Below, in pieces: positions 1 to 64,000 of a stretch of 64,000 nt of DNA; the stretch's first letter is position 1; the number at the start of each line of letters is the position of its first letter. The translations under genes and the position numbers were made by a program. A model generated the notes under the pieces. That model had not been told where the DNA came from, ran no database searches, and was given only the letters and a program-made list of their open reading frames with translations. The stretch covers positions 6,696,001-6,760,000 of the forward strand of contig NZ_CP107869.1 of assembly GCF_036013645.1 (NCBI RefSeq), read 5' to 3'. The DNA is from Streptomyces sp. NBC_00490. Its GTDB lineage: Bacteria > Actinomycetota > Actinomycetes > Streptomycetales > Streptomycetaceae.

Positions 1-420
1 CTCGCCGGTGTCGAGCGCGCGCTCGCCACCCACAGCGACGCCCGTGACCGGCTGACCGCGACCGCCGAGTGGACCGCGGCCACCGCCAGGGACAACGCGC
101 TCGTACGGGCCCTGCTCACCGGCTGCTGGAGCGAGCGGCTGCCCTCCCCGACACTGTCCGCGGTCCCGTCCTCCTCGGCCGTACCGGCACAGCGCCGGGC
201 GGACGGCCCGCTGCCGTCGCCCGGCGACTTGGTGGCGCTGGTCCGCGACCGCGCTGTGGCGGTGCTCGGCGGACCGGGTGCGAACAAGGCGGACCACGCC
301 GACCTCGCCCGCTCCTGCGAGCTGACCGTCCGGGTCGCACTGTCGTGCGTGGCCGCCCCGCCGGGTGAGGGCGGGGTCGCGGACCTGGTACGCAGCGCGC
401 TGCACCGGCAGCCGGTGTGA
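1..420 (+). CDS. C-terminal part of a TetR-type regulator (5' end outside window)
   Basis: Frame 1 is open from the first base to a TGA at 418-420, giving about 139 residues of a protein that begins upstream. The Ala/Arg/Leu-rich helical sequence with no membrane segment resembles the ligand-binding half of a TetR-family repressor, but the DNA-binding domain is not in the window. The next gene is a convergent SMR exporter on the opposite strand, a common partner of such regulators. The family call is inference from context; the open frame itself is clear. Confidence 0.5.
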   Translation, partial: LAGVERALATHSDARDRLTATAEWTAATARDNALVRALLTGCWSERLPSPTLSAVPSSSAVPAQRRADGPLPSPGDLVALVRDRAVAVLGGPGANKADHADLARSCELTVRVALSCVAAPPGEGGVADLVRSALHRQPV

Positions 421-426
421 AAGCCG

Positions 427-750
427 TCAGTGTGCCGAGCCGGACAGCTGGAGGCCGATCACGCCCACGATGACCAGGCTGATCGAGACGAGCTTCAGCG
501 TCGACACCAGGTCGCCGAGGAAGATCATGCCGTAGATCGCCGTACCGGCCGCCCCGATGCCGGTCCACACCGCGTACGCCGGGCCCACGTCGAGCTTCTT
601 CAGCGACAGCGTCAGCAGGCCGAAGCTGCCGAGGGCGAAGACGCAGAACGCGACCGTGGGCCACAGTCGGGTGAAGCCGTGCGAGAGCTTGAGGCACACG
701 GCGAAACCGGTCTCCAACAACCCGGCGACCACTACCAGCAGCCACGCCAT
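427..750 (-). CDS. SMR-family exporter, SugE/Gdx type (guanidinium exporter)
   Basis: This 107-residue protein has four predicted membrane helices, the normal SMR size. Glu13 in GLLETGF is the conserved proton/substrate-coupling glutamate. The segment GPAYAVWTGIGAAGTA is the signature of the SugE (Gdx) branch, whose studied members export guanidinium in exchange for protons, rather than the drug-exporting EmrE branch. It works as an inner-membrane homodimer, often of dual topology. It is transcribed leftward with an 80-base leader that can fold (see 772-812). The family is certain; the substrate follows from the subfamily. Confidence 0.85.
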   Translation of the reverse strand: MAWLLVVVAGLLETGFAVCLKLSHGFTRLWPTVAFCVFALGSFGLLTLSLKKLDVGPAYAVWTGIGAAGTAIYGMIFLGDLVSTLKLVSISLVIVGVIGLQLSGSAH

Positions 751-771
751 GTGCTGTCCTCCCGTAGGTCC

Positions 772-812
772 GGCTCGGTGCGATTATGCCTTTGCCTCAC
801 CTGTACGGAGCC
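772..812 (-). other. Foldable leader upstream of the SMR gene
   Basis: The leader read leftward pairs GGCTC with GAGCC (808-812 with 772-776) and then GGTG with CACC (798-801 with 777-780), leaving a bulge and a purine-rich loop. Guanidine exporters are often controlled by riboswitches, which makes a folded leader notable. The sequence does not match the guanidine-I, -II or -III consensus as I remember them, so no riboswitch class is assigned. Confidence 0.25.
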
Positions 813-826
813 AAACAACGCGAAGG

Positions 827-1837
827 TCAGTCGCCTTCCGTGCGTTCCCTGGTCGCCAGCAGACGGCGGAGCGAGTACAGCCGCGCCGGGTCGGCGTGTC
901 CCTCGGCCACCCACTCGTCCAGCGCGCAGTCCGGCTCATCATGACTGCACGCACGGGGACAGCCTTCGGTTCCCGGCACCAGGTCCGGGAAGGCGAGGAT
1001 CACGCGGGACGGATCGACGTGGTGCAGGCCGAACGACCGCAGGCCCGGGGTGTCGATCACCCAGCCCGCGTCGCCCGCCAGGGGCAGCGCCAGCGCCGAG
1101 GTGGTGGTGTGGCGGCCGCGGCCGGTCACCGCGTTCACATGGCCCGTCACCCGGCGGCGGTCCTGCGGGACCAGCGCGTTCACCAGCGTCGTCTTGCCCA
1201 CGCCCGAGTGACCGACGAACGCCGTGATCTTGCCGTCGAGTTCCGCGCGCACCCGCTCCACCGCGCTGCCGTTCTCCAGTTCCTCGCGGCTGGTGACGAC
1301 GTGCGGGATGTCCAAGTGGCCGTACAGCTCCAGGAGTTTGTCGGGCTGGGCGAGGTCCGACTTGGTCAGGACCAGGAGCGGGGTCAGACCGCCGTCGAAC
1401 GCCGCGACCAGGCAGCGGTCGATGAGGCGCGGGCGGGGCTCGGGGTCGGCGAGGGCCGTGACGATCGCCAGCTGGTCGGCGTTGGCGACGACCACGCGCT
1501 CGAAGGGGTCGTCGTCGTCCGCGGTACGGCGCAGCACCGAGGTGCGCGGCGCGATGCGGACGATACGGGCCAGGGTGTCCTTCTGGCCGGAGAGGTCGCC
1601 GACGATGGCCACCCGGTCTCCGACGACGGCGGCCTTGCGGCCCAGTTCGCGGGCCTTCATGGCCATCACGACCGTGTCGTCGACCAGACACGTCAGCCGG
1701 CCACGGTCGACGGTGAGGACCATGCCCTCGACCGCTTCCTCGTGCTTGGGGCGGATGTTGGTACGCGGCCGGTTGCCCTTGCGGTTCGGGCGGCTGCGGA
1801 TGTCGTCCTCGTCGGTGTTCTTGCCGTAGCGACGCAT
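827..1837 (-). CDS. rsgA: Ribosome small-subunit assembly GTPase RsgA
   Basis: This 336-residue protein is a circularly permuted GTPase that acts late in 30S ribosome assembly. An N-terminal OB-fold-like segment is followed by G motifs in permuted order: the G4 motif LTKSD precedes the P-loop GHSGVGKTT and the G3 motif DTPG. The C-terminus has a zinc-binding cluster (CPRACSHDEPDC). It starts with ATG 13 bases after the aroA stop and is probably cotranscribed as aroA-rsgA. The basic N-terminal tail (MRRYGKNTDEDD) is usual for actinobacterial members. Confidence 0.95.
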   Translation of the reverse strand: MRRYGKNTDEDDIRSRPNRKGNRPRTNIRPKHEEAVEGMVLTVDRGRLTCLVDDTVVMAMKARELGRKAAVVGDRVAIVGDLSGQKDTLARIVRIAPRTSVLRRTADDDDPFERVVVANADQLAIVTALADPEPRPRLIDRCLVAAFDGGLTPLLVLTKSDLAQPDKLLELYGHLDIPHVVTSREELENGSAVERVRAELDGKITAFVGHSGVGKTTLVNALVPQDRRRVTGHVNAVTGRGRHTTTSALALPLAGDAGWVIDTPGLRSFGLHHVDPSRVILAFPDLVPGTEGCPRACSHDEPDCALDEWVAEGHADPARLYSLRRLLATRERTEGD

Positions 1838-1850
1838 GATGTCCAGACCC

Positions 1851-3167
1851 CTACGCGCCGAGCATCCCGGTCCAGAGTTCCGGGAAGTCCGGCAGGGTCT
1901 TCGCCGTCGTCGCCACGTTCTCGATCTGCACGCCCTCCACCGCGAGACCGATGATCGCGCCGGCCGTCGCCATACGGTGGTCCTCGTACGTGTGGAAGAT
2001 CCCGCCGTGCAGACGGCGCGGGCGGATGTGCAGTCCGTCGGCCGTCTCGGTCACATCACCGCCGAGCTCGTTGATCTCCTTGGTGAGCGCGGCCAGACGG
2101 TCCGTCTCGTGCAGGCGCAGATGGGACACGCCGCGCAGCGTCGAGGGGGAGTCGGCCAGCGCCGCCACCGCCGCGATGCCCGGCGTCAGCTCGCCGACCT
2201 CGCCCAGGTCCACATCGATACCGTGAATCGCACCCGAACCGGTGAACACCAGGCCGTACTCGGTGAGTTCGCAAGAACCGCCCATCTCGGTGAAGATCTC
2301 CCGCAGCCTGTCACCGGGCTGGGTGGTGCGGCTCGGCCAGTCGGGGACGACGACCTTGCCGCCGGTCACCAGGGCCGCCGCCAGGAACGGCTGGGCGTTG
2401 GAGAGGTCCGGCTCGATCGTCAGGTCCCGGCCGAGCAGCGCCCCCGGCGTGACCCGCCAGACGTTGGGCTCGCCGCCCGACTCCGGGGTGTCGACCTGGG
2501 CGCCGACCGCGCGCAGCATGTCGACGGTCATACGGATGTGGGGGAGCGAGGGGAGGGTGGAGCCCACATGACGGACCTCCACGCCCTGGTTGAAGCGGGG
2601 GCCGCTCAGCAGCAGCGCGCTCACGAACTGCGACGACGAGGACGCGTCGATCTCCACCGGGCCGCCGTCCAGGGCACCGCCGCCGTGGACCGTCAGCGGC
2701 AGTGCGCCGCGGCCGTCGTCGTCGATGCGGGCGCCGAGGACGCGCAGGGCGTCGATGACGCCGTTCAGGGGACGCTCGTACGACCTCGGATCGCCGTCGA
2801 AGCGGATCTCGCCGTCGGCGAGGGCGGCGACGGGAGGGAGGAAGCGCATGACGGTGCCGGCGTTGCCGACGTGCACCGTGGCGGGGCCGCGGAGGCCTGC
2901 CGGCAGGACGCGCCAGGACTCGCCCGTGCCGTCGGGGCCCACGCCTTCCTCGATGCCCACGCCCATTTCGCGGAGGGCCGCGGCCATGAGGAGGGTGTCC
3001 CGGGAGCGCAGGGGGCGGCGCAGCCAGCCGGGCTCGCTGGCGAGGGCCGCGAGGACCAGGGCCCGGTTGGTGACCGACTTGGACCCCGGTACGTGGACCG
3101 TTGCGTCGACGGCTCCGGTCGCATAGGGGGCGGGCCAGAGGGCGGTGTCTGCGGGGTTCAAAGCCAT
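1851..3167 (-). CDS. aroA: 3-phosphoshikimate 1-carboxyvinyltransferase (EPSP synthase)
   Basis: The enzyme joins shikimate-3-phosphate and phosphoenolpyruvate in the sixth step of the shikimate pathway to aromatic amino acids. Visible motifs are [11 protein letters not shown] near the N-terminus (substrate-binding Lys and Ser), GNAGTVMRF, and a C-terminal EDHRMA. The frame is open much further upstream, but homologous sequence begins at [11 protein letters not shown], giving 438 residues, the normal size. First gene of a likely aroA-rsgA transcript. The dispersed repeat and the hairpin at the end of the M50 gene lie between this gene and the M50 gene upstream. Confidence 0.96.
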
Positions 3168-3211
3168 GGGGTCCACTTTAGTAGGGGGCTGTGGTTCGGG
3201 TGCTGCGCCGT

Positions 3212-3246
3212 TGTGGCTGGTCGCGCAGTTCCCCGCGCCCCTGACG
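3212..3246. repeat. Streptomyces dispersed intergenic repeat, partial copy A
   Basis: This stretch (GTGGCTGGTCGCGCAGTTCC followed by CCGCGCCCCT) shares its two ends with copies near 21311 and 41871. All three lie between genes. This copy lacks the central GGCGGAGCC segment. Related sequences are widespread between genes in Streptomyces genomes; function unknown. Confidence 0.6.
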
Positions 3247-3268
3247 CCTGCCCCTTCGGGGCGCGTCA
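3242..3268 (-). terminator. Hairpin at the end of the M50 gene
   Basis: TGACGC and GCCCC pair with GGGGC and GCGTCA around a TTC loop. The hairpin overlaps the stop codon of the M50 protease gene and precedes aroA. There is no T-run, so it would be a GC-hairpin terminator of the kind common in actinobacteria. Confidence 0.45.
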
Positions 3269-3979
3269 CACCTCCAGGAGCCACCTGCCGCCGCCTATCA
3301 ATGAGCACAGGCTCACCGCGTGGAACAGGAACAACCAGAGTCCTGCGGGTACGTGCGTCAGGCGCGACAACTGGTCCGCATCGGAATCCCCCGCCCCTCC
3401 CCGCACCCGCTTCGCCTGCAACTCGAAAGCGGGACGGACGCCGCCCGTCAGCAGGAACCACACCGCCGCGTACGCGAAGGCCGCCTGGACCTGGGGGCCC
3501 GCCAGCCAGGACACCACCACGAACGTGGCGCCGGTGACGATGACCGTCAGGGCGCCGTAGGCGTTGCGGATCATCACCAGCATCGCCACCAACAGGGCGG
3601 TGGCCACCCAGAGCAGCAGGGTGATGCGGCCCGTGGCCAGCAGGGCCGCGCCGCCCAGGCCCAGCAGCGGGGGAGCGGTGTAGCCGGCCGCCGCGGTGAG
3701 GATCATGCCGATGCCGTGCGGCTTGCCCCGGCTGACCGTGAGGCCGCTGGTGTCGGAGTGCAGCCGTATACCGGTGAGGGTGCGACCGGTGAGCAGGGCG
3801 ATCAGACCGTGGCCGCCCTCGTGGGCGATGGTGATGGCGTTGCGCGAGACACGCCACAGACCGTGCGGGACCACTATGGCGAGCGCCGCGACCAAGGTGG
3901 CCAGAACCACCCACAGGTCGGGGTCGGGCTGGGTGCCGATCAGCTCGCCCCAGAGAGAGGTCGCTGTGCTGGTGTCCAT
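3266..3979 (-). CDS. M50-type membrane metalloprotease (M50B-like)
   Basis: This 237-residue integral membrane protein has about five to six hydrophobic helices. AHEGGHGL near residue 50 matches the HExxH zinc motif embedded in a membrane helix, as in M50 (site-2-type) proteases. Start chosen at ATG 3979, giving [13 protein letters not shown] and preceded by a GGGAG ribosome site; the longer open frame upstream has no coding character. Substrate unknown. It is divergent from sigK, so a role in cleaving the nearby membrane anti-sigma RskA is an idea only. The catalytic Asp motif was not located with confidence. Confidence 0.75.
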
Positions 3980-4276
3980 GTCTCCCGGTGGCTCCCTCTC
4001 GGTCGTACGGAGTCTGGCAGTGTGGCACGGATGTCCGGACGTCAACTGAGACGTCCACGTGGCGGCGATCGTTCCTGACGGCAAACATGCAGGTCGCAGC
4101 GTTGTGGCCGGGATGGCCGCAGTCCGTTCCGGGACGGTTCCGTGACGCTGGGGCGGCGCGGGACGGCGGGCTGCATCCACGACGGGCCGTCGGCCGGAAT
4201 CCCCTTCGGTGACGCGAGGGCGGATGTGTTGTGTCCGCGTCCTCGTGCGTCACCTGCGTTTTCATCGTCATCGGGA
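3980..4276. other. Divergent intergenic region between the M50 gene and sigK
   Basis: No coding frame here has convincing codon use or a homologous start. It should hold the leftward promoter of the M50 gene. The sigK promoter begins at its right end. Nothing else was recognised. Confidence 0.4.
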
Positions 4277-4308
4277 CCAATCCGCCGCCTCAGCTGGATC
4301 GGATTACG
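4277..4308 (+). promoter_or_regulatory. Putative SigK-dependent promoter of sigK
   Basis: CCAATCC at 4277-4283 is followed after exactly 17 bases by GGATTACG at 4301-4308. The same arrangement precedes the molybdopterin gene (5849) and the FAD oxidoreductase operon (minus strand, 14716). It resembles the mycobacterial SigK consensus as remembered (CCATCC, spacer, CCGAAT). Expected transcript start is near 4312, which suggests sigK autoregulation and excludes the far-upstream start codons of the open frame. Confidence 0.7.
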
Positions 4309-4339
4309 TCCGGAGATGTCCCGACCGCGGAGGCCCTCG

Positions 4340-4924
4340 GTGAAAGAAGCTGTACATATCGGCAGAAATCCTTCTGTCGAGCCGAACCTTGAGGAGCTCG
4401 TGGGCTGTGTGGCCCTGGGCGACGACAAGGCGTTCGCCTCGGTGTACGACGCCGTCGCGGGCTCGGTCCTGGGCGTCGTCCGTGCCGTACTGCGCGACCA
4501 GGCGCAGTCGGAGGAGGTGGCCCAGGAGGTCCTGGTGGAGGTGTGGCGCACCGCGCCCCGCTACCGCCGTGACCGGGGTACGGCCATCAACTGGATCCTC
4601 ACGCTGGCGCACCGCAGGGCGGTGGACCGGGTGCGCTCGGTGGAGGCCGCGGCCGTCCGGGACCACAAGGCGGCCCTGCTGGAGCGCACGCCCGAGTACG
4701 ACGAGGTGACCGAGCAGGTCGAGGCGCGGCTGGAGCGGGAACAGGTACGGCGCTGTCTGCGCACGCTGACCGAGATCCAGCACCAGGCCGTCACGCTGGC
4801 CTACTACCGCGGACTGACCTACCGGCAGGTGGCAGAGGCGCTGTCGCTGCCGCTGGGCACGGTCAAGACCCGGTTGCGGGACGGACTCATCCGGCTGCGC
4901 GACTGTCTGGGAGTGACGGCATGA
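4340..4924 (+). CDS. sigK: ECF RNA polymerase sigma factor SigK
   Basis: This is a group 4 (ECF) sigma factor of about 194 residues. Region 2 (AFASVYDAV to the HRRAVDRVRS segment) contacts the -10 element. Region 4 (QAVTLAYYRGLTYRQVAEAL to KTRLRDGLIRLRD) is the helix-turn-helix for the -35. Start set at GTG 4340 because GGAGG lies six bases upstream and the promoter predicts a transcript start near 4312; ATG 4316 is the alternative. It overlaps rskA by four bases (ATGA). Best match is the SigK (ECF19) group, supported by the RskA partner and the fasciclin and cyclopropane-synthase genes nearby. Confidence 0.88.
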   Translation: MKEAVHIGRNPSVEPNLEELVGCVALGDDKAFASVYDAVAGSVLGVVRAVLRDQAQSEEVAQEVLVEVWRTAPRYRRDRGTAINWILTLAHRRAVDRVRSVEAAAVRDHKAALLERTPEYDEVTEQVEARLEREQVRRCLRTLTEIQHQAVTLAYYRGLTYRQVAEALSLPLGTVKTRLRDGLIRLRDCLGVTA

Positions 4925-5670
4925 CGGCCACCGACCTGCACCGGCTGACGGGTGCCTACGCACTGCACGCCCTGCCCGACGGGGAGCGCGAGGCGTTCGA
5001 GCGGCACCTCGCGGGCTGCGAGGCGTGCGCGCAGGAGGCGGCCGAACTGGCCGCCACCGCGGCCCGCCTGGGGCTCGCGGCCTCGGTGACGCCTTCCGCG
5101 GCGCTGCGGGAGCAGGTGCTGCGGCGGATCACCACCGTCCGGCAGGAGGGGCCCGACGGCGCGGCCCCGTCCCGCTGGGGCCGTACGCGGCCGCGGGCCC
5201 GGCTGCTGTCGCGGTGGACGCTGGCCGCCTGTCTGGCGGCCACCGCGCTCGGCGGTACGACGGTGTGGCAGCACCAGCGGGCCGAGGAGGCGCTGGGCCG
5301 GGCGCACCGCGCCGAACAGGGGACGGACGAGATCGCCGCCGTACTGACCGCGCCGGACGCCCGGACACGGGTCGCGGATCTGGCCGGGGGCGCCACCGGC
5401 ACGGTCGTGGTCTCCCGTGACCTGGACAGGGCCGTCTTCCTCGTCTCCGGGATGGCGAGTCCCCCGGGCGGCAAGGTCTACCAGCTGTGGTTCGACGACG
5501 CCGGAGCGATGCGGTCGGCCGGCCTGATGGACCCCGCCCGCGCCGACCAGGCCGTCCTGATGCGGGGTCCCGTGGACTCGGCGTCGGGCATGGGCATCAC
5601 CGTCGAACCCAGCGGCGGCTCGAAGCGGCCCACCTCGGCTCCGCTCGCTTTGATGACCTTCCCGGCCTGA
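4921..5670 (+). CDS. rskA: Membrane anti-sigma-K factor RskA
   Basis: This 249-residue single-pass membrane protein has a cytoplasmic N-terminal anti-sigma domain carrying an HxxxCxxC motif (HLAGCEAC). A transmembrane helix lies around residues 100-118 (WTLAACLAATALGGTTVW). The extracytoplasmic C-terminal RskA domain contains VYQLWFDDAGAM. It should hold SigK at the membrane until proteolysis or a redox signal releases it. Translationally coupled to sigK by ATGA and followed by a strong terminator, so sigK-rskA is a two-gene transcript. Confidence 0.9.
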   Translation: MTATDLHRLTGAYALHALPDGEREAFERHLAGCEACAQEAAELAATAARLGLAASVTPSAALREQVLRRITTVRQEGPDGAAPSRWGRTRPRARLLSRWTLAACLAATALGGTTVWQHQRAEEALGRAHRAEQGTDEIAAVLTAPDARTRVADLAGGATGTVVVSRDLDRAVFLVSGMASPPGGKVYQLWFDDAGAMRSAGLMDPARADQAVLMRGPVDSASGMGITVEPSGGSKRPTSAPLALMTFPA

Positions 5671-5713
5671 AGGCCTGACCGCTCCCTTTCCGGCGCAAGC
5701 CGGACCTTTACAG

Positions 5714-5764
5714 TCCCGGGCGCCCCTGATTCCGCTTTCTGGAAAAGGGGCGCCGGGATTTTTT
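5714..5764 (+). terminator. Rho-independent terminator after rskA
   Basis: TCCCGGGCGCCCCT pairs with AGGGGCGCCGGGA (one bulged G) and six T residues follow. It separates sigK-rskA from the molybdopterin gene, which has its own promoter. Confidence 0.88.
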
Positions 5765-5805
5765 CATGTCCCGGCGAACGCCGCTTATCCGTAGCGGCAG
5801 CCGAT

Positions 5806-5857
5806 GTGGATTGGTCCGGAAAAAATAATTCATCCGATCGAGGGCCGACCAATCCAC
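5806..5857. repeat. 11-bp inverted repeat containing the promoter -35
   Basis: GTGGATTGGTC (5806-5816) is the exact reverse complement of GACCAATCCAC (5847-5857), with 30 bases between. The right arm contains the CCAATCC -35 of the SigK-type promoter. The left arm gives the same -35 on the other strand, with GGATAAG 18 bases beyond it at 5784-5790. It may be a second, divergent promoter or a regulator site. Confidence 0.6.
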
Positions 5858-5880
5858 CGGCCGCTCGGGACCGGATTCCC
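5849..5880 (+). promoter_or_regulatory. Putative SigK-dependent promoter of the molybdopterin oxidoreductase gene
   Basis: CCAATCC (5849-5855), 17 bases, then GGATTCCC (5873-5880) repeats the layout of the sigK promoter. A transcript start about 11 bases after the first G of GGATT would fall at about 5884, the GTG start codon, so the mRNA may be leaderless. Confidence 0.68.
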
Positions 5881-5883
5881 CAC

Positions 5884-7512
5884 GTGACCGATGACGAGAA
5901 GGAATTCCGGAACACCCGCGGGTGGACACGGCCTGCGTTGGCCGCGCTCGGTGGCGCGCTGGCAGGTTTCGCCGCGCTCGCCACGGCGGAGCTGGTGTCG
6001 GCGGCGGTTCGGCCGCAGTCCGGTCCCGTCGTCGTGGTCGGCGGCGCGGCGATCGACCGGACGCCCGCCGCGGTGAAGGACTGGGCGATCCGGAATTTCG
6101 GCACCGACGACAAACTCTTTCTCCAGCTCGGTGTTCTTTCCGTGCTCGCGGTTTTCGCCATCGCTCTGGGAATGGCGGCGCTGCGATTTCGCCGTACCGC
6201 CGCCGCCGGTGTTCTGCTGTTCGGTGCCGTCGGAGCGGCCGCGGCCATCAGCCGGCCCGATTCGAACGGTTTCTCCGATGCCCTGCCGTCCATCGCGGGC
6301 GCGATCGTCGGAGCCGTACTGCTCCTTTTCCTGGCCGGCCGTCTCGTCCTCCGGGGCCCGGTGCCGGACGCGACAGCCAACCCGGAGACCGGTCCGGAGA
6401 GCGGTCCGCCCGTGGGGCGGGGATGGGATCGCCGTGGCTTCGTCATCGCCGCTACGACTGCCGCCGCGGCCTCCGCCGGGGCCGGCGTACTGGGGCGGGC
6501 CCTCAACGGTTCGAGCGGCCGGGGCGCTGTCGCCTCGCGCGACGAGGTCGTGCTGCCCGCTCCGGTCTCCGCGGCCCCGGCCGTCCCCAGGGGGGCCCGG
6601 TTGCGGATCCCCGGCATCAGCTCCTTCACCACACCGAACGGCGACTTCTACCGCGTCGACACCGCGCTCGTGGTCCCCAAGGTGAACGCCAGGACCTGGC
6701 GGCTGCGCATCCAGGGCACGGGCGTTCGCCGCCCGCTGTCCCTCTCGTACGACGATCTGCTGCGGCGTGAGCTCATCGAGCGCGACATCACCCTGACCTG
6801 TGTCTCCAACGAGGTCGGCGGCCCGTACGTCGGCAACGCCCGCTGGATCGGCGTACGCCTGTCCGAGCTGCTCTCCGAGTGCGGTGTACGGCCGCCCTCC
6901 CGGGGTGGTCCGGCCGACCAGCTGGTGGCCCGCTCGGTCGACGGCATGACGATCGGCAGTCCGGTCGAGGACGTCATGGATGGCCGGGACGCTCTTCTCG
7001 CCCTGGGCATGAACGGTGAACCGCTGCCCTTCGCGCACGGGTTCCCCGTCCGGATGGTGGTGCCCGGCCTGTACGGCTACGTCTCGGCCTGCAAGTGGAT
7101 CGAGGACATCGAACTCACCACGTTCGACGCCTACGACCCCTACTGGGTCAAGCGTGACTGGGCCCGCAGGGCACCGGTCAAGACGCAGTCGCGGATCGAC
7201 ACCCCGAAGCCGTTCGCCCGTCCCCAGGCCGGCCCGGTCATGGTCGCCGGGGTCGCCTGGGCCCAGCACCGGGGCATCGACAAGGTCGAGGTCCGCGTCG
7301 ACGACGGCCCCTGGCGGGAGGCCCGGCTCGCCGCCGAGGACACCCGCGACACCTGGCGTCAGTGGTCCCTGGCCTGGCAGGCCCCGAAGGGCGGCCACAC
7401 CCTCACCGTCCGCGCCACCGACCGCACCGGCCGGGTGCAGACCGAGAAACGCGCACGGACGATCCCCGACGGCGCCAGCGGATGGCACTCCGTCGTGGTG
7501 ACCGTCGACTGA
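5884..7512 (+). CDS. Membrane-anchored molybdopterin-dependent oxidoreductase (sulfite oxidase fold)
   Basis: About 542 residues. The first 180 hold roughly four membrane helices. An RRGF motif and another hydrophobic stretch follow near residues 180-205, a Tat-like signal placed internally. The molybdopterin domain then carries the expected cysteine in LTCVSNEVGG. The last 110 residues match the sulfite-oxidase dimerisation domain (VAGVAWAQHRG, VEVRVDDGPW). It probably acts outside the membrane on an oxidisable substrate, perhaps a methionine sulfoxide or sulfite type. GTG 5884 was chosen because the promoter -10 ends only a few bases upstream and no ribosome site is visible. Confidence 0.85.
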   Translation: MTDDEKEFRNTRGWTRPALAALGGALAGFAALATAELVSAAVRPQSGPVVVVGGAAIDRTPAAVKDWAIRNFGTDDKLFLQLGVLSVLAVFAIALGMAALRFRRTAAAGVLLFGAVGAAAAISRPDSNGFSDALPSIAGAIVGAVLLLFLAGRLVLRGPVPDATANPETGPESGPPVGRGWDRRGFVIAATTAAAASAGAGVLGRALNGSSGRGAVASRDEVVLPAPVSAAPAVPRGARLRIPGISSFTTPNGDFYRVDTALVVPKVNARTWRLRIQGTGVRRPLSLSYDDLLRRELIERDITLTCVSNEVGGPYVGNARWIGVRLSELLSECGVRPPSRGGPADQLVARSVDGMTIGSPVEDVMDGRDALLALGMNGEPLPFAHGFPVRMVVPGLYGYVSACKWIEDIELTTFDAYDPYWVKRDWARRAPVKTQSRIDTPKPFARPQAGPVMVAGVAWAQHRGIDKVEVRVDDGPWREARLAAEDTRDTWRQWSLAWQAPKGGHTLTVRATDRTGRVQTEKRARTIPDGASGWHSVVVTVD

Positions 7513-7586
7513 CGCCCCCTCAAGCCACTTCTTCCCTTCCCAAGTGAACGCGGCCCCGGCCGCGTCGATCCCACAGGAGAAACACT

Positions 7587-8243
7587 ATGAACACCCGTTT
7601 CCGCCGTACCGCCGTGACCCTCGCCGCGGCCGCCGTGCTGCCCCTGGCGCTGAGCGCCTGCTCGGACGACAGCAGCGACTCGGCGTCGTCGGACTCCTCC
7701 ACCAAGGCGTCCGCCCCCGCGTCCGCCTCCGACGACGGCATGGCCGGTTCCGGCACCCCGGCCGGCGACCAGCCCTTCGGCCCCGCCTGCGCGACGGTCC
7801 CCGAGAGCGGTGCCGGCTCCTTCGAGGGCATGGCCCAGGACCCGGTGGCCACCGCCGCCTCCAACAACCCGGCCCTGTCCACGCTGGTCACGGCCGTGAA
7901 GAAGGCCGGTCTGGTCGACACCCTCAACAACGCCGAGAACATCACCGTGTTCGCGCCGACCAACGACGCCTTCGCGAAGATCCCGAAGGCCACCCTGGAC
8001 AAGGTCCTGAACGACAAGGCCCAGCTGACCAAGATCCTCACGTACCACGTCGTCGGACAGCGGCTGGCCCCGGCGGACCTGGAGAAGGGGTCCTTCGACA
8101 CGCTGGAGAAGTCGAAGCTGACCACCTCCGGCTCGGGCGAGTCCTATACAGTCAACGACTCCTCGAAGGTCGTCTGCGGAGACGTCAAGACCGCCAACGC
8201 CAACGTGTACATCGTCGACACCGTGCTGATGCCCACCAGCTGA
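7587..8243 (+). CDS. Fasciclin-domain lipoprotein (MPT70/MPT83 type)
   Basis: This 218-residue secreted lipoprotein has a signal peptide ending in the lipobox LSAC at about residue 25, then a Ser/Asp/Ala-rich linker, then one fasciclin (FAS1) domain with NITVFAPTNDAFAKI and LTYHVVGQRL. It lies 74 bases after the molybdopterin gene, has no SigK-type promoter of its own, and is probably cotranscribed. In M. tuberculosis the fasciclin proteins MPT70 and MPT83 are the main SigK targets, so this gene supports naming the sigma factor SigK. RBS AGGAG. A strong terminator follows. Confidence 0.9.
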   Translation: MNTRFRRTAVTLAAAAVLPLALSACSDDSSDSASSDSSTKASAPASASDDGMAGSGTPAGDQPFGPACATVPESGAGSFEGMAQDPVATAASNNPALSTLVTAVKKAGLVDTLNNAENITVFAPTNDAFAKIPKATLDKVLNDKAQLTKILTYHVVGQRLAPADLEKGSFDTLEKSKLTTSGSGESYTVNDSSKVVCGDVKTANANVYIVDTVLMPTS

Positions 8244-8253
8244 CCGCACACGG

Positions 8254-8295
8254 CCCCGGGGGACGTCACCCATGTGACGTCCCCCGGGGTCTTTG
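8254..8295 (+). terminator. Strong hairpin terminator after the fasciclin gene
   Basis: A perfect 16-bp stem (8254-8269 with 8274-8289) with a four-base loop CCAT is followed by TCTTTG. It closes the molybdopterin-fasciclin transcript. Confidence 0.88.
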
Positions 8296-8367
8296 TTCGC
8301 ACAGCCGAGATGGAATCCGCCCGGCGCGGGGTATGCGGGAGTGGATCCGGGTGAGAGGCGCAGGGGC

Positions 8368-9273
8368 ATGAGCAGACCGTTCACGTACGCCGCCGTGGGC
8401 CGCCATGTGCCCCGGCTGCCCGCCGCCTGGTGGCCGGCGCTGCGGCGCACGCCGGTGTCCCTGTGGAACGACGACATCACGGACTACGCGGCGGCGCTGA
8501 CGTACTACGCGATCCTGGCCGTGCTCCCCGGGATGCTGGTCACCGTCCTCGCGTTCGGGCTGATCAGCCCGGACACGGCCGAGGAGTTCGTCACCCACGT
8601 CACCGCCTATGCCCCCGCCGAGTCCGGTGCCGACCTGCACGCCGTGCTGTCCCGTGCGCTGAGCCCCGACGGGACGGCATGGCCGCTGATCGTGACCGGT
8701 ACGGTCAGCGCGATGTGGTCGGCCTCCAGCTATCTCGCCGTCTTCCGCCGTGCCCTGCACCGTATGCACCGGGTGGAGGACCGGCGCTCGACCTGGCGCA
8801 AGGCGCACCGGATCGTGCTGACCGCCCTCGTGCTGCTGGGACTGCTCCTCGCCGGCTCGCTCGTCCTGCTGCTGACCGGCCCGCTCGCCGCGGCGGCGGG
8901 CCGGATCCTCGGCGTGGACACCACCGCGACCTGGGCCTGGAGCGTGCTGCGCTGGCCCTTCCTGCTGTGCCTGGTCGCCCTCCTGGTCGTGGTCGTCTTC
9001 CACACCGGTCCGACCGCGGCCCGTCCGCGTGCCCGCAGCCTGCCCGGCGGGGTGCTGGCCGCCGCGCTGTGGCTGACGGTCTCCGCGGGCTTCGCCTGGT
9101 ACGCCTCGAGCCTGAGCGCGTACAGCAGGCTCTACGGCTCGCTCGCGGGCGTCGTCGTCTTCCTCGTCTGGCTGTGGCTGTCCAACCTCGCCCTGCTGAC
9201 CGGGGCGCAGTTCGCCGCGGAACTCGCGGGGCCGCGCGGTCAGAGCACGGGGAAGTTGTCGGCCGTGCCGTAG
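8368..9273 (+). CDS. YihY/BrkB-family inner membrane protein
   Basis: About 301 residues with five to six membrane helices. DYAAALTYYAILAVLPGML near the N-terminus and GVVVFLVWLWLSNLALLTGA near the C-terminus are characteristic of the YihY/BrkB (formerly RNase BN) family. Its molecular role is unresolved. ATG 8368, preceded by AGGGG, is preferred to the upstream in-frame GTG. The 3' end overlaps the convergent hydrolase gene by 34 bases. No SigK-type promoter was found in front of it. Confidence 0.85.
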   Translation: MSRPFTYAAVGRHVPRLPAAWWPALRRTPVSLWNDDITDYAAALTYYAILAVLPGMLVTVLAFGLISPDTAEEFVTHVTAYAPAESGADLHAVLSRALSPDGTAWPLIVTGTVSAMWSASSYLAVFRRALHRMHRVEDRRSTWRKAHRIVLTALVLLGLLLAGSLVLLLTGPLAAAAGRILGVDTTATWAWSVLRWPFLLCLVALLVVVVFHTGPTAARPRARSLPGGVLAAALWLTVSAGFAWYASSLSAYSRLYGSLAGVVVFLVWLWLSNLALLTGAQFAAELAGPRGQSTGKLSAVP

Positions 9274-9962
9274 GACTCCGCGGGCAGCGGGTCGGGCACG
9301 GAGCCGGGGTCCAGGAGGTGGGCCACGGCTGCCGCGGCGGTGCGGTGCCAGAGGGTGTGGCGGCGCAGCATCGCGTGGTCACCGCCGCCGACCAGGGCCA
9401 TGCCCGCCCGTGCCGCCGTGCCCCGCGCCCGGCGTACGTAGTCGGCCGCTTCCACCGGCGAGGTGACGCGGTCCCGGTCGCCGTGCAGGACCACCAGGCG
9501 ACGGCCCGCCGTCTGCTCCACCGGCTCGCCCGGCGGACACCAGGGCGCCAGCGCGAGGACGGCGCTCACCTGCGGGTGGCCGGCGGCGCGCAGTGCCGCC
9601 CGGGCGCCCATCGAGTGGCCGACCAGCACCGTGGGCACCGGGCCTGCCAGCTCCGCGAGGCGGTCCAGCGCCCGGTGGGTGTCGGCCACGGGGTCGGCGT
9701 CGACGTCGTTCCAGCCCCGGAGGCGATAGCGCACCCGGGCCAGCAGGACGTCCCGGCCGGGCAGTTCCGCCGCCAGCGACCACAGGAACGGGCGCATCCG
9801 CAGGGCGGCGAGGTGCCAGGGCCGCGACGGGCGGCGGCCGACCGCCCGCCCTCCGTGCAGGACCAGCACGGCCGCCCGGGGCCGCGTCGGAAGGCGCAGC
9901 GGCAGGAGTGCGGCGCCGGGCGTGCGCGGCGGCCCGGTCTCGTCACGGGGCACTGCGGGCAT
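9240..9962 (-). CDS. Alpha/beta hydrolase, last gene of the SigK-linked operon
   Basis: About 240 residues with an alpha/beta-hydrolase fold. The nucleophile elbow is GHSMG, an acid follows in VLHGDRDRV, and the catalytic His is probably in GGGDHAML. No signal peptide. Start taken at ATG 9962 (MPAVPRDETG) with GAGG just upstream; the ATG eight codons earlier is possible. It follows the DUF1295 gene by 26 bases in the same direction and so is probably the sixth gene of the operon beginning at the FAD oxidoreductase. Substrate unknown; an ester or lipid substrate would suit its neighbours. Confidence 0.8.
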   Translation of the reverse strand: MPAVPRDETGPPRTPGAALLPLRLPTRPRAAVLVLHGGRAVGRRPSRPWHLAALRMRPFLWSLAAELPGRDVLLARVRYRLRGWNDVDADPVADTHRALDRLAELAGPVPTVLVGHSMGARAALRAAGHPQVSAVLALAPWCPPGEPVEQTAGRRLVVLHGDRDRVTSPVEAADYVRRARGTAARAGMALVGGGDHAMLRRHTLWHRTAAAAVAHLLDPGSVPDPLPAESYGTADNFPVL

Positions 9963-9988
9963 TCCTCGTCTCCCTCTCCACGGCACGG

Positions 9989-10792
9989 TCAGCGTCGGCG
10001 CGGTGGGCGGGGAAAGAAGCCGCTGGTCCGCGCCACGTACTCGGCGTAGCCGGGACGGCCCGCCATGTGCCGCTCCAGCAGCCGCTTCCCGCTCCCGCGC
10101 ACCAGCAGCAGGCTCATCACCAGCGGGGACACGACGGACACGGCAGCCGACTGCGGCGCGTCACAGGCGAGCAGGAACAGGCCCCACCACACACAGAAGT
10201 CACCGAAGTAGTTGGGGTGCCGGGTCCACCCCCACAGCCCTCGGTCCATGATGCGGCCCCGGTGGGCGGGATCGGCCTTGAACCGGGCGAGCTGGGCGTC
10301 GCCGACCGCCTCGAAGCAGAGGCCCACCGCCCACACCGCGACCCCGGCCCAGGCGAGGAACGTCGGCGGGCCGGACACGTACTGCGCCGCCTGGACGGGC
10401 AGGGACACCAGCCAGACCAGGGCGCCCTGGAGCAGGTACACCATGCGCAGGGCGTACAGGTTCCGACTGCCGGGCGCCTTGGCCAGCATCGCCTCGTAGC
10501 GCGGGTCCTCGCCGTGACCCCGGCCGCGGCGGGCGATGTGCACGGCGAGCCGCAGCCCCCACACCGCGGTCAGGGCGGTCACCAGCACCCGCCGCGCCGG
10601 GTCCCCGTGCCCGGCGGAGGCGACGAGGGTCACGGCGGCGACGGCGGTGAACCCGACACCCCAGGCGATGTCCACGATCCGGTGCAGCCCCGCGCGCACC
10701 GCGAGCGCGAAGGTGACGAGCATGACCGCGAGCGCCGCGCCGGCGGCCCAGGCGAGATTGGCCGCGAACGCGCTCCAGGCGAACCCGCTCAC
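9989..10792 (-). CDS. DUF1295 membrane protein (steroid 5-alpha-reductase-like fold)
   Basis: A 267-residue polytopic membrane protein whose C-terminal region holds RHPNYFGDFCVWWG, the DUF1295/isoprenylcysteine-methyltransferase-like signature. The homologous gene Rv0446c lies directly beside sigK in M. tuberculosis (recalled). Start is GTG 10792, overlapping the stop of the preceding gene as GTGA; homology begins at about this point, so the much longer open frame is not used. It probably reduces or modifies a membrane lipid together with the FAD protein and methyltransferase of the operon; the reaction is not established. Confidence 0.85.
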   Translation of the reverse strand: MSGFAWSAFAANLAWAAGAALAVMLVTFALAVRAGLHRIVDIAWGVGFTAVAAVTLVASAGHGDPARRVLVTALTAVWGLRLAVHIARRGRGHGEDPRYEAMLAKAPGSRNLYALRMVYLLQGALVWLVSLPVQAAQYVSGPPTFLAWAGVAVWAVGLCFEAVGDAQLARFKADPAHRGRIMDRGLWGWTRHPNYFGDFCVWWGLFLLACDAPQSAAVSVVSPLVMSLLLVRGSGKRLLERHMAGRPGYAEYVARTSGFFPRPPRRR

Positions 10793-11301
10793 AGCCGGTC
10801 CAGCCCCTCGTACCAGGCCCGCGTGGTCGACGGCATCCCGCGGTAGTGGTGGCTGACGGCGGCCCGGTCGCGGGCCCGGCTGTGCAGGCCGCCGCGCAGC
10901 CGGGCCTGGGAGGCCGGGGCGGACGGACGCGGGCCCACGGCACCGAGCCGTACGGCCGTGGCGAGGGCACGGCCCCGGTCGGCGGGCGTGAGCCGGGGCG
11001 GGCGCAGGCCGCGCTCCCGCTGCGCGGCCCACACCGTCCGCAGCCCCTGGGCCAGGTCGCCCTCGATGTCGACCTCACCGGTGACGTAGGCCTGCGCCAG
11101 GCCCGGTTCGCCGGGCTGCCACAGCAGTCGGCGCAGTGCGCGCCGGGAGCGCACGACGACCACGGGGGCGCCGGCCGGGCCCGTCTCGCTACCGTCCCAG
11201 GCCCGCAGCCGGACCGGCAGCGGGCCGCCGAGGAGGTCCTCGGCGAGGGCGGCGAGCCGGTGGGCGGCACCGGGCCGGGCGGAGATCTCGGTGGCGGTCA
11301 T
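10789..11301 (-). CDS. Truncated cyclopropane-fatty-acid-synthase-family protein (N-terminal region only)
   Basis: This 170-residue protein resembles the first third of a cyclopropane fatty-acyl-phospholipid synthase: it has the GEPGLAQAYVTGEVDIEGDL segment and then AVSHHY, where full-length enzymes continue with the SAM-binding methyltransferase domain. It ends about 18 residues later at a stop that overlaps the next gene, so the methyltransferase domain is missing. Both ends are in tight four-base overlaps (ATGA at the start, GTGA at the end), which argues that it is still translated. It may be a deletion remnant or a non-catalytic partner of the full-length enzyme upstream. Confidence 0.7.
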   Translation of the reverse strand: MTATEISARPGAAHRLAALAEDLLGGPLPVRLRAWDGSETGPAGAPVVVVRSRRALRRLLWQPGEPGLAQAYVTGEVDIEGDLAQGLRTVWAAQRERGLRPPRLTPADRGRALATAVRLGAVGPRPSAPASQARLRGGLHSRARDRAAVSHHYRGMPSTTRAWYEGLDRL

Positions 11302-12608
11302 CGGAGGGGGTTCTCCTTGGTGAACAGGTACTGCTGGACGTCCAGGTAGCCGGAGCGGAACCCGGCCTCGGAATAGGCCAGGTAGAAGGTCCACAGGCGG
11401 CGGAAGGTCTCGTCGAAGCCGAGCTCCTCGGCCTCCCCGGCGCGTTGCGTGAACCGCTCCCGCCACAGGCGCAGCGTCTCGGCGTAGTGGGCGCCGAAGC
11501 CGTCACGCCGGGTCAGACGCAGCCGGGTGTGGTCGCGGGCGGTCTCCTCGACGGCCCGGGTGGACGGGATCTGCCCGCCGGGGAAGACGTACTTGTGGAT
11601 CCAGGTGAAGGTGGAGCGGGTGGCGAGCATCCGCTCGTGCGGCATGGTGATGGCCTGGAGCGCCGCCCGGCCGCCCGGCGCCAGCCGCTCGTCCAGGGCA
11701 CGGAAGTACACCGGCCAGAACTCCGCGCCCACCGCCTCGATCATCTCCACGCTGACGACGGCGTTGTACTCCCCGCGGGCCTCGCGGTAGTCGCACAGTT
11801 CGACGCGGACCCGCTCCTCGAGTCCCGCCGCGCGGATCCGTTCCCGGGCCAGGGTCTGCTGTTCCCGGGACAGGGTGAGCGTGGTGACACGGGCACCGCG
11901 CGCGACGGCCCGCAGGGCCAGTTCGCCCCAGCCGGTGCCGATCTCCAGCAGCCGGGTGCCCGCGCCGACGTCGGCGAGGTCGAGCAGCCGGTCGATCTTG
12001 CGGTGCTGGGCGGCGGCGAGCAGGTCCCGGCTCGCCGGGAAGCCCCGGAAGAGAGCCGAGGAGTAGGTGAGGGTGTCGTCGAGGAAGAGGGCGAACAGGT
12101 CGTTGGACAGGTCGTAGTGGCGGCTGATGTTGGCCCGGGAACCGTCGGGGGTGTTGCGCTGCTCGTCGGGCCGGCGCAGCGCCCACAGGCCGCGCAGCCC
12201 CTGCAGCGGTGCCGGGACCAGATCGGCGGCGTGCGCGGCGAACGCGGTGAGGACGCCGACCAGGTCGGGGGCGTCCCACTCGCCCGCCATGTAGGACTCC
12301 CCGAACCCGACCAGTCCGTGGGTGCCCACGCGCGCGTGGAAGCTCTCCGGATCCCGCACCTCCAGCAGTGGTCCGCCCCGGCCGAAGGGCTCGGAGCCGG
12401 CGAACCGTGTCCACAGGGGCAGCCCGCGCAACGCACGCCGAACGAGGGCCCGCGTCACGGCGGTCCGGGGCCACGACGCCTTCGGTACGGCGGCGATGTC
12501 CGGCCAGTGGGCGGCGTCCACGGGGGCGCTGCGGCCGTCGCCGGTGCTGGTGGGACCGGTGTGCCCGTGGGGGGCGGTACGGGGCTCTGCCGGCCTCGCT
12601 GTCGTCAT
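11298..12608 (-). CDS. Cyclopropane-fatty-acid-synthase-like SAM methyltransferase (UfaA1 type)
   Basis: About 436 residues. An N-terminal lipid-binding region is followed by RANISRHYDLSNDLFALFL and the SAM-binding motif LLEIGTGWGELAL near residue 225; the C-terminal part holds SVEMIEAVG and WIHKYVFPGG. Such enzymes methylate or cyclopropanate double bonds of membrane phospholipid acyl chains. The M. tuberculosis relative ufaA1 (Rv0447c) sits in the SigK locus. Start ATG 12608 overlaps the DUF1365 stop (ATGA). Product chemistry (cyclopropane, 10-methyl or furan precursor) cannot be decided from sequence. Confidence 0.88.
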   Translation of the reverse strand: MTTARPAEPRTAPHGHTGPTSTGDGRSAPVDAAHWPDIAAVPKASWPRTAVTRALVRRALRGLPLWTRFAGSEPFGRGGPLLEVRDPESFHARVGTHGLVGFGESYMAGEWDAPDLVGVLTAFAAHAADLVPAPLQGLRGLWALRRPDEQRNTPDGSRANISRHYDLSNDLFALFLDDTLTYSSALFRGFPASRDLLAAAQHRKIDRLLDLADVGAGTRLLEIGTGWGELALRAVARGARVTTLTLSREQQTLARERIRAAGLEERVRVELCDYREARGEYNAVVSVEMIEAVGAEFWPVYFRALDERLAPGGRAALQAITMPHERMLATRSTFTWIHKYVFPGGQIPSTRAVEETARDHTRLRLTRRDGFGAHYAETLRLWRERFTQRAGEAEELGFDETFRRLWTFYLAYSEAGFRSGYLDVQQYLFTKENPLR

Positions 12609-13345
12609 GTCGCTTTCTCCGAGGTGCGGTGTTCCGGGCGGGGCTGGACGGGCAGTCCGCGCAGGTACAGGCGGATGCCGTGGGCGCGGATCGCGGCCGA
12701 CACGGCGAGGGTGGACCAGGGGTGCCGCACCGCCAGCCGCAGCAGGGACGCCGTGCTCACCGGGCGCCGGGCGCCGCGCACGGTCGCGGTGAAGGCCCGG
12801 CCGCCCTCGCGGTCCAGGCGCACGGTCAGGTCGAGCCGCGCTCCGGGCGGCGGAAGGCGCATGCGGTAGCGGCCGTCGACGGGGAAGAACGGCGAGACAT
12901 AGAGCTTCTTGTCGGTCCGGAGCTCCTTCCCGGCGCCGGCCGCGTCCGGATGCAGCAGGTAGCCGTGGCGTCCGCCGTAGGTGTTGTGCACCTCCGCGAC
13001 CACACAGCGCAGTTCCCCGGCCGGGCCGTGGCACCAGTACAGGGTGAGCGGGTTGAAGACGTACCCGAGCACGCGCGCGTGGGTGAGCATCAGCACCCGC
13101 CCGCGGTCCAGGTCCACGCCGTGCGCGGCCAGGAAGGCGTCCAGAGCGGCCCGGATCGTGGGCCGGTCACCGGTGAAGTGGTCGCGCGGGTCGAACCGGG
13201 CGAACGGCCGCAGCGGAAGCGGGAGTCGGGGCGGACGGTCGGGGTCGACGAGCCACATGTACGTGCGGTGACGCAGCGCGTACCGCCGGGGCGTGGTCCG
13301 CACATGGGCGATCGTGCAGGGATACAGGGCCGGTACGGTGCTCAC
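12605..13345 (-). CDS. DUF1365 family protein
   Basis: A 246-residue protein of the DUF1365 family. Recognisable segments are LGYVFNPLTLYWCH, VVAEVHNTYGGRHGYLL and KKLYVSPFFPVDGRYRM. Members nearly always lie beside an FAD-dependent amine-oxidase-like gene and a cyclopropane-synthase-like methyltransferase, as here, and are thought to act in the same fatty-acid modification; no reaction is assigned. GTG 13345 overlaps the FAD gene stop (GTGA). Confidence 0.87.
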   Translation of the reverse strand: MSTVPALYPCTIAHVRTTPRRYALRHRTYMWLVDPDRPPRLPLPLRPFARFDPRDHFTGDRPTIRAALDAFLAAHGVDLDRGRVLMLTHARVLGYVFNPLTLYWCHGPAGELRCVVAEVHNTYGGRHGYLLHPDAAGAGKELRTDKKLYVSPFFPVDGRYRMRLPPPGARLDLTVRLDREGGRAFTATVRGARRPVSTASLLRLAVRHPWSTLAVSAAIRAHGIRLYLRGLPVQPRPEHRTSEKAT

Positions 13346-14646
13346 CAGCGCACTCCGAGCGCGGCGGCGGCCTCGACCCCGGAGCGGCAGCCGTCCTCGT
13401 GGAACCCCCAGCCGTGATAGGCGCCCGCGAACGCGCAGACCGGGCTGTTCAGCTCCGGCAGGCGCTGCTGAGCGGCCACCGACTCCGGTGTGTAGACGGG
13501 GTGTTCGTAGACCATGCGGGCCAGCACCCGGCCGGGGTCCACGCGGTCCTCGCCGCCCAGCGTGACCACGAACCTCTCGGCGGCGTCGAGGCGTTGCAGC
13601 CGGTTCATGTCGTAGCTGACCCGCACCCGGTCGGCGCCCGCCGTGCACGACGGCATCAGGTAGTTCCAGGAGGCGCGGGCACCGCGCGCACGCGGCAGCA
13701 GCCCGGTGTCGGTGTGCAGGAGCGTGGAGTTGCGGGAGTACCGGAACGCGCCCAGCACCTCCCGCTCACGCGTGGTCGCGTCGGCCAGCAGCCGCAGCGC
13801 CGAGTCCGGGTGGGCCGCGATCACCACGGCGTCGTACGACTCGGTCGTGCCGTCCTCGGTGGTGATGTCCACGCCGTCGGCGTGCCGTCGTACGGCCCGG
13901 ACGGGAGTGGCGGTGCGGACCTCGTCGACGTGCTTGGCGACCCGGTCGACGTACTCGCGCGAGCCGCCGGTCACCGTGCGCCACACCGGTGAACCGCCCA
14001 CCGAGAGCATCCCGTGGTGGGCCAGGAAACGGAACAGATAGGCGGCGGGGTAGAGCTGCGCGGTCGCGGCGTCGCAGGACCACACGGCGGACACCACCGG
14101 CGTCATGAAGTGGGCGCGGAAGTAGCCGGAGAAGCCCTCCCGGTCCAGGAACTCGCCGAGGGTGAGCGGGCCCCCGGGGCTTTCGGCGAGCAGCCGGCGG
14201 GCCGCCCGGTAGAACGCCGGAACCTCCGCCAGCAGCCGCAGATAGCGGCCGCGCAGGAGGCTGCGAGGTCGCGCGAGCAGGCCGGCCGGGCCACGGGCAC
14301 CGGCGTATTCCAGTCCGCACCCCTCGCACCGCACCGACATGCTCATCTCCGACTCCTGCGTGGCGACGCCGAGTTCGTCGAACAGCCGCAGCAGATACGG
14401 GTAGGTCCGCCGGTTGTGCACGATGAAACCGGAGTCGACGCGGTGCACCCGCCCGTCGTGCGGCGAGGTCAGCTCATGGGTGTGTGCGTGTCCGCCGAGC
14501 CGGTCGTCGGCCTCGTAGAGGGTGACGTGACGGTCCGGGCCCAGGACGTACGCGGCGGTCAGCCCCGCGACCCCGGCGCCCACGACGGCAATGCGCCGCC
14601 CCGCGTGCTCCGGCGCTCGCGACGCCCCCCTCGACGTGCGTTCCAT
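13342..14646 (-). CDS. FAD-dependent (amine-oxidase-like) oxidoreductase, first gene of the operon
   Basis: 434 residues. The N-terminal Rossmann motif VVGAGVAGL is followed by YEADDRLGGHAHTH, typical of the NAD(P)-binding Rossmann-like/flavin amine oxidase family next to DUF1365. It probably oxidises or reduces an acyl chain handled by the downstream methyltransferase. First gene of a six-gene minus-strand operon joined by four-base overlaps. ATG 14646 is preceded by AGGAGGAAG. A SigK-type promoter lies 39-70 bases upstream. The M. tuberculosis equivalent (Rv0449c) heads the same set. Confidence 0.88.
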   Translation of the reverse strand: MERTSRGASRAPEHAGRRIAVVGAGVAGLTAAYVLGPDRHVTLYEADDRLGGHAHTHELTSPHDGRVHRVDSGFIVHNRRTYPYLLRLFDELGVATQESEMSMSVRCEGCGLEYAGARGPAGLLARPRSLLRGRYLRLLAEVPAFYRAARRLLAESPGGPLTLGEFLDREGFSGYFRAHFMTPVVSAVWSCDAATAQLYPAAYLFRFLAHHGMLSVGGSPVWRTVTGGSREYVDRVAKHVDEVRTATPVRAVRRHADGVDITTEDGTTESYDAVVIAAHPDSALRLLADATTREREVLGAFRYSRNSTLLHTDTGLLPRARGARASWNYLMPSCTAGADRVRVSYDMNRLQRLDAAERFVVTLGGEDRVDPGRVLARMVYEHPVYTPESVAAQQRLPELNSPVCAFAGAYHGWGFHEDGCRSGVEAAAALGVRW

Positions 14647-14684
14647 CGCCCTTCCTCCTGTCGGCCGCGATCAGTGCTGTCCCG

Positions 14685-14716
14685 CGTAATCCGGATCAGG
14701 TCGGGCGTCGGATTGG
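14685..14716 (-). promoter_or_regulatory. Putative SigK-dependent promoter of the fatty-acid-modification operon
   Basis: On the minus strand CCAATCC (14716-14710), 17 bases, then GGATTACG (14692-14685) matches the sigK promoter at every base of both elements. Expected transcript start is near 14681, leaving a leader of about 35 bases with a good ribosome site. Confidence 0.72.
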
Positions 14717-14861
14717 CCCCGCGACGGATCGCCTGCACGGCACCGGGCCGCCGGGCCCGTCTCCGGTCCGCCGGCACACCCGGCGTGGGCGCGGCGGTGG
14801 TCTGCCACTCTTGGATGTGTCCCGGTGGACGGGGCGCAGGAAGCCGGAGGGGTGGTTACGG

Positions 14862-15677
14862 ATGTGCGGGCGGTATGCGGCGAGTCGGGGGCCCGGGGAT
14901 CTCGCCGGAATCTTCGAGATCGAGAAGTGGGAGCCCGAGGAGACACTGGCCCCCGACTACAACGTGGCCCCCACCAAGGAGGTCTACGCCGTCCTCGACC
15001 GTCCCCTCAAGGACGCGGATGACCCACGCCCGGTCCGCCAGCTGCGCACGCTCAAGTGGGGACTGGTGCCGAGCTGGTCGAAGACCCCCGAGGGCGCCGC
15101 CCGGATGATCAACGCCCGCGCCGAGACCGTCCACGAGAAGCCGTCGTACAAGCGGGCCTTCTCCACCCGCCGGTGCATCATCCCCGCCGACGGCTACTAC
15201 GAGTGGGTCACCGCCAAGGCGGAGCGGGACCTGGAGGTCGAGGGCAGGAAGAAGCGGCCGCGCAAGCAGCCGTACTTCGTGCTGCCGGCCGACGGGTCCG
15301 TCTTCGCCATGGCGGGGCTGTACGAGTTCTGGCGGGACAAGACCCTCCCGGACGACCACCCGCAGGCCTGGTGGGTGACCTGCTCGGTCATCACCACCGA
15401 GGCGGAGACCAGCCCGCTCGCGGTCGCCCCGGCCGACGGACCGTACGCCCTCGCCGACATCCACCCCCGGATGCCGCTGATGCTCACCCCGGACCGCTGG
15501 GACTCCTGGCTGGACCCCTCCCGCACGGACGTCGAGGACCTCCGCTCCCTCCTGGAGCCGCCCCCCGCGGGGCTGATGCGCGCCTACCCGGTCTCCACGG
15601 CCGTCAGCAACGTCCGCAACAACGGACCGGAACTGCTGACCGAGCTGGAGGCACCCGAAGAGGGCACACTCTTCTGA
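14862..15677 (+). CDS. SOS-response-associated peptidase/DNA-protein crosslink protein (SRAP, YedK type)
   Basis: 271 residues beginning MCGRYAASRG. Cys2, exposed after Met removal, forms a thiazolidine link to abasic sites in single-stranded DNA. Other SRAP motifs present are INARAETVHEKPSYKRAF, RRCIIPADGYYEW and the catalytic-His segment IHPRMPLML. It shields abasic sites during replication. ATG 14862 is required for Cys2 to be second. Divergent from the FAD operon. The next gene starts two bases after its stop, suggesting cotranscription. Confidence 0.93.
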   Translation: MCGRYAASRGPGDLAGIFEIEKWEPEETLAPDYNVAPTKEVYAVLDRPLKDADDPRPVRQLRTLKWGLVPSWSKTPEGAARMINARAETVHEKPSYKRAFSTRRCIIPADGYYEWVTAKAERDLEVEGRKKRPRKQPYFVLPADGSVFAMAGLYEFWRDKTLPDDHPQAWWVTCSVITTEAETSPLAVAPADGPYALADIHPRMPLMLTPDRWDSWLDPSRTDVEDLRSLLEPPPAGLMRAYPVSTAVSNVRNNGPELLTELEAPEEGTLF

Positions 15678-15678
15678 C

Positions 15679-16317
15679 GTGACCACAGTGACCACCGAGA
15701 TCATCGGTACGGATGCCGGCGACGCCCGCATCACCTGGCACCCCGCGCGGAAGGCGCGCCTCGTGCTCGCCGTCAGCCATGGCGCCGGGGGAGGGATCGA
15801 GGCGAGGGATCTGCAGGCTCTCGCGGGGACTCTCCCGGACCACGGCGTGAGCGTCGCGCTCGTCGAGCAGCCCTGGCGGGTGGCGGGCAAGAAGGTGGCG
15901 TCCCCGCCGAAGACGCTCGACGTGGGATGGCGGGGGATCTGGCCCGCCGTGGCCGCGCCGGGGCTGCCCGTCGTCTCCGGCGGGCGCAGTGCCGGGGCCC
16001 GGGTGGCCTGCCGTACCGCCGTCGAGCTGGGCGCCGCCGCCGTGCTCGCCCTCAGCTTCCCGCTGCATCCGCCCGGCAGGCCCGAGAAGTCCCGGGCCCA
16101 CGAGCTGCTCGGGTCCGGGGTGCCCACGCTGGTCGTACAGGGCGGCAACGACCCCTTCGGGAAGCCGGAGGAGTTCCCGGCCGGCGCTCATGAACTGGTC
16201 GAGGTGCCGTACGGGGATCATGGGTTCGCGCTGCCGAAGAAGGCGGACCTCACCCAGGAACAGGCCGTGACACTCATCACCGACGCGGTGGTGAAGTGGG
16301 CCGGGTCACTCGGGTAA
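15679..16317 (+). CDS. Alpha/beta-family hydrolase
   Basis: 212 residues of the small alpha/beta hydrolase family related to dienelactone-hydrolase-like and TEX30/KANSL3 proteins. An oxyanion-side SHGAGGG is followed by the nucleophile elbow GGRSAGAR, then VVQGGNDPFG with the acid and GDHGFAL with the catalytic His. No signal peptide. GTG 15679 follows the SRAP stop by one base. Substrate unknown. Confidence 0.82.
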   Translation: MTTVTTEIIGTDAGDARITWHPARKARLVLAVSHGAGGGIEARDLQALAGTLPDHGVSVALVEQPWRVAGKKVASPPKTLDVGWRGIWPAVAAPGLPVVSGGRSAGARVACRTAVELGAAAVLALSFPLHPPGRPEKSRAHELLGSGVPTLVVQGGNDPFGKPEEFPAGAHELVEVPYGDHGFALPKKADLTQEQAVTLITDAVVKWAGSLG

Positions 16318-16323
16318 AGGCTC

Positions 16324-16350
16324 GGGAATGCTGAGCCCCGGAGCTCTGTT
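16324..16350 (+). promoter_or_regulatory. SigR-type autoregulatory promoter (sigRp2)
   Basis: GGGAAT (16324-16329), exactly 18 bases, then GTT (16348-16350) matches the published SigR consensus GGGAAT-N18-GTT perfectly. It lies 60 bases upstream of the long-form start of sigR, as for the inducible promoter in S. coelicolor. Confidence 0.9.
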
Positions 16351-16574
16351 GTGGCGGACAGAAGTGCTGAAGAACCAGCACCGACCGTCGTAGAGAGGAA
16401 GTCCGCCGCATGGGTTCGACCATCTGCCCGAGCCGCAGCAGCCGCGCTGACCTGGACTGGACGGTGCTGCACGCGGCCAAGACCGGCCCTATTCGGGCGG
16501 CGGGCGGACCGGATCGTGTTCTATCCTCCGATTCTGGTGGGATCGGTTTCGGTCCTGCCCGCAATCTTGAGGAG

Positions 16575-17258
16575 GTGGGTCCGGTTCCCGGTACCGACGC
16601 AGGGACCGAACACGGCCAGGCGGAGCAGCCCGAGGGCCAGGGCACGAGCACGGAGACCACGTCGGAGCGCACCGCGCGCTTCGAGCGGGACGCGCTCGAA
16701 TTCCTCGACCAGATGTACTCGGCCGCCCTGCGCATGACGCGCAACCCGGCCGACGCCGAGGACCTGGTGCAGGAGACGTACGCCAAGGCGTACGCGTCCT
16801 TCCACCAGTTCCGCGAGGGCACCAACCTGAAGGCCTGGCTGTACCGGATCCTGACCAACACCTTCATCAACTCGTACCGCAAGAAGCAGCGTGAACCCCA
16901 GCGCTCCGCGGCCGAGGAGATCGAGGACTGGCAGCTCGCCCGCGCCGAGTCGCACATGTCGACCGGTCTGCGCTCCGCCGAGTCGCAGGCGCTCGACCAC
17001 CTGCCCGACTCGGACGTGAAGGAAGCGCTCCAGGCGATCCCCGAGGAATTCCGCATCGCCGTCTATCTGGCGGACGTCGAGGGCTTTGCGTACAAGGAGA
17101 TCGCGGACATCATGGGGACACCCATCGGTACGGTGATGTCCCGGCTGCACCGGGGCCGCCGTCAACTGCGCGGCATGCTCGAGGACTACGCCCGTGAGCG
17201 CGGGCTGGTCCCGGCCGGCGCCGGAGAGTCGAACGAAGCGAAAGGTTCGGGCTCATGA
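16575..17258 (+). CDS. sigR: Thiol-oxidative-stress ECF sigma factor SigR (long form from 16410)
   Basis: ECF sigma factor controlling thioredoxin, mycothiol and protein-quality genes during disulfide stress. GTG 16575 gives 227 residues, the known SigR size. The frame continues upstream to ATG 16410, adding exactly 55 codons, which matches the unstable induced isoform SigR' of S. coelicolor. Region 2 contains [19 protein letters not shown] and region 4 [20 protein letters not shown]. It overlaps rsrA by ATGA. The positive loop through the promoter at 16324 would produce the long, short-lived form. Confidence 0.95.
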
Positions 17259-17560
17259 GCTGCGGAGAGCCGCACGAGACGGACTGCAGTGAGGTACTCG
17301 ATCATCTCTACGAGTTCCTCGACAGTGAGATGCCGGACGTCGACCGCGACAAGTTCAAGCAGCACTTCACGGAGTGCTCGCCGTGCCTGGAGAAGTACGG
17401 CCTGGAAGAGGCCGTGAAGAAGCTGGTCAAGCGGTGCTGCGGTCATGACGACGTCCCCACCGACCTGCGCTCCAAGGTCCTGGGGCGGCTCGATCTGATC
17501 CGCTCCGGGCAGGCGGTGCCCGACCACGACATCACCGCGGCCCCGGCCCAGGAGGCCTGA
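17255..17560 (+). CDS. rsrA: Redox-sensing zinc anti-sigma factor RsrA
   Basis: 101 residues. The zinc/redox motif HFTECSPC (HxxxCxxC) holds the two reactive cysteines of zinc anti-sigma factors, and a conserved KRCCG pair and Cys11 are also present. In its reduced form with zinc it binds SigR. Oxidation forms an intramolecular disulfide, zinc leaves and SigR is freed. Sequence is close to the S. coelicolor protein as remembered, including the C-terminal [10 protein letters not shown] segment. Coupled to sigR by ATGA. Confidence 0.95.
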
Positions 17561-17603
17561 ACTCCCTTCGGGGAACGGGCTGTCGTCACTCGAACGTGCT
17601 AAT

Positions 17604-17624
17604 CCGCGGGTAATCGGCCCGCGG
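17604..17624 (+). terminator. GC hairpin after sigR-rsrA
   Basis: CCGCGGG pairs with CCCGCGG around a seven-base loop, with no T-run. It lies between rsrA and the HD-GYP gene. Confidence 0.45.
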
Positions 17625-17686
17625 AACCCCCTCTTGCCCTCCTAGGCTCCGAGCTGAGCAGGCTCGGGAGATCTCTAAGGGGCGTC

Positions 17687-18976
17687 ATGGAGGGGACAGC
17701 GGCACGGGCACGCGTGTACGTGGTCGGTGTCGCCCTCAGCGCCCTGTACTGCGTGCACGCGCTGCCCGCGGTGACCGCCCCCTGGTGGGCGGTCGCCCTG
17801 CTCGCCGCCCTCTACGCCGGGGGCGAGCGGTTGTCCGGCACTTTCTATCCCGTGCTGCTCGCCGGGGCCTTTCTGCTGCCGCCCCCCGCCGCCGCGCTCG
17901 TCGCGCTGCCGGGGGCGCTGCTCTCCCCGGTCGTGCAGCGGCCGCGCTCGATCCGCCGGATCTGGCGGGCCGCCCAACTCGCCGTCGCCGTCTGGGCGGC
18001 GTCCCGGGTGCACTGGACGCTGGGCGGCAGGGACGCCGTCGTGGCCCCCGACTTTCCCTACGTGCTCGTCCCGGCCGGGGCTGCCGTCATCACCTTCTGT
18101 CTGGCGCTGACCGTTCTGGACGGGGGCATCCTGGCGCTCGCCGAGCGGGTGCCGGTACGACTGGCCTGGCGCGGTCTGTTCCTGCGTTCCCTCGCACCGA
18201 TCGCCGTGCACGGGCTCGCCGGGCTGATGATGGCCGTGCTGTGGCGCAGCCCGTACGGACCTGTCGCCGCGCTGCTCGTGCTGCTGCCGATGTGCGTGTC
18301 CTGGTGGGCGTTCGCCCAGTACCACCGGGAACAGGCCGCCCATCAGGCCACCATCCGCGCGCTCGTGCAGGCCGTCGACATCAAGGACGAGTACACCCGC
18401 GGACACAGCGAGCGCGTCGGCCAGGCCTCGATGATGATCGCCCGTGAACTCGGCATGGACGAGGGCCGCGTCGAGGTGCTCCGGTTCGCCGGGATCCTCC
18501 ACGACGTCGGCAAGCTGGGCGTGCCGACACGGCTGCTGCGCAAGGACGGGCCGCTGACCCCGCAGGAGCGGCGCGTCATCGAACTGCATCCCGAGTACGG
18601 GCACGAGATGGTGCGGGGGATCTCGTTTCTGGGGGAGGCGCGGGCTGCGGTCCTGCATCACCACGAGCGGCTGGACGGGAGCGGGTATCCGTACGGGCTG
18701 GTGGGGGGCCAGATCCCCGAGTCCGCGCGGGTGGTGGCGGTCGCCGACGCCTTCGACGCCATGACGTCCACGCGGTCCTATCGCCGCGCTCGGCCTGTCG
18801 CCACCGCGCTGGAGGAGCTGGAGCGGTGCGCGGGGTCGCAGTTCGACCCGCGGATGGTCACGGCGCTGGTGCGGGCACTGAGCAGACACGGCTGGCACCC
18901 CGCGGTGACCGCGGACGAGGAACGCCCACCGAGGCCCCGACGCCCGGTCTCCAGCCGCCCCGGAGCGCACCGATGA
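17687..18976 (+). CDS. Membrane HD-GYP domain phosphohydrolase
   Basis: 429 residues. The first 220 form about six membrane helices. The C-terminal half is an HD-GYP domain with the HD pair in GILHDVGKLGVP and the GYP segment in HHHERLDGSGYPYGL. Such domains often hydrolyse cyclic di-GMP, but the metal ligands needed were not all checked and other cyclic nucleotides are possible. The end of the gene overlaps a second HD-domain gene (ATGA). No sensory domain other than the membrane part is visible. Confidence 0.88.
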   Translation: MEGTAARARVYVVGVALSALYCVHALPAVTAPWWAVALLAALYAGGERLSGTFYPVLLAGAFLLPPPAAALVALPGALLSPVVQRPRSIRRIWRAAQLAVAVWAASRVHWTLGGRDAVVAPDFPYVLVPAGAAVITFCLALTVLDGGILALAERVPVRLAWRGLFLRSLAPIAVHGLAGLMMAVLWRSPYGPVAALLVLLPMCVSWWAFAQYHREQAAHQATIRALVQAVDIKDEYTRGHSERVGQASMMIARELGMDEGRVEVLRFAGILHDVGKLGVPTRLLRKDGPLTPQERRVIELHPEYGHEMVRGISFLGEARAAVLHHHERLDGSGYPYGLVGGQIPESARVVAVADAFDAMTSTRSYRRARPVATALEELERCAGSQFDPRMVTALVRALSRHGWHPAVTADEERPPRPRRPVSSRPGAHR

Positions 18977-20205
18977 GGTGGCCCCGGCTGCTGGTGCACG
19001 GTGCGGCCGGGGTGCTCGCGCTCGTGTCGCTCGGGGTCATTCTCTGGACGGGGCTCGAGGAGCGCGGGGTCGCGCTGGCCTTCGGGGTGCTGATCACCGT
19101 CGGGGAGCTCGCGCGGTGGACCGGTGCCCGGGTCCGGGAGGCCGCGCCGCTCGGGGCCGCCGGGGCGCTGGCGTACGCGCTGCTCGGGCCGGACGCCGGG
19201 CGGCCCACCACGCACGGGGTCCTCCAGGTCGTCGCCGTCGTGCTCGCCGCCGCGCTCCTCGGCAGCGTGCCGCACATCGCGCGCGGGCAGGGTCCGATGG
19301 TCGACCATCTCTCGCGACGCCTGCTCAGCACCGCGTTCTGCGCCGTCTGCTTCCAGCCCCTCTACAACCGGGGCGTCCTCGACGACTGGGGCGGACCGGC
19401 GTACGCCCTCGTCCTGATCGCGCTCCTCGCCCTCACCGCGCTCTGCGACGCCGTGCTCGCCGCCGCACTCGCGCACTCCCGCACCCGCTGGCCCTTCGCC
19501 CCGCTGCTGAGGCACGAGCTGCGGGCCCTGCTCGGCATCGGGTCCGCCGTCTGCGCGACCGGCGCGGTGATGGCCCTCGCGGTCGCCGTCGCCGGACTGT
19601 GGGCGCTGCCCGTGTTCTCCGTGCCCCTCCTCCTCACCCAGCTGGCCTTCCGGCGGTACGCCGCCGTACGGACCACCTACCGGCAGACCATCGCCTCCCT
19701 CGCCAGGGCCACCGAGATCGCCGGGTACACCCCCGCGGGGCACGCCCGCCGCGTCGCCGAGCTCAGCAAGGCCGTGGGGCGGGACCTGGGGCTGACCGGA
19801 CCCGATCTCACCGTCCTGGAGTACGCCGCCCTCATGCACGACATCGGACAGCTGAGCCTGATCGATCCGGTCCCGGCGGGGGCCACCGCGGGGCTGCCCG
19901 CCGAGGAGCAGCGGCGGATCGCCCTGCTCGGCGGGGCCGTCGTGCGGCAGACGGGGGTGGACGGCACGGTCGCCCTGGTCGTGGAGCGGCAGGCCGATCC
20001 CTTCCGGCAGCAGCCGGTCGCCGCGCGGATCGTGCGGGCGGTGAACGCCTACGAGGAGAAGGCGCGGGACGCCGGGCCGGGCGGGCCTCTCACCGCTCTG
20101 GAGGAGCTGCGGCTCGCCACGGCGGGGGACTACGCGCCCGAGGTCGTGGAGGCGCTGGCCCGGGTGCTGGCCAGGGACTGTCTTACCCTGCCCTCGGCTG
20201 GGTAA
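18973..20205 (+). CDS. Membrane protein with degenerate HD domain
   Basis: 410 residues, organised like its upstream partner: a membrane region of about six helices, then an HD-type domain with GHARRVAELSKAVG and ALMHDIGQLSLID. The HD pair is kept but there is no HHxxxxGxGYP motif, and the later histidines are replaced (VVERQADPF). It may have lost catalysis or act with the HD-GYP protein to which it is coupled by ATGA. Start ATG 18973; the longer open frame upstream is inside the first gene. Confidence 0.8.
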   Translation: MRWPRLLVHGAAGVLALVSLGVILWTGLEERGVALAFGVLITVGELARWTGARVREAAPLGAAGALAYALLGPDAGRPTTHGVLQVVAVVLAAALLGSVPHIARGQGPMVDHLSRRLLSTAFCAVCFQPLYNRGVLDDWGGPAYALVLIALLALTALCDAVLAAALAHSRTRWPFAPLLRHELRALLGIGSAVCATGAVMALAVAVAGLWALPVFSVPLLLTQLAFRRYAAVRTTYRQTIASLARATEIAGYTPAGHARRVAELSKAVGRDLGLTGPDLTVLEYAALMHDIGQLSLIDPVPAGATAGLPAEEQRRIALLGGAVVRQTGVDGTVALVVERQADPFRQQPVAARIVRAVNAYEEKARDAGPGGPLTALEELRLATAGDYAPEVVEALARVLARDCLTLPSAG

Positions 20206-20310
20206 CCCATGGGTAATGAGCGCCCTTCCAGCCGCGCATGGTTGGATGCGAAGAAGAGGGTGTCCGGGGGCGATGGCCAGCCCACTGAACGGAACTGGCA
20301 GGCGGGAATC

Positions 20311-21291
20311 GTGAGGATCTTCGGCAAGGGACGGCACCGGCCCTCCGCCTCCTGGCGGCAGGCCACAGACCGCGCGTTCACGCTGATCGGCGACGGTCGG
20401 TACGAGGACGCGGGCGCGCTGCTGACGCGCGCCGCCGATCTGGAGCCCTGGCTGTCCGAGTCCTGGTTCAACCTCGCCCTGCTGCACAAGTTCCGGCACG
20501 ACTGGGAGCAGGCGCGGGCCGCGGGACTCAGGGCCGTCGCGCTGCTCGACCGGGAGACGGGCGCACCCGACTGGTGGAACGTCGGGATCGCGGCCACCGC
20601 GCTCCAGGACTGGCCGCTGGCCCGGCGGGCCTGGCAGGCCTACGGGCTGCGGGTGCCGGGCGGGGCCGCGGATCCCGGGGAGCCGGTCGGCATGGACCTC
20701 GGCAGCGCCGCCGTGCGGCTGTCCCCGGAGGGGGAGGCCGAGGTGGTGTGGGGCCGGCGGCTGGATCCGGCCCGCATCGAGGTGCTGTCGATCCCGCTGC
20801 CGTCGTCCGGGCGGCGCTGGGGTGAGGTCGTGCTCCACGACGGGGTGCCGCACGGCGAGCGGACCACCGCTGCCGGGCACTCGTACCCCGTGTTCGACGA
20901 GATCGAGCTGTGGGCGCCGTCGCCGGTGCCGACGTGGGTGGTGCTGCTGGAGGCTGCGACGGAGGCCGACCGGGACGCCCTGGAGCAGCTGGCCTCCGAC
21001 GCGGGGTTCGCCGCGGAGGACTGGTCGTCGTCCGTGCGGCTGCTGTGCCGGATGTGTTCCGAGTCGCAGATGCCGTCCGACGAGGGCGACGGGGAGCATC
21101 TCGATCCGCACGACCACAGCGAGCCGGGACATCCGGGGCCGCTGGGGCATCGCACGGACGGCCAGTTGTGGGTGCCGGAGCGGGAGTGCGGGGTGGCTGC
21201 GCCGGCCGCGCTGGTGCGGGGGCTGCTGGACGGGTGGGTCGCCGACAGCCCTGATTCGCGGGACTGGCGTGATCTCGAAGAGGTGTGCTGA
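20311..21291 (+). CDS. Conserved TPR-like protein of unknown function
   Basis: About 326 residues. The first 120 resemble tetratricopeptide repeats (FTLIGDGRYEDAGALLTRAA, SESWFNLALLHKFRHDWEQA). The remainder is acidic and contains a possible metal site (CRMCSESQMP, then DPHDHSEPGHPG). GTG 20311 (VRIFGKGRHRPS) is chosen because conservation in Streptomyces begins there from memory and the preceding codons are atypical. Position upstream of def is conserved. No function assigned. Confidence 0.72.
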   Translation: MRIFGKGRHRPSASWRQATDRAFTLIGDGRYEDAGALLTRAADLEPWLSESWFNLALLHKFRHDWEQARAAGLRAVALLDRETGAPDWWNVGIAATALQDWPLARRAWQAYGLRVPGGAADPGEPVGMDLGSAAVRLSPEGEAEVVWGRRLDPARIEVLSIPLPSSGRRWGEVVLHDGVPHGERTTAAGHSYPVFDEIELWAPSPVPTWVVLLEAATEADRDALEQLASDAGFAAEDWSSSVRLLCRMCSESQMPSDEGDGEHLDPHDHSEPGHPGPLGHRTDGQLWVPERECGVAAPAALVRGLLDGWVADSPDSRDWRDLEEVC

Positions 21292-21310
21292 CGGATTTCG
21301 GGCGCGGGCC

Positions 21311-21372
21311 CGTCGTGGCTGGTCGCGCCCCCGCGGCGGAGCCGTCTCGGGCACAGCCCCGCGCCCCTGAAA
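21311..21372. repeat. Streptomyces dispersed intergenic repeat, copy B
   Basis: GTGGCTGGTCGCGCCC, GGCGGAGCC and CAGCCCCGCGCCCCTGAAAG occur in the same order and near-equal spacing, inverted, at about 41866-41927. A shorter version is at 3212. All are in intergenic DNA. Confidence 0.65.
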
Positions 21373-21439
21373 GCAAGCTCCCCTTACCCTGTATCAGCAT
21401 CAAACCCCCGTTCTTGTTTGAGGAAGGCATACGTCGGTC

Positions 21440-22090
21440 ATGGCGCAGCAGGACACCGATCAGCAGCACGCGGGCGTGCTCCCCGTGGACGACGAGGGCT
21501 TCGTCATCGACACCGAGGAGACCGAGGAGCGGGAGAACGCCTGGCGGGAGCGTGGGACCTCGCGGCCCATCACCGTGGTCGGGAACCCCGTGCTGCACAA
21601 GGAGTGCAGGGACGTCACCGAGTTCGGCGCGGAGCTGGACCAGCTGGTGGCGGACATGTTCGCCTCGCAGCGCACCGCCGAGGGCGTGGGCCTGGCCGCC
21701 AACCAGATCGGCGTCGACCTGAAGGTCTTCGTGTACGACTGCATGGACGACGAGGGCAAGCGGCACGTCGGCGTGGTCTGCAACCCCAAGCTCGTCGACC
21801 TGCCCGCCGACCGCCGCGTCCTGGACGACAGCAACGAGGGCTGCCTGTCCGTGCCGACCGCGTACGCGCCGCTCGCCCGCCCCGACTACGCGGAGCTGAC
21901 CGGGCAGGACGAGAAGGGCAACCCGATCAAGGTCCGCGGCACCGGGTACTTCGCTCGGTGTTTGCAGCACGAGACCGATCACCTTTACGGATACCTCTAC
22001 ATCGACCGGCTCTCCAAGCGGGAACGCAAGGACGCGCTGCGGCAGATGGCCGAGAACGAGCCCCGCTACCCCGTGGTCGCCAACGACTGA
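21440..22090 (+). CDS. def: Peptide deformylase
   Basis: 216 residues. Removes the N-formyl group from new polypeptides. The three family motifs are intact: [17 protein letters not shown] (metal-binding Cys) and QHETDHL (HExxH). An acidic N-terminal extension of about 45 residues precedes the catalytic domain, as in other actinobacterial type 1 enzymes. ATG 21440. Two residues before QHETDH there is an extra Cys (FARCLQHE). No SigR-type promoter was found upstream, although def genes can belong to that regulon. Confidence 0.95.
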
Positions 22091-22380
22091 GACCTCTCGG
22101 GATCACCCAAGTCCCTTGCGCACGGCGTCTGTTCAGGTTCCCCTCGCTGACCAGGCGCCGTTCGTCTGTCCGTCGCACGTTCGATCGGATGTGCTCCCTT
22201 AGTGATCCAGATCCAGTCACACAAGGGGAGATTCTCGGCACGGTGGGGTAGTGAATGGTGCAAATGCGTTCCCAGATCGGTCAGTTGTGGTGCTGAATGG
22301 GAAGTGCGGGGATACGCAACGGCGCACGCCCGGCACTGCGGGAGGGGCGCGCGTAACTGGCGGCTGAGAGGGGTTAGTTC
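22091..22380. other. Promoter region of the terpene synthase operon
   Basis: No gene is evident. AGTGA and TCAC flank ten bases at 22200-22220 (AGTGATCCAGATCCAGTCAC), loosely like BldD half-sites, and GATCC is repeated within. A GAGAGGGG ribosome site precedes the GTG at 22381. Nothing firmer can be assigned. Confidence 0.3.
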
Positions 22381-23466
22381 GTGCATGCTTTCTCACACGG
22401 CACCACAGCGACACCGGCAGCGATCGCGGTCCCGCCGTCGCTCTCTCTCCCGATGATCGAGGCGGCGTTTCCCCGGCAACTCCACTCGTATTGGCCCCAG
22501 CTCCAGGAGAAGACACGCACCTGGCTGCTGGAAAAGCGGCTCATGCCGGCGGACAAGGTGGAGGAATATGCCGACGGCCTTTGCTACACGGACCTCATGG
22601 CCGGCTACTACCTGGGCGCCCCCGACGAGGTCCTCCAGGCGATAGCGGACTACAGCGCCTGGTTCTTCGTCTGGGACGACCGGCACGACCGCGACATCGT
22701 CCACCGCCGGCGCGGGGCCTGGCGGCGGCTCAAGCACCGGCTGCACGCGGCACTCGACTCCCCCGGGGAGCACCTGCACCACGAGGATCCCCTGGTCGCC
22801 GCGTTCGCCGACACCATGGTGCGGCTGTACGCGTTTCTGCCCGGCACCTGGAACGCACGGTTCGCCCGGCACTTCCACTCGGTGATCGAGGCGTACGACC
22901 GGGAATTCCGCAACCGCACGGAAGGTGTCGTGCCGACCGTCGAGGAATACCTCGCGCTCCGGCGCCTCACTTTCGCGCACTGGATCTGGACCGATCTGCT
23001 GGAGCCGAGCGCGGGCCGGGAACTCCCGGACCGGGTGAGGAAACACCCGGCATATCGGCGGGCGGCACTTCTGAGCCAGGAATTCGCCGCCTGGTACAAC
23101 GACCTCTGTTCGCTGCCGAAGGAAATAGCGGGCGACGAGGTCCACAATCTCGGGATCAGCCTCATCAAACACGAGGGGCTGACGCTCGAAGAGGCCATAA
23201 AGGAAGTCCGGCGACGGGTCGAGGAATGTGTCGGTGAATTCCTTGTCGCCGAGAAAGCAGCCCTGCGGTTCGCCGCGTCGCTCGACGACGGAACCCTGCG
23301 CGGAAAAGACCTGAGCGCCACCGTGCGGGCCTGCGTCGGCAATATGCGCAACTGGTTCAGCACCGTCTACTGGTTCCACCACGAGTCCGGCCGCTACATG
23401 GTCGACAGCTGGGACGACCGGTCCACACCCCCGTACGTCAACAACGAAGCGGCAGGTGAGCAATGA
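22381..23466 (+). CDS. cyc1: Epi-isozizaene synthase (sesquiterpene cyclase)
   Basis: 361 residues, the same length as the S. coelicolor enzyme SCO5222. Cyclises farnesyl diphosphate to epi-isozizaene, precursor of the antibiotic albaflavenone. The aspartate-rich metal motif is the characteristic DDRHD at residue 99. The NSE motif is NDLCSLPKE (Asn240, Ser244, Glu248 by analogy). C-terminal RY pair region [10 protein letters not shown] is intact. GTG start with GAGAGGGG upstream. Overlaps the P450 gene by ATGA, so the two form an operon. Confidence 0.96.
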
Positions 23467-24839
23467 CCGTCGAGTCTGTGAAGCCCGAATCCCCGGCCAC
23501 ACCGGGGCCCGGGCCGCGTGAACCGGTCCTCGCGGGAGGGGCCGTCCCGGTCCTCGGGCACGGGCTGAAACTGCTGCGGGATCCGCTGGCCTTCATGTCC
23601 CAGCTGCGTGACCACGGCGAGGTCGTACGCCTCAAGCTCGGACCCAAGACGGTGTACGCCGTCACCACGCCGGCCCTCACCGGGGCCATGGCACTCGACC
23701 CCGACTACGTCATCGACGGGCCGCTGTGGCAGGCCCTGGAGGGCCTGCTCGGCAAGGAGGGCGTGGCCACCGCCAACGGTCCGCGGCATCGGCGGCAGCG
23801 GCGCACCATCCAGCCCGCCTTCCGGCTCGACGCGATACCCGGATACGGGCCGATCATGGAGGAGGAGGCGCACGCGCTGACGACGCGCTGGCAGCCCGGG
23901 GAGACCATCGACTGCACCTCCGAGTCCTTCCGGGTGGCCGTGCGCATCGCGGCCCGCTGTCTGCTGCGCGGCGACTTCATGGACGAGCGGGCCGAGCGGC
24001 TGTGCGTCGCGCTCGCCACCGTCTTCCGGGGCATGTACCGGCGGATGGTCGTCCCGCTCGGACCGCTGTACAACCTCCCCCTGCCGCCCAACCGCAAATT
24101 CAACGCGGCCCTGGCCGATTTGCATCTGGTGGTCGACGAGATCGTCGCCGAGCGCCGCACATCTGGTCAAAAGCCGGACGATTTGCTGACGGCATTGCTG
24201 GAGGCGAAGGACGACAATGGCGACCCCATCGGGGAACAGGAGATCCACGACCAGGTGGTCGCCATCCTCACCCCGGGCAGCGAAACAGTGGCCTCCACGA
24301 TCATGTGGCTGCTCCAAGTGCTCGCGGAACACCCGGAACACGCGGACAGGGTGTGCGAGGAGGTGCAATCCGTAACGGGCGGCCGTCCTGTCGCATTCGA
24401 GGATGTCCGGGCGCTGACCCACACGAACAATGTCGTCGTCGAGGCCATGCGTTTGCGCCCCGCCGTGTGGATATTGACGCGCCGGGCGGTCGCCGACACG
24501 GAACTCGGCGGGTATCGCATTCCGGCCGGAGCCGACATCGTCTACAGCCCGTACGCGATCCAGCGCGATGCGAAGTCGTACAAGGACAACCTGGAGTTCG
24601 ACCCCGACCGCTGGCTTCCCGAGCGGGCCAAGGACGTACCGAAATACGCCATGAGCCCGTTCAGCGTGGGCAACCGCAAGTGCCCCAGCGACCACTTCTC
24701 GATGGCGCAGCTGTCGCTGATCACGGCGGCGGTGGCGACGAAGTACCGCTTCGAGCAGGTGTCGGGTTCCGACGACGGGACGCGGGTGGGCATCACGCTG
24801 CGCCCGCACAAGCTGTTGCTGAGGCCCGTGGCGAGGTGA
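23463..24839 (+). CDS. cyp170A1: Cytochrome P450 CYP170A1-type (epi-isozizaene to albaflavenone)
   Basis: 458 residues. Oxidises epi-isozizaene in two steps via albaflavenols to albaflavenone. The heme-thiolate loop is [13 protein letters not shown]: the usual Gly after the Cys+1 position is Ser, as in the S. coelicolor enzyme. The I-helix segment is [10 protein letters not shown] and the ExxR pair is in VVEAMRLRP. The S. coelicolor protein is also reported to make farnesene at a second site; a [14 protein letters not shown] segment is present here but is common in P450s, so that activity is uncertain. Coupled to cyc1 by ATGA. Confidence 0.95.
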
Positions 24840-24843
24840 CCGC

Positions 24844-25809
24844 TCAGGCCGCTTCCGGCCCCCTGAACGCCCTTCGGTAGGCGTTCGGGGTGGTCCCCAG
24901 CGCCCGGACGAACTGGTGGCGCAGTGCGGCCGCGGTGCCGAACCCGGTTCGGCCCGCGACCGCGTCCACCGTTTCGTCGGTCGCCTCCAGCAAGTGCTGG
25001 GCCAGCAGCACCCGCTGGCGCAGGATCCAGCGGTAGGGGGTCGTGCCCGTCTCCTGCTGGAAGCGACGGGCGAAGGTGCGCGGGGACATGTGGGCGCGGT
25101 CGGCGAGCTGCTCGACGGTGACGTCCTCGTCGAGGTGGTGCTCCATCCACACCAGCACCTCGCCGACGGTGTCGCACGAGTTCTTCGGCAGCGGCCGCTC
25201 GATGTACTGCGCCTGTCCGCCGTCCCGGTGCGGGGGGACGACCATGCGCCGGGCGATCTTGTTCGCGACCTCGGGTCCCTGTTCCTTGCGCACGATGTGC
25301 AGACAGGCGTCGATACCGGCGGCGGTGCCGGCGGAGGTGATCACCGGGTCCTCGTCGACGTACAGCACATCGGGCTCGATGACCGCCCGCGGGTTGCGCA
25401 CGGCGAGCTCGTCCGCCTGCCGCCAGTGCACACTGCAGCGCCGCCCGTCGAGGAGTCCGGCGGCGCCGAGCACGAAGACGCCGGAGCAGACGCTGAGCAC
25501 CCGGGCGCCCCGGTCGACGGCCCTCCTGAGCGCGTCGAGCAGCTCGGGCGGATAGTCGCGCACGACATAGCCCGCCCCCGCGGGGACCGCGATCAGGTCG
25601 GCCTCCTCCAGCCGCTCGAGGCCGTACGGCGTGCCCACGGTGAGGCCGCCGACATGCGTGGTCAGCGACGGACCCTCCGCCGAGGCGACCGCGAAGTCGT
25701 ACGTCGGCAGCCCCTCGTCGCTGCGGTCGATGCCGAACACCTCGCAGATCACCCCGAGTTCGAAGGGGTGCACGCCGTCGAGCAGTACGGCCGCCACGTT
25801 TTTCAGCAT
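24844..25809 (-). CDS. GlxA-type AraC-family regulator (candidate NrdS)
   Basis: 321 residues. An N-terminal DJ-1/PfpI-like domain (VLSVCSGVFVLGAAGLL with the conserved Cys) is joined to a C-terminal AraC double helix-turn-helix (EQLADRAHMSPRTFARRFQQ, GTTPYRWILRQRVLLAQ). ATG 25809 gives MLKNVAAVLL. Convergent with the P450 gene, four bases apart. In S. coelicolor an AraC-like gene, nrdS, follows nrdB in the B12-regulated nrdABS operon; here three small genes separate this regulator from nrdB, so equivalence to NrdS is inference. Confidence 0.83.
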   Translation of the reverse strand: MLKNVAAVLLDGVHPFELGVICEVFGIDRSDEGLPTYDFAVASAEGPSLTTHVGGLTVGTPYGLERLEEADLIAVPAGAGYVVRDYPPELLDALRRAVDRGARVLSVCSGVFVLGAAGLLDGRRCSVHWRQADELAVRNPRAVIEPDVLYVDEDPVITSAGTAAGIDACLHIVRKEQGPEVANKIARRMVVPPHRDGGQAQYIERPLPKNSCDTVGEVLVWMEHHLDEDVTVEQLADRAHMSPRTFARRFQQETGTTPYRWILRQRVLLAQHLLEATDETVDAVAGRTGFGTAAALRHQFVRALGTTPNAYRRAFRGPEAA

Positions 25810-25901
25810 GGTGTCAGTATGCCTCGGAAGTGGCAGTAAATCGAGGTTGTACGGCAGTCCTGCCACTGTTGGTAAGGAGTGTCCAGCGCGACAGTGGTGT
25901 C

Positions 25902-26075
25902 ATGACTACCGCACAGACAGAGGGACTGATCGGAATGCTCATCGTTCTCGGAATCCTGGTCCTGCTGGTCACCCCCGCCGTGATCGGCATCGTCCGCGAC
26001 CGCCGCATGGACCGCCAGATCAAGGCAGCCCAGCAGCACAGGGGCACCTCCCGTCGGCTGGCTCGCACCGTCTAA
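25902..26075 (+). CDS. Small single-pass membrane protein
   Basis: 57 residues: a short polar N-terminus, one hydrophobic helix (IGMLIVLGILVLLVTPAVIG) and a basic tail. ATG 25902 is preceded by little purine-rich sequence, so a leaderless or weakly translated mRNA is possible. Divergent from the GlxA regulator. Function unknown. Confidence 0.6.
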   Translation: MTTAQTEGLIGMLIVLGILVLLVTPAVIGIVRDRRMDRQIKAAQQHRGTSRRLARTV

Positions 26076-26102
26076 CCTCTCCTGCACCAACAGGGGAGGA
26101 TC

Positions 26103-26879
26103 ATGAGACACAGAACATGGGCCGTGGCAGGCGGGACGGTAGCGCTCGTACTGCTCACGGCCACGGGGGCGCACGCCGAGGGGAAGGGCGACATCCGGGT
26201 CACGAAGACGGTCGTCAACGACGGCGGCAACGTCATCGTCGGCACGGCGAAGACCGTCAAGTACCCCGTAGCGATCACCATCAAGGACGACTCGGGCGTC
26301 AAGAAGATCACGGATCTCTTCACGTTCAACAAGACCAACGGCTACGGCTTCGCGACCTGGGACGGCGACTCGTCCTGCGTGAAGAAGAGTTCGACGACGT
26401 CGGTGTGCACGGGTACGGTCACGATCGACCCGGGCTGGATCGCCGACAGTGACGACATCGACAGCAACAAGGTCGCCGGCGTCTGGCGGGTCGACGCCAC
26501 CGTCAAGGCGAACGACGGCGACTACTGGATCTCGGACGACATCGCCCAGTACAAGGTCAAGCGCGCCTCCAAGCTCACGACCGACGCCACCCCCGAGCCG
26601 GTCGCCAAGGGCGCCAAGCTCACCATCAACGGCAAGCTCTCCCGGGCCAACTGGGAGGACCTCAAGTACCACGGCTTCACCGGCCAGGAGGTCAAGCTCC
26701 AGTACCGCCCCGCCGGCGCCGCCCACTACAGCACGGTCAGGACCGTGAAGACGGGCGACGCCGGAAAGCTGAGCACCAAGGTCACCGTCACCTCGGCCGG
26801 CAGCTGGCGCTGGTACTTCCCCGGCACGACGACGACCGCACGGGTCGTGTCGGTGGGGGACGCGGTCACGCTCAAGTGA
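26103..26879 (+). CDS. Secreted protein of unknown function
   Basis: 258 residues with a Sec signal peptide ending after GAHA (about residue 25). The mature part is rich in Lys, Thr, Asp and beta-type sequence and has two Cys (SSCVKKSS and TSVCTG), perhaps disulfide-bonded. The second half (KLTTDATPEPVAKGAKLTI, SWRWYFPGTTTT) resembles Ig-like repeats found in Streptomyces secreted calcium-binding or adhesin proteins. RBS GGGGAGG. The end overlaps the convergent lipoprotein gene by eight bases. Confidence 0.75.
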   Translation: MRHRTWAVAGGTVALVLLTATGAHAEGKGDIRVTKTVVNDGGNVIVGTAKTVKYPVAITIKDDSGVKKITDLFTFNKTNGYGFATWDGDSSCVKKSSTTSVCTGTVTIDPGWIADSDDIDSNKVAGVWRVDATVKANDGDYWISDDIAQYKVKRASKLTTDATPEPVAKGAKLTINGKLSRANWEDLKYHGFTGQEVKLQYRPAGAAHYSTVRTVKTGDAGKLSTKVTVTSAGSWRWYFPGTTTTARVVSVGDAVTLK

Positions 26880-27297
26880 TCACCACGGTGACCGACCAGT
26901 CCTGAAGGCCCTTGCAGGCGACCTTGCCGGTCTCGGTGGCGCACAGCGGGCGCGAGGAGCTGAGTTCGGTGCGGCCCGCCGACACCGCCTCGAACGCGGC
27001 GTTCGCGTCGCCCGGCAGCAGCACGACGCCGCTGTTGGTGGCTTTCAATCCGCTGCCCTCGGTGGTGACCGGTGTCCACGGCCGGTCCTTCGCCCCGTCC
27101 AGGGCGACCCGGACCGTGCCGCCCACCGCCAGGCAGACCGTGCGGCCACTGTCGGCGGCGTGGAGTTCGGGTGCGGACGTACAGCCCGAGGGCGACGGTG
27201 ACACGGAGTCACCGCTGTCACCCCGGTCGTCGCCGGTCTGGGTTCCGCACCCGGCCAGCAGCAGGGCTGTGACGGCGAGAGTCGCGATACGGCGCAT
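26872..27297 (-). CDS. Small lipoprotein
   Basis: 141 residues with signal peptide and lipobox LLAGC, then a Gly/Asp/Ser linker and one compact domain with three further Cys. The segment GDANAAFEAVSAGRTELSSS is faintly like the core of chagasin-type inhibitors, but that is speculative. It is read in the same direction as nrdB, 60 bases downstream, so it could be on the same transcript. ATG 27297 with GGAGGGA upstream. Confidence 0.72.
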   Translation of the reverse strand: MRRIATLAVTALLLAGCGTQTGDDRGDSGDSVSPSPSGCTSAPELHAADSGRTVCLAVGGTVRVALDGAKDRPWTPVTTEGSGLKATNSGVVLLPGDANAAFEAVSAGRTELSSSRPLCATETGKVACKGLQDWSVTVVIT

Positions 27298-27357
27298 GAA
27301 GAATCCCTCCTCACCGTTGTGACGTAACAGCGGCGAGGAGGGATCCACGATCCTCGG

Positions 27358-28368
27358 TCAGAAGTCCTCGTCCAGGTCGACCGTGCCCTCCACGGCGACC
27401 TGGTACGCGGACGGCCGCCGCTCGAAGAAGTTGGTCAGCTCCTGGACGCCCTGGAGCTCCATGAAGGAGAAGGGGTTCTCGGAGCCGTAGACCGGGGCGA
27501 AGCCGAGGCGGGTGAGGCGCTGGTCGGCGACGCACTCGAGGTACTGGCGCATCGACTCGGTGTTCATGCCCGGCAGCCCGTCACCGCACAGGTCGCGCCC
27601 GAACTGGAGCTCGGCCTCCACGGCCTCCTTCAGCATGTCGACGACCTGGTCCCTGAGCTGGTCGTCGAAGAGCTCCGGCTCCTCCTTGCGGACGGTGTCG
27701 ACGACCTCGAACGCGAAGGACATGTGCATGGTCTCGTCCCGGAACACCCAGTTGGTGCCGGTGGCGAGGCCGTGCAGCAGGCCCCGGCTGCGGAACCAGT
27801 AGACGTAGGCGAAGGCGCCGTAGAAGAACAGGCCCTCGATGCACGCGGCGAAGCAGATCAGGTTGAGCAGGAAGCGGCGGCGGTCGGCCTTGGTCTCCAG
27901 GCGGTCCAGCTTCTCGACCGAGTCCATCCACTTGAAGCAGAACTCGGCCTTCTCGCGGATGGAGGGGATGTTCTCCACCGCGTCGAAGGCGGCCGCACGG
28001 TCCTCCGGGTCGGGCAGGTAGGTGTCCAGAAGGGTCAGATAGAACTGGACGTGCACGGCCTCCTCGAAGAGCTGGCGCGACAGATACAGGCGCGCCTCCG
28101 GGGAGTTGATGTGCTTGTAGAGGGTCAGGACCAGGTTGTTCGCGACGATCGAGTCGCCCGTCGCGAAGAAGGCCACCAGGCGGCCGATCATGTGCTGTTC
28201 GCCCTCGGACAGCTTCGCCAGGTCGGCGACGTCCGAGTGGAGGTCGACCTCCTCGACGGTCCAGGTGTTCTTGATGGCGTCCCGGTAGCGCTCGTAGAAG
28301 TCCGGGTAGCGCATGGGGCGCAGAGTCAGCTCGAAGCCGGGGTCGAGCAGGTTCTGATTGCTGGGCAT
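27358..28368 (-). CDS. nrdB: Class Ia ribonucleotide reductase, small subunit
   Basis: 336 residues. Carries the di-iron tyrosyl-radical cofactor. Metal-ligand motifs are FEEAVHVQFY (Glu and His) and DETMHMSFAFEVV (second Glu and His). Start ATG 28368 shares one base with the nrdA stop (TAATG), so translation is coupled. Upstream in-frame starts lie in nrdA. The operon is under the cobalamin riboswitch at 30870-31030, so it is expected to be on when B12 is scarce and the B12-dependent class II enzyme cannot work. Confidence 0.95.
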   Translation of the reverse strand: MPSNQNLLDPGFELTLRPMRYPDFYERYRDAIKNTWTVEEVDLHSDVADLAKLSEGEQHMIGRLVAFFATGDSIVANNLVLTLYKHINSPEARLYLSRQLFEEAVHVQFYLTLLDTYLPDPEDRAAAFDAVENIPSIREKAEFCFKWMDSVEKLDRLETKADRRRFLLNLICFAACIEGLFFYGAFAYVYWFRSRGLLHGLATGTNWVFRDETMHMSFAFEVVDTVRKEEPELFDDQLRDQVVDMLKEAVEAELQFGRDLCGDGLPGMNTESMRQYLECVADQRLTRLGFAPVYGSENPFSFMELQGVQELTNFFERRPSAYQVAVEGTVDLDEDF

Positions 28369-30737
28369 TACTGGCAGGCCTCGCAGGACTCGGGGTTTTC
28401 CAGGGAGCAGGCGAGGGCCTCTTCGGAGGTCACCTGCTGGACGGGGAGGGTGTTCTCGGGCTGGGCCTGCGCCTGGGCCGCGCGGGCGATCCTCGTCGCC
28501 GGGCGCGAACGCAGGTAGTACGTCGTCTTCAGGCCCTGCTTCCAGGCGTACGCGTACATCGAGGAGAGCTTGCCGATGGTCGGCGTCTCCAGGAACAGGT
28601 TCAGGGACTGCGACTGGTCGAGGAACGGGGTCCGGTCCGCCGCCATGTCGATCAGGCCGCGCTGCGGGATCTCCCACGCCGTGCGGTACAGGTCGCGGAC
28701 GTCCTGCGGCACCCAGGTGAAGCCCTGCACCGAGCCGTTGGCCTCGCGCAGCGCCTCACGGGTCTGCGCGTCCCAGACGCCGAGCTTCTTCAACTCGGCC
28801 ACCAGGTAGGAGTTGACCTGGAGGAACTCACCGGACAGCGTCTCGCGCTTGAAGAGGTTCGAGACCTGCGGCTCGATGCACTCGTACACGCCCGCGATGG
28901 ACGCGATGGTGGCCGTGGGGGCGATCGCCAGCAGGAGCGAGTTGCGCATGCCGACCGCCGCGATGCGTTCCCGCAGTGCCGCCCAGCGCTCCGGCCAGGT
29001 GAGCTCCACGTCGTAGTGGTCGGGGTGCAGGACACCCTTCGCGGTACGGGTCCGCTCCCACGCCGGCAGCGGGCCGTTGCGCTCGGCCAGGTCGGCGGAG
29101 GCCTCGTACGCGGCGAGCATGATGCGCTCGGCGATCCGGGTGGAGAGCGCCCTGGCCTGCGGGGAGTCGAAGGGCAGCCGCAGCTTGAAGAAGACGTCCT
29201 GGAGGCCCATCGCGCCCAGGCCCACCGGGCGCCAGCGGGCGTTGGAGCGGCCCGCCTGCTCGGTCGGGTAGAAGTTGATGTCGACGACCCGGTCGAGGAA
29301 GGTCACGGCGGTGCGGACGGTCTCGTCCAGCCGCTCCCAGTCGATGTCGTCGCCGACCACGAACGCGCCGAGGTTGACGGACCCGAGGTTGCAGACCGCC
29401 GTCTCCCCGTCGTCGGTCACCTCCAGGATCTCGGTGCACAGGTTGGACGAGTGGACGACGCTGCCCGCCTCGGCCGTCTGGTTGGCGGTGCGGTTGGCGG
29501 CGTCCTTGAAGGTCATCCAGCCGTTGCCGGTCTGCGCGAGGGTGCGCATCATGCGGCCGTACAGGTCACGGGCCGGGATGGTCTTCTTGGCGAGGCCCTT
29601 CGCCTCCGCCTCGCGGTACGCCGCGTCGAACTCGGCGCCCCACAGGTCCACCAGCTCGGGCACGTCGGCGGGGGAGAACAGGGACCACTGGCCGTCGGCG
29701 TTCACCCGGCGCATGAACTCGTCCGGGATCCAGTGCGCGAGGTTCAGGTTGTGCGTACGCCGGGCGTCCTCACCGGTGTTGTCCCGCAGCTCCAGGAACT
29801 CCTCGATGTCGGAGTGCCAGGTCTCCAGGTAGACCGCGGCCGCACCCTTGCGCCGGCCGCCCTGGTTCACGGCGGCGACCGAGGCGTCGAGCGTCTTCAG
29901 GAACGGGACGATGCCGTTGGAGTGCCCGTTGGTGCCGCGGATCAGCGAACCGCGGCTGCGGATGCGGGAGTACGACAGTCCGATGCCGCCGGCGTGCTTC
30001 GAGAGACGGGCGACCTGGTGGTAGCGGTCGTAGATGGAGTCCAGCTCGTCCAGCGGGGAGTCGAGGAGGTAGCAGGACGACATCTGGGGGTGCCGGGTGC
30101 CGGAGTTGAAGAGCGTGGGGGAGGAGGGGAGGTAGTCGAGGCGGCTCATGAGCCGGTAGAGCGCGGCGACCTCGTCCATGGCCCGGGCCGTGTCGTCCTC
30201 GGCGAGGCCGGACGCCACCCGGAGCATGAAGTGCTGGGGGGTCTCGATGACCTGGCGCGTGATCGGGTGCCGCAGGAGGTAACGGCTGTGCAGGGTGCGC
30301 AGGCCGAAGTAGCCGAAGCGGTCGTCGGCGTGCACGTCGATCAGGGCGTCGAGCCTCGCGGCGTGCACCCGGACGAACTCCGCCGTGCGGTCCGCGATCA
30401 GGCCCTCACGGTGGCCGACCGCGACCGACTCGGTGAAGGTCGTGACGCCCTGCGAGGCGGCCTCGGCGGCGATGCTGATCGTCAGCAGCCGGGCGGCGAG
30501 CCGGGAGTAGGCGGGGTCCTCGGAGATCAGCCCCGCGGCCGCCTCGGTCGCCAGCTCGCGCAGCTCCGACTCGTCGGCCCGGGCGGACCGGCCGCGCAGC
30601 GCGGCGGCGGCGACCCGCCCGGGGTCGGCGTCGGGGAGGTCGGCGGTCAGCTCGGTCAGGATCCGCAGCAGCGCTGTTCCGGGACCGTCGGTCTCCGCCT
30701 GCGTCACTGAAGCCGGGTCGACTGGCGCGATGGTCAC
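28368..30737 (-). CDS. nrdA: Class Ia ribonucleotide reductase, large subunit
   Basis: 789 residues. Reduces ribonucleoside diphosphates. Active-site cysteines are in MSSCYLLDS, NLCTE and AVCNLGSVNLG; the radical-transfer tyrosine pair is in KTTYYLR; the C-terminal redox pair is CEAC. The N-terminal region keeps only the second half of an ATP-cone (LATEAAAGLISEDPAYSRL), so overall activity control by dATP may be lost. GTG 30737 (MTIAPVDPAS) was chosen over the open frame upstream because the riboswitch occupies that DNA. RBS GGGAGAG. Confidence 0.95.
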   Translation of the reverse strand: MTIAPVDPASVTQAETDGPGTALLRILTELTADLPDADPGRVAAAALRGRSARADESELRELATEAAAGLISEDPAYSRLAARLLTISIAAEAASQGVTTFTESVAVGHREGLIADRTAEFVRVHAARLDALIDVHADDRFGYFGLRTLHSRYLLRHPITRQVIETPQHFMLRVASGLAEDDTARAMDEVAALYRLMSRLDYLPSSPTLFNSGTRHPQMSSCYLLDSPLDELDSIYDRYHQVARLSKHAGGIGLSYSRIRSRGSLIRGTNGHSNGIVPFLKTLDASVAAVNQGGRRKGAAAVYLETWHSDIEEFLELRDNTGEDARRTHNLNLAHWIPDEFMRRVNADGQWSLFSPADVPELVDLWGAEFDAAYREAEAKGLAKKTIPARDLYGRMMRTLAQTGNGWMTFKDAANRTANQTAEAGSVVHSSNLCTEILEVTDDGETAVCNLGSVNLGAFVVGDDIDWERLDETVRTAVTFLDRVVDINFYPTEQAGRSNARWRPVGLGAMGLQDVFFKLRLPFDSPQARALSTRIAERIMLAAYEASADLAERNGPLPAWERTRTAKGVLHPDHYDVELTWPERWAALRERIAAVGMRNSLLLAIAPTATIASIAGVYECIEPQVSNLFKRETLSGEFLQVNSYLVAELKKLGVWDAQTREALREANGSVQGFTWVPQDVRDLYRTAWEIPQRGLIDMAADRTPFLDQSQSLNLFLETPTIGKLSSMYAYAWKQGLKTTYYLRSRPATRIARAAQAQAQPENTLPVQQVTSEEALACSLENPESCEACQ

Positions 30738-30869
30738 GTGGGGGCTCTCCCTCGCTCGGCACGGGGCCTTGCGGAGGGCAGGGGGCAGCACACGAGCGCA
30801 CGGGGCGTCGCGTCCACCGGCCCACTCCACGAGGCCCGGACGTCTTGGCACCCGGGCCACGGCGGCCTG

Positions 30870-31030
30870 GGCACACTGTCGACAGGTCCTCGGACTGACT
30901 CTCATATGCGCTTATGCACACATGAGTACACCGTTGCGGGACAGTTCCGGATTCGCACCGGATTCCCCTGCGGCGACAGCGAGCATGAGCATACATCTTG
31001 TGCCGGGTTCAGTTGGCACCCCTAGATGTT
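30870..31030 (-). promoter_or_regulatory. Cobalamin (adenosylcobalamin) riboswitch controlling nrdAB
   Basis: On the minus strand the conserved core GGGGAATCCGGTGCGAATCC is followed by CCCGCAACGGTGT (30931-30972), and a B12 box AGTCCGAGGACCTGTC lies at 30881-30896. The 5' part forms a stem ACATCT/AGATGT with an inner GGTGCC/GGCAC pairing. About 130 bases separate the B12 box from the nrdA start. Matches the known B12 riboswitch of Streptomyces nrdABS. Confidence 0.93.
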
Positions 31031-31044
31031 GTGTCGCAGCGACT

Positions 31045-31548
31045 TCAGAGAGTCAACTCATAGGTGAGGAGCGTGAAGTCGACGCCCTCGATCGGGTTCC
31101 AGTCGCGGGCGGGGGCGCGGGTGAAGCCGAGGCGTTCGTAGACGCGGTGCGCGGCGTGCATGACCGGCTGCGTCGACAGGACCATGCCGGTGCAGCCGTC
31201 GGCGGCTTTCGCCCGGTCGACGCAGGCACGGACGAGGGCTTCGCCGGCTCCTCTGCCGCGCGCCGCCCGGGACACGGCCAGCATGCGGATCTCGGCCTCC
31301 CCGGGGCGGGAGAGCTCCGCCATGGGGCCGCCGGCGGGGACGTAGGTGACGGTGCCTATCGGCTCGCCGCCGAGGAGGGCCACGAGTACCTCTGCCGCCG
31401 CGGCTCGTTTGGCGACGTCTCTCAACTCGCCCAGGTACCAGTCGCTCTCGCCGAAGGCGAGGAGGCCGTCCAGGAGGTAGGCCTGGGCCGTGATCTCGCC
31501 GATCGCGTCGTATTCGGTGGGGTCCGCTGCCCGGATCTCGATGTCCAT
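31045..31548 (-). CDS. GNAT-family N-acetyltransferase
   Basis: 167 residues with the GNAT acetyl-CoA site: IRMLAVSRAARGRGAGEALV contains the Arg/Gly-rich loop, and the C-terminal region has AHRVYERLGF. ATG 31548 (MDIEIRAADPTEYD) is the likely start since homology begins there; no strong ribosome site is seen, and an upstream GTG adds eight codons. Ends just before the riboswitch region. Substrate unknown. Confidence 0.82.
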   Translation of the reverse strand: MDIEIRAADPTEYDAIGEITAQAYLLDGLLAFGESDWYLGELRDVAKRAAAAEVLVALLGGEPIGTVTYVPAGGPMAELSRPGEAEIRMLAVSRAARGRGAGEALVRACVDRAKAADGCTGMVLSTQPVMHAAHRVYERLGFTRAPARDWNPIEGVDFTLLTYELTL

Positions 31549-31619
31549 GAGGGCGAGTGTGCCCGACCGCACGCCGACGGGCCGCCGGATATTCCGGCGG
31601 CCCGTCGGTCAACGTGACC

Positions 31620-33230
31620 CTAGTGAGCGGAACCCGCGGTCGCCGGCGGCAGTTCCACCTGTACGCCCGGGTCGCCCGCGTCCGCCGTGTAGTCCTCGGG
31701 GCGCGTCTCGTCGATGCCCTCGGGGGCCTTCGCGGCCCTCAGGACGAACGTGAGGACCACTGTGACCGCCACGTTGAGCACGAACGCCGTCAGACCGATG
31801 TAGCCGATCTCGCCGATGCCCGGGATCTCCTTCGACGAGCCGCCGAAGTGCTTCTGCGTCGGGGAGGCCACGCCGTACGCGGCGACCGTGCCGTAGATCA
31901 TGCCGACCGCCCAGCCCGCGAGCAGCGCCCAGCGGTGGAACCAGCGGGTGAACAGGCCGCCGACCAGCGCCGGGAAGGTCTGGAGGATCCAGATGCCGCC
32001 CAGGAGCTGGAAGTTGATGGCGACCGTCTTGTCCATGGTGAGGACGAAGATCAGGGCGCCCACCTTCACCAGCAGCGAGACCAGCTTGGAGATCTTCGTC
32101 TCCTGCTGCGGCGTCGCGTCCGGCTTGATGAAGTCCTTGTAGATGTTGCGGGTGAAGAGGTTCGCTGCCGCGATGGACATGATCGCCGCCGGCACCAGCG
32201 CGCCGATGCCGATCGCCGCGAAGGCCACGCCCGCGAACCAGCTCGGGAACATGTCCTCGAAGAGCTGCGGGATCGCCAACTGCGGGTTGGTGACGTCGAC
32301 ACCGGCCGCGATGGCCATGAAGCCCAGCAGGGCGAGCAGGCCCAGCATCAGCGAGTACAGGGGCAGGATCGTGGTGTTGCGGCGGATCACCTCACGGCTC
32401 TTGGAGGAGAGCGTCGCGGTGATCGAGTGCGGGTACATGAACAGCGCGAGCGCGGAGCCCAACGCCAGCGTGGCGTACGTCCATTGGCCCGCCTCGATCG
32501 GGACCAGGCCGCCCGCCTTGGCGGCGGTGTACTTGTCGTTCGCCGCGCCGAAGATCTCGTCGAACCCGCCCAGCTTGATCGGGATGTAGATGATCGCCAC
32601 CGCGATGACGATGTAGATCAGCGTGTCCTTCACGAACGCGATCATCGCGGGGGCGCGCAGTCCCGAGGAGTAGGTGTACGCCGCCAGCACACCGAAGGCG
32701 ATGAGCAGCGGGAGGTCCTTGACGAACCAGTTGGTGTCCTCCCCGCCGCCGACGCCCATCACGTCCAGCACCGCCTGGATGCCGACGAGTTGGAGGGCGA
32801 TGTAGGGCATCGTCGCCAGGATGCCCGTGACGGCCACCGCCAGCGACAGGCCCTTGGAACCCCACCGGCCGCGCACGAAGTCGGACGTCGTCACATAGCC
32901 GTGCTTGTGGGAGACCGACCAGAGCCGGGGCAGGAAGGTGAAGATCAGCGGGTAGACGAGGATCGTGTAGGGCACCGCGAAGAAGCCGGCCGCGCCCGCC
33001 GCGTAGATCGCCGCCGGTACGGCGACGAAGGTGTACGCCGTGTAGAGGTCGCCGCCGAGCAGGAACCAGGTGATCCAGGTGCCGAACGACCGGCCGCCCA
33101 GGCCCCATTCGTCCAGCGTGTGTTCGTTCTCGGCCTTGCGCCAGCGCGAGGCCAGGAAGCCCATGACCGTGACGGCCAGGAAGAAGATGATGAAGACGGC
33201 GAGTGCCACGCCGTTCACGCCGTCGTTCAC
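31620..33230 (-). CDS. Sodium:solute symporter, monocarboxylate (MctP-like) permease
   Basis: 536 residues with about 13 membrane helices of the SSS family. WGLGGRSFGTWITWFLLGGDLYTAYTF-type N-terminal sequence (positions 43-69) and the MYPHSITATLSSKSR segment place it near MctP/MctC permeases for acetate, pyruvate, lactate and propionate. GTG 33230 overlaps the DUF3311 stop (GTGA), a very common pairing that suggests DUF3311 is its small subunit. Acts at the cytoplasmic membrane using sodium. Confidence 0.88.
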   Translation of the reverse strand: MNDGVNGVALAVFIIFFLAVTVMGFLASRWRKAENEHTLDEWGLGGRSFGTWITWFLLGGDLYTAYTFVAVPAAIYAAGAAGFFAVPYTILVYPLIFTFLPRLWSVSHKHGYVTTSDFVRGRWGSKGLSLAVAVTGILATMPYIALQLVGIQAVLDVMGVGGGEDTNWFVKDLPLLIAFGVLAAYTYSSGLRAPAMIAFVKDTLIYIVIAVAIIYIPIKLGGFDEIFGAANDKYTAAKAGGLVPIEAGQWTYATLALGSALALFMYPHSITATLSSKSREVIRRNTTILPLYSLMLGLLALLGFMAIAAGVDVTNPQLAIPQLFEDMFPSWFAGVAFAAIGIGALVPAAIMSIAAANLFTRNIYKDFIKPDATPQQETKISKLVSLLVKVGALIFVLTMDKTVAINFQLLGGIWILQTFPALVGGLFTRWFHRWALLAGWAVGMIYGTVAAYGVASPTQKHFGGSSKEIPGIGEIGYIGLTAFVLNVAVTVVLTFVLRAAKAPEGIDETRPEDYTADAGDPGVQVELPPATAGSAH

Positions 33231-33484
33231 TTGGAGGCACCTTCCCGGCGGGCGCGCTGGTCACGCTGCCACAGCTTGTACGCGACCATCGTCAGCGCGG
33301 TCGAGATGAGCACCCACAGCATCTGGTACCAGTAGAAGAACGGGATGCCGATGAACGTGGGGTCCACCTTGGCGTACGAGCCGACCCACAGCATGGCGAC
33401 GAACGGTGCCAGGAGGCACAGGGCGATGACGACCCGCACCGGTGTCACCACCGGTGGTCTGGCCTCGGGCGAATCTGTTGACAT
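33227..33484 (-). CDS. DUF3311 small membrane protein, partner of the symporter
   Basis: 85 residues with two membrane helices (VIALCLLAPFVAMLWVGSYA and FYWYQMLWVLISTALTMVAY). ATG 33484 with GGAG nine bases upstream. This family almost always precedes an SSS-type solute permease, and the four-base overlap here supports equal production. It is likely an accessory subunit; no direct evidence of function. Confidence 0.85.
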   Translation of the reverse strand: MSTDSPEARPPVVTPVRVVIALCLLAPFVAMLWVGSYAKVDPTFIGIPFFYWYQMLWVLISTALTMVAYKLWQRDQRARREGASK

Positions 33485-33608
33485 ACGGCGGCTCCGATCC
33501 TCACTGATCACCGTGTAACGCGCAGGCAATCTAGGTCACGGTGTGACAGGAGTGGAAGACCTCGTCCGCATATCGGTATGTCGATTCGGTGAAGGTCCGC
33601 AATAGGTG

Positions 33609-33780
33609 TCAGCAGCAGCGGAATCCCTGCCGGGGGTCCGCCTCCTGCCGGTCCGTCCGCATCCGCTCGAACGCCCGCCGGGTCGGCACGGCCGCCTGCG
33701 GGTGGTCCCGGCGGACGTGCGCGACATAGCGGTCGTACGCCGACTCGTCGGTCAGCTCGCGCACATACCAGCGCACACCC

Positions 33781-33809
<29 letters not shown>
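33609..33809 (-). CDS. YbdD/YjiX-family small protein, partner of CstA
   Basis: 66 residues, basic and tyrosine-rich (VRWYVRELTDESAYDRYVAH, then a C-terminal GFRCC). The YbdD/YjiX family lies next to cstA/btsT genes in many bacteria and is needed for pyruvate uptake by those transporters in E. coli, as I recall. The start lies 29 bases inside the end of cstA and has a strong GGAGGAGG ribosome site, so translation is probably coupled. Confidence 0.85.
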
Positions 33810-35919
<2,110 letters not shown>

Positions 35920-35924
35920 AGCGC

Positions 35925-35956
35925 GGTCCTCCCGTCCATACGGAGACGGGAGGACC
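35925..35956 (-). promoter_or_regulatory. Hairpin hiding the cstA ribosome-binding site
   Basis: GGTCCTCCCGTC pairs with GACGGGAGGACC over 12 bp around an eight-base loop. The GGGAGG Shine-Dalgarno is in the 3' arm and the GTG start is five bases beyond. Upstream lies a perfect palindrome GTAGCGCTAC (35974-35983). Confidence 0.7.
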
Positions 35957-36007
35957 GTAGAGCAGGATGTGCCGTAGCGCTACACCGCGTGCGGTATTGA
36001 AAGCCCG

Positions 36008-36854
<847 letters not shown>

Positions 36855-36860
36855 GCCCCA

Positions 36861-36876
36861 GGTGGTCTAGTGGAAG
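36861..36876. promoter_or_regulatory. DasR operator (dre) 2, half-site quality
   Basis: GGTGGTCTAGTGGAAG has a perfect left half (TGGTCTAG) and a degenerate right half. It lies 22 bases from site 1, centre to centre, so cooperative binding is possible. Confidence 0.6.
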
Positions 36877-36973
36877 ACAGTACTCCGGCGGTGCTGATTT
36901 CGCTGGCTTCTTACTTAAAGGTTCTTGCATATGTAGGTCGGATAACGGCTGGTCAGAGCCTATTCGGACACCC

Positions 36974-36979
36974 TTGACA
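36974..36979 (+). promoter_or_regulatory. Possible -35 hexamer of the dasA promoter
   Basis: TTGACA matches the housekeeping -35 exactly and sits just upstream of dre 3. No convincing -10 was found at 17-18 bases, so the promoter is only partly supported. Confidence 0.4.
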
Positions 36980-36984
36980 GGCTT

Positions 36985-37000
36985 CCTGGTCTGGTCCAAG
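36985..37000. promoter_or_regulatory. DasR operator (dre) 3
   Basis: CCTGGTCTGGTCCAAG is a near-palindromic site with one central mismatch, directly after the TTGACA hexamer. Bound DasR would block dasA transcription. Confidence 0.72.
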
Positions 37001-37008
37001 CTCCCGGT

Positions 37009-37024
37009 ACTGGTCTACACCATT
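37009..37024. promoter_or_regulatory. DasR operator (dre) 4, dasA site
   Basis: ACTGGTCTACACCATT matches the published S. coelicolor dasA operator as I remember it. It lies 24 bases from site 3, centre to centre. Confidence 0.88.
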
Positions 37025-37093
37025 GGTCCAGGTCCCGGCCCAACGCTCGTGCGGGGAGGCAGGGGGGTTTGTGGCATCCCTGAGGAGGGTGGC

Positions 37094-38377
37094 GTGAAGC
37101 GCAAGCTGATAGCCGCGATCGGTATCGCGGGCATGATGGTCTCCATCGCGGCATGTGGGGACAGTGACAGCGGCAGCTCGGACAACAGCGGCGCCGACGC
37201 CAAGGAACTGACCGTCTGGCTCACCGTGGACGCGCAGAACAACTGGCCCGAGCTGGTGAAGGCCGCCGACGCGGCCATCGTGAAGAAGCACCCGGGCATC
37301 AAGATCAAGCACGAGTACTACGGCTGGCCGGACAAGAACGCCAAGCTCGACGCGGTCCTCGCCACCGACAAGGCCCCCGACGTGGTCGAGATGGGCAACA
37401 CCGAGATGCTGAGCTACATGGTCAAGGGTGCCTTCGCGCCCGTCGACCCGGCGAAGTTCGACAGCTCGGACGCCTGGCTGGACGGCCTCAAGGCCTCGGT
37501 GACCTACGACGGCAAGACCTACGGCGTCCCGTACTACGCCGGTGGCCGCGTCGCCAACTGGCGCAAGGACCTCTTCGCCTCGGTCGGCGTCAAGTCCACG
37601 CCGAAGACGTACGACGAGCTCACCGCCGCCCTGGACAAGGTCCAGAAGAAGGAGGGCGACAAGTTCAACGCCTGGTACCAGCCCACCCGTGACTGGTACG
37701 CGGCCATGTCCTTCGTCTACGACGCCGGCGGCTCCATCGCGGTCGAGTCCGGCGGCCAGTGGAAGGCCAACCTCTCCTCGCCCGAGTCCGTCAAGGGCCT
37801 GAAGGCGTTCCAGAACGTCGTCGACACGTACATGCACGGCGACAAGACCAAGGACGAGTCCGACCGCTACATCGTCTACGGCCAGGGCAAGTCCGGCATG
37901 ATCTTCGCTCCCGCCTGGGAGGGCGCCACCGCCGCGGCCAAGGAGAACGACAAGACCGGCAAGCTCGAGGGCAACGTCGAGAACTTCGTGATGCCCGGCC
38001 CGTCCGGCAAGAACCTCCCCGTCTTCCTGGGCGGCTCCGACCTCGCCGTACCGGTGAAGTCCGACGCGCAGGCCGTCGCCGCCGAGTGGATCAACGCCTT
38101 CACGGGCACCTCCGGCCAGAAGGGCCTGATGGCCAAGGGCAACCTGCCCAACAACAAGACCGACCTCGCCACCCTGAAGAACGACCCGGCCACGGCGGTC
38201 CCGGCCACCGCGGCCGAGTCCAACTGGTTCGTCCCGATGGCGCCCGGCTGGGGCCAGGTCGAGAAGGCCCAGGTCCTGCAGACCATGCTGCAGTCCATCG
38301 GCACCGGCAAGAAGTCGGTCGAGGACGCCGCGAAGGAAGCGGACGCCAAGATCGACAAGGTCATCAACACCAAGTGA
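37094..38377 (+). CDS. dasA: Chitobiose/amino-sugar ABC transporter substrate-binding lipoprotein DasA
   Basis: 427 residues. Signal peptide with lipobox SIAAC (about residue 21), then a Gly/Ser/Asp linker and an extracellular solute-binding family 1 fold (LDAVLATDKAPDVVEMGN, FLGGSDLAVPVKS). Binds N,N'-diacetylchitobiose for the DasBC permease, energised by the shared ATPase MsiK elsewhere. GTG 37094 with GAGGAGGG. First gene of dasABC. A hairpin follows before dasB. Confidence 0.96.
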   Translation: MKRKLIAAIGIAGMMVSIAACGDSDSGSSDNSGADAKELTVWLTVDAQNNWPELVKAADAAIVKKHPGIKIKHEYYGWPDKNAKLDAVLATDKAPDVVEMGNTEMLSYMVKGAFAPVDPAKFDSSDAWLDGLKASVTYDGKTYGVPYYAGGRVANWRKDLFASVGVKSTPKTYDELTAALDKVQKKEGDKFNAWYQPTRDWYAAMSFVYDAGGSIAVESGGQWKANLSSPESVKGLKAFQNVVDTYMHGDKTKDESDRYIVYGQGKSGMIFAPAWEGATAAAKENDKTGKLEGNVENFVMPGPSGKNLPVFLGGSDLAVPVKSDAQAVAAEWINAFTGTSGQKGLMAKGNLPNNKTDLATLKNDPATAVPATAAESNWFVPMAPGWGQVEKAQVLQTMLQSIGTGKKSVEDAAKEADAKIDKVINTK

Positions 38378-38385
38378 CCACCGGC

Positions 38386-38413
38386 GGGGCCCCGTTGAGC
38401 GTGACGGGGCCCT
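38386..38413 (+). terminator. Intercistronic hairpin between dasA and dasB
   Basis: GGGCCCCGT pairs with ACGGGGCCC around an eight-base loop, without a T-run. It probably stabilises the dasA mRNA end or attenuates readthrough, giving more binding protein than permease. Confidence 0.6.
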
Positions 38414-38454
38414 GCTTCTCGTTCGACCTCGAAGGACCGCTGAGGAGCGCGCGG

Positions 38455-39444
38455 ATGAGTGCCGCAGACACGACCACTGCCAAAGTGCCGCCGGCGCGGC
38501 AGTCACCACCACCAGCACCGGCCGTGCGGAAGAAGCCGGCCGGAAAGCGCAGTACCGGCGGAGCCGGCACCCCCTGGCTGCTGCTCGCCCCCTGTCTGCT
38601 GATCCTGGCGCTCGTCCTCGGCTATCCGCTGGTCCGCCTGGTCACCCTGTCCTTCCAGGAGTTCGGCCAGTCCCAGCTGTGGGGCTTCAAGCCGGCCGAG
38701 TCGGTCGGGTTCGACAACTTCGGCAAGGTGCTGGGCGACGGCGAGTTCTGGGCGGTCGTCGTGCGCACGGTCGTCTTCGCGGCCGGCTGCGTCATCTTCA
38801 CGATGGTCGCCGGCATGCTGATCGCGCTGCTGCTCCAGCGGGTCTCCGGCTGGGTGAAGACCCTCGTCAACATCGCCCTCGTGGCCAGCTGGGGCATGCC
38901 GATCATCGTCGCCACCACCGTCTTCAAATGGCTCTTCGACGCGGACTACGGCATCCTCAACGCGCTGCTCAGCAAGGTGCCCGGGGTCGAGATGGTCGGC
39001 CACAACTGGTTCGCGAGCGGACCGCAGGGCCTGGCCGTGATCATGCTGCTGGTGGTCTGGGGAGCCGTCCCCTTCGTCGTGATCACCCTCAGCGCCGGGC
39101 TCACCCAGGTCCCGGCCGAACTGGAGGAGGCGGCCCGCCTCGACGGCGCGGGCGCCTGGGGCGTCTTTAGGTTCGTCACCCTCCCCATCCTCAAGCCGAT
39201 CATCGTGATGCTCACGACCCTCTCGGTCATCTGGGACATGGGCGTCTTCCCGCAGGTCTTCGTGATGCGCAACGGACATCCGGAGGCCGAGTTCCAGCTC
39301 CTCACCACCTACTCCTACGACCGTGCCTTCGTGGTCAACGACTACGCCCAGGGCTCGGCGATCGCCCTGCTCACCGTGCTGCTCCTGCTCGGCGTGGTCG
39401 CGGTCTACATGCGTCAGATGCTGAAGATCGGAGACGTCGAATGA
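38455..39444 (+). CDS. dasB: ABC transporter permease DasB
   Basis: 329 residues with six membrane helices after a Pro/Ala-rich cytoplasmic N-terminus. The ATPase-coupling loop EEAARLDGAGAWGVFRFVT is a standard MalF-type EAA motif. Forms the channel with DasC for chitobiose uptake. ATG 38455; the longer open frame overlaps dasA. Ends in an ATGA overlap with dasC. Confidence 0.94.
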   Translation: MSAADTTTAKVPPARQSPPPAPAVRKKPAGKRSTGGAGTPWLLLAPCLLILALVLGYPLVRLVTLSFQEFGQSQLWGFKPAESVGFDNFGKVLGDGEFWAVVVRTVVFAAGCVIFTMVAGMLIALLLQRVSGWVKTLVNIALVASWGMPIIVATTVFKWLFDADYGILNALLSKVPGVEMVGHNWFASGPQGLAVIMLLVVWGAVPFVVITLSAGLTQVPAELEEAARLDGAGAWGVFRFVTLPILKPIIVMLTTLSVIWDMGVFPQVFVMRNGHPEAEFQLLTTYSYDRAFVVNDYAQGSAIALLTVLLLLGVVAVYMRQMLKIGDVE

Positions 39445-40316
39445 CCAGCATGAGCGCGACCACCACGCCGGGGCGCGGCTCGAAGGGCCGTTCGGGACGC
39501 CGGAAGTCCAAGGCCGGCTGGAACCTCCTCGGTCTCCTCGTCTTCGTCACCGCCGGCTTCCCCGTCTACTGGATGCTCAACACGGCCTTCAAGCCGGCCA
39601 AGGACGCCATCGACCCGGACCCGAGCCTGCTGCCCACCGGCATCACGTTCTCCAACTTCGACCGGGCGCTGAACATCGCCGACTTCTGGGGCCCGGTCGG
39701 CCGCAGCCTCGTCGTGTCCCTCTCGGTGGTGGCGATCGGCATCGTCATCGGCCTGCTGGCCGCGCTCGCCATCTCCCGGTTCGCCTTCCGCGGCCGCAAG
39801 ATCGTGATCGTCGGCATCCTGGCGGTCCAGATGGTCCCGCTGGTCGCGATGATCATCCCGGTCTTCCTGCTGCTCAACGACCTCGGCCAGTACGACCGGC
39901 TGTCCGGCCTGGTCCTCACCTATCTGACCTTCATCCTCCCCTTCACGGTGTGGACGCTGCGCGGCTTCATCGTCAATATCCCGAAGGAGCTGGAGGAGGC
40001 GGCGATGGTCGACGGCTGCTCCCGCACGACCGCGTTCCTGCGCGTGGTCTTCCCGCTCCTCGCCCCCGGCATGGTCGCCACCTCGGTCTACGGCTTCATC
40101 CAGGCCTGGAACGAGTACCTCTACGCCCTCATGCTGCTCAGCCAGGAGAACCAGACGGCGACCGTCTGGCTGGGCAACTTCACCACCAAGCACGGCACCG
40201 AATACGCCCCGATGATGGCCGGATCCACCCTGATGGCCGTGCCGATCGTCGTCCTGTTCCTCCTCGTCCAGCGCAAGATGGCCGCGGGCCTGACCGCCGG
40301 CGCGGTGAAGGGATAA
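39441..40316 (+). CDS. dasC: ABC transporter permease DasC
   Basis: 291 residues with six membrane helices, MalG-type EAA loop EEAAMVDGCSRTTAFLRV. Partner of DasB. Coupled to dasB by ATGA; a second in-frame ATG nine bases on (MSATTTPGRG) may be the true start. The GH3 gene starts nine bases after its stop. Confidence 0.94.
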   Translation: MTSMSATTTPGRGSKGRSGRRKSKAGWNLLGLLVFVTAGFPVYWMLNTAFKPAKDAIDPDPSLLPTGITFSNFDRALNIADFWGPVGRSLVVSLSVVAIGIVIGLLAALAISRFAFRGRKIVIVGILAVQMVPLVAMIIPVFLLLNDLGQYDRLSGLVLTYLTFILPFTVWTLRGFIVNIPKELEEAAMVDGCSRTTAFLRVVFPLLAPGMVATSVYGFIQAWNEYLYALMLLSQENQTATVWLGNFTTKHGTEYAPMMAGSTLMAVPIVVLFLLVQRKMAAGLTAGAVKG

Positions 40317-40325
40317 CGCCACCCG

Positions 40326-41810
40326 ATGACGACTTTCGCCAGCGGTACGGACACGCTCACCCGCGACGCCCTGACCGTCCTCCAGCCCGGTTTCACCGGC
40401 ACATCCGCCCCCGACTGGCTGCTGCGCCGCCTGGGGGAGGGGCTCGCCTCGGTGGGCCTGTTCGGCCGCAACATCGACTCCCCGGACCAACTGGCCGCGC
40501 TCACCGCCCAGTTGCGCGCCGAACGCGACGACGTCCTGGTCGCCATCGACGAGGAGGGCGGTGACGTCACACGCCTGGAGGTGCGGACGGGCTCCTCCTT
40601 CCCCGGCAACCACGCGCTCGGCGCGGTCGACGACGTGGACCTGACGCGCGAGGTGGCCTCCGAACTCGGCCGCCGCCTCGCCGCCTGCGGGGTCAACCTC
40701 AACTGGGCCCCGTCGGCCGACGTGAACTCGAACCCGGACAACCCGGTGATCGGCGTCCGCTCCTTCGGCGCCTCCGCGGACCTGGTCGCCCGGCACACGG
40801 CGGCCTATGTCACGGGCCTTCAGTCGGCCGGGGTCGCCGCCTGCACCAAGCACTTCCCGGGCCACGGCGACACGGCGATCGACTCCCACCACGCCCTGCC
40901 GCGCATCGACGTGGACCTCCAGGTGCTGATGTCCCGTGAACTCTCCCCGTTCCGCGCCGCGATCGCGGCCGGCTCCCGGGCGGTGATGAGCGCCCACATC
41001 CTGGTCCCGGCCCTGGACCCCGAGCACCCGGCGACGCTGTCCCGCAAGGTGCTGACGGACCTCCTCCGCGGCGAACTCGGCTACGACGGCCTGATCGTCA
41101 CCGACGGCATGGAGATGCGGGCCATCGCGGACACCTACGGCATCGAACGCGGCAGCGTGCTCGCCGTCGCCGCCGGCGCGGACGCGATCTGCGTGGGCGG
41201 CGGCCTGGCGGACGACGAGACGGTACGACGGCTGCGCGACGCGCTGGTGTCGGCGGTCCGCTCGGGCGAACTCCCCGAGGAACGCCTGGCGGACGCGGCG
41301 GAACGCGTCCGCTCCCTGGCTCGCTGGACGGCGGCGGCATCGGCGGCCGACCCGGCGACCGACCCGGACCCGGAGGTTGGCCTCCGCGCGGCCCGCCGAG
41401 CCCTCACCCTGACCGGAGCGAGGCCCACGCCCCTCACCGAGCCGCCCTATGTCGCCGCCTTCACCCCGGTCGCCAACTTCGCGGTGGGCGACGAGACCCC
41501 CTGGGGCGTGGCCGCGGAACTCAGCCGCCTGCTGCCCGGCACGGAGACGGGCAGCTTCGCGGGCGAGGGCGCCGGCATGGCCGCACTGGCGGCAGCGGGC
41601 CGGCGCCGCATCGTCGCCGTCGTCCGCGACGAACACCGCCACCCCTGGATGACGGCGGCCCTGGACAGCGTCCTCCGCAGCCGCCCGGACACGATCGTGG
41701 TCGAAATGGGCGTCCCCCAGGCCCCCGCCCGCGGCGCCCTGCACATCGCGACACACGGCGCGGCGAGGGTTTGCGGCAGAGCGGCGGCGGAAGTCATCGC
41801 GGGCGAGTAG
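40326..41810 (+). CDS. dasD: GH3 beta-N-acetylhexosaminidase-type hydrolase (DasD)
   Basis: 494 residues. The NagZ signature KHFPGHGDTAIDSHHALP carries the His/Asp acid-base dyad, and LIVTDGMEMRAI contains the nucleophile Asp. No signal peptide, so it acts in the cytoplasm, cutting the imported chitobiose to N-acetylglucosamine. The N-terminal TIM barrel is followed by about 130 residues of a C-terminal domain not present in short NagZ enzymes. Fourth gene of the das operon; strong bidirectional hairpin follows. Confidence 0.9.
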   Translation: MTTFASGTDTLTRDALTVLQPGFTGTSAPDWLLRRLGEGLASVGLFGRNIDSPDQLAALTAQLRAERDDVLVAIDEEGGDVTRLEVRTGSSFPGNHALGAVDDVDLTREVASELGRRLAACGVNLNWAPSADVNSNPDNPVIGVRSFGASADLVARHTAAYVTGLQSAGVAACTKHFPGHGDTAIDSHHALPRIDVDLQVLMSRELSPFRAAIAAGSRAVMSAHILVPALDPEHPATLSRKVLTDLLRGELGYDGLIVTDGMEMRAIADTYGIERGSVLAVAAGADAICVGGGLADDETVRRLRDALVSAVRSGELPEERLADAAERVRSLARWTAAASAADPATDPDPEVGLRAARRALTLTGARPTPLTEPPYVAAFTPVANFAVGDETPWGVAAELSRLLPGTETGSFAGEGAGMAALAAAGRRRIVAVVRDEHRHPWMTAALDSVLRSRPDTIVVEMGVPQAPARGALHIATHGAARVCGRAAAEVIAGE

Positions 41811-41819
41811 CCGCAACGA

Positions 41820-41863
41820 CAAGACAGGCGCCGGTTCCTGAAAAGGAACCGGCGCCTGTCTTG
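41820..41863. terminator. Bidirectional terminator between dasD and nagB
   Basis: A perfect 20-bp stem (41820-41839 with 41844-41863) closed by GAAA. It sits between two convergent genes and would stop transcription from both sides. Confidence 0.9.
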
Positions 41864-41865
41864 GC

Positions 41866-41927
41866 TTTCAGGGGCGCGGGGCTGTATGGATTGCGGCTCC
41901 GCCGCGTGGGCGCGACCAGCCACATCG
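41866..41927. repeat. Streptomyces dispersed intergenic repeat, copy C (inverted)
   Basis: CTTTCAGGGGCGCGGGGCTG, then GGCTCCGCC and GGGCGCGACCAGCCAC, is the reverse complement of copy B near 21311. It begins immediately after the terminator stem. Confidence 0.65.
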
Positions 41928-41971
41928 GACCCGCACCCGGCAGCAAACCGAACCTGGCAGACGAGACCCCG

Positions 41972-42757
41972 CTAAATCCCCTGCCACTCCGGCTTGTTGA
42001 CATACGTGTGCCGGAAGTAGTCCGCCAACTTCAACTTGGACGCGGCACCCTCATCGACCACAACCGTCGCATGCGGATGCAACTGCAACGCCGACGCCGG
42101 ACACACCGCGGCAACCGGCCCCTCCACCGTCGCCGCCACGGCATCCGCTTTCCCCTCACCCGTGGCGAGCAGCACCAGATGCCGAGCCTCCAGGATCGTC
42201 CCGATCCCCTGAGTGATCACGTGATGCGGCACCTGCGAGATGTCCCCGTCGAAGAACCGCGCGTTGTCCACCCGGGTCTGCTCGGTCAACGTCTTGATCC
42301 GGGTCCGCGAGGCCAGGGAGGAACACGGCTCGTTGAACCCGATGTGCCCGTCGGTCCCGATCCCGAGCAACTGCAGATCCACACCCCCGGCGTTCGCCAG
42401 CGCCGCGTCATACGCCTCGCACGCCCCCTGAACGTCCTCCGCCGTACCGTCCGGCCCGATGAAGGAGGACATCCCGATGCCCAGCGGCTCCAGCACCTCG
42501 CGCCGCAGCACCGACCGGTACGACTCCGGATGCTCGGCAGGAAGCCCCACGTACTCGTCGAGCTGGGCGATCCGCGCCCGAGAGGCGTCCACCGCACCGG
42601 CCCGCACCTTCGCGGTGAGCGCGTGATAGATCGGCAGCGGTGTCGAGCCGGTGGCCACGCCGAGCAGCGCGTCGGGCTTGCGCCGCAGGAGCTGCGCCAT
42701 GGCCTCGGCGATGAGCTCGCCGCCCGACTTGGCGTCCGGAACGATGACAACTTCCAC
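41972..42757 (-). CDS. nagB: Glucosamine-6-phosphate deaminase
   Basis: 261 residues. Converts glucosamine-6-phosphate to fructose-6-phosphate and ammonia. LGVATGSTPLPIYHAL is the phosphate-binding loop, IAQLDEYVGLP holds the catalytic Asp, and GIGTDGHIGFNEP the catalytic His region. It finishes breakdown of the amino sugars brought in by DasABC and consumes the DasR ligand. GTG 42757. A DasR operator lies 28 bases upstream. Confidence 0.96.
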   Translation of the reverse strand: MEVVIVPDAKSGGELIAEAMAQLLRRKPDALLGVATGSTPLPIYHALTAKVRAGAVDASRARIAQLDEYVGLPAEHPESYRSVLRREVLEPLGIGMSSFIGPDGTAEDVQGACEAYDAALANAGGVDLQLLGIGTDGHIGFNEPCSSLASRTRIKTLTEQTRVDNARFFDGDISQVPHHVITQGIGTILEARHLVLLATGEGKADAVAATVEGPVAAVCPASALQLHPHATVVVDEGAASKLKLADYFRHTYVNKPEWQGI

Positions 42758-42785
42758 GCTGGGCCTGCCGTTCTGAAAGGGCTGT

Positions 42786-42801
42786 GTGGTTTAGACCAAT
42801 T
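42786..42801. promoter_or_regulatory. DasR operator (dre) between nagB and the SIS gene
   Basis: The core TGGTTTAGACCA (42787-42798) is a near-perfect DasR palindrome. It lies between two divergent amino-sugar genes and may control both. Confidence 0.85.
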
Positions 42802-42998
42802 TAACAGAACCGGCTTTCCCTGCCCAGGTGAAACGGCCCGTACGAGACGGCCGCGAACAGGTGTGGACGAGATGCCGGCACGGACGGATCCGCACCCCGC
42901 ACAGGCGTCCTGGCACCCGGGGGAGTGGAATGGGAGAGGCCACCTGCCGCTGGCCACTCGAGAACCGGACGCACGGCCCCACCCGGGAGGACCCCCGC

Positions 42999-44069
42999 AT
43001 GACCGCCACGACATCGGAGCCCCAGAGCGAACTCCCCGGCCGGATCATGGCCCGCGAGATGGCCGAGCAGCCTGCCGTGCTCCGCCGGATCCTGGAGGAG
43101 GGCGCCCCCGGCATCCGGCAGGTCGCCCAGGAGATCGCCGCCCGCAACCCCCGCTTCGTCCTGCTCACCGCCCGCGGCACCTCCGACAACGCCGCGCTCT
43201 ACGCCAAGTACCTCCTGGAGATCCGCCTCGGCCTGCCCTGCGGTCTGACCTCGATGTCGACCACCACCGCCTACGGCGCGCGCCCCGACCTCACCGACGT
43301 CCTGGTCGTCACCGTCAGTCAGTCCGGCGGCTCCCCGGACCTCGTGGCCTCGACCCGGGCCGCCCGCGAGGCCGGCGCGATCACCCTCGCCGTCACCAAC
43401 AACCCCGACTCACCGCTGGCCGGCGTCTCCGAGTACCACATCGACATCATGGCCGGACCGGAGAAGGCCCTCCCCGCGACCAAGACCTACACCGCCTCCC
43501 TCCTCGCGCTCTATCTCTTCGTCGAGGGCCTGCGCGGCGGCGACGGCGCCTCCGCGAAAACCCTGCCCGACCTCGCCGAGCGGCTCCTCGCCCGGCAGGA
43601 CGAGGTCCGCGCCCTCGCCTCCCGCTACCGCTTCGCCGAACGCATGGTGATCACCTCGCGCGGCTACGGCTACCCCACCGCCAAGGAGGCCGCCCTCAAG
43701 CTGATGGAGACCAGCTACATCCCGGCTCTCTCCTACTCCGGCGCCGACCTTCTGCACGGCCCCCTCGCCATGGTCGACAACGTCTCCCCGGTCATCGCGG
43801 TCGTCACCGACGGCAAGGGCGGCGAGGCCCTTCAGCCCGTCCTCGACCGACTGCGCGGCCGAGGCGCCGACCTGGTCGTCATCGGCCCCGCCGACCAGGT
43901 CGAACAGGCCTCGGCCGGCTTCGTCCTGCCCACCGAGGGCATCGCCGAGGAGCTCCAGCCCGTCCTGGAGATCATCCCGCTGCAACTCCTCGCCTACGAG
44001 GTCACGATCGCCCGCGGCCAGGACCCGGACGCGCCGCGCGCCCTGGCGAAGGTGACGGAGACCCGCTGA
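42999..44069 (+). CDS. SIS-domain sugar-phosphate isomerase/deaminase-like protein (GlmS C-domain type)
   Basis: 356 residues with two SIS domains like the isomerase half of GlmS but without the glutaminase half. RGTSDNAALYAKYLLE, VSQSGGSPDLVAS and the LKLMETSYIPALSYSGADLLHGP segment are the phosphosugar-binding loops. Likely acts on an amino-sugar phosphate, for example as a deaminase/isomerase using ammonia rather than glutamine. Divergent from nagB across a DasR operator. ATG 42999 after GGGAGG. Confidence 0.85.
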   Translation: MTATTSEPQSELPGRIMAREMAEQPAVLRRILEEGAPGIRQVAQEIAARNPRFVLLTARGTSDNAALYAKYLLEIRLGLPCGLTSMSTTTAYGARPDLTDVLVVTVSQSGGSPDLVASTRAAREAGAITLAVTNNPDSPLAGVSEYHIDIMAGPEKALPATKTYTASLLALYLFVEGLRGGDGASAKTLPDLAERLLARQDEVRALASRYRFAERMVITSRGYGYPTAKEAALKLMETSYIPALSYSGADLLHGPLAMVDNVSPVIAVVTDGKGGEALQPVLDRLRGRGADLVVIGPADQVEQASAGFVLPTEGIAEELQPVLEIIPLQLLAYEVTIARGQDPDAPRALAKVTETR

Positions 44070-44109
44070 TGGAGACCCACTGACGGCCGGGGCGGGATCG
44101 GTCAGGGAG

Positions 44110-44871
44110 CTAGTGCAGGCTCAGCAACGACCCCCCGGTCGCGTCGATGTGCTGCCCCGTGACCCAGCGGGAGTCCGGTGACGCCAGGAACGCCACCACA
44201 TCGGCCACGTCGGACGTGGTGCCGACGCGCTTGAAGACCGATACGGACTCCGCGTGCGCACGTATCGCGGGGTCGGCCAGGGCCGCGCTCGTCAGGTCGG
44301 TGTCGATGAAGCCGGGACCGACCGAGTTGGCGGTGATGCCGCGCGGTGCCAGCTCGGCCGCGAGGGAGCGGGTCAGGGTCGTCACGGCTCCCTTGGCCAT
44401 GTGGGTCGCGGCTATGGGGGAGATGGCGGCGTCTGTCGCCGCCGTGACGTTGATGATCCGGCCTTGGTCGCGCAGTCGCCGCAGGCCGTGCTTGACGATG
44501 AAGAACGGCGCTCTGGCGTTGACCGCCTGCGTCCGGTCGTAGAGCTCCTCGTTCGTCTCCTCGACGGTCGCGAAGAGGGCCATCCCCGCGTTGTTGACCA
44601 GGATGTCCAGTCCCCGCGCCTGCCGGTCGAAGGCCTCCCACAAGGACTCCGCGTCGCCGGGTACGCCCAGCTCGGCCCGGATCGCGAAGGCGCTCCCGCC
44701 CGCCGCCTCGATCGCGGCGACCGTCTCCTTCGCCGCCGCCTCATTGCTGCCGTAGTGCACGGCGACCCGCGCCCCGTCGCGCGCCAGCCGCTCGGCCACC
44801 GCCCGCCCGATCCCCCTGCTCGCCCCCGTGACCAGTGCCGTCCTGCCCGCGAGCACACCCGTGCCACCCAT
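44110..44871 (-). CDS. SDR-family oxidoreductase with altered active site
   Basis: 253 residues with the SDR Rossmann motif GASRGIGRAVAER and the NNAG motif. At the catalytic position the usual YxxxK is THMAK (Thr in place of Tyr), and the preceding Ser region reads INVTAATDAA, so the Ser is also missing. It may be catalytically impaired or use a different mechanism. Start ATG 44871 (MGGTGVLAG). Divergent from a TetR gene, its likely repressor. Confidence 0.82.
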   Translation of the reverse strand: MGGTGVLAGRTALVTGASRGIGRAVAERLARDGARVAVHYGSNEAAAKETVAAIEAAGGSAFAIRAELGVPGDAESLWEAFDRQARGLDILVNNAGMALFATVEETNEELYDRTQAVNARAPFFIVKHGLRRLRDQGRIINVTAATDAAISPIAATHMAKGAVTTLTRSLAAELAPRGITANSVGPGFIDTDLTSAALADPAIRAHAESVSVFKRVGTTSDVADVVAFLASPDSRWVTGQHIDATGGSLLSLH

Positions 44872-44941
44872 GCCGACGCCCCCTCGAAATTCCCTAGCGG
44901 TCGATACACAAAGACCGTACAACAGGGCGCCGACAATTCTC

Positions 44942-44953
44942 TAGCACCCGCTA
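44942..44953. promoter_or_regulatory. Possible TetR operator in the SDR-TetR divergent region
   Basis: TAGC-ACCC-GCTA is a short inverted repeat directly upstream of the TetR start codon. CTAGCGG recurs about 50 bases away near the SDR gene. Confidence 0.35.
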
Positions 44954-44957
44954 TAAA

Positions 44958-45599
44958 ATGCACTCCATGGTGAACAGTGAGGAGACCAAGGCGAAGACCG
45001 CCCCTGTGGCCAGGCCCCGCGGCCGGCCTCGTTCCTTCGACCGGGAGACCGCCCTGGAGAAGGCGATCCTCGCCTTCTGGGAGCACGGCTACGAGGCCAC
45101 CTCGGTCTCCGACCTCACCCGGGTCATGGACATCGGCGCCCCGAGTCTCTACGCCGCCTTCGGCGACAAGCGCTCCCTCTTCGACGAAGCCGTCCGCGTC
45201 TACACCGCCCGCTACGCCGCCTTCGCCGACCGGGCCCTCGCCGAGGAACCCACGGCCCGCGCCGTGGTGGAACGGACCCTGCGGGAAGCCGCCGCCAAGT
45301 ACACGGACCCGGAGCGCCCGCACGGCTGTCTCATCGCCCACGCGGCCATCAACTGCACGACCCCGGAGGTCGCCGACTCCCTGCGCGACCGGCGCAACGC
45401 CACCATCGCCGCCTTCGAGAGTCGTATCCGGGCGGACATCGCCACCGGCGCACTCCCGCCCGGCGTCGACGCCGCCGCGCTCGCCCGCCATACCGGGGCG
45501 ATCATCAACGGCATGTCCCAACAGGCGCGCGACGGCGCGAGCCGCTCGGAACTGGAGGCGCTCGCGGAAATTGCCATGGCCATCTGGCCCCGCACATGA
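44958..45599 (+). CDS. TetR-family transcriptional regulator
   Basis: 213 residues. N-terminal helix-turn-helix: KAILAFWEHGYEATSVSDLT and GAPSLYAAFGDKRSLFDEAV. The C-terminal half is the ligand-binding domain with HGCLIAHAAINC. Probably represses the divergent SDR gene and itself. A second ATG lies nine bases downstream of the chosen start; no Shine-Dalgarno is visible for either. Confidence 0.88.
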   Translation: MHSMVNSEETKAKTAPVARPRGRPRSFDRETALEKAILAFWEHGYEATSVSDLTRVMDIGAPSLYAAFGDKRSLFDEAVRVYTARYAAFADRALAEEPTARAVVERTLREAAAKYTDPERPHGCLIAHAAINCTTPEVADSLRDRRNATIAAFESRIRADIATGALPPGVDAAALARHTGAIINGMSQQARDGASRSELEALAEIAMAIWPRT

Positions 45600-45640
45600 A
45601 CCCACACGGGTTAGGCTGCGTGGTGGATGCTAGGGCGTCC

Positions 45641-45800
45641 GATCAGTTCTCCAGCGGGGGTCGAGCCACTTCTGGGACCCTCGGAGAACTGACAACAACG
45701 AACAGCCTCCAACGCATGGACACATCGAGTGGTCTAGTCCACAATGCGTTGCAGAGAACTGAATACGCAGACTTCCGTCTTCCCCGCACAGGAAGGCGGA
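45641..45800 (+). ncRNA. Structured intergenic RNA, likely homologue of sRNA scr5239
   Basis: Three consecutive stem-loops lie between the TetR and kinase genes. Stem 1: TCAGTTCTCC (45643) with GGAGAACTGA (45683), extended by GGGTC/GACCC. Stem 2: CAACGCATGGAC (45710) with GTCC and ATGCGTTG (ending 45751). Stem 3: CCGTCTTCC (45775) with GGAAGGCGG (ending 45799), which needs a G-U pair only on the plus strand. GAGAACTGA recurs at 45754 and could replace the partner of stem 1. The span of about 159 bases and position just before the SCO5239-type kinase match the conserved Streptomyces sRNA scr5239 (regulates dagA and metE), as I recall. Strand is inferred. Confidence 0.7.
45728..45743. promoter_or_regulatory. 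DasR-like operator inside the sRNA region
   Basis: AGTGGTCTAGTCCACA contains TGGTCTAGTCCA, one base from the DasR palindrome core and equal to dre 1 between dasR and dasA. It forms the loop and 3' arm of stem 2 of the RNA, so it may be a DNA operator, an RNA feature, or both. Confidence 0.6.
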
Positions 45801-46039
45801 CCGAGGAACCGGTGCTCTCTGCCCTGACTGCCCCGGCTCCTCATCCTTCGGCCGACCGGGACCGCACACCCCGCGGCCGTTGTTGCTCCGGGCTGCGGTG
45901 CCGAGAGGGTTGAGGGTCCCTCTCAGGCGCCGCGGCCCGCGGGTGTTCTCAGGGCCCGTCCGGACCGGCCCGGTGCGCAGGACCGTACGGTCCCCGGCGC
46001 TTTTAGGCCATCCACATACCCCCAGGTACGCTCGCACAC
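45801..46039. other. Leader region of the PdtaS-type kinase gene
   Basis: No gene was recognised. The DNA is GC-rich with short inverted repeats (for example GCGCCGCGGCCCGCGG near 45927) and probably holds the kinase promoter. Confidence 0.3.
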
Positions 46040-47515
46040 GTGCCCTCCATGAACGAACTGGTCCGCCAGCACACCGCCCTCGACGACTCCGACCTCGAGT
46101 GGCTCCATCTGCTGGTGTCGGAGTGGCAGCTGCTCTCCGACCTCTCCTTCGCCGACCTCGTGCTGTGGGTGCCCACCCGGGACGGCGCCCGGTATGTGTC
46201 CGTGGCGCAGATGCGCCCCAACACCGGCCCCACCTCCTACCAGGACGACATGGTCGGCCACCTCGTCCCACGCGGCCGCCGCCCGCTCCTCGACGCCGCG
46301 CTCGACGAGGGCCGGATCGTGCGCGAGGGCGACCCGGAGTGGCGCGAAGAGGTCCCCGTACGGGTCGAGTCGATCCCCGTACGACGGGAGGGGCGCGTCC
46401 TCGGTGTCATCGCGCGCAACACCAACCTGCTCACCGTGCGCACCCCGAGCCGTCTCGAACTGACGTATCTGCAGAGCGCGTCGGACCTCGCGCAGATGAT
46501 CGCGGCCGGTTCCTTCCCGTTCGCGAACCAGCAGATGGACATGGACGCCGCCCCACGCGTCGGCGACGGCCTGATCCGCCTCGACGCCGACGGTGTCGTC
46601 CAGTACGCCTCCCCGAACGCGCTCTCCGCCTACCACCGTCTCGGCCTCGCCTCCGACCTGGTCGGCCACCACCTCGGCATGACCACCGCCGAACTCGCCC
46701 CCACCCGCGGCCCGGTGGACGAGGCACTCGCCAAGGTCGCCAGCGGCTGGGCGCCGCGCGAGTTCGAGATCGAGTCGGGTGACGGGGTCATCCAGTTCAG
46801 GGCGATCCCGCTGAAGCCCAAGGGCACCCGCATCGGTTCGCTGGTCCTGCTCCGTGACGTCACCGAACTGCGGCGCCGCGAGCGCGAGTTGATCACCAAG
46901 GACGCGACCATCCGGGAGATCCACCACCGGGTCAAGAACAACCTCCAGACGGTCGCCGCGCTGCTGCGCCTCCAGGCCCGCCGTATCGAGTCCGATCGCG
47001 GCCGCGAAGCCCTCGAAGAGGCGGTCCGCCGGGTCGGATCGATCGCGATCGTGCATGAGACGCTGTCTCAGAACCTGGACGAACGCGTGGAGTTCGACGA
47101 GATCGCCGACCGGGTCCTGGCGATGGTCGCGGAGATCTCGCCCGGCAAGGTCGCCGGCCGGCGCACCGGCCGCTTCGGCATCCTCGACGCCGAGGTCGCC
47201 ACCCCGCTGTCGATGGTGTTGACCGAGATCCTCCAGAACGCCCTGGAGCACGGCTTCCGTGAGGGCGAGACCGGCACGGTCGAGGTCTCGGCCGTCCGTG
47301 GCGGTACGACCAAGGAGGCTCGCCTCCTCGTCACGGTCCAGGACGACGGGGTCGGTCTGCCCGAGGGCTTCGACCCGCACACCGGCGGCAACCTCGGTCT
47401 TCAGATCGTGCGGACGCTGGTGGAGGGCGAGTTGGGCGGCACGTTCGACATGGTTCCGGTGCCGGAGGGCGGTACCCGGGTGATCCTGGACGTCCCGGTG
47501 AGCGCGAACAAGTAG
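46040..47515 (+). CDS. PdtaS-type sensor histidine kinase
   Basis: 491 residues, soluble. N-terminal GAF domain (WQLLSDLSFADLVLWVP), a PAS domain around residues 175-285, then a HisKA_2 segment with the phospho-acceptor in IREIHHRVKNNLQTVAALL, and an HATPase domain (LTEILQNALEHGF, DDGVGLPEGF, GGNLGLQIVRTLV). This layout matches PdtaS, which signals to the ANTAR-domain, RNA-binding antiterminator PdtaR. The regulator gene is not adjacent. GTG 46040; ATG 46049 is an alternative. Confidence 0.9.
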   Translation: MPSMNELVRQHTALDDSDLEWLHLLVSEWQLLSDLSFADLVLWVPTRDGARYVSVAQMRPNTGPTSYQDDMVGHLVPRGRRPLLDAALDEGRIVREGDPEWREEVPVRVESIPVRREGRVLGVIARNTNLLTVRTPSRLELTYLQSASDLAQMIAAGSFPFANQQMDMDAAPRVGDGLIRLDADGVVQYASPNALSAYHRLGLASDLVGHHLGMTTAELAPTRGPVDEALAKVASGWAPREFEIESGDGVIQFRAIPLKPKGTRIGSLVLLRDVTELRRRERELITKDATIREIHHRVKNNLQTVAALLRLQARRIESDRGREALEEAVRRVGSIAIVHETLSQNLDERVEFDEIADRVLAMVAEISPGKVAGRRTGRFGILDAEVATPLSMVLTEILQNALEHGFREGETGTVEVSAVRGGTTKEARLLVTVQDDGVGLPEGFDPHTGGNLGLQIVRTLVEGELGGTFDMVPVPEGGTRVILDVPVSANK

Positions 47516-47555
47516 GAGTGAAACGCGCTGTGTTCAGTAAACGGGCACAGCAAGA

Positions 47556-47583
47556 AGCCCCGGACCTGAAGTGGTCCGGGGCT
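47556..47583 (-). terminator. Hairpin between the kinase and wblE genes
   Basis: AGCCCCGGACC pairs with GGTCCGGGGCT around six bases. It lies between convergent genes and has no clear T-run, so a two-way GC hairpin terminator is likely. Confidence 0.65.
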
Positions 47584-47696
47584 CGAATGCTCGTTGCCAG
47601 CTTGTGCTGCGCATCGGGGGTACTGCGCGCTGCGGCTCGGGGGCGGGAGATGCGTACTCGCTGTACGCGCCGCCAAGCTCAGGCGGGGTGGGTGCG

Positions 47697-47954
47697 TCAG
47701 GCAGAAGCCTGACGGGCCCGGTTGCGGGCGGCGCGGCGCTTCATGGCGCGACGCTCGTCCTCGCTGAGACCACCCCAGACGCCGGAGTCCTGGCCGGACT
47801 CGAGCGCCCACTGCAGGCACTGCTCCATGACGGGGCAGCGGCGGCAGACGGCCTTGGCTTCCTCGATCTGCAGCAGCGCAGGACCGGTGTTGCCGATGGG
47901 GAAGAAGAGCTCGGGGTCTTCCTCGCGGCAAACGGCGTTGTGACGCCAGTCCAT
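47697..47954 (-). CDS. wblE: WhiB-family iron-sulfur regulator WblE (WhiB1 type)
   Basis: 85 residues. Four cysteines (CREED at position 9, then CRRCPVMEQC) bind a 4Fe-4S cluster. GVWGGLSEDERR is the WhiB turn, and a basic tail (KRRAARNRARQ) can bind DNA. The mycobacterial counterpart WhiB1 is essential, reacts with nitric oxide and works by binding the housekeeping sigma factor. Strong GGAGAGG ribosome site. A CRP-like palindrome lies 44-59 bases upstream, matching CRP control of M. tuberculosis whiB1. Confidence 0.94.
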   Translation of the reverse strand: MDWRHNAVCREEDPELFFPIGNTGPALLQIEEAKAVCRRCPVMEQCLQWALESGQDSGVWGGLSEDERRAMKRRAARNRARQASA

Positions 47955-47997
47955 GGCTGCTACCTCTCCTTGGTATTACATGCAAGTTGCTTGTGAA

Positions 47998-48013
47998 TGT
48001 GAACGCTTTCACG
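47998..48013. promoter_or_regulatory. CRP-like site upstream of wblE
   Basis: TGTGAACGCTTTCACG fits TGTGA-N6-TCACA with one mismatch. It lies within about 60 bases of the wblE start codon. Crp of Streptomyces is the likely binder. Confidence 0.65.
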
Positions 48014-48273
48014 AATCCCTCAACAAGTGAAGGGCCGAACGTCAGGTTTCCCCGGCGTGGTCCTGGGTTTTGATGAGGGGTTCCGGTGATCTGTGGAGCC
48101 GGTGTTGCGGGCTGTCCCGATCGCCACGTAGAGACTCGCAAACCTCAGCGGCGGATACAACCCCTTCCGGAAAGTTTTTTTTGATTCCTCGGTGTCGACT
48201 AGGTCACAGCCGTACTTCCATGGGGTGGATGCTGGCCTAAACGTTCGAGTGAAAGGACTTCAGCCCTTTCTGC
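48014..48273. other. Intergenic DNA upstream of wblE
   Basis: No open frame with coding character. A run of T (TTTTTTT at 48175-48181) is unusual for this genome. No repeat or RNA was recognised. Confidence 0.35.
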
Positions 48274-49242
48274 TCACACAATCACACGCAGTGCACGGCG
48301 TACGCCTGTGAACGTCACGCTCGTACGCAGCCCTAGGTGGTCGCCGTCCATCTGAAGGGGCAGGGGCACCTTGGAATGCAAGGTGAACTGGTCCAGGTCG
48401 TGCAGGGAGAACGCATGCTTGCCATGCGGGCCACGCTCGGGGGACGAAGTGAGCAACTGGGTGCCATACCGGGCAACAGCGGTCGTCGTCATTCGGCTGA
48501 GACCGAGTACGTCGAGGCCTTTATCGAACGAGGCCTTAGGCGACGCGTACATCGGGTGATTGCCCAGGAACGTCCACGGAGAAGTGTTCGAGACTATGGA
48601 CAGCACCAGATCGGTCACCGGATCGGCGTCCGGGCGCTCCACGGTGATCGTGCCGTGCCGGCGGTGGGCCTCGCCGAAGAACTGACGCATGGCCTGGCGG
48701 ACGTACAGCGCGTGCGTCGACTTCCTGCCGCGCTCGCGCTGCTGCTCGACCCGGCCCACCACGCCGGCGTCGAAACCGAGGCCCGCGTTGAAGGTGAACC
48801 AGCGCGCGGGCACCGCCTCGTCCTCCGTGCCGGGCGTGCCCGAGGTCAGGCCCAGGCCGACCGTGCGCTCGCTGCCGTCCCGCAGGGCGTCCAGGATCGC
48901 GCCGGTCGCCTCCACGGCGTCGTTGGGCAGGCCCAGGGCGCGGGCGAAGACGTTGGTGGAGCCGCCGGGGACCACGGCGAGACGGGGGAGCCGCTCCGGG
49001 TCGGGCCCGGCGTGCAGCAGACCGTTGACGACCTCGTTGACCGTCCCGTCGCCGCCGAGGGCGACCACCAGGTCGACGTCCCGGCTCTCCGCCGCCTGCC
49101 TGCCCAGATCGCGCGCGTGCCCTCGGTACTCGGTGGTGACCGCCTCGAGCTTCATCTCGCTCGCGAGCGCGTGGATCAGCACATCGCGCGTACGTGCGCT
49201 TGTGGTGGTAGCTGCCGGATTGACCACGAGAAGTGCACGCAT
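48274..49242 (-). CDS. Diacylglycerol-kinase-family lipid kinase
   Basis: 322 residues. The DAGK catalytic domain has LLVVNPAATT near the start, the nucleotide loop VVALGGDGTVNEVVNGLL and the VVPGGSTNVFARALG segment. C-terminal part VPLPLQMDGDHLG is typical of the family. Phosphorylates a lipid such as diacylglycerol, perhaps recycling lipids from cell-envelope synthesis. ATG 49242 (MRALLVVNPAATT); 23 codons of open frame upstream lack similarity and the ribosome site is weak. Confidence 0.88.
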   Translation of the reverse strand: MRALLVVNPAATTTSARTRDVLIHALASEMKLEAVTTEYRGHARDLGRQAAESRDVDLVVALGGDGTVNEVVNGLLHAGPDPERLPRLAVVPGGSTNVFARALGLPNDAVEATGAILDALRDGSERTVGLGLTSGTPGTEDEAVPARWFTFNAGLGFDAGVVGRVEQQRERGRKSTHALYVRQAMRQFFGEAHRRHGTITVERPDADPVTDLVLSIVSNTSPWTFLGNHPMYASPKASFDKGLDVLGLSRMTTTAVARYGTQLLTSSPERGPHGKHAFSLHDLDQFTLHSKVPLPLQMDGDHLGLRTSVTFTGVRRALRVIV

Positions 49243-49414
49243 GAGTTGCAGGGTACCTACTGGGTGGTACCCGGCACAGGCCGAGGTAGGGATCACGTAA
49301 GAGATGAGCACGTGAACCTCGCCACGGAGGCGGTGCCGGGCACGCGTCCGGAACCGCCGGAGAGACGCTCGGGCCCGCCATGGGGACGCGCTGGGTGGCC
49401 GATACCCTTCAGGG

Positions 49415-49864
49415 GTGACCAGTGAGCAGACGCCCGTCCCCGAGGAAACCGCCGGTCCGCGTCCGCGGCGGCTGATCTACGCCGCCGCGCTGGCCGCGCT
49501 GGAGGGGCTCGCCCTGGTGGTCGGAGGCGTGTGGATGCTCGTGGCGGGACTCACGGGCGACTCGGGCGACAGGCAGACCGGTGTCACCGGCGGTATCACG
49601 GTGATCGTCCTCGCCCTGCTGCCGCTGCTCGCCGCGCGGGGGCTGCTCGCCCGTCGCAGCTGGAGCCGGGGGCCCGCCGTCATCACCCAGATCCTGGCGC
49701 TGCCCGTGGCCTACAACCTGCTGCAGGCCGACAGTGTGGCGATCCCGGCGGGGATCGTGCTCGCGGTCGTCGCGGTCACCGCGCTCGTCCTGCTCGTCAA
49801 CGCGGAGACGACCCGGGCCCTCGGAATCCGCGGACCCGGCAACGCCGGCGGCGCGGAGAAGTAG
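49415..49864 (+). CDS. Small integral membrane protein
   Basis: 149 residues with four membrane helices (LALVVGGVWMLVAGLTG, TVIVLALLPLLAARGLL, AVITQILALPVAYNLL, IVLAVVAVTALVLLV). GTG 49415. Divergent from the lipid kinase. No family-specific motif recognised. Confidence 0.75.
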   Translation: MTSEQTPVPEETAGPRPRRLIYAAALAALEGLALVVGGVWMLVAGLTGDSGDRQTGVTGGITVIVLALLPLLAARGLLARRSWSRGPAVITQILALPVAYNLLQADSVAIPAGIVLAVVAVTALVLLVNAETTRALGIRGPGNAGGAEK

Positions 49865-49878
49865 GGCCCGGCCCTCGA

Positions 49879-50976
49879 CTACTCCTCCACCAGGAGCTTT
49901 TCCCGCAGCTGCGCCAGTGTCCGCGCCAGCAGCCGGGAGACATGCATCTGCGAGATGCCGACCTCCTGCGCGATCTGCGACTGCGTCATGTTGCCGAAGA
50001 AACGCAGCAGCAGGATCCGCTTCTCGCGCGGGGGCAGGTCCTCGAGGAGCGGCTTGAGCGACTCGCGGTACTCGACGCCCTCCAGCGCCTCGTCCTCCGC
50101 GCCCAGGGTGTCCGCCACCGCTGGGGACTCGTCATCGGTGTCCGGGACGTCCAGGGACAGCGTGGAGTACGCGTTGGCGGACTCCAGGCCCTCCAGGACC
50201 TCCTCCTCCGAGATGCCCAGCTTCTCGGCCAGCTCGTGGACCGTGGGGGAGCGACCGTGCAGCTGCGAGAGCTCCGCCGTCGCCGTGGTGAGCGAGAGGC
50301 GCAGTTCCTGCAGCCTGCGCGGGACGCGGACCGCCCAGCCCTTGTCCCGGAAGTGCCGCTTGATCTCGCCGACGACCGTCGGGGTCGCGTACGTCGAGAA
50401 CTCGACGCCGCGCTCCGGGTCGAAGCGGTCGACCGACTTGATCAGGCCGATGGTGGCGACCTGGGTCAGGTCGTCCAGCGGCTCGCCGCGGTTGCGGAAG
50501 CGGCGCGCGAGGTGCTCGACGAGCGGCAGGTGCATACGGACCAGCCGGTTGCGCAGGTCCGCGTACTCCGCGCTGCCGTCCTGCAGCTTGCGCAGCTCGA
50601 TGAAGAGTGCCCGCGCCCCGCTGCGGTCCTGAGGGTTGTGCTGCGTGGCCTGCCCGCTCTGCGCGCCCTGTTGATCGTCTCGCTGGTGCTCGCTCATCGT
50701 CCCGCCCGTCGCCCTTCCCCGAGCCCTCGTCTCTGCTCGGACAGGGGAGACCCCGATCCGTCCGTCCAGAGACACGCTCTGCACGGCACCTTCCTGATCC
50801 CGCTGCCCGTCGTCCAGGAAGCCGGCCCCCGGCGAGTCGTCCTCCGGATGCGGCCGGGCCTGTTCGGGGATGCCGTTGACACCGTCCCCCATGCGTCGGG
50901 ACCCGCCTGTGCCCTCGGCCGGCAGCTCCCGTGTGCCGCGCTCTTCGTCACGCACCGGCCCGTCCCCTGTCCTCAC
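49879..50976 (-). CDS. sigH: Stress/development RNA polymerase sigma factor SigH
   Basis: SigB/SigF-type sigma factor. GTG 50976 overlaps the ushX stop (GTGA) and gives 365 residues; ATG 50697 (MSEHQRDDQQ) gives a 272-residue form. S. coelicolor SigH is known in several sizes. Region 2 contains LDDLTQVATIGLIKSVDRFD and EFSTYATPTVVGEIKRHF, region 4 NMTQSQIAQEVGISQMHVSR. Controls osmotic stress and septation genes. The first 93 residues of the long form are low-complexity and acidic. Both starts look usable. Confidence 0.92.
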   Translation of the reverse strand: MRTGDGPVRDEERGTRELPAEGTGGSRRMGDGVNGIPEQARPHPEDDSPGAGFLDDGQRDQEGAVQSVSLDGRIGVSPVRAETRARGRATGGTMSEHQRDDQQGAQSGQATQHNPQDRSGARALFIELRKLQDGSAEYADLRNRLVRMHLPLVEHLARRFRNRGEPLDDLTQVATIGLIKSVDRFDPERGVEFSTYATPTVVGEIKRHFRDKGWAVRVPRRLQELRLSLTTATAELSQLHGRSPTVHELAEKLGISEEEVLEGLESANAYSTLSLDVPDTDDESPAVADTLGAEDEALEGVEYRESLKPLLEDLPPREKRILLLRFFGNMTQSQIAQEVGISQMHVSRLLARTLAQLREKLLVEE

Positions 50977-51386
50977 GCCGGCCCGGGTCCCGCGCCGCGC
51001 TGTTTGTAGAGGCTGATCGAAACGGTTTTGTCGTCGTCCACGGCTGAGGAGACCTTGCCCGCGAGAGCGGACAGGACGGTCCAGGCGAAGGTGTCACGCG
51101 CGGGGGCGTGACCGTCCGTGGTCGGCGCCGAGACGGTGACCTCGAGTGAGTCGTCGACGAGGCGGAAGACGCAACTGAGGACCGAGCCGGGCACGGCCTG
51201 CTGGAGCAGGATCGCGCACGCCTCGTCCACCGCGATGCGCAGGTCCTCGATCTCGTCGAGGGTGAAGTCCAAACGGGCCGCGAGGCCGGCAGTCGCCGTA
51301 CGCAGCACCGACAGGTAGGCACCCGCAGCCGGCAGCCGGACTTCCACGAAGTCCTGGGTCGCGGGCTCGCCTGCGATCTGGGACAC
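50973..51386 (-). CDS. ushX: SigH anti-sigma factor UshX/PrsH (RsbW-type kinase fold)
   Basis: 137 residues with a GHKL ATPase fold as in RsbW (IEDLRIAVDEACAILLQQ is the N-box region). Binds and inhibits SigH. GTG 51386 (MSQIAGEPATQDF) follows GGAGG by five bases and matches the known start; the TTG and GTG upstream overlap the ribosome site. The stop overlaps sigH (GTGA), so amounts of both proteins are linked. Confidence 0.9.
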   Translation of the reverse strand: MSQIAGEPATQDFVEVRLPAAGAYLSVLRTATAGLAARLDFTLDEIEDLRIAVDEACAILLQQAVPGSVLSCVFRLVDDSLEVTVSAPTTDGHAPARDTFAWTVLSALAGKVSSAVDDDKTVSISLYKQRGAGPGPA

Positions 51387-51645
51387 CCTCACCTCCAAGG
51401 TGGTACAAGCTTTTCGGGGCCGAGGGTCGCCCCCCGGGGTAACGCGAAGTGTGGTTCAGCGGTGACGCTATCGCGCTCTCAACTTTCCTGTCCCCAGGAC
51501 CCCAACCCCTCGGCGTCACTCACAGTAAAACTGTGGATACGCTCCGTGTCTAGGGGTCTGCGGCTCCAATTGGGAAGAACGCGCGCCGGGTTGACGTACC
51601 CAGACGTCAGACGGTCGAACCGTCGAAAACCGGAGCGGTCCGAGG
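51387..51645 (-). promoter_or_regulatory. Promoter region of the ushX-sigH operon
   Basis: No gene is seen. In S. coelicolor this region has several promoters, one repressed by BldD. On the minus strand TGTGAGTGACGCC near 51514-51526 could be part of such a site, but I could not assign individual promoters. Confidence 0.45.
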
Positions 51646-51906
51646 TCATACGAGAACGTGGTCCACGAAGCACCATCGCCAGCTCTCACCGGGTTCGAAT
51701 GTCCGCATGATCGGGTGTCCGGAATCCTTGTGGTGCTCGGTGGCATGTCTTCCCGGCGAGGAGTCGCAGCAGCCGACGTGGCCGCAGTCGAGGCACAGTC
51801 GCAGCTGCACCGGGTGCCGGCCCTCGCGCAGACACTCGACGCACGTGTCGCTCAGCGGGGCGGGTTCCGGGTGCGGCAGCGCGTCGGCATGCGTGCACTG
51901 TTTCAT
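51646..51906 (-). CDS. UBP-type zinc-finger protein
   Basis: 86 residues. The ubiquitin-hydrolase-like zinc finger is complete: CTHADALPHP, CVECL, LCLDCGHVGCCDSS and the ATEHHKDSGHPIMRTFE histidine segment. In bacteria these small proteins are common in actinobacteria with unknown role. ATG 51906 (MKQCTHAD); more upstream codons overlap the antiporter promoter. Divergent from the Na+/H+ antiporter, 62 bases apart. Confidence 0.88.
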   Translation of the reverse strand: MKQCTHADALPHPEPAPLSDTCVECLREGRHPVQLRLCLDCGHVGCCDSSPGRHATEHHKDSGHPIMRTFEPGESWRWCFVDHVLV

Positions 51907-51968
51907 GATTGCCAGATTACGACGGCCGCGCGGAAGACCGTGCGGAAAAACGAGGGTGGGCGAAGACC

Positions 51969-53564
51969 ATGGACGTGATGCCACTGCTGCTGCTGGTGGC
52001 GGGAAGCGCCGCGGTCGCCGCGGCGGCCCGGCGCACCCCGGTGCCGGCGCCCCTGCTGCTGGTGGCCGTGGGGCTGGTGCTCTCGTACGTCCCGGGGGTC
52101 CCGGAGTACACCCTCGACCCGGACATCGTCCTGCCCCTCGTGCTGCCCCCGCTGCTGCACTCGGCGGCCACCGACAGCTCCTACCTCGACCTGCGCGCGC
52201 AACTGCGGCCCGTGGCGCTGCTGTCCGTGGGGTACGTGCTCTTCGCGACCATCGTCGTCGGCTGGGCCGCCTACCGGATCGTGCCCGGCCTGTCGCTGAC
52301 CGGGGCGCTCGTCCTGGGCGCGGTGGTGGCGCCGCCGGACGCGGTCGCGGCGACGGCGGTGGCGCGCCGGGTGGGGCTGCCGTCCCGGATCACCACGATC
52401 CTCCAGGGCGAGTCCCTGGTGAACGACGCCACCGCGATCACCGCCTACCGGGTCGCCCTCGCGGCCGCGGTCGGCGAGGGCGCGTCCTGGGCGGGCGGCA
52501 TCGGCGAGTTCCTGCTCGCGGCGGTCGGCGGCGTGGCGGTCGGTCTGATCCTGATGGTCCCGATCCACTGGCTGCGCACCCACCTCAAGGAACCGCTGCT
52601 CCAGAACACCCTCTCCCTGCTGATCCCCTTCGTCGCCTACGCCGCCGCCGAGCAGTTCCACGCCTCCGGAGTCCTCGCGGTCGTCGTCGTGGCCCTCTTC
52701 CTCGGACACCGCGCGTGGGAGGTCGACTTCGCCACGCGCCTCCAGGAGGACGCCGTGTGGAAGATGGTCGCCTTCGTCCTGGAGTCGTCGGTGTTCGCCC
52801 TCATCGGTCTGCAGCTCCGCGTCGTGGTGAAGGGGCTCGGGGAGTACGAGGGCGGCGACGCCGTCATGTACGCGGTGGCCGTCTTCGCGGTGGTCGTCGC
52901 GTCGCGGTTCGTCTGGGTGTACCCCGCGACGTTCCTGCCGCGCCTGCTCTCCGCGCGGATCAGGAAGCGTGAGGACAACCCCACCTGGAAGGCGCCGTTC
53001 GTCATCGCCTGGGCCGGCATGCGCGGTGTGGTCTCGCTGGCCATCGCCTTCTCGATCCCCGAGACCATGCACGGCGGCGAACCGTTCCCCGGCCGCAACC
53101 TCATCCTCTTCCTGACCTTCACCACCGTCATCGGCACCCTGGTCGTCCAGGGCGTCACCCTGCCCCCGCTGATCCGCCTGCTGAAGCTCCCCGGCCGCGA
53201 CGCCCAGGCCGAGACCCTGGCGGAGGCCAACGCCCAGGCACAGGCCTCCCGGGCCGCCGAACGCACCCTGGACGGCCTCCTCTCCGACGAACGCAACTCC
53301 CTCCCGCAACCCCTCGCCGACCGCCTCCGCTCGGTCCTGGAACGCCGCCGCAACGCCGTCTGGGAGCGCCTGGGCGCGGTGAACCCGGTGACCGGCGAGA
53401 CCGTCGACGACACCTACCGCCGGCTGTCCCGGGAGATGATCGGCGCCGAACGCGAGGTGTTCGTGAAACTGCGGGACGGGCGCTACATCGACGACGAGAT
53501 GCTGCGGACCCTGCTGCGCAGGCTGGACCTGGAGGAGGCGGCGGCGTACCGCGAGGCGACGTGA
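51969..53564 (+). CDS. Na+/H+ antiporter, CPA1 (NhaP) family
   Basis: 531 residues. About 12 membrane helices followed by a cytoplasmic tail of about 120 residues with coiled-coil character (ERTLDGLLSDERNS onward). GESLVNDATAITAYR carries the Asn-Asp ion-binding pair of CPA1 exchangers; WAGMRGVVSLAIA is the conserved Arg region. Exchanges sodium or potassium for protons. ATG 51969. Confidence 0.92.
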   Translation: MDVMPLLLLVAGSAAVAAAARRTPVPAPLLLVAVGLVLSYVPGVPEYTLDPDIVLPLVLPPLLHSAATDSSYLDLRAQLRPVALLSVGYVLFATIVVGWAAYRIVPGLSLTGALVLGAVVAPPDAVAATAVARRVGLPSRITTILQGESLVNDATAITAYRVALAAAVGEGASWAGGIGEFLLAAVGGVAVGLILMVPIHWLRTHLKEPLLQNTLSLLIPFVAYAAAEQFHASGVLAVVVVALFLGHRAWEVDFATRLQEDAVWKMVAFVLESSVFALIGLQLRVVVKGLGEYEGGDAVMYAVAVFAVVVASRFVWVYPATFLPRLLSARIRKREDNPTWKAPFVIAWAGMRGVVSLAIAFSIPETMHGGEPFPGRNLILFLTFTTVIGTLVVQGVTLPPLIRLLKLPGRDAQAETLAEANAQAQASRAAERTLDGLLSDERNSLPQPLADRLRSVLERRRNAVWERLGAVNPVTGETVDDTYRRLSREMIGAEREVFVKLRDGRYIDDEMLRTLLRRLDLEEAAAYREAT

Positions 53565-53651
53565 CGAGTGCGGGGCTGGGACACCGGGGACGACTTCGTC
53601 CAGGGCGCCAAGAAGGCGACGGGGCGCAAGTCCCGCAAGAAGCCCCGCCGG

Positions 53652-54554
53652 TCACCCGTCGTACGGCGCTCCGGTGATCACGGCGGTCACCCTGCTCCCC
53701 GGCTCGAACGCCCCCTCTTCCGCCAACGCCGCAAGTCCATACAGCAACTTGGCGACATACAGCCGCTCCACCCCCACCCCGTGCCGCCCCTCGAAGTCCT
53801 CCGCGAAGGCGTCGAGTTCGGGTGTCGTGCGTGCGTACCCCCCGAAGTGGAACCGGTCGTCCAGCGCCCACTCACCGCGGCGCCCCCCGAACGCCTCCCG
53901 CTGCAGACCCTCTATGCCGGCCGTCAGGAACCCGCCCTTGAGCACCGGTATCCCCAACGCCCGCTGACCCGCCCCCAGCCCGGCCGCCAGCCCCGCGAAG
54001 GTCCCGCCCGTCCCGCACGCCACCGCGACCACGTCGGCCCGCCCCCGCAGCTCCTCACCGAGCGCCCGGCAGCCCCGTACCGCGAGTGCGTTGCTCCCGC
54101 CCTCGGGCACGACGTACGCGTCCTCGGCCCCGGCCGCGCGCAGTACCGCCGCCAGAGCCGACGGCTCGTTCTTGCGGCGATAGGTCGATCTGTCGACGAA
54201 AGACAGCCGCATGCCGTCGGACACGCAGCGGGCCAGGGACGGGTTGAGGGGCCGGTCGGCCAGTTCGTCGCCGCGGACCACGCCGACCGTCGGCAGCCCC
54301 AGCAACCGCCCCGCGGCGGCCGTCGCGCGCAGGTGGTTGGAGTACGCGCCGCCGAAGGTGAGCAGGGTGCGGCCGGCCGCGGCCGTGAGGTTCGGGGCGA
54401 GCTTGCGCCACTTGTTGCCGACGAGGTCCGGGTGGATCAGGTCGTCGCGTTTCAGTGACAGGCGGACACCCCGGCGGGTGAAGCGGTCGTCCTCGATCTC
54501 CTGCAGCGGCGACGGGAGCCGGGGGCGCAGGTCGGCGAGGTCGGTGCTGGTCAC
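53652..54554 (-). CDS. PLP-dependent 1-aminocyclopropane-1-carboxylate deaminase/D-cysteine desulfhydrase
   Basis: 300 residues of the tryptophan-synthase-beta-like PLP family. The Schiff-base Lys is in DLVGNKWRKLAPN, with GGAYSNHLRATAAAG and the phosphate-binding CGTGGTFAGLAAGLG. Acts on a small amino acid such as ACC or D-cysteine; D-cysteine desulfhydrase is the more usual activity for members lacking plant-associated residues, but this cannot be settled here. GTG 54554. Confidence 0.88.
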   Translation of the reverse strand: MTSTDLADLRPRLPSPLQEIEDDRFTRRGVRLSLKRDDLIHPDLVGNKWRKLAPNLTAAAGRTLLTFGGAYSNHLRATAAAGRLLGLPTVGVVRGDELADRPLNPSLARCVSDGMRLSFVDRSTYRRKNEPSALAAVLRAAGAEDAYVVPEGGSNALAVRGCRALGEELRGRADVVAVACGTGGTFAGLAAGLGAGQRALGIPVLKGGFLTAGIEGLQREAFGGRRGEWALDDRFHFGGYARTTPELDAFAEDFEGRHGVGVERLYVAKLLYGLAALAEEGAFEPGSRVTAVITGAPYDG

Positions 54555-54599
54555 GCCCTCATTGTCGCCTGTGTGGCCGCCCCCGGACCAGCCGTGCCG

Positions 54600-55190
54600 T
54601 CACGTCAGACGGTCCCTGATCCGGGTCCGCATCGACGCCATCGTGAAGCCGCGTGGGTCCACCTTCCCGGGCTGCCACTCCAGGTGGCCGATGACCGACC
54701 GTTCCGTCCAGCCGTGGTGGCGGCAGATCGCGGCGGCGACCTTCTCGATCGCGTCCAGCTGGGCCTCCGGCCACGGGTCCCGGCCGTCGCCGAGGTTCTC
54801 GCACTCGAAGCCGTAGAAGTGGCGGTTGCCGTCGGTGTTCGCCTCGTTGTCCGCCGGCAGGGCCGTCTCGGCGATCACCGCGCGCAGGACGTCGTCGTCG
54901 CCGAGGCCCGCGTGGTTGGCGCGGCCGTAGCCGACGAGGTGGACGCGGCCGTCCTTGGTGATCACGCCGTGGCAGAGCGGGCCGGGGAGGTCCTCGTAGC
55001 CGTCGCGGCAGAGTTCGACGGTGCGCGCGCTGCCCTTGGTCACCGTGTGGTGGATCATCACGCCGTGCACCGGGCCCCAGGGGCCCTTGTGATTGCGGTT
55101 GTGATGTCTCCAGTCGCCGACCTGGACGACGGTGACGCCCTCGTCCTGCAGGGCGTCCAGGAACGTGTTCGCGGACATGGGTGGGGCCAT
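54600..55190 (-). CDS. N-acetylmuramoyl-L-alanine amidase (Amidase_2/PGRP fold)
   Basis: 196 residues. Zinc-ligand motifs GVMIHHTVTKG near the start and SVIGHLEWQPGKVDPRG near the end mark the Amidase_2 fold that cuts the muramoyl-alanine bond of peptidoglycan. No signal peptide is visible from ATG 55190, which has GGAGG five bases upstream. It may be exported another way or released by lysis, like phage endolysins. No wall-binding domain. Confidence 0.88.
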   Translation of the reverse strand: MAPPMSANTFLDALQDEGVTVVQVGDWRHHNRNHKGPWGPVHGVMIHHTVTKGSARTVELCRDGYEDLPGPLCHGVITKDGRVHLVGYGRANHAGLGDDDVLRAVIAETALPADNEANTDGNRHFYGFECENLGDGRDPWPEAQLDAIEKVAAAICRHHGWTERSVIGHLEWQPGKVDPRGFTMASMRTRIRDRLT

Positions 55191-55279
55191 GCCGCCTCCT
55201 TCGCTTGCGCGGCGACCGCCTGTCGCGACCGGCTCGTACCGCTGCTTGTACCCGGGGCGGACAGCCGGGACCACTTGGT

Positions 55280-55294
55280 TCGCACGGTGTGCGA
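55280..55294. promoter_or_regulatory. Palindrome in the encapsulin upstream region
   Basis: TCGCAC-GGT-GTGCGA is a perfect 6+6 inverted repeat. Its right side lies in GTGTGCGAG, which recurs at 55322-55330, 35 bases further. Both lie about 150-190 bases before the shell gene and may be regulator sites. Confidence 0.45.
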
Positions 55295-55473
55295 GCTGTT
55301 TCGGACACCGGGCCGGGAACAGTGTGCGAGATCTCGGTATTGCCCAGTTATCGAAGATCCATTCCAACTCTTTCGTGTAATAGCACCAGCACACTCCGTG
55401 ATGGAAGGCTGGTCCGCAGTTCGATGCCCCGGTGCAGACCGGCGCCGGGGTTGACCGGGAGGGCAATTCTCAT

Positions 55474-56880
55474 ATGTCGGTAGGCGAAGAGGTCCGCACC
55501 GAGCAGGGCCGGCCGCAGCAGAGCCTCGGCACGGCGGCCGCGCGGAACCTGGCCACCACCACCAAGTCCGCACCCCAGATGCAGGAGATCAGCTCGCGCT
55601 GGCTGCTGCGCACGCTGCCCTGGGTGAATGTTCAAGGCGGTACGTACCGCGTGAACCGGCGGCTGACCTACGCCGTGGGGGACGGCCGGGTCACTTTCGT
55701 GAAGACGGGCGAACGGGTCGAGGTCATCCCGGAGGAGCTGTGCGAACTGCCGGCGCTCCGGACGTACGACGACGAGGAGGTGCTCACGGAGCTCGCCCGG
55801 CGGTGTGAGCAGCGCGAGTTCGCGGCGGGGGACGTGATCGCCTCGTTCGGCAGCCAGGCCGACGTGGTCTTCCTGCTCGCGCACGGCAGGGTGGAGAAGA
55901 TCGGCACGGGCCCCTACGGCGACGACGCCGTCCTCGGAGTCCTCGCCGACGGCGCCTACTTCGGCGACCAGGCGCTGCTGGACCCCGAGGCCATCTGGGA
56001 GTACACCGCCCGCGCGGTCACCGCCTGCACGGTGCTCGTCCTTCCGCGCAACGCCGTCGAGCAGGTCGCGGAGCGCACCGACTCCCTGCGTGATCACCTC
56101 CAGGCGCTGCGTTCGATCCCGGAGCAGAGCACCAACAAATACGGTGAGAAGGCGATCGACCTCGCGGCCGGCCACAGCGGCGAGCCGGACATCCCGCACA
56201 CCTTCGTGGACTACGAGGCCCGGCCGCGCGAGTACGAACTGAGCGTGGCCCAGACGGTGCTGCGCATCCACTCGCGCGTGGCCGACCTCTACAACCAGCC
56301 GATGAACCAGACCGAGCAGCAACTGAGGCTCACTGTGGAGGCGTTGAAGGAGCGCCAGGAGCACGAGCTCGTCAACAACCGCGAGTTCGGACTGCTCAGC
56401 AACTGCGAGTACGACCAGCGCATCCAGCCGCACGACGGCGTGCCCAGCCCCGACGACCTGGACGAGCTCCTCAGCAGGCGGCGCGGCACCAAGCTGCTGC
56501 TCGCGCATCCGCGCGCGATCTCCGCGATCGGGCGTGAGCTCAACAAGCGCGGACTCGTCCCCGAGACCATCGACGTGGGCGGCAACCGCATCCCCACCTG
56601 GCGGGGGGTGCCGATCTACCCGTGCAACAAGATCCCGGTCACCGAGGCCCGTACGACCTCGATCATCGCGATGCGTACCGGCGAGGCCGAGCAGGGCGTC
56701 ATCGGTCTGCAGCAGGCCGGCATCCCGGACGAGATCGAGCCGAGCCTGTCGGTGCGGTTCATGGGCATCAACGAGCAGGCGATCATCAAGTACCTGGTGA
56801 CGGCGTACTACTCCGCCGCGGTGCTGGTGCCGGACGCGCTCGGTGTGTTGGAGAACGTCGAGATCGGCCGGTGGAGGTGA
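55474..56880 (+). CDS. Family 2B encapsulin shell protein with cyclic-nucleotide-like domain (EshA/EshB type)
   Basis: 468 residues. The HK97-type capsid fold is split by a cyclic-nucleotide-binding-like domain ([31 protein letters not shown]) at about residues 105-210, the hallmark of family 2B encapsulins. The C-terminal part ([39 protein letters not shown]) is the capsid domain. In Streptomyces this family includes EshA, first seen as a developmental cNMP-binding protein; this is probably EshB. Shell for an enzyme encoded next door. ATG 55474 with GGGAGGG upstream. The stop overlaps GTG 56877 of the next gene. Confidence 0.92.
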
Positions 56881-58070
56881 CGTTCCCGCAGCTGGGAACC
56901 GTGTCCCCGCCCCCGCGGGCGGGTACACCCCGGTCGAACGCGCCCAGCCGCGGCGGAAACGCCACCGTCCGCGGACTCTCCGAGGAGACCTCCATGGCCG
57001 AGCTCATGAGGGAGGTGCCCCAGCACCCCGCCGGGACGGAGCCGCTCGACGGGCACGAGGCGGCGGTGATCCTGGAGCGGGCCCGGGCCTCGGTCGACCC
57101 CGTGCTGCGCGAGGCGATCGACTCGCTGCCGGGCTCCATGCGCCGGATCGCGCTCTACCACTTCGGCTGGGAGCACGCCGACGGCACCCCGGCGGCGGGC
57201 AACGCCGGCAAGGCGATACGGCCCGCACTCGTCCTCACCGCGGCCGCCGCACTGGGGGGAGCGGCGGCGCGGGAGGTGGCCGTGCGGGCGGCCGCGGCGG
57301 TGGAACTGGTCCACAACTTCACGCTGCTGCACGACGACGTGATGGACCGGGACACCACCCGGCGGCACCGGCCCACCGCGTGGACGGTGTTCGGTGACGC
57401 CGACGCGATCCTCGCCGGTGACACCCTCCAGGCGCTCGCCCTCGGGCTGCTCGCGCAGGACCCGCACCCGGCGGCCGGGGCCGCGGCCGCCCGGCTCGCG
57501 GCCTGTGTCGTCGAGCTGTGCGCCGGCCAGCACGCGGACACGGCCATGGAGACACAGGACCCCGGCGAGGTCACCCTCGACGAGGTGCTCGCCATGGCCG
57601 AGGCCAAGACCGGCGCGCTGATCGGATGTGCCTGTGCGGTGGGCGCGCTGTACGCGGGCGCGTCGCGGGAGGACGTCGAGGCGCTGGACGCGTTCGGCCG
57701 GGAGGCCGGGCTCGCCTTCCAGCTCATCGACGACGTGATCGGCATATGGGGCGACCCGCGCCACACCGGCAAACCGGCCGGGGCCGACCTCGCGGTCCGC
57801 AAGAAGTCCCTGCCGGTCGTCGCCGCGCTGGCCTCCGGCACCCCGGCGGGCGCGGAACTGGCGGAGCTCTACACGACTCCGTACGCGAAGGAGGACCTGG
57901 ACCGGACGGCACTCGCCGTCGAGCGGGCCGGCGGACGTGACTGGGCGCAGGTCCAGGCGGCCGACCGGATGGCCCGCGCGATCGCGGAACTGTCCCGTGC
58001 GGTGCCCGAGCCGGCGGCGGCGGAGGGACTGCTGGCCCTGGCCGAGTTCGTGACACGGCGTACCAGTTGA
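56877..58070 (+). CDS. Polyprenyl diphosphate synthase, probable encapsulin cargo
   Basis: Trans-isoprenyl synthase: [18 protein letters not shown] contains the first DDxxxD-type motif and [14 protein letters not shown] the second DDxxD. From GTG 56877 (overlapping the shell stop, GTGA) it has 397 residues with a 39-residue disordered Pro/Gly/Ser/Arg-rich extension ([19 protein letters not shown]); from ATG 56994, which has an ideal GAGGAG ribosome site, it has 358. Such extensions load cargo into family 2 shells. Makes a geranylgeranyl or longer diphosphate; chain length not determined. Confidence 0.88.
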
Positions 58071-58125
58071 GCGCTGGTACCCCCGTAGGCCGTACTGCTC
58101 TGCGGAAGCAGTCGATCCGGACCCC

Positions 58126-58177
58126 GGAGCCCCCGGGGCCGTGCGGCTCCTGACCCCGCACGGCCCCGAGGGGCTCC
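58126..58177 (+). terminator. Large hairpin after the encapsulin operon
   Basis: GGAGCCCC and GGGGCCGTGCGG pair with CCGCACGGCCCC and GGGGCTCC. The stem is over 18 bp with small mismatches and no T-run. Confidence 0.75.
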
Positions 58178-58333
58178 GGTCAGGCGGGTCCCGCACATCC
58201 CCACGGCGTGCGGGCCCCGCCCTCTCTTTTTTGGCAGCTCGGTTCCCCTTCGACTCACTCGCCTCTCCCTTCGGCCCCCCTATAGAGTCAACGCCCGTAC
58301 GATCAAGGGCGGTTGAGAGAGGGGCGGCGGAAC

Positions 58334-58933
58334 ATGGGTGTGGCGATCCGGGCGGCGGGCGAAGGGGATCGTGAACTGGTCGTCGGACTGCTGGACGCGG
58401 CGTTCCAGGACGACCCGGTCAGCCGGTGGGTGTTCCCGGGTGACGAGCACCGTCGTACGGCCCACCCTCGGCTCATGGCCGCCTTCACCGACATCGTGCT
58501 GGCCGAGGGGCGCGTCGACGTCACCGAGGACGGTACGGCCTGTGCGCTGTGGCTCCCGGTGCCGGACGGCGAGCACGCGGACGAGGAGGGTGCCGACGGT
58601 CCCGCCGAGCTGCGCGCGGAGGTCGACCCGGACAACGAGCGCGTCGAGCTGATCGGCCGGCTGACGGCGGACATCCACCCCGCCGGCCGCGCCCACGAAT
58701 ACCTGTGGATGATCGGCGTGGCACCGGGCCACCAGGGCCAGGGCCTGGGCAGCGCGCTCATCGCCTCGGTCCTCGACCGCTGCGATCGCGAGGGTCTCTG
58801 CGCCTACCTGGAAGCGAGCAGCGCCCGCAGCCGCGCCCTGTACGAGCGCCTCGGCTTCGAGCTCACCGGCCCCGCGCTGGACCTCCCGGACGGCCCCCGG
58901 ATGTGGCCGATGTGGCGCGAGCCGCGGGGCTGA
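58334..58933 (+). CDS. GNAT-family N-acetyltransferase
   Basis: 199 residues. GNAT acetyl-CoA loop WMIGVAPGHQGQGLGSALI and the C-terminal ARSRALYERLGFELTG are intact. ATG 58334 preceded by GAGAGGGG-type sequence. Acceptor unknown. It follows the encapsulin terminator and is probably transcribed alone. Confidence 0.88.
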   Translation: MGVAIRAAGEGDRELVVGLLDAAFQDDPVSRWVFPGDEHRRTAHPRLMAAFTDIVLAEGRVDVTEDGTACALWLPVPDGEHADEEGADGPAELRAEVDPDNERVELIGRLTADIHPAGRAHEYLWMIGVAPGHQGQGLGSALIASVLDRCDREGLCAYLEASSARSRALYERLGFELTGPALDLPDGPRMWPMWREPRG

Positions 58934-58994
58934 GCCGACCCGAGCGGGACGCGGGGGTGCGTGCGGCCACAGGGGCGCCGGGTGGGCCGAGCGG

Positions 58995-59585
58995 CTACCC
59001 CTCCGGCACCACCATCGCCACCACCCGCTCCACCATCCCTTCCGGCACCCCCACCCCGGGCAGCACCCCGTCCAGTACCCCCGGCAGGGTCAGGTGTTCC
59101 AGGATCAGGCCGAGCATCGCGAGGTAGAGGACCACGACCGTTTCGTCGCCGCCGGGCAGCCCCGCGTCGCGGTGGAACCGCATGGCGTAGTCGAGGTCTC
59201 CGCGTACCGACTCGGTGTAGGACTCCCGGAGTCCGGGGCGGCGGGTGGCTTCGAGGCGCATTTCCAGAAGGGCCAGGTAGCCGGTGCGGTCGCGGGTCGC
59301 GCGGGCCATGAGGTCGTGCATGAAGGCCGTGACCAGCGCGCGGTCCTTCGGTCTCGTCATCAGCTCGGCGAGCACCGAGGGGTCCGGAGCGAGTCGTACA
59401 TGGAGCCGGGCGTCTATCTGGCGCAGCAGGTCGTCGCGCCCGGTGAAGTAGTTGGAGGCGGTCCCCACCGGCACCCCGGCCTCCGCGTCCACCGCGCGGA
59501 ACGTCAGCCCCCGCGCCCCCTCCCGTGAGAGCACCTCGATCCCCGCGTCGACCAGCGCCGCCCGGCGCTCCGGATTGCTCGCCAT
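58995..59585 (-). CDS. TetR-family transcriptional regulator
   Basis: 196 residues. Helix-turn-helix in LTFRAVDAEAGVPVGTASNY; ligand domain follows. Divergent from the dihydrofolate-reductase-fold gene. In the shared region CTTG-N9-CAAG (CTTGCAACCACTACAAG near 59629) is a likely operator, and CTTGT recurs nearby. Confidence 0.88.
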   Translation of the reverse strand: MASNPERRAALVDAGIEVLSREGARGLTFRAVDAEAGVPVGTASNYFTGRDDLLRQIDARLHVRLAPDPSVLAELMTRPKDRALVTAFMHDLMARATRDRTGYLALLEMRLEATRRPGLRESYTESVRGDLDYAMRFHRDAGLPGGDETVVVLYLAMLGLILEHLTLPGVLDGVLPGVGVPEGMVERVVAMVVPEG

Positions 59586-59714
59586 GCGGAATCCCCTTTC
59601 CTACTTGTGCCAGGTGCCGAAAACATCTTGCAACCACTACAAGTGAAGCACTATAAATGAAGTGGTTCAACGGACAATGCACAGCCGGTACCCGGCCGAC
59701 GGAAAGAGACCAGC

Positions 59715-60299
59715 TTGCGCAAGCTCACCTACTTCATCGCCTGTTCCATCGACGGCTTCATCGGGGACGAGAGCGGCGACGCGGAGTTCATGATGCCGTT
59801 CGTCGACGAGGAGTTCCTGGCGTTCCTCGCGGCCGAGTACCCGGAGACCCTGGCGACCGCGGGCCGCAGGGCCCTCGGTCTCGACGGCCTCGCGAACAAG
59901 CGCTGGGACACCGTCGTCCAGGGCCGCGGCAGCTACAACGAGGGCCTGAAGCAGGGCGTCACCAGCCCCTACGCCCACCTGCGGGAGTACGTCGCCTCGC
60001 GCACCCTGACCGAGTCGCCCGACCCCCACGTCGAGATCATCGCCGACGACCTGGTCGGCAGGGTCCGCGAGCTGAAGGCCGAGGAAGGGGAGCTGGGGAT
60101 CTATCTGTGCGGCGGATCCCGGATCGCGGGCGAACTGTTCGACCTGATCGACGAGCTCGTCATCAAGACGTACCCGGTCACCATCGGCTCGGGCATGCCG
60201 ATGTTCGGATCCGGCTTCTCGATCACCGAGTTCGGCCTCGACGACGTCCGCACCTTCAAGAACGGCGTGTTCGTGCGGACGTACAGCAGGAAGCGCTGA
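59715..60299 (+). CDS. Dihydrofolate-reductase-fold (RibD C-terminal-like) protein
   Basis: 194 residues of the RibD-C/DHFR-like family (LTYFIACSIDGFIGDESGD, IYLCGGSRIAGELFDLIDEL). Probably an NADPH reductase with unknown substrate. Start TTG 59715 with GGAAAGAG upstream; rare but no nearer ATG in frame. Likely controlled by the divergent TetR. Confidence 0.85.
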   Translation: MRKLTYFIACSIDGFIGDESGDAEFMMPFVDEEFLAFLAAEYPETLATAGRRALGLDGLANKRWDTVVQGRGSYNEGLKQGVTSPYAHLREYVASRTLTESPDPHVEIIADDLVGRVRELKAEEGELGIYLCGGSRIAGELFDLIDELVIKTYPVTIGSGMPMFGSGFSITEFGLDDVRTFKNGVFVRTYSRKR

Positions 60300-60325
60300 C
60301 GTCCTGTCCGCCCTACCCTGAAGGC

Positions 60326-60535
60326 ATGGACAGCGAGAGAAATGCCTGTCCCGCCTGTGGACAGTCTGTCGAGACCGTCGTCAAGCGTCACAAGACGCTG
60401 GGCGCGTGGGTCCCGGTCTGGGTGGCCGGGCCGTGCCGGAATCCGAAGTGCGAGGCGCACGTCCAGGAGGGCACTGAGCCCGAGGACGAGCGCGCGAGGA
60501 AGACCGGCTGGAAATCCGCCGCGAAAAAACCCTGA
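60326..60535 (+). CDS. Small zinc-ribbon-like protein
   Basis: 69 residues with CPACGQ near the N-terminus and CRNPKCEAH around residue 38, a probable four-cysteine zinc site. Lys/Glu-rich tail. ATG 60326 lies 27 bases after the reductase stop. No known function. Confidence 0.7.
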   Translation: MDSERNACPACGQSVETVVKRHKTLGAWVPVWVAGPCRNPKCEAHVQEGTEPEDERARKTGWKSAAKKP

Positions 60536-60619
60536 ACCCTGTCGAGAACCCGGGCCCGGCTCCGACGTCCCCTGTGAGAGCCGCCCGTCAGGGGCGGCCG
60601 GAGCCGAAGGAGTGGACTC

Positions 60620-61033
60620 ATGAAGTACCTGGTCATGGTGCAGGGAACCCAGGCCGACTACGAGGCCATGCGCGGCAAGGGCTCAGCGAACTCCCCGGCC
60701 TGGAGCGAGCAGGAGATCCAGGCGATGTACGCCTTCATGAGCGCGATCAACGACGACCTGGCCGAGAGCGGCGAGATGGTCGACGGCCAGGGCCTCGCCG
60801 AGCCCGCGAAGGTCCGGCACGTCGGCCTTGGCCCGGACGGCAAGGCCGTGATCACCGACGGGCCGTACAGCGAGACCAAGGAGCTGCTGGCCGGCTACTG
60901 GGTGCTGGACTGCGCGAGCCTGGAACGGGTCACGGAGATCGCCGAGCGCATCGCCCGCTGCCCGCAGCCCGCGGGCGCCCCCGAGTACCCGGTGGTGATC
61001 CGCCCCATCCTGGACGGCGCCGGGGACATCTGA
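60620..61033 (+). CDS. YciI/DGPF-family protein
   Basis: 137 residues. MKYLVMVQGTQADYEAMRG and the DGPYSETKELLAGYWVLD core mark the DGPF (YCII-related) family. These genes regularly precede an ECF42-group sigma factor, as here (four bases apart), and are probably its regulatory or target partner. RBS AAGGAG. Confidence 0.9.
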   Translation: MKYLVMVQGTQADYEAMRGKGSANSPAWSEQEIQAMYAFMSAINDDLAESGEMVDGQGLAEPAKVRHVGLGPDGKAVITDGPYSETKELLAGYWVLDCASLERVTEIAERIARCPQPAGAPEYPVVIRPILDGAGDI

Positions 61034-61037
61034 GCCC

Positions 61038-62233
61038 GTGCGGAGGACGACCGACGTCGAGGACCTGCTGCGCCTGCACGCGCCGCAGGTCCTCTCCGCG
61101 CTGATCAGGCGCTACGGCCATTTCGACACCGCCGAGGACGCCGTACAGGAGGCACTCCTCGCGGCGGCCGGCAGTGGCCCGAGGGCGGGGTGCCGGACAA
61201 CCCGCGCGGCTGGCTCATCAAGGTGGCCTCGCGGCGGCTCGTGGACGCCCTGCGGGCGGAGGACGCGCGGCGGGCTCGGGAGGAGAAGGCGGCGGCGCTC
61301 GCCCTGCCGCCGGCCGAGCGGGTCCCGCAGGACGACGACACCCTCTCCCTCCTCTTCCTGTGCTGCCACCCCGACCTGCCCCCACCCGCGCAGATCGCCC
61401 TCACCCTGCGCGCGGTCGGCGGTCTGACGACGGCCGAGATCGCCCGCGCCCACCTGGTGCCCGAGGCGACCATGGCCCAGCGCATCAGCCGTGCCAAGCA
61501 GAAGGTGAAGGGGGTGCGCTTCGGGCGGCCCGACCACGGGGTGGAGCGGCTGCCGGCCGTCCTCCACACGCTGTACCTGATCTTCAACGAGGGCTATACG
61601 GCGACCTCCGGCCCGGCGCTGCAACGCCGCGACCTCGCCGGCGAGGCGATCCGGCTGACCCGCACCGTCCACCGTCTCCTCCCCGGCACCGGCGAGGTCA
61701 CCGGACTGCTCGCCCTGATGCTGCTCACCGACGCCCGCCGCGAGGCCCGCACCGGCCCGCACGGCGACCTCGTGCCCCTCGACGAACAGGACCGCGACCG
61801 CTGGGACAAGGCCGCGATCGAGGAGGGCGTGGCCCTCATCACCCACGCCCTGAGCAGCGGCCCGGCGGGCCCGTACCAACTGCGCGCGGCCATCGCCGCC
61901 GTGCACGACGAGGCACCCTCCGCCGAGGCCACCGACTGGCGGGAGATCCTCGGCCTCTACGACGTCCTGGTCCGCCTCGTCCCCGGCCCCGTCGAACTCC
62001 TCAACCGCGCGGTCGCCGTCGCCATGGTCCACGGGCCCGCGGCGGGCCTCGCCGAAGTGGACGCCCTGGAGGGCGAGTTGGGACACCGGCGGGACGCCGT
62101 ACGGGCGCATCTGCTGGAGCGCGCCGGATCGTACGACGAAGCCCGCGCCGCCTACGAGTCGGCGGCCGCGCAGACGCTGAGCCTGCCCGAGCAGCGCTAT
62201 TTGCACGCGCGGGCGGCACGGCTCAGGGCTTAA
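61038..62233 (+). pseudogene. ECF42-type sigma factor gene with a frameshift
   Basis: The sigma region 2 start (EDLLRLHAPQVLSALIRRYG, FDTAEDAVQEALLAAA) is read from GTG 61038. The rest (PDNPRGWLIKVASRRLVDAL, region 4 LTTAEIARAHLVPEATMAQR and the long C-terminal TPR-like extension) is in another frame. At 61170-61173 GGC|AGTGGCCCGAG lacks one C; restoring it gives GQWPEGG and joins both parts, about 398 codons. Either a real mutation or an assembly error. Intact family members control genes with the DGPF partner. Confidence 0.8.
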
Positions 62234-62242
62234 CGTGAGCGC

Positions 62243-62569
62243 ATGTCCACGCCGATCGTGCACCTGACCGAACGCTCCCTGTGGGAAGCCGCCCGCGCCC
62301 GCGGCACGTACGAGATGTCGACCCGCGGCAAGACCCTCCAGCAGGAGGGCTTCATCCACTGCTCGACGCGCGCGCAGCTCCCGGGTGTCGCCGCCTTCCT
62401 CTACGGCTCCTACGACGGCCCCGACGACCTGGTGCTCCTGGTCATCGACCCCGACCGGCTCGGCGTACCCCTGAAGTACGAGGCCCCGGAGCCCGGTGCC
62501 GAGGCGTTCCCGCACATCTACGGGCCGCTCCCGGTGGACGCCGTGGTCGACGTGGAGCCGTGGGGGTGA
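62243..62569 (+). CDS. DUF952 family protein
   Basis: 108 residues. The family motifs LQQEGFIHCSTRAQL and EAFPHIYGPLPVDAVV are clear. Small cytoplasmic protein, function unknown (related in fold to ADP-ribosyltransferase-like proteins in some analyses). ATG 62243 lies nine bases after the sigma gene stop. Confidence 0.88.
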   Translation: MSTPIVHLTERSLWEAARARGTYEMSTRGKTLQQEGFIHCSTRAQLPGVAAFLYGSYDGPDDLVLLVIDPDRLGVPLKYEAPEPGAEAFPHIYGPLPVDAVVDVEPWG

Positions 62570-62805
62570 CCCGACGGTCCCGGTTATGGCGCCGGGCCGT
62601 GATCGCGTGGGCGGTCGCGGTGGTCGTCGGCGCCGGTCTGACCCGGTGGCTCCAGGACTCCGCGGAGCCACCGGAGCCACGCGTCTGGGAGCAGAGCAGT
62701 CCGGAGCCCGCGCTCCCCGACGGCTGGGAGACCGCGTGCCCGGCCCCCAGCACCGAACCGGACGGCGACTCGGTGCTGTATGCCTGCGCCTTCGCCACCG
62801 GTTAG
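62566..62805 (+). CDS. Small membrane-anchored protein
   Basis: 79 residues: basic N-terminus (TRRSRLWRR), one membrane helix (AVIAWAVAVVVGAGLT), then a Pro/Glu-rich external part with two Cys (ETACPAP and LYACAF). GTG 62566 overlaps the DUF952 stop (GTGA). Function unknown. Confidence 0.7.
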   Translation: MTRRSRLWRRAVIAWAVAVVVGAGLTRWLQDSAEPPEPRVWEQSSPEPALPDGWETACPAPSTEPDGDSVLYACAFATG

Positions 62806-63542
62806 GCCGGCAGTCCGCCCGTCTCCGGATCCCGGCCCGTCAGGCAGTACGTCCCGCCCGCCGGGTCCCGCAGCACCGTCCAGTGCTTGCCGTGCGTGAC
62901 CGTCGCCGCGCCCAGCGCCTCGTGCCGGACCCGGGTCGCCTCGATGTCCGCGCAGGCCAGGTCGAGATGGGCGGAGCCGGCGCGCTCCTCGCCCAGCCGC
63001 TGGAGCAGGATGCGGACCGGGAGACCGGGCGGCGGCACGAGGACGTGGAACTCGGGCAGGGAGCCGGGGCGGGACTCCCAGTCGGGCAACAGGGCGCTCC
63101 AGAACGTGACTTCGCCGTCGTGGAGCGAAGGCGCGATGTCGAGACAGACCTGGTCGAGGCGGCTGCCGTGGACGACGGGCGGGCGGACCGACTCCCCGTG
63201 CCAGGGCACCGCGCAGAACAACTGCCCGGCGGGAGAGCGGAGTACGGCCCACCCCTCGTGCTCGGCGGCCATGGTCGCGCCCAGACGCAGAGCCGACCGC
63301 ACGAACTCCGGCAGGCCGTCCTCGTCCACGCAGAAGTCGAGGTGGGCACCGCCGTGGCCCTCGTCGACGCCCTGGACCTTGACGCAGGGGTCGGCGCCGT
63401 CGGGCAGGAGGGTCACGAACTCGCCCCGCGAGCCACGCGGCGCGGACAGCTGAGTCTCCGTGACCGCCGTCCAGAACTCATGGGCCCGGTCGAGGAGTTC
63501 GATGCGACGGTCGACGAAGGCGTACGTCCAGCGGATGCTCAT
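62802..63542 (-). CDS. VOC-superfamily (glyoxalase-like) protein, two-domain
   Basis: 246 residues consisting of two VOC-type modules (GAHLDFCVDEDGLPEFV and SAHLDLACADIEATRVR), each with the beta-alpha-beta-beta-beta pattern. Possibly a metal-dependent lyase, dioxygenase or binding protein. ATG 63542. Convergent with the small membrane protein, overlapping by four bases. Confidence 0.85.
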   Translation of the reverse strand: MSIRWTYAFVDRRIELLDRAHEFWTAVTETQLSAPRGSRGEFVTLLPDGADPCVKVQGVDEGHGGAHLDFCVDEDGLPEFVRSALRLGATMAAEHEGWAVLRSPAGQLFCAVPWHGESVRPPVVHGSRLDQVCLDIAPSLHDGEVTFWSALLPDWESRPGSLPEFHVLVPPPGLPVRILLQRLGEERAGSAHLDLACADIEATRVRHEALGAATVTHGKHWTVLRDPAGGTYCLTGRDPETGGLPA

Positions 63543-63557
63543 GCCGGGGATCGTAGA

Positions 63558-63968
63558 TCAGGGGGACTGCATGAACCGCAGCATATTTCCGGCGGGGTCC
63601 CGGAACGCGCAGTCGCGCACCCCGTACGGCATGTCCGTCGGTTCCTGGATCACGTCGGCGCCGGATTCCCGGACGCGCGCGAAGAGGGCGTCGCAGTCCT
63701 CGGTGGTGAAGTTGACCCCGCGCAGCACACCCTTGGCCAGCAGCTGCTCCATCGACTCCCGGTCGGCCGGGGAGAGGTCGGGGTTGGCCGCGGGCGGCTC
63801 CAGGACGATCGACACGTCCGGTTGCAGCGGCGAGCCTACGGTCGTCCACCGCATGCCCTCGTACTTGACGTCGTTGCGGACCTCCAGGCCCAGGACGTCG
63901 CAGTAGAAGGCGATCGCCTTGTCGTGGTCGTCGACGGCGATGAAACAGGTGTGGAGCTTCAGGTCCAT
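63558..63968 (-). CDS. VOC-superfamily (glyoxalase-like) protein
   Basis: 136 residues, one VOC unit (CFIAVDDHDKAIAFYCDVLG to MPYGVRDCAFRDPAGNMLRF). Typical of many glyoxalase/bleomycin-resistance-fold proteins of unassigned substrate. ATG 63968. It lies 15 bases upstream of the other VOC gene and is probably cotranscribed with it. Confidence 0.88.
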   Translation of the reverse strand: MDLKLHTCFIAVDDHDKAIAFYCDVLGLEVRNDVKYEGMRWTTVGSPLQPDVSIVLEPPAANPDLSPADRESMEQLLAKGVLRGVNFTTEDCDALFARVRESGADVIQEPTDMPYGVRDCAFRDPAGNMLRFMQSP

Positions 63969-64000
63969 GGGACCAACCTAAGCTCGGAACGGCGTCATGT

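Follow-up and report, generated by a model that had tools for sequence, protein, structure and literature searches.

Whether the ECF sigma factor encoded in this stretch of Streptomyces sp. NBC_00490 controls the genes around it through a common promoter, and how far that promoter agrees with those of SigK in other actinobacteria, is the question raised by this locus. The sequence-only reading of the window (the whole stretch of 64,000 nucleotides that was analysed) had pointed to three sites of the form CCAATCC-N17-GGATT, at 4277 and 5849 on the plus strand and 14716 on the minus strand, with an equal spacing unlikely to arise by chance. Our scan for CCAATCC-N{16,18}-GGATT recovered exactly these three matches in the window, all with a gap of 17, against 0.01 expected from 100 shuffles, none of which reached three. 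The genome-wide scan (10,798,493 bases) that the same reading had proposed returned the same three sites and no others, and the reversed-pattern control returned 0; the exact sites are thus restricted to the SigK locus. With one mismatch the whole genome holds nine matches compared with one for the control. With two mismatches the window by itself holds eight compared with 2.61 expected, which makes such looser forms uninformative.

The first site precedes the sigma factor gene and its anti-sigma partner:

4277..4307, plus strand: SigK-type promoter of sigK-rskA (-35 CCAATCC at 4277-4283, N16, -10 CGGATTAC at 4300-4307)
4340..4924, plus strand: sigK (paralogue A), ECF sigma factor of 194 aa (NCBIfam NF007228; Pfam sigma70 r2/r4)
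4921..5670, plus strand: rskA, anti-sigma-K factor (PF10099 RskA_C, E 1.6e-30; RskA_N; zf-HC2)

The sigma factor passes the SigK model NF007228 with 275.1 bits (curated cut-off 226). The cysteine pair of M. tuberculosis SigK, placed at 133/183 and 50 residues apart in the available passages of PMC7509140, is present as C139/C189 in the window SigK and as C148/C198 in a second paralogue, B. Directly after the sigma gene, rskA scores 106.6 bits for RskA_C (threshold 29.4), and its product contains an H-x3-C-x2-C stretch recognised by eye. For anti-sigma factors of group AS19-1, which belong with ECF19 sigma factors, the accessible part of PMC7406223 gives HTLAGAYALDAL and LDDERAAFERHL as helix motifs; the window RskA reads HRLTGAYALHAL and PDGEREAFERHL, agreeing at 9/12 positions each by an eye count. 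The family name alone is no proof of what the sigma factor binds, and its binding at the sites described here is what we infer.

The motif was compared across 80 named SigK loci (79 titled Streptomyces), 67 other SigK loci of the class and a 111-genome sample of the genus; the genus and named samples overlap, since the coordinates of L171/G174, L181/G073 and L116/G130 suggest one genome for each pair. CCAATCC-N16-CGGAT occurs at 152 sites in 76 of the 80 named loci, and none of the other gaps between 10 and 24 yields more than four. After this gap spectrum the N17-GGATT register was replaced by N16-CGGAT: the string and its spacing had been read correctly, and the shorter gap describes the promoter better. 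In this form four CCAATCC sites exist in the genome, all inside the window, so that the earlier count of three had missed one on the minus strand:

5786..5814, minus strand: fourth SigK-type site, divergent and orphan (-35 CCAATCC at 5814-5808, N16, -10 CGGATA at 5791-5786)

All four window sites share the -35 CC[A/C]ATCC and the gap of 16 of other actinobacterial SigK loci, and all four have CGGA as the -10 in place of the CGAA found there. Among the 67 other loci of the class, CC[A/C]ATCC is followed by CGAA at 33 + 26 gap-16 sites, with no more than four at other gaps for either -35, whereas gap-16 sites after CCAATCC in the 80 named loci are CGGAT in 152 cases and CGAA in two. Since CGAA goes with an identical -35 and gap in the other loci, this lineage has changed A to G in the third -10 base. 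The proposal that sigma recognition is conserved between genera is borne out by the -35 and the gap but not by this one base. In front of sigK itself, a CGGA -10 at gap 16 or 17 is present in 76/80 named loci when up to two mismatches are allowed in the -35, which is degraded in several of them (e.g., L123, L157 and L174); L186, L189 and L193 have just a two-mismatch CGAA string there.

The motif is also linked to the clade of the window's SigK across the genus. CCAATCC-N16-CGGATT occurs 43 times in the 111 genomes (reversed control 0), and 40 of these sites fall in 13 of the 15 genomes with a member of the clade, leaving three in the other 96 genomes (3/96), the link being counted per genome rather than by distance to sigK. 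The exact CGGATT site was not found in the clade genomes G195 and G205, and the second SigK copy of G174 (L233) has no recognised site. The SigK tree left out L303 (G122) and L310 (G120) for their short SigK frames.

The second and fourth sites lie back to back, the fourth facing the 3' end of rskA and the second preceding a molybdopterin oxidoreductase gene:

5849..5879, plus strand: SigK-type promoter of the molybdopterin oxidoreductase-fasciclin pair (-35 at 5849-5855, N16, -10 CGGATTCC at 5872-5879)
5884..7512, plus strand: molybdopterin oxidoreductase, predicted leaderless (PF00174, E 1.4e-41 for the longer frame)
7587..8243, plus strand: fasciclin-domain protein (PF02469, E 1.9e-35)

Sulfite-dehydrogenase models match the oxidoreductase below their cut-offs. 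A GTG codon coincides with its predicted transcript start at 5884, and in 39/41 promoters of molybdopterin genes the first start codon lies 4 or 5 bases past CGGATTCC; this distance, fixed in relatives, makes the start at 5884 plausible, and the mRNA is probably leaderless. Predicted starts at 4312 and 14681, both at a G, are plausible for sigK-rskA and for the third unit, an operon on the minus strand:

14686..14716, minus strand: SigK-type promoter of the FAD operon (-35 at 14716-14710, N16, -10 CGGATTAC at 14693-14686)
13342..14646, minus strand: FAD-dependent amine-oxidase-type oxidoreductase, first gene of the operon (PF01593, E 9e-27)
12605..13648, minus strand: DUF1365 protein, open frame with the true start inside (PF07103, E 6.8e-69)
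11298..12608, minus strand: CMAS/cyclopropane-synthase-type methyltransferase (PF02353, E 3.3e-83)
10789..11466, minus strand: only the N-terminal part of what was probably a second cyclopropane-synthase-like gene (weak CfaB match)
9989..11032, minus strand: DUF1295 protein, open frame with the true start inside (PF06966, E 3.1e-70)
9240..9986, minus strand: alpha/beta hydrolase, last gene of the operon (Pfam Hydrolase_4)

The frame at 10789..11466 gave no match in the Pfam search, and many relatives have a second CFAS-like match in its place. By domain, the operon encodes candidates for the enzymes of furan-fatty-acid synthesis (a protein with DUF1365, which UfaO also contains, besides an FAD enzyme and a methyltransferase of the CMAS type), and a membrane-lipid operon resembling that pathway is probable by analogy. 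Its lipid product and its inducing signal, which would be oxidation or light, are extrapolated from published relatives. No passage on the genes of this operon was found in PMC6852236. Locus L113 has the order FAD, DUF1365, methyltransferase and DUF1295 by sigK.

Judging from the model score of the sigma factor and the concentration of the motif in genomes of its clade, the sites very probably serve as promoters that depend on SigK and make up the local regulon proposed by the sequence-only reading, with sigK among its own targets. Upon release of SigK by RskA, SigK-RNA polymerase would start transcription at these sites, producing sigK-rskA (autoregulation), the molybdopterin oxidoreductase-fasciclin pair with its probably leaderless mRNA, and the probable membrane-lipid operon encoding the FAD oxidoreductase, the DUF1365 protein, the methyltransferase, the DUF1295 protein and the hydrolase. 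The fourth, divergent promoter would be an orphan, behind which relatives have a second ECF sigma gene or an FAD operon. To this whole scheme we assign a probability of about 0.88.

Several other explanations have to be weighed against it. Chance might have set three similar strings close together, the boxes being short and two-mismatch forms common in the window; given the shuffle expectation, the empty genome control and the observation that the sites keep their positions in other species, this explanation is practically negligible. It is very unlikely that the sites are read by another sigma factor or regulator, such as SigK-B, with SigK-A using a different motif. The B paralogue of this genome shares 63% identity, and the promoter in front of it agrees in the gap and almost entirely in the -35, which would favour such a reading, but that promoter carries CGAAT, and CGGATT follows the SigK-A clade: among sampled genomes that hold B but lack a member of the clade, 1/29 has the site (G128, one site). 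As for candidate targets of SigK-B outside the SigK loci, a CGAAT site at 8868339 (minus strand) precedes an anti-sigma-like gene, and one at 2776408 (plus strand) has no co-directed gene start close by. A minority possibility, which we consider unlikely, is that the fourth site is no leftover but a promoter in use, yielding an antisense or regulatory transcript across the rskA 3' end: its -35, gap and CGGAT are intact although no leftward gene was found, and its predicted start base is G. On the other side, no leftward open frame of at least 60 aa starts within 340 bases of it, and in relatives the divergent element is followed by a second ECF sigma gene (14 sites) or by the FAD operon (four sites, two of them from one genome); L042 and L181 are one locus, counted twice in this survey. 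Where none of the tested genes lies behind it, the element has a mismatch (L133, L134 and L149) or was not found (L172). The orphan state of the fourth site would thus be explained by loss of a gene present in relatives.

The base change in the -10 suggests, at most, that the regulon is insulated from SigK-B. A fuller version, which we hold tentatively and at somewhat below even odds, states that CGAAT to CGGAT at SigK-A targets and region 2 changes (T81, I/V83, V101, and N84 against S in SigK-B) insulate the paralogues, together with an ECF cascade through the divergent promoter in relatives that was lost here. About evenly balanced is the view that the A-to-G change is lineage drift with matching sigma changes, unrelated to SigK-B, with shared ancestry behind the association. 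B was defined by the tree in the genus sample and by E 1e-70 in the named genomes. Within the clade in the genus sample, the base before sigK is G (10) or T (1) in 11/11 genomes that hold B, the latter being G195 (L214) with CGT, counted apart, and A in 4/4 genomes without B; B is missing from each of the 30 genomes whose A-type relative falls outside the clade. These associations, and the shared change at the targets, argue against drift. In favour of drift, the G-type rows are confined to a single starred clade, two of the four in-clade A-type members are sisters and L248 sits on a long branch. Moreover, 9/71 named G-type genomes have no B match at E 1e-70, which holds insulation to a suggestion, and G120, with its short SigK, is G-type with no B match at E 1e-48, against the association. 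The 74-genome count left out L141, L151, L190, L192 and L193, as their genomes were already represented, and L146's genome was outside the SigK-B search; the rows L186 and L189, A-type with B, rest on a two-mismatch -35 and are probably no sites. Full reversal of specificity in the in-clade A-type members L209, L211, L237 and L248 was rejected: CGGATT sites remain in three of the four genomes (seven in G174, two in G214, one in G127), which leaves the promoter of sigK itself as the one established difference. These remaining sites also count in favour of drift. No sigma residue was found that explains the -10 switch without exception. If insulation is true, the locus would be a natural case of sigma factors turned orthogonal after meeting in one genome, and genomes that have or lack the sister sigma would form a natural series for studying insulation.

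The M. tuberculosis proteins MPT70 and MPT83 are fasciclin proteins, and the gene order of Rv0449c-Rv0445c is presumably that of the FAD/DUF1365/methyltransferase/DUF1295 unit. With the M. tuberculosis regulon (sigK operon with Rv0449c; mpt83, dipZ, mpt70) the Streptomyces locus shares SigK and RskA, the cysteine pair, fasciclin targets and this unit by sigK. The Streptomyces locus differs in having G as the third -10 base, a molybdopterin enzyme gene upstream of the fasciclin gene and a SigK-type promoter at sigK-rskA itself, in contrast to autoregulation through the Rv0449c promoter as given in the relevant passages of PMC7509140. Its RskA has H-x3-C-x2-C, while the RskA of M. tuberculosis is said, in the portion of PMC7406223 concerned, to be independent of a zinc motif. 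SigK sites are called highly conserved in Actinobacteria in an excerpt of PMC7509140, which credits Veyrier 2008, and the excerpt also describes an mpt83-sigK-rskA cassette in other genera, including Yersinia. As in the Streptomyces locus, SigK and RskA are accompanied there by a fasciclin-type gene that has a SigK site before it. Compared with this cassette, Streptomyces has three or four promoters, the probable lipid operon and the one-base -10 variant. In Rhodobacter sphaeroides RpoE is the ECF partner of ChrR, and UfaD is a flavin enzyme. There an ECF/anti-sigma pair likewise controls a methyltransferase (UfaM), a desaturase (UfaD) and the DUF1365-containing UfaO, with a different ECF and anti-sigma group and with ufaM apart from ufaD-ufaO (PMC7380195, in part). 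The tie of SigK to an operon like that for furan fatty acids points to a function under oxidative or light stress, the stimulus of SigK-RskA still being called obscure in a passage of PMC9861118. Our literature search, partly aimed elsewhere and mostly without subscription papers, recognised no report of the -10 switch, the divergent promoter or this Streptomyces regulon, which is weak evidence. Regulons of SigK/RskA whose promoters are conserved from genus to genus are known already; the present locus adds to them a switched -10, a divergent promoter and a target gene whose mRNA is probably leaderless, in a compact and testable SigK regulon outside the mycobacteria.

A whole-genome scan for CCAATCC-N17-GGATT returned three matches in 10,798,493 bases, all within the window and exactly at the positions named in the sequence-only reading, and none for the reversed pattern. 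With one mismatch allowed, nine matches were obtained (control 1), among them a fourth, divergent site in the window. The features concerned are:

4277 (+), SigK-type site
4340..4924 (+), sigK, coding for the sigma factor SigK-A
5814..5786 (-), divergent fourth SigK-type site
5849..5879 (+), SigK-type promoter of the molybdopterin oxidoreductase (Mo) gene
5884..7512 (+), Mo gene
10789-11466 (-), in the FAD operon, a second cyclopropane-synthase-like gene seemingly cut down to its N-terminal part
14716 (-), SigK-type site

The window sigma factor scored 275.1 bits against the NCBI SigK model (cut-off 226), is followed directly by the RskA gene, and carries the cysteine pair described for SigK (PMC7509140); those of its best 120 relatives that are named are almost all Streptomyces proteins. 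The first target unit comprises the molybdopterin oxidoreductase (PF00174), which sulfite-dehydrogenase models match only below their cut-offs, and a fasciclin protein. The second is an operon for an FAD enzyme, DUF1365, a CMAS-type methyltransferase, a probable second-methyltransferase remnant, DUF1295 and a hydrolase. Many relatives show a second CFAS-like match at the place of the remnant.

Among 80 named loci around close SigK relatives (79 titled Streptomyces), CCAATCC-N16-CGGAT was present at 152 sites in 76 loci, with at most four sites at any other gap from 10 to 24. The proposed N17-GGATT sites are real but are better written as N16-CGGAT, which the N17 form reads one base later. In a class sample of 67 other SigK loci, some of them devoid of a clear site, CC[A/C]ATCC stood at gap 16 with CGAA at 33 + 26 sites (at most four at any other gap), and CGGAT hardly ever occurred (2 sites). 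Because the same N16 comes with CGAA in other SigK loci, the suggested conservation of recognition between genera holds for the -35 box and the gap but fails at the third -10 base, which changed from A to G in the window lineage.

Across 111 genomes of the genus, CCAATCC-N16-CGGATT matched 43 times (reversed control 0). Compared by hand, per genome rather than by distance to sigK, 40 of these sites, several away from the sigK locus, fell in 13 of the 15 genomes with a window-clade SigK (G195 and G205 had no match), and three in the other 96. One clade genome, G174, which lacks the second paralogue SigK-B, carries seven such sites over six contigs, perhaps a larger regulon; another genome, G101, has three SigK-A-type copies (L043, L044, L045), each next to a different subset of target genes.

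SigK-B of the window's own genome is 63% identical to SigK-A and has its own RskA (the SigK-RskA pair at G000:C1:2752495-2753220, in L040) and a divergent DUF4331-TPR operon; the promoters there are of CGAAT type and form a back-to-back pair. In this genome CC[A/C]ATCC-N16-CG[A/G]AT matched 11 times (control 1): all four CCAATCC-CGGAT sites lie in the window, two of the four CGAAT sites lie at the SigK-B locus, and three CCCATCC-CGGAT sites outside the window are probably due to chance. A SigK match at E 1e-48 was found in 85 of the 111 genomes; all 123 matches were typed by the third -10 base before sigK and 121 entered the tree. The window clade (20 rows from 15 genomes, support 100/93) contained 14 G-type rows, four A-type, one T-type (CGT) and one without a site. 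Clade genomes with SigK-B were of G (10) or T (1) type in 11 of 11 cases and those without it of A type in four of four (Fisher p 0.0007, relatedness ignored), and outside the clade the 30 A-type genomes all lacked SigK-B. It is a fair hypothesis from these sequence comparisons that the -10 change would insulate the SigK-A regulon from SigK-B. It is put forward as a hypothesis and not a result, because no SigK-B hit was obtained in 9 of 71 named G-type genomes, G120 is G-type yet without SigK-B, two of the four A-type exceptions are sisters, a further one has a long branch, and CGGATT persists elsewhere in three of these four genomes.

The comparison of region 2 covered 76 named SigK of G type, 30 relatives of A type and 40 SigK-B proteins. 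Four residues differed: 81 (T in 72/76 G-type; S in 26/30 A-type and 36/40 SigK-B), 83 (I or V in 66/76; M in 28/30; L in 37/40), 84 (N in 76/76 and 17/30; S in 35/40) and 101 (V in 72/76; A in 23/30 and 38/40). Judging by sigma structures, they probably lie near the -10-reading surface; they serve as leads only, since the columns were chosen for differing.

For the fourth site, 87 sequences with a total of 58 CGGAT(T/C)CC-type sites were scanned for opposite partners; five of the sites are sigK promoters (L127, L128, L134, L139, L143). An exact partner (CC[A/C]ATCC-N16-CGGA), the two -35 boxes separated by 33 to 35 bases, occurred at 32 sites, a one-mismatch partner at that distance at 6 and a partner at another distance at 3; at 17, none was found with up to one mismatch. 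Of the 41 partners, 14 have a second ECF sigma gene behind them and 4 have the FAD operon (L042 and L181 being the same locus, and L160 the one with the partner farther away); one is followed by the fasciclin gene, and the remaining 22 by no gene of those tested. The arrangement in the 14 loci (L115, L116, L117, L119, L121, L125, L130, L132, L135, L140, L148, L165, L168, L169), with the further ECF gene directly behind the divergent promoter, suggests a sigma cascade. In the window, no leftward open frame of at least 60 aa lies within 340 bases of the fourth site, and the second ECF protein had no match at E 1e-25 in the own genome; in a control run, four relatives out of six gave a match, three of them already known to have it. 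The fourth site is best read as a promoter left over from a lost gene. The interval between the back-to-back -35 boxes (5815-5848) contains an A-rich stretch and a CATCCGATCG-like block, both of which are seen again in many relatives.

The predicted Mo start codon of the window, GTG at 5884, coincides with the transcript start predicted by the sequence-only reading; the Mo mRNA is probably leaderless. A G stands at the matching distance from all four window promoters. Of 83 sequences, only the 41 Mo promoters close to a Mo match were compared, that of the window among them. The spacing from CGGATTCC to the first start codon is 4 bases in 35 promoters, 5 bases in 4 and 2 bases in 2; in the 2-base cases the frame read from that codon ends immediately, and a GTG is present two bases downstream. 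Mo N-termini are similar in many relatives (TDDEK, TENEK, RDEEK).

SigK/RskA regulons and conserved SigK sites as such are already known (PMC7509140, citing Veyrier 2008). A search of open-access literature turned up no report of a lineage-wide -10 switch and its pattern with SigK-B, nor of a divergent promoter in front of a second ECF gene or a probably leaderless target, which is weak evidence that these features are new. As to function, published reports describe DUF1365 within the Rhodobacter furan-fatty-acid enzyme UfaO, which was investigated in ChrR mutants (PMC7380195), mpk83 and mpk70, putative SigK targets of M. kansasii, rising in light (PMC9861118), RskA falling under UV in a soil actinobacterium (PMC8965627) and redox control of M. 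tuberculosis SigK via its cysteines (PMC8103513). By analogy with these systems, the regulon may therefore act in the response of the envelope to oxidative or light stress.
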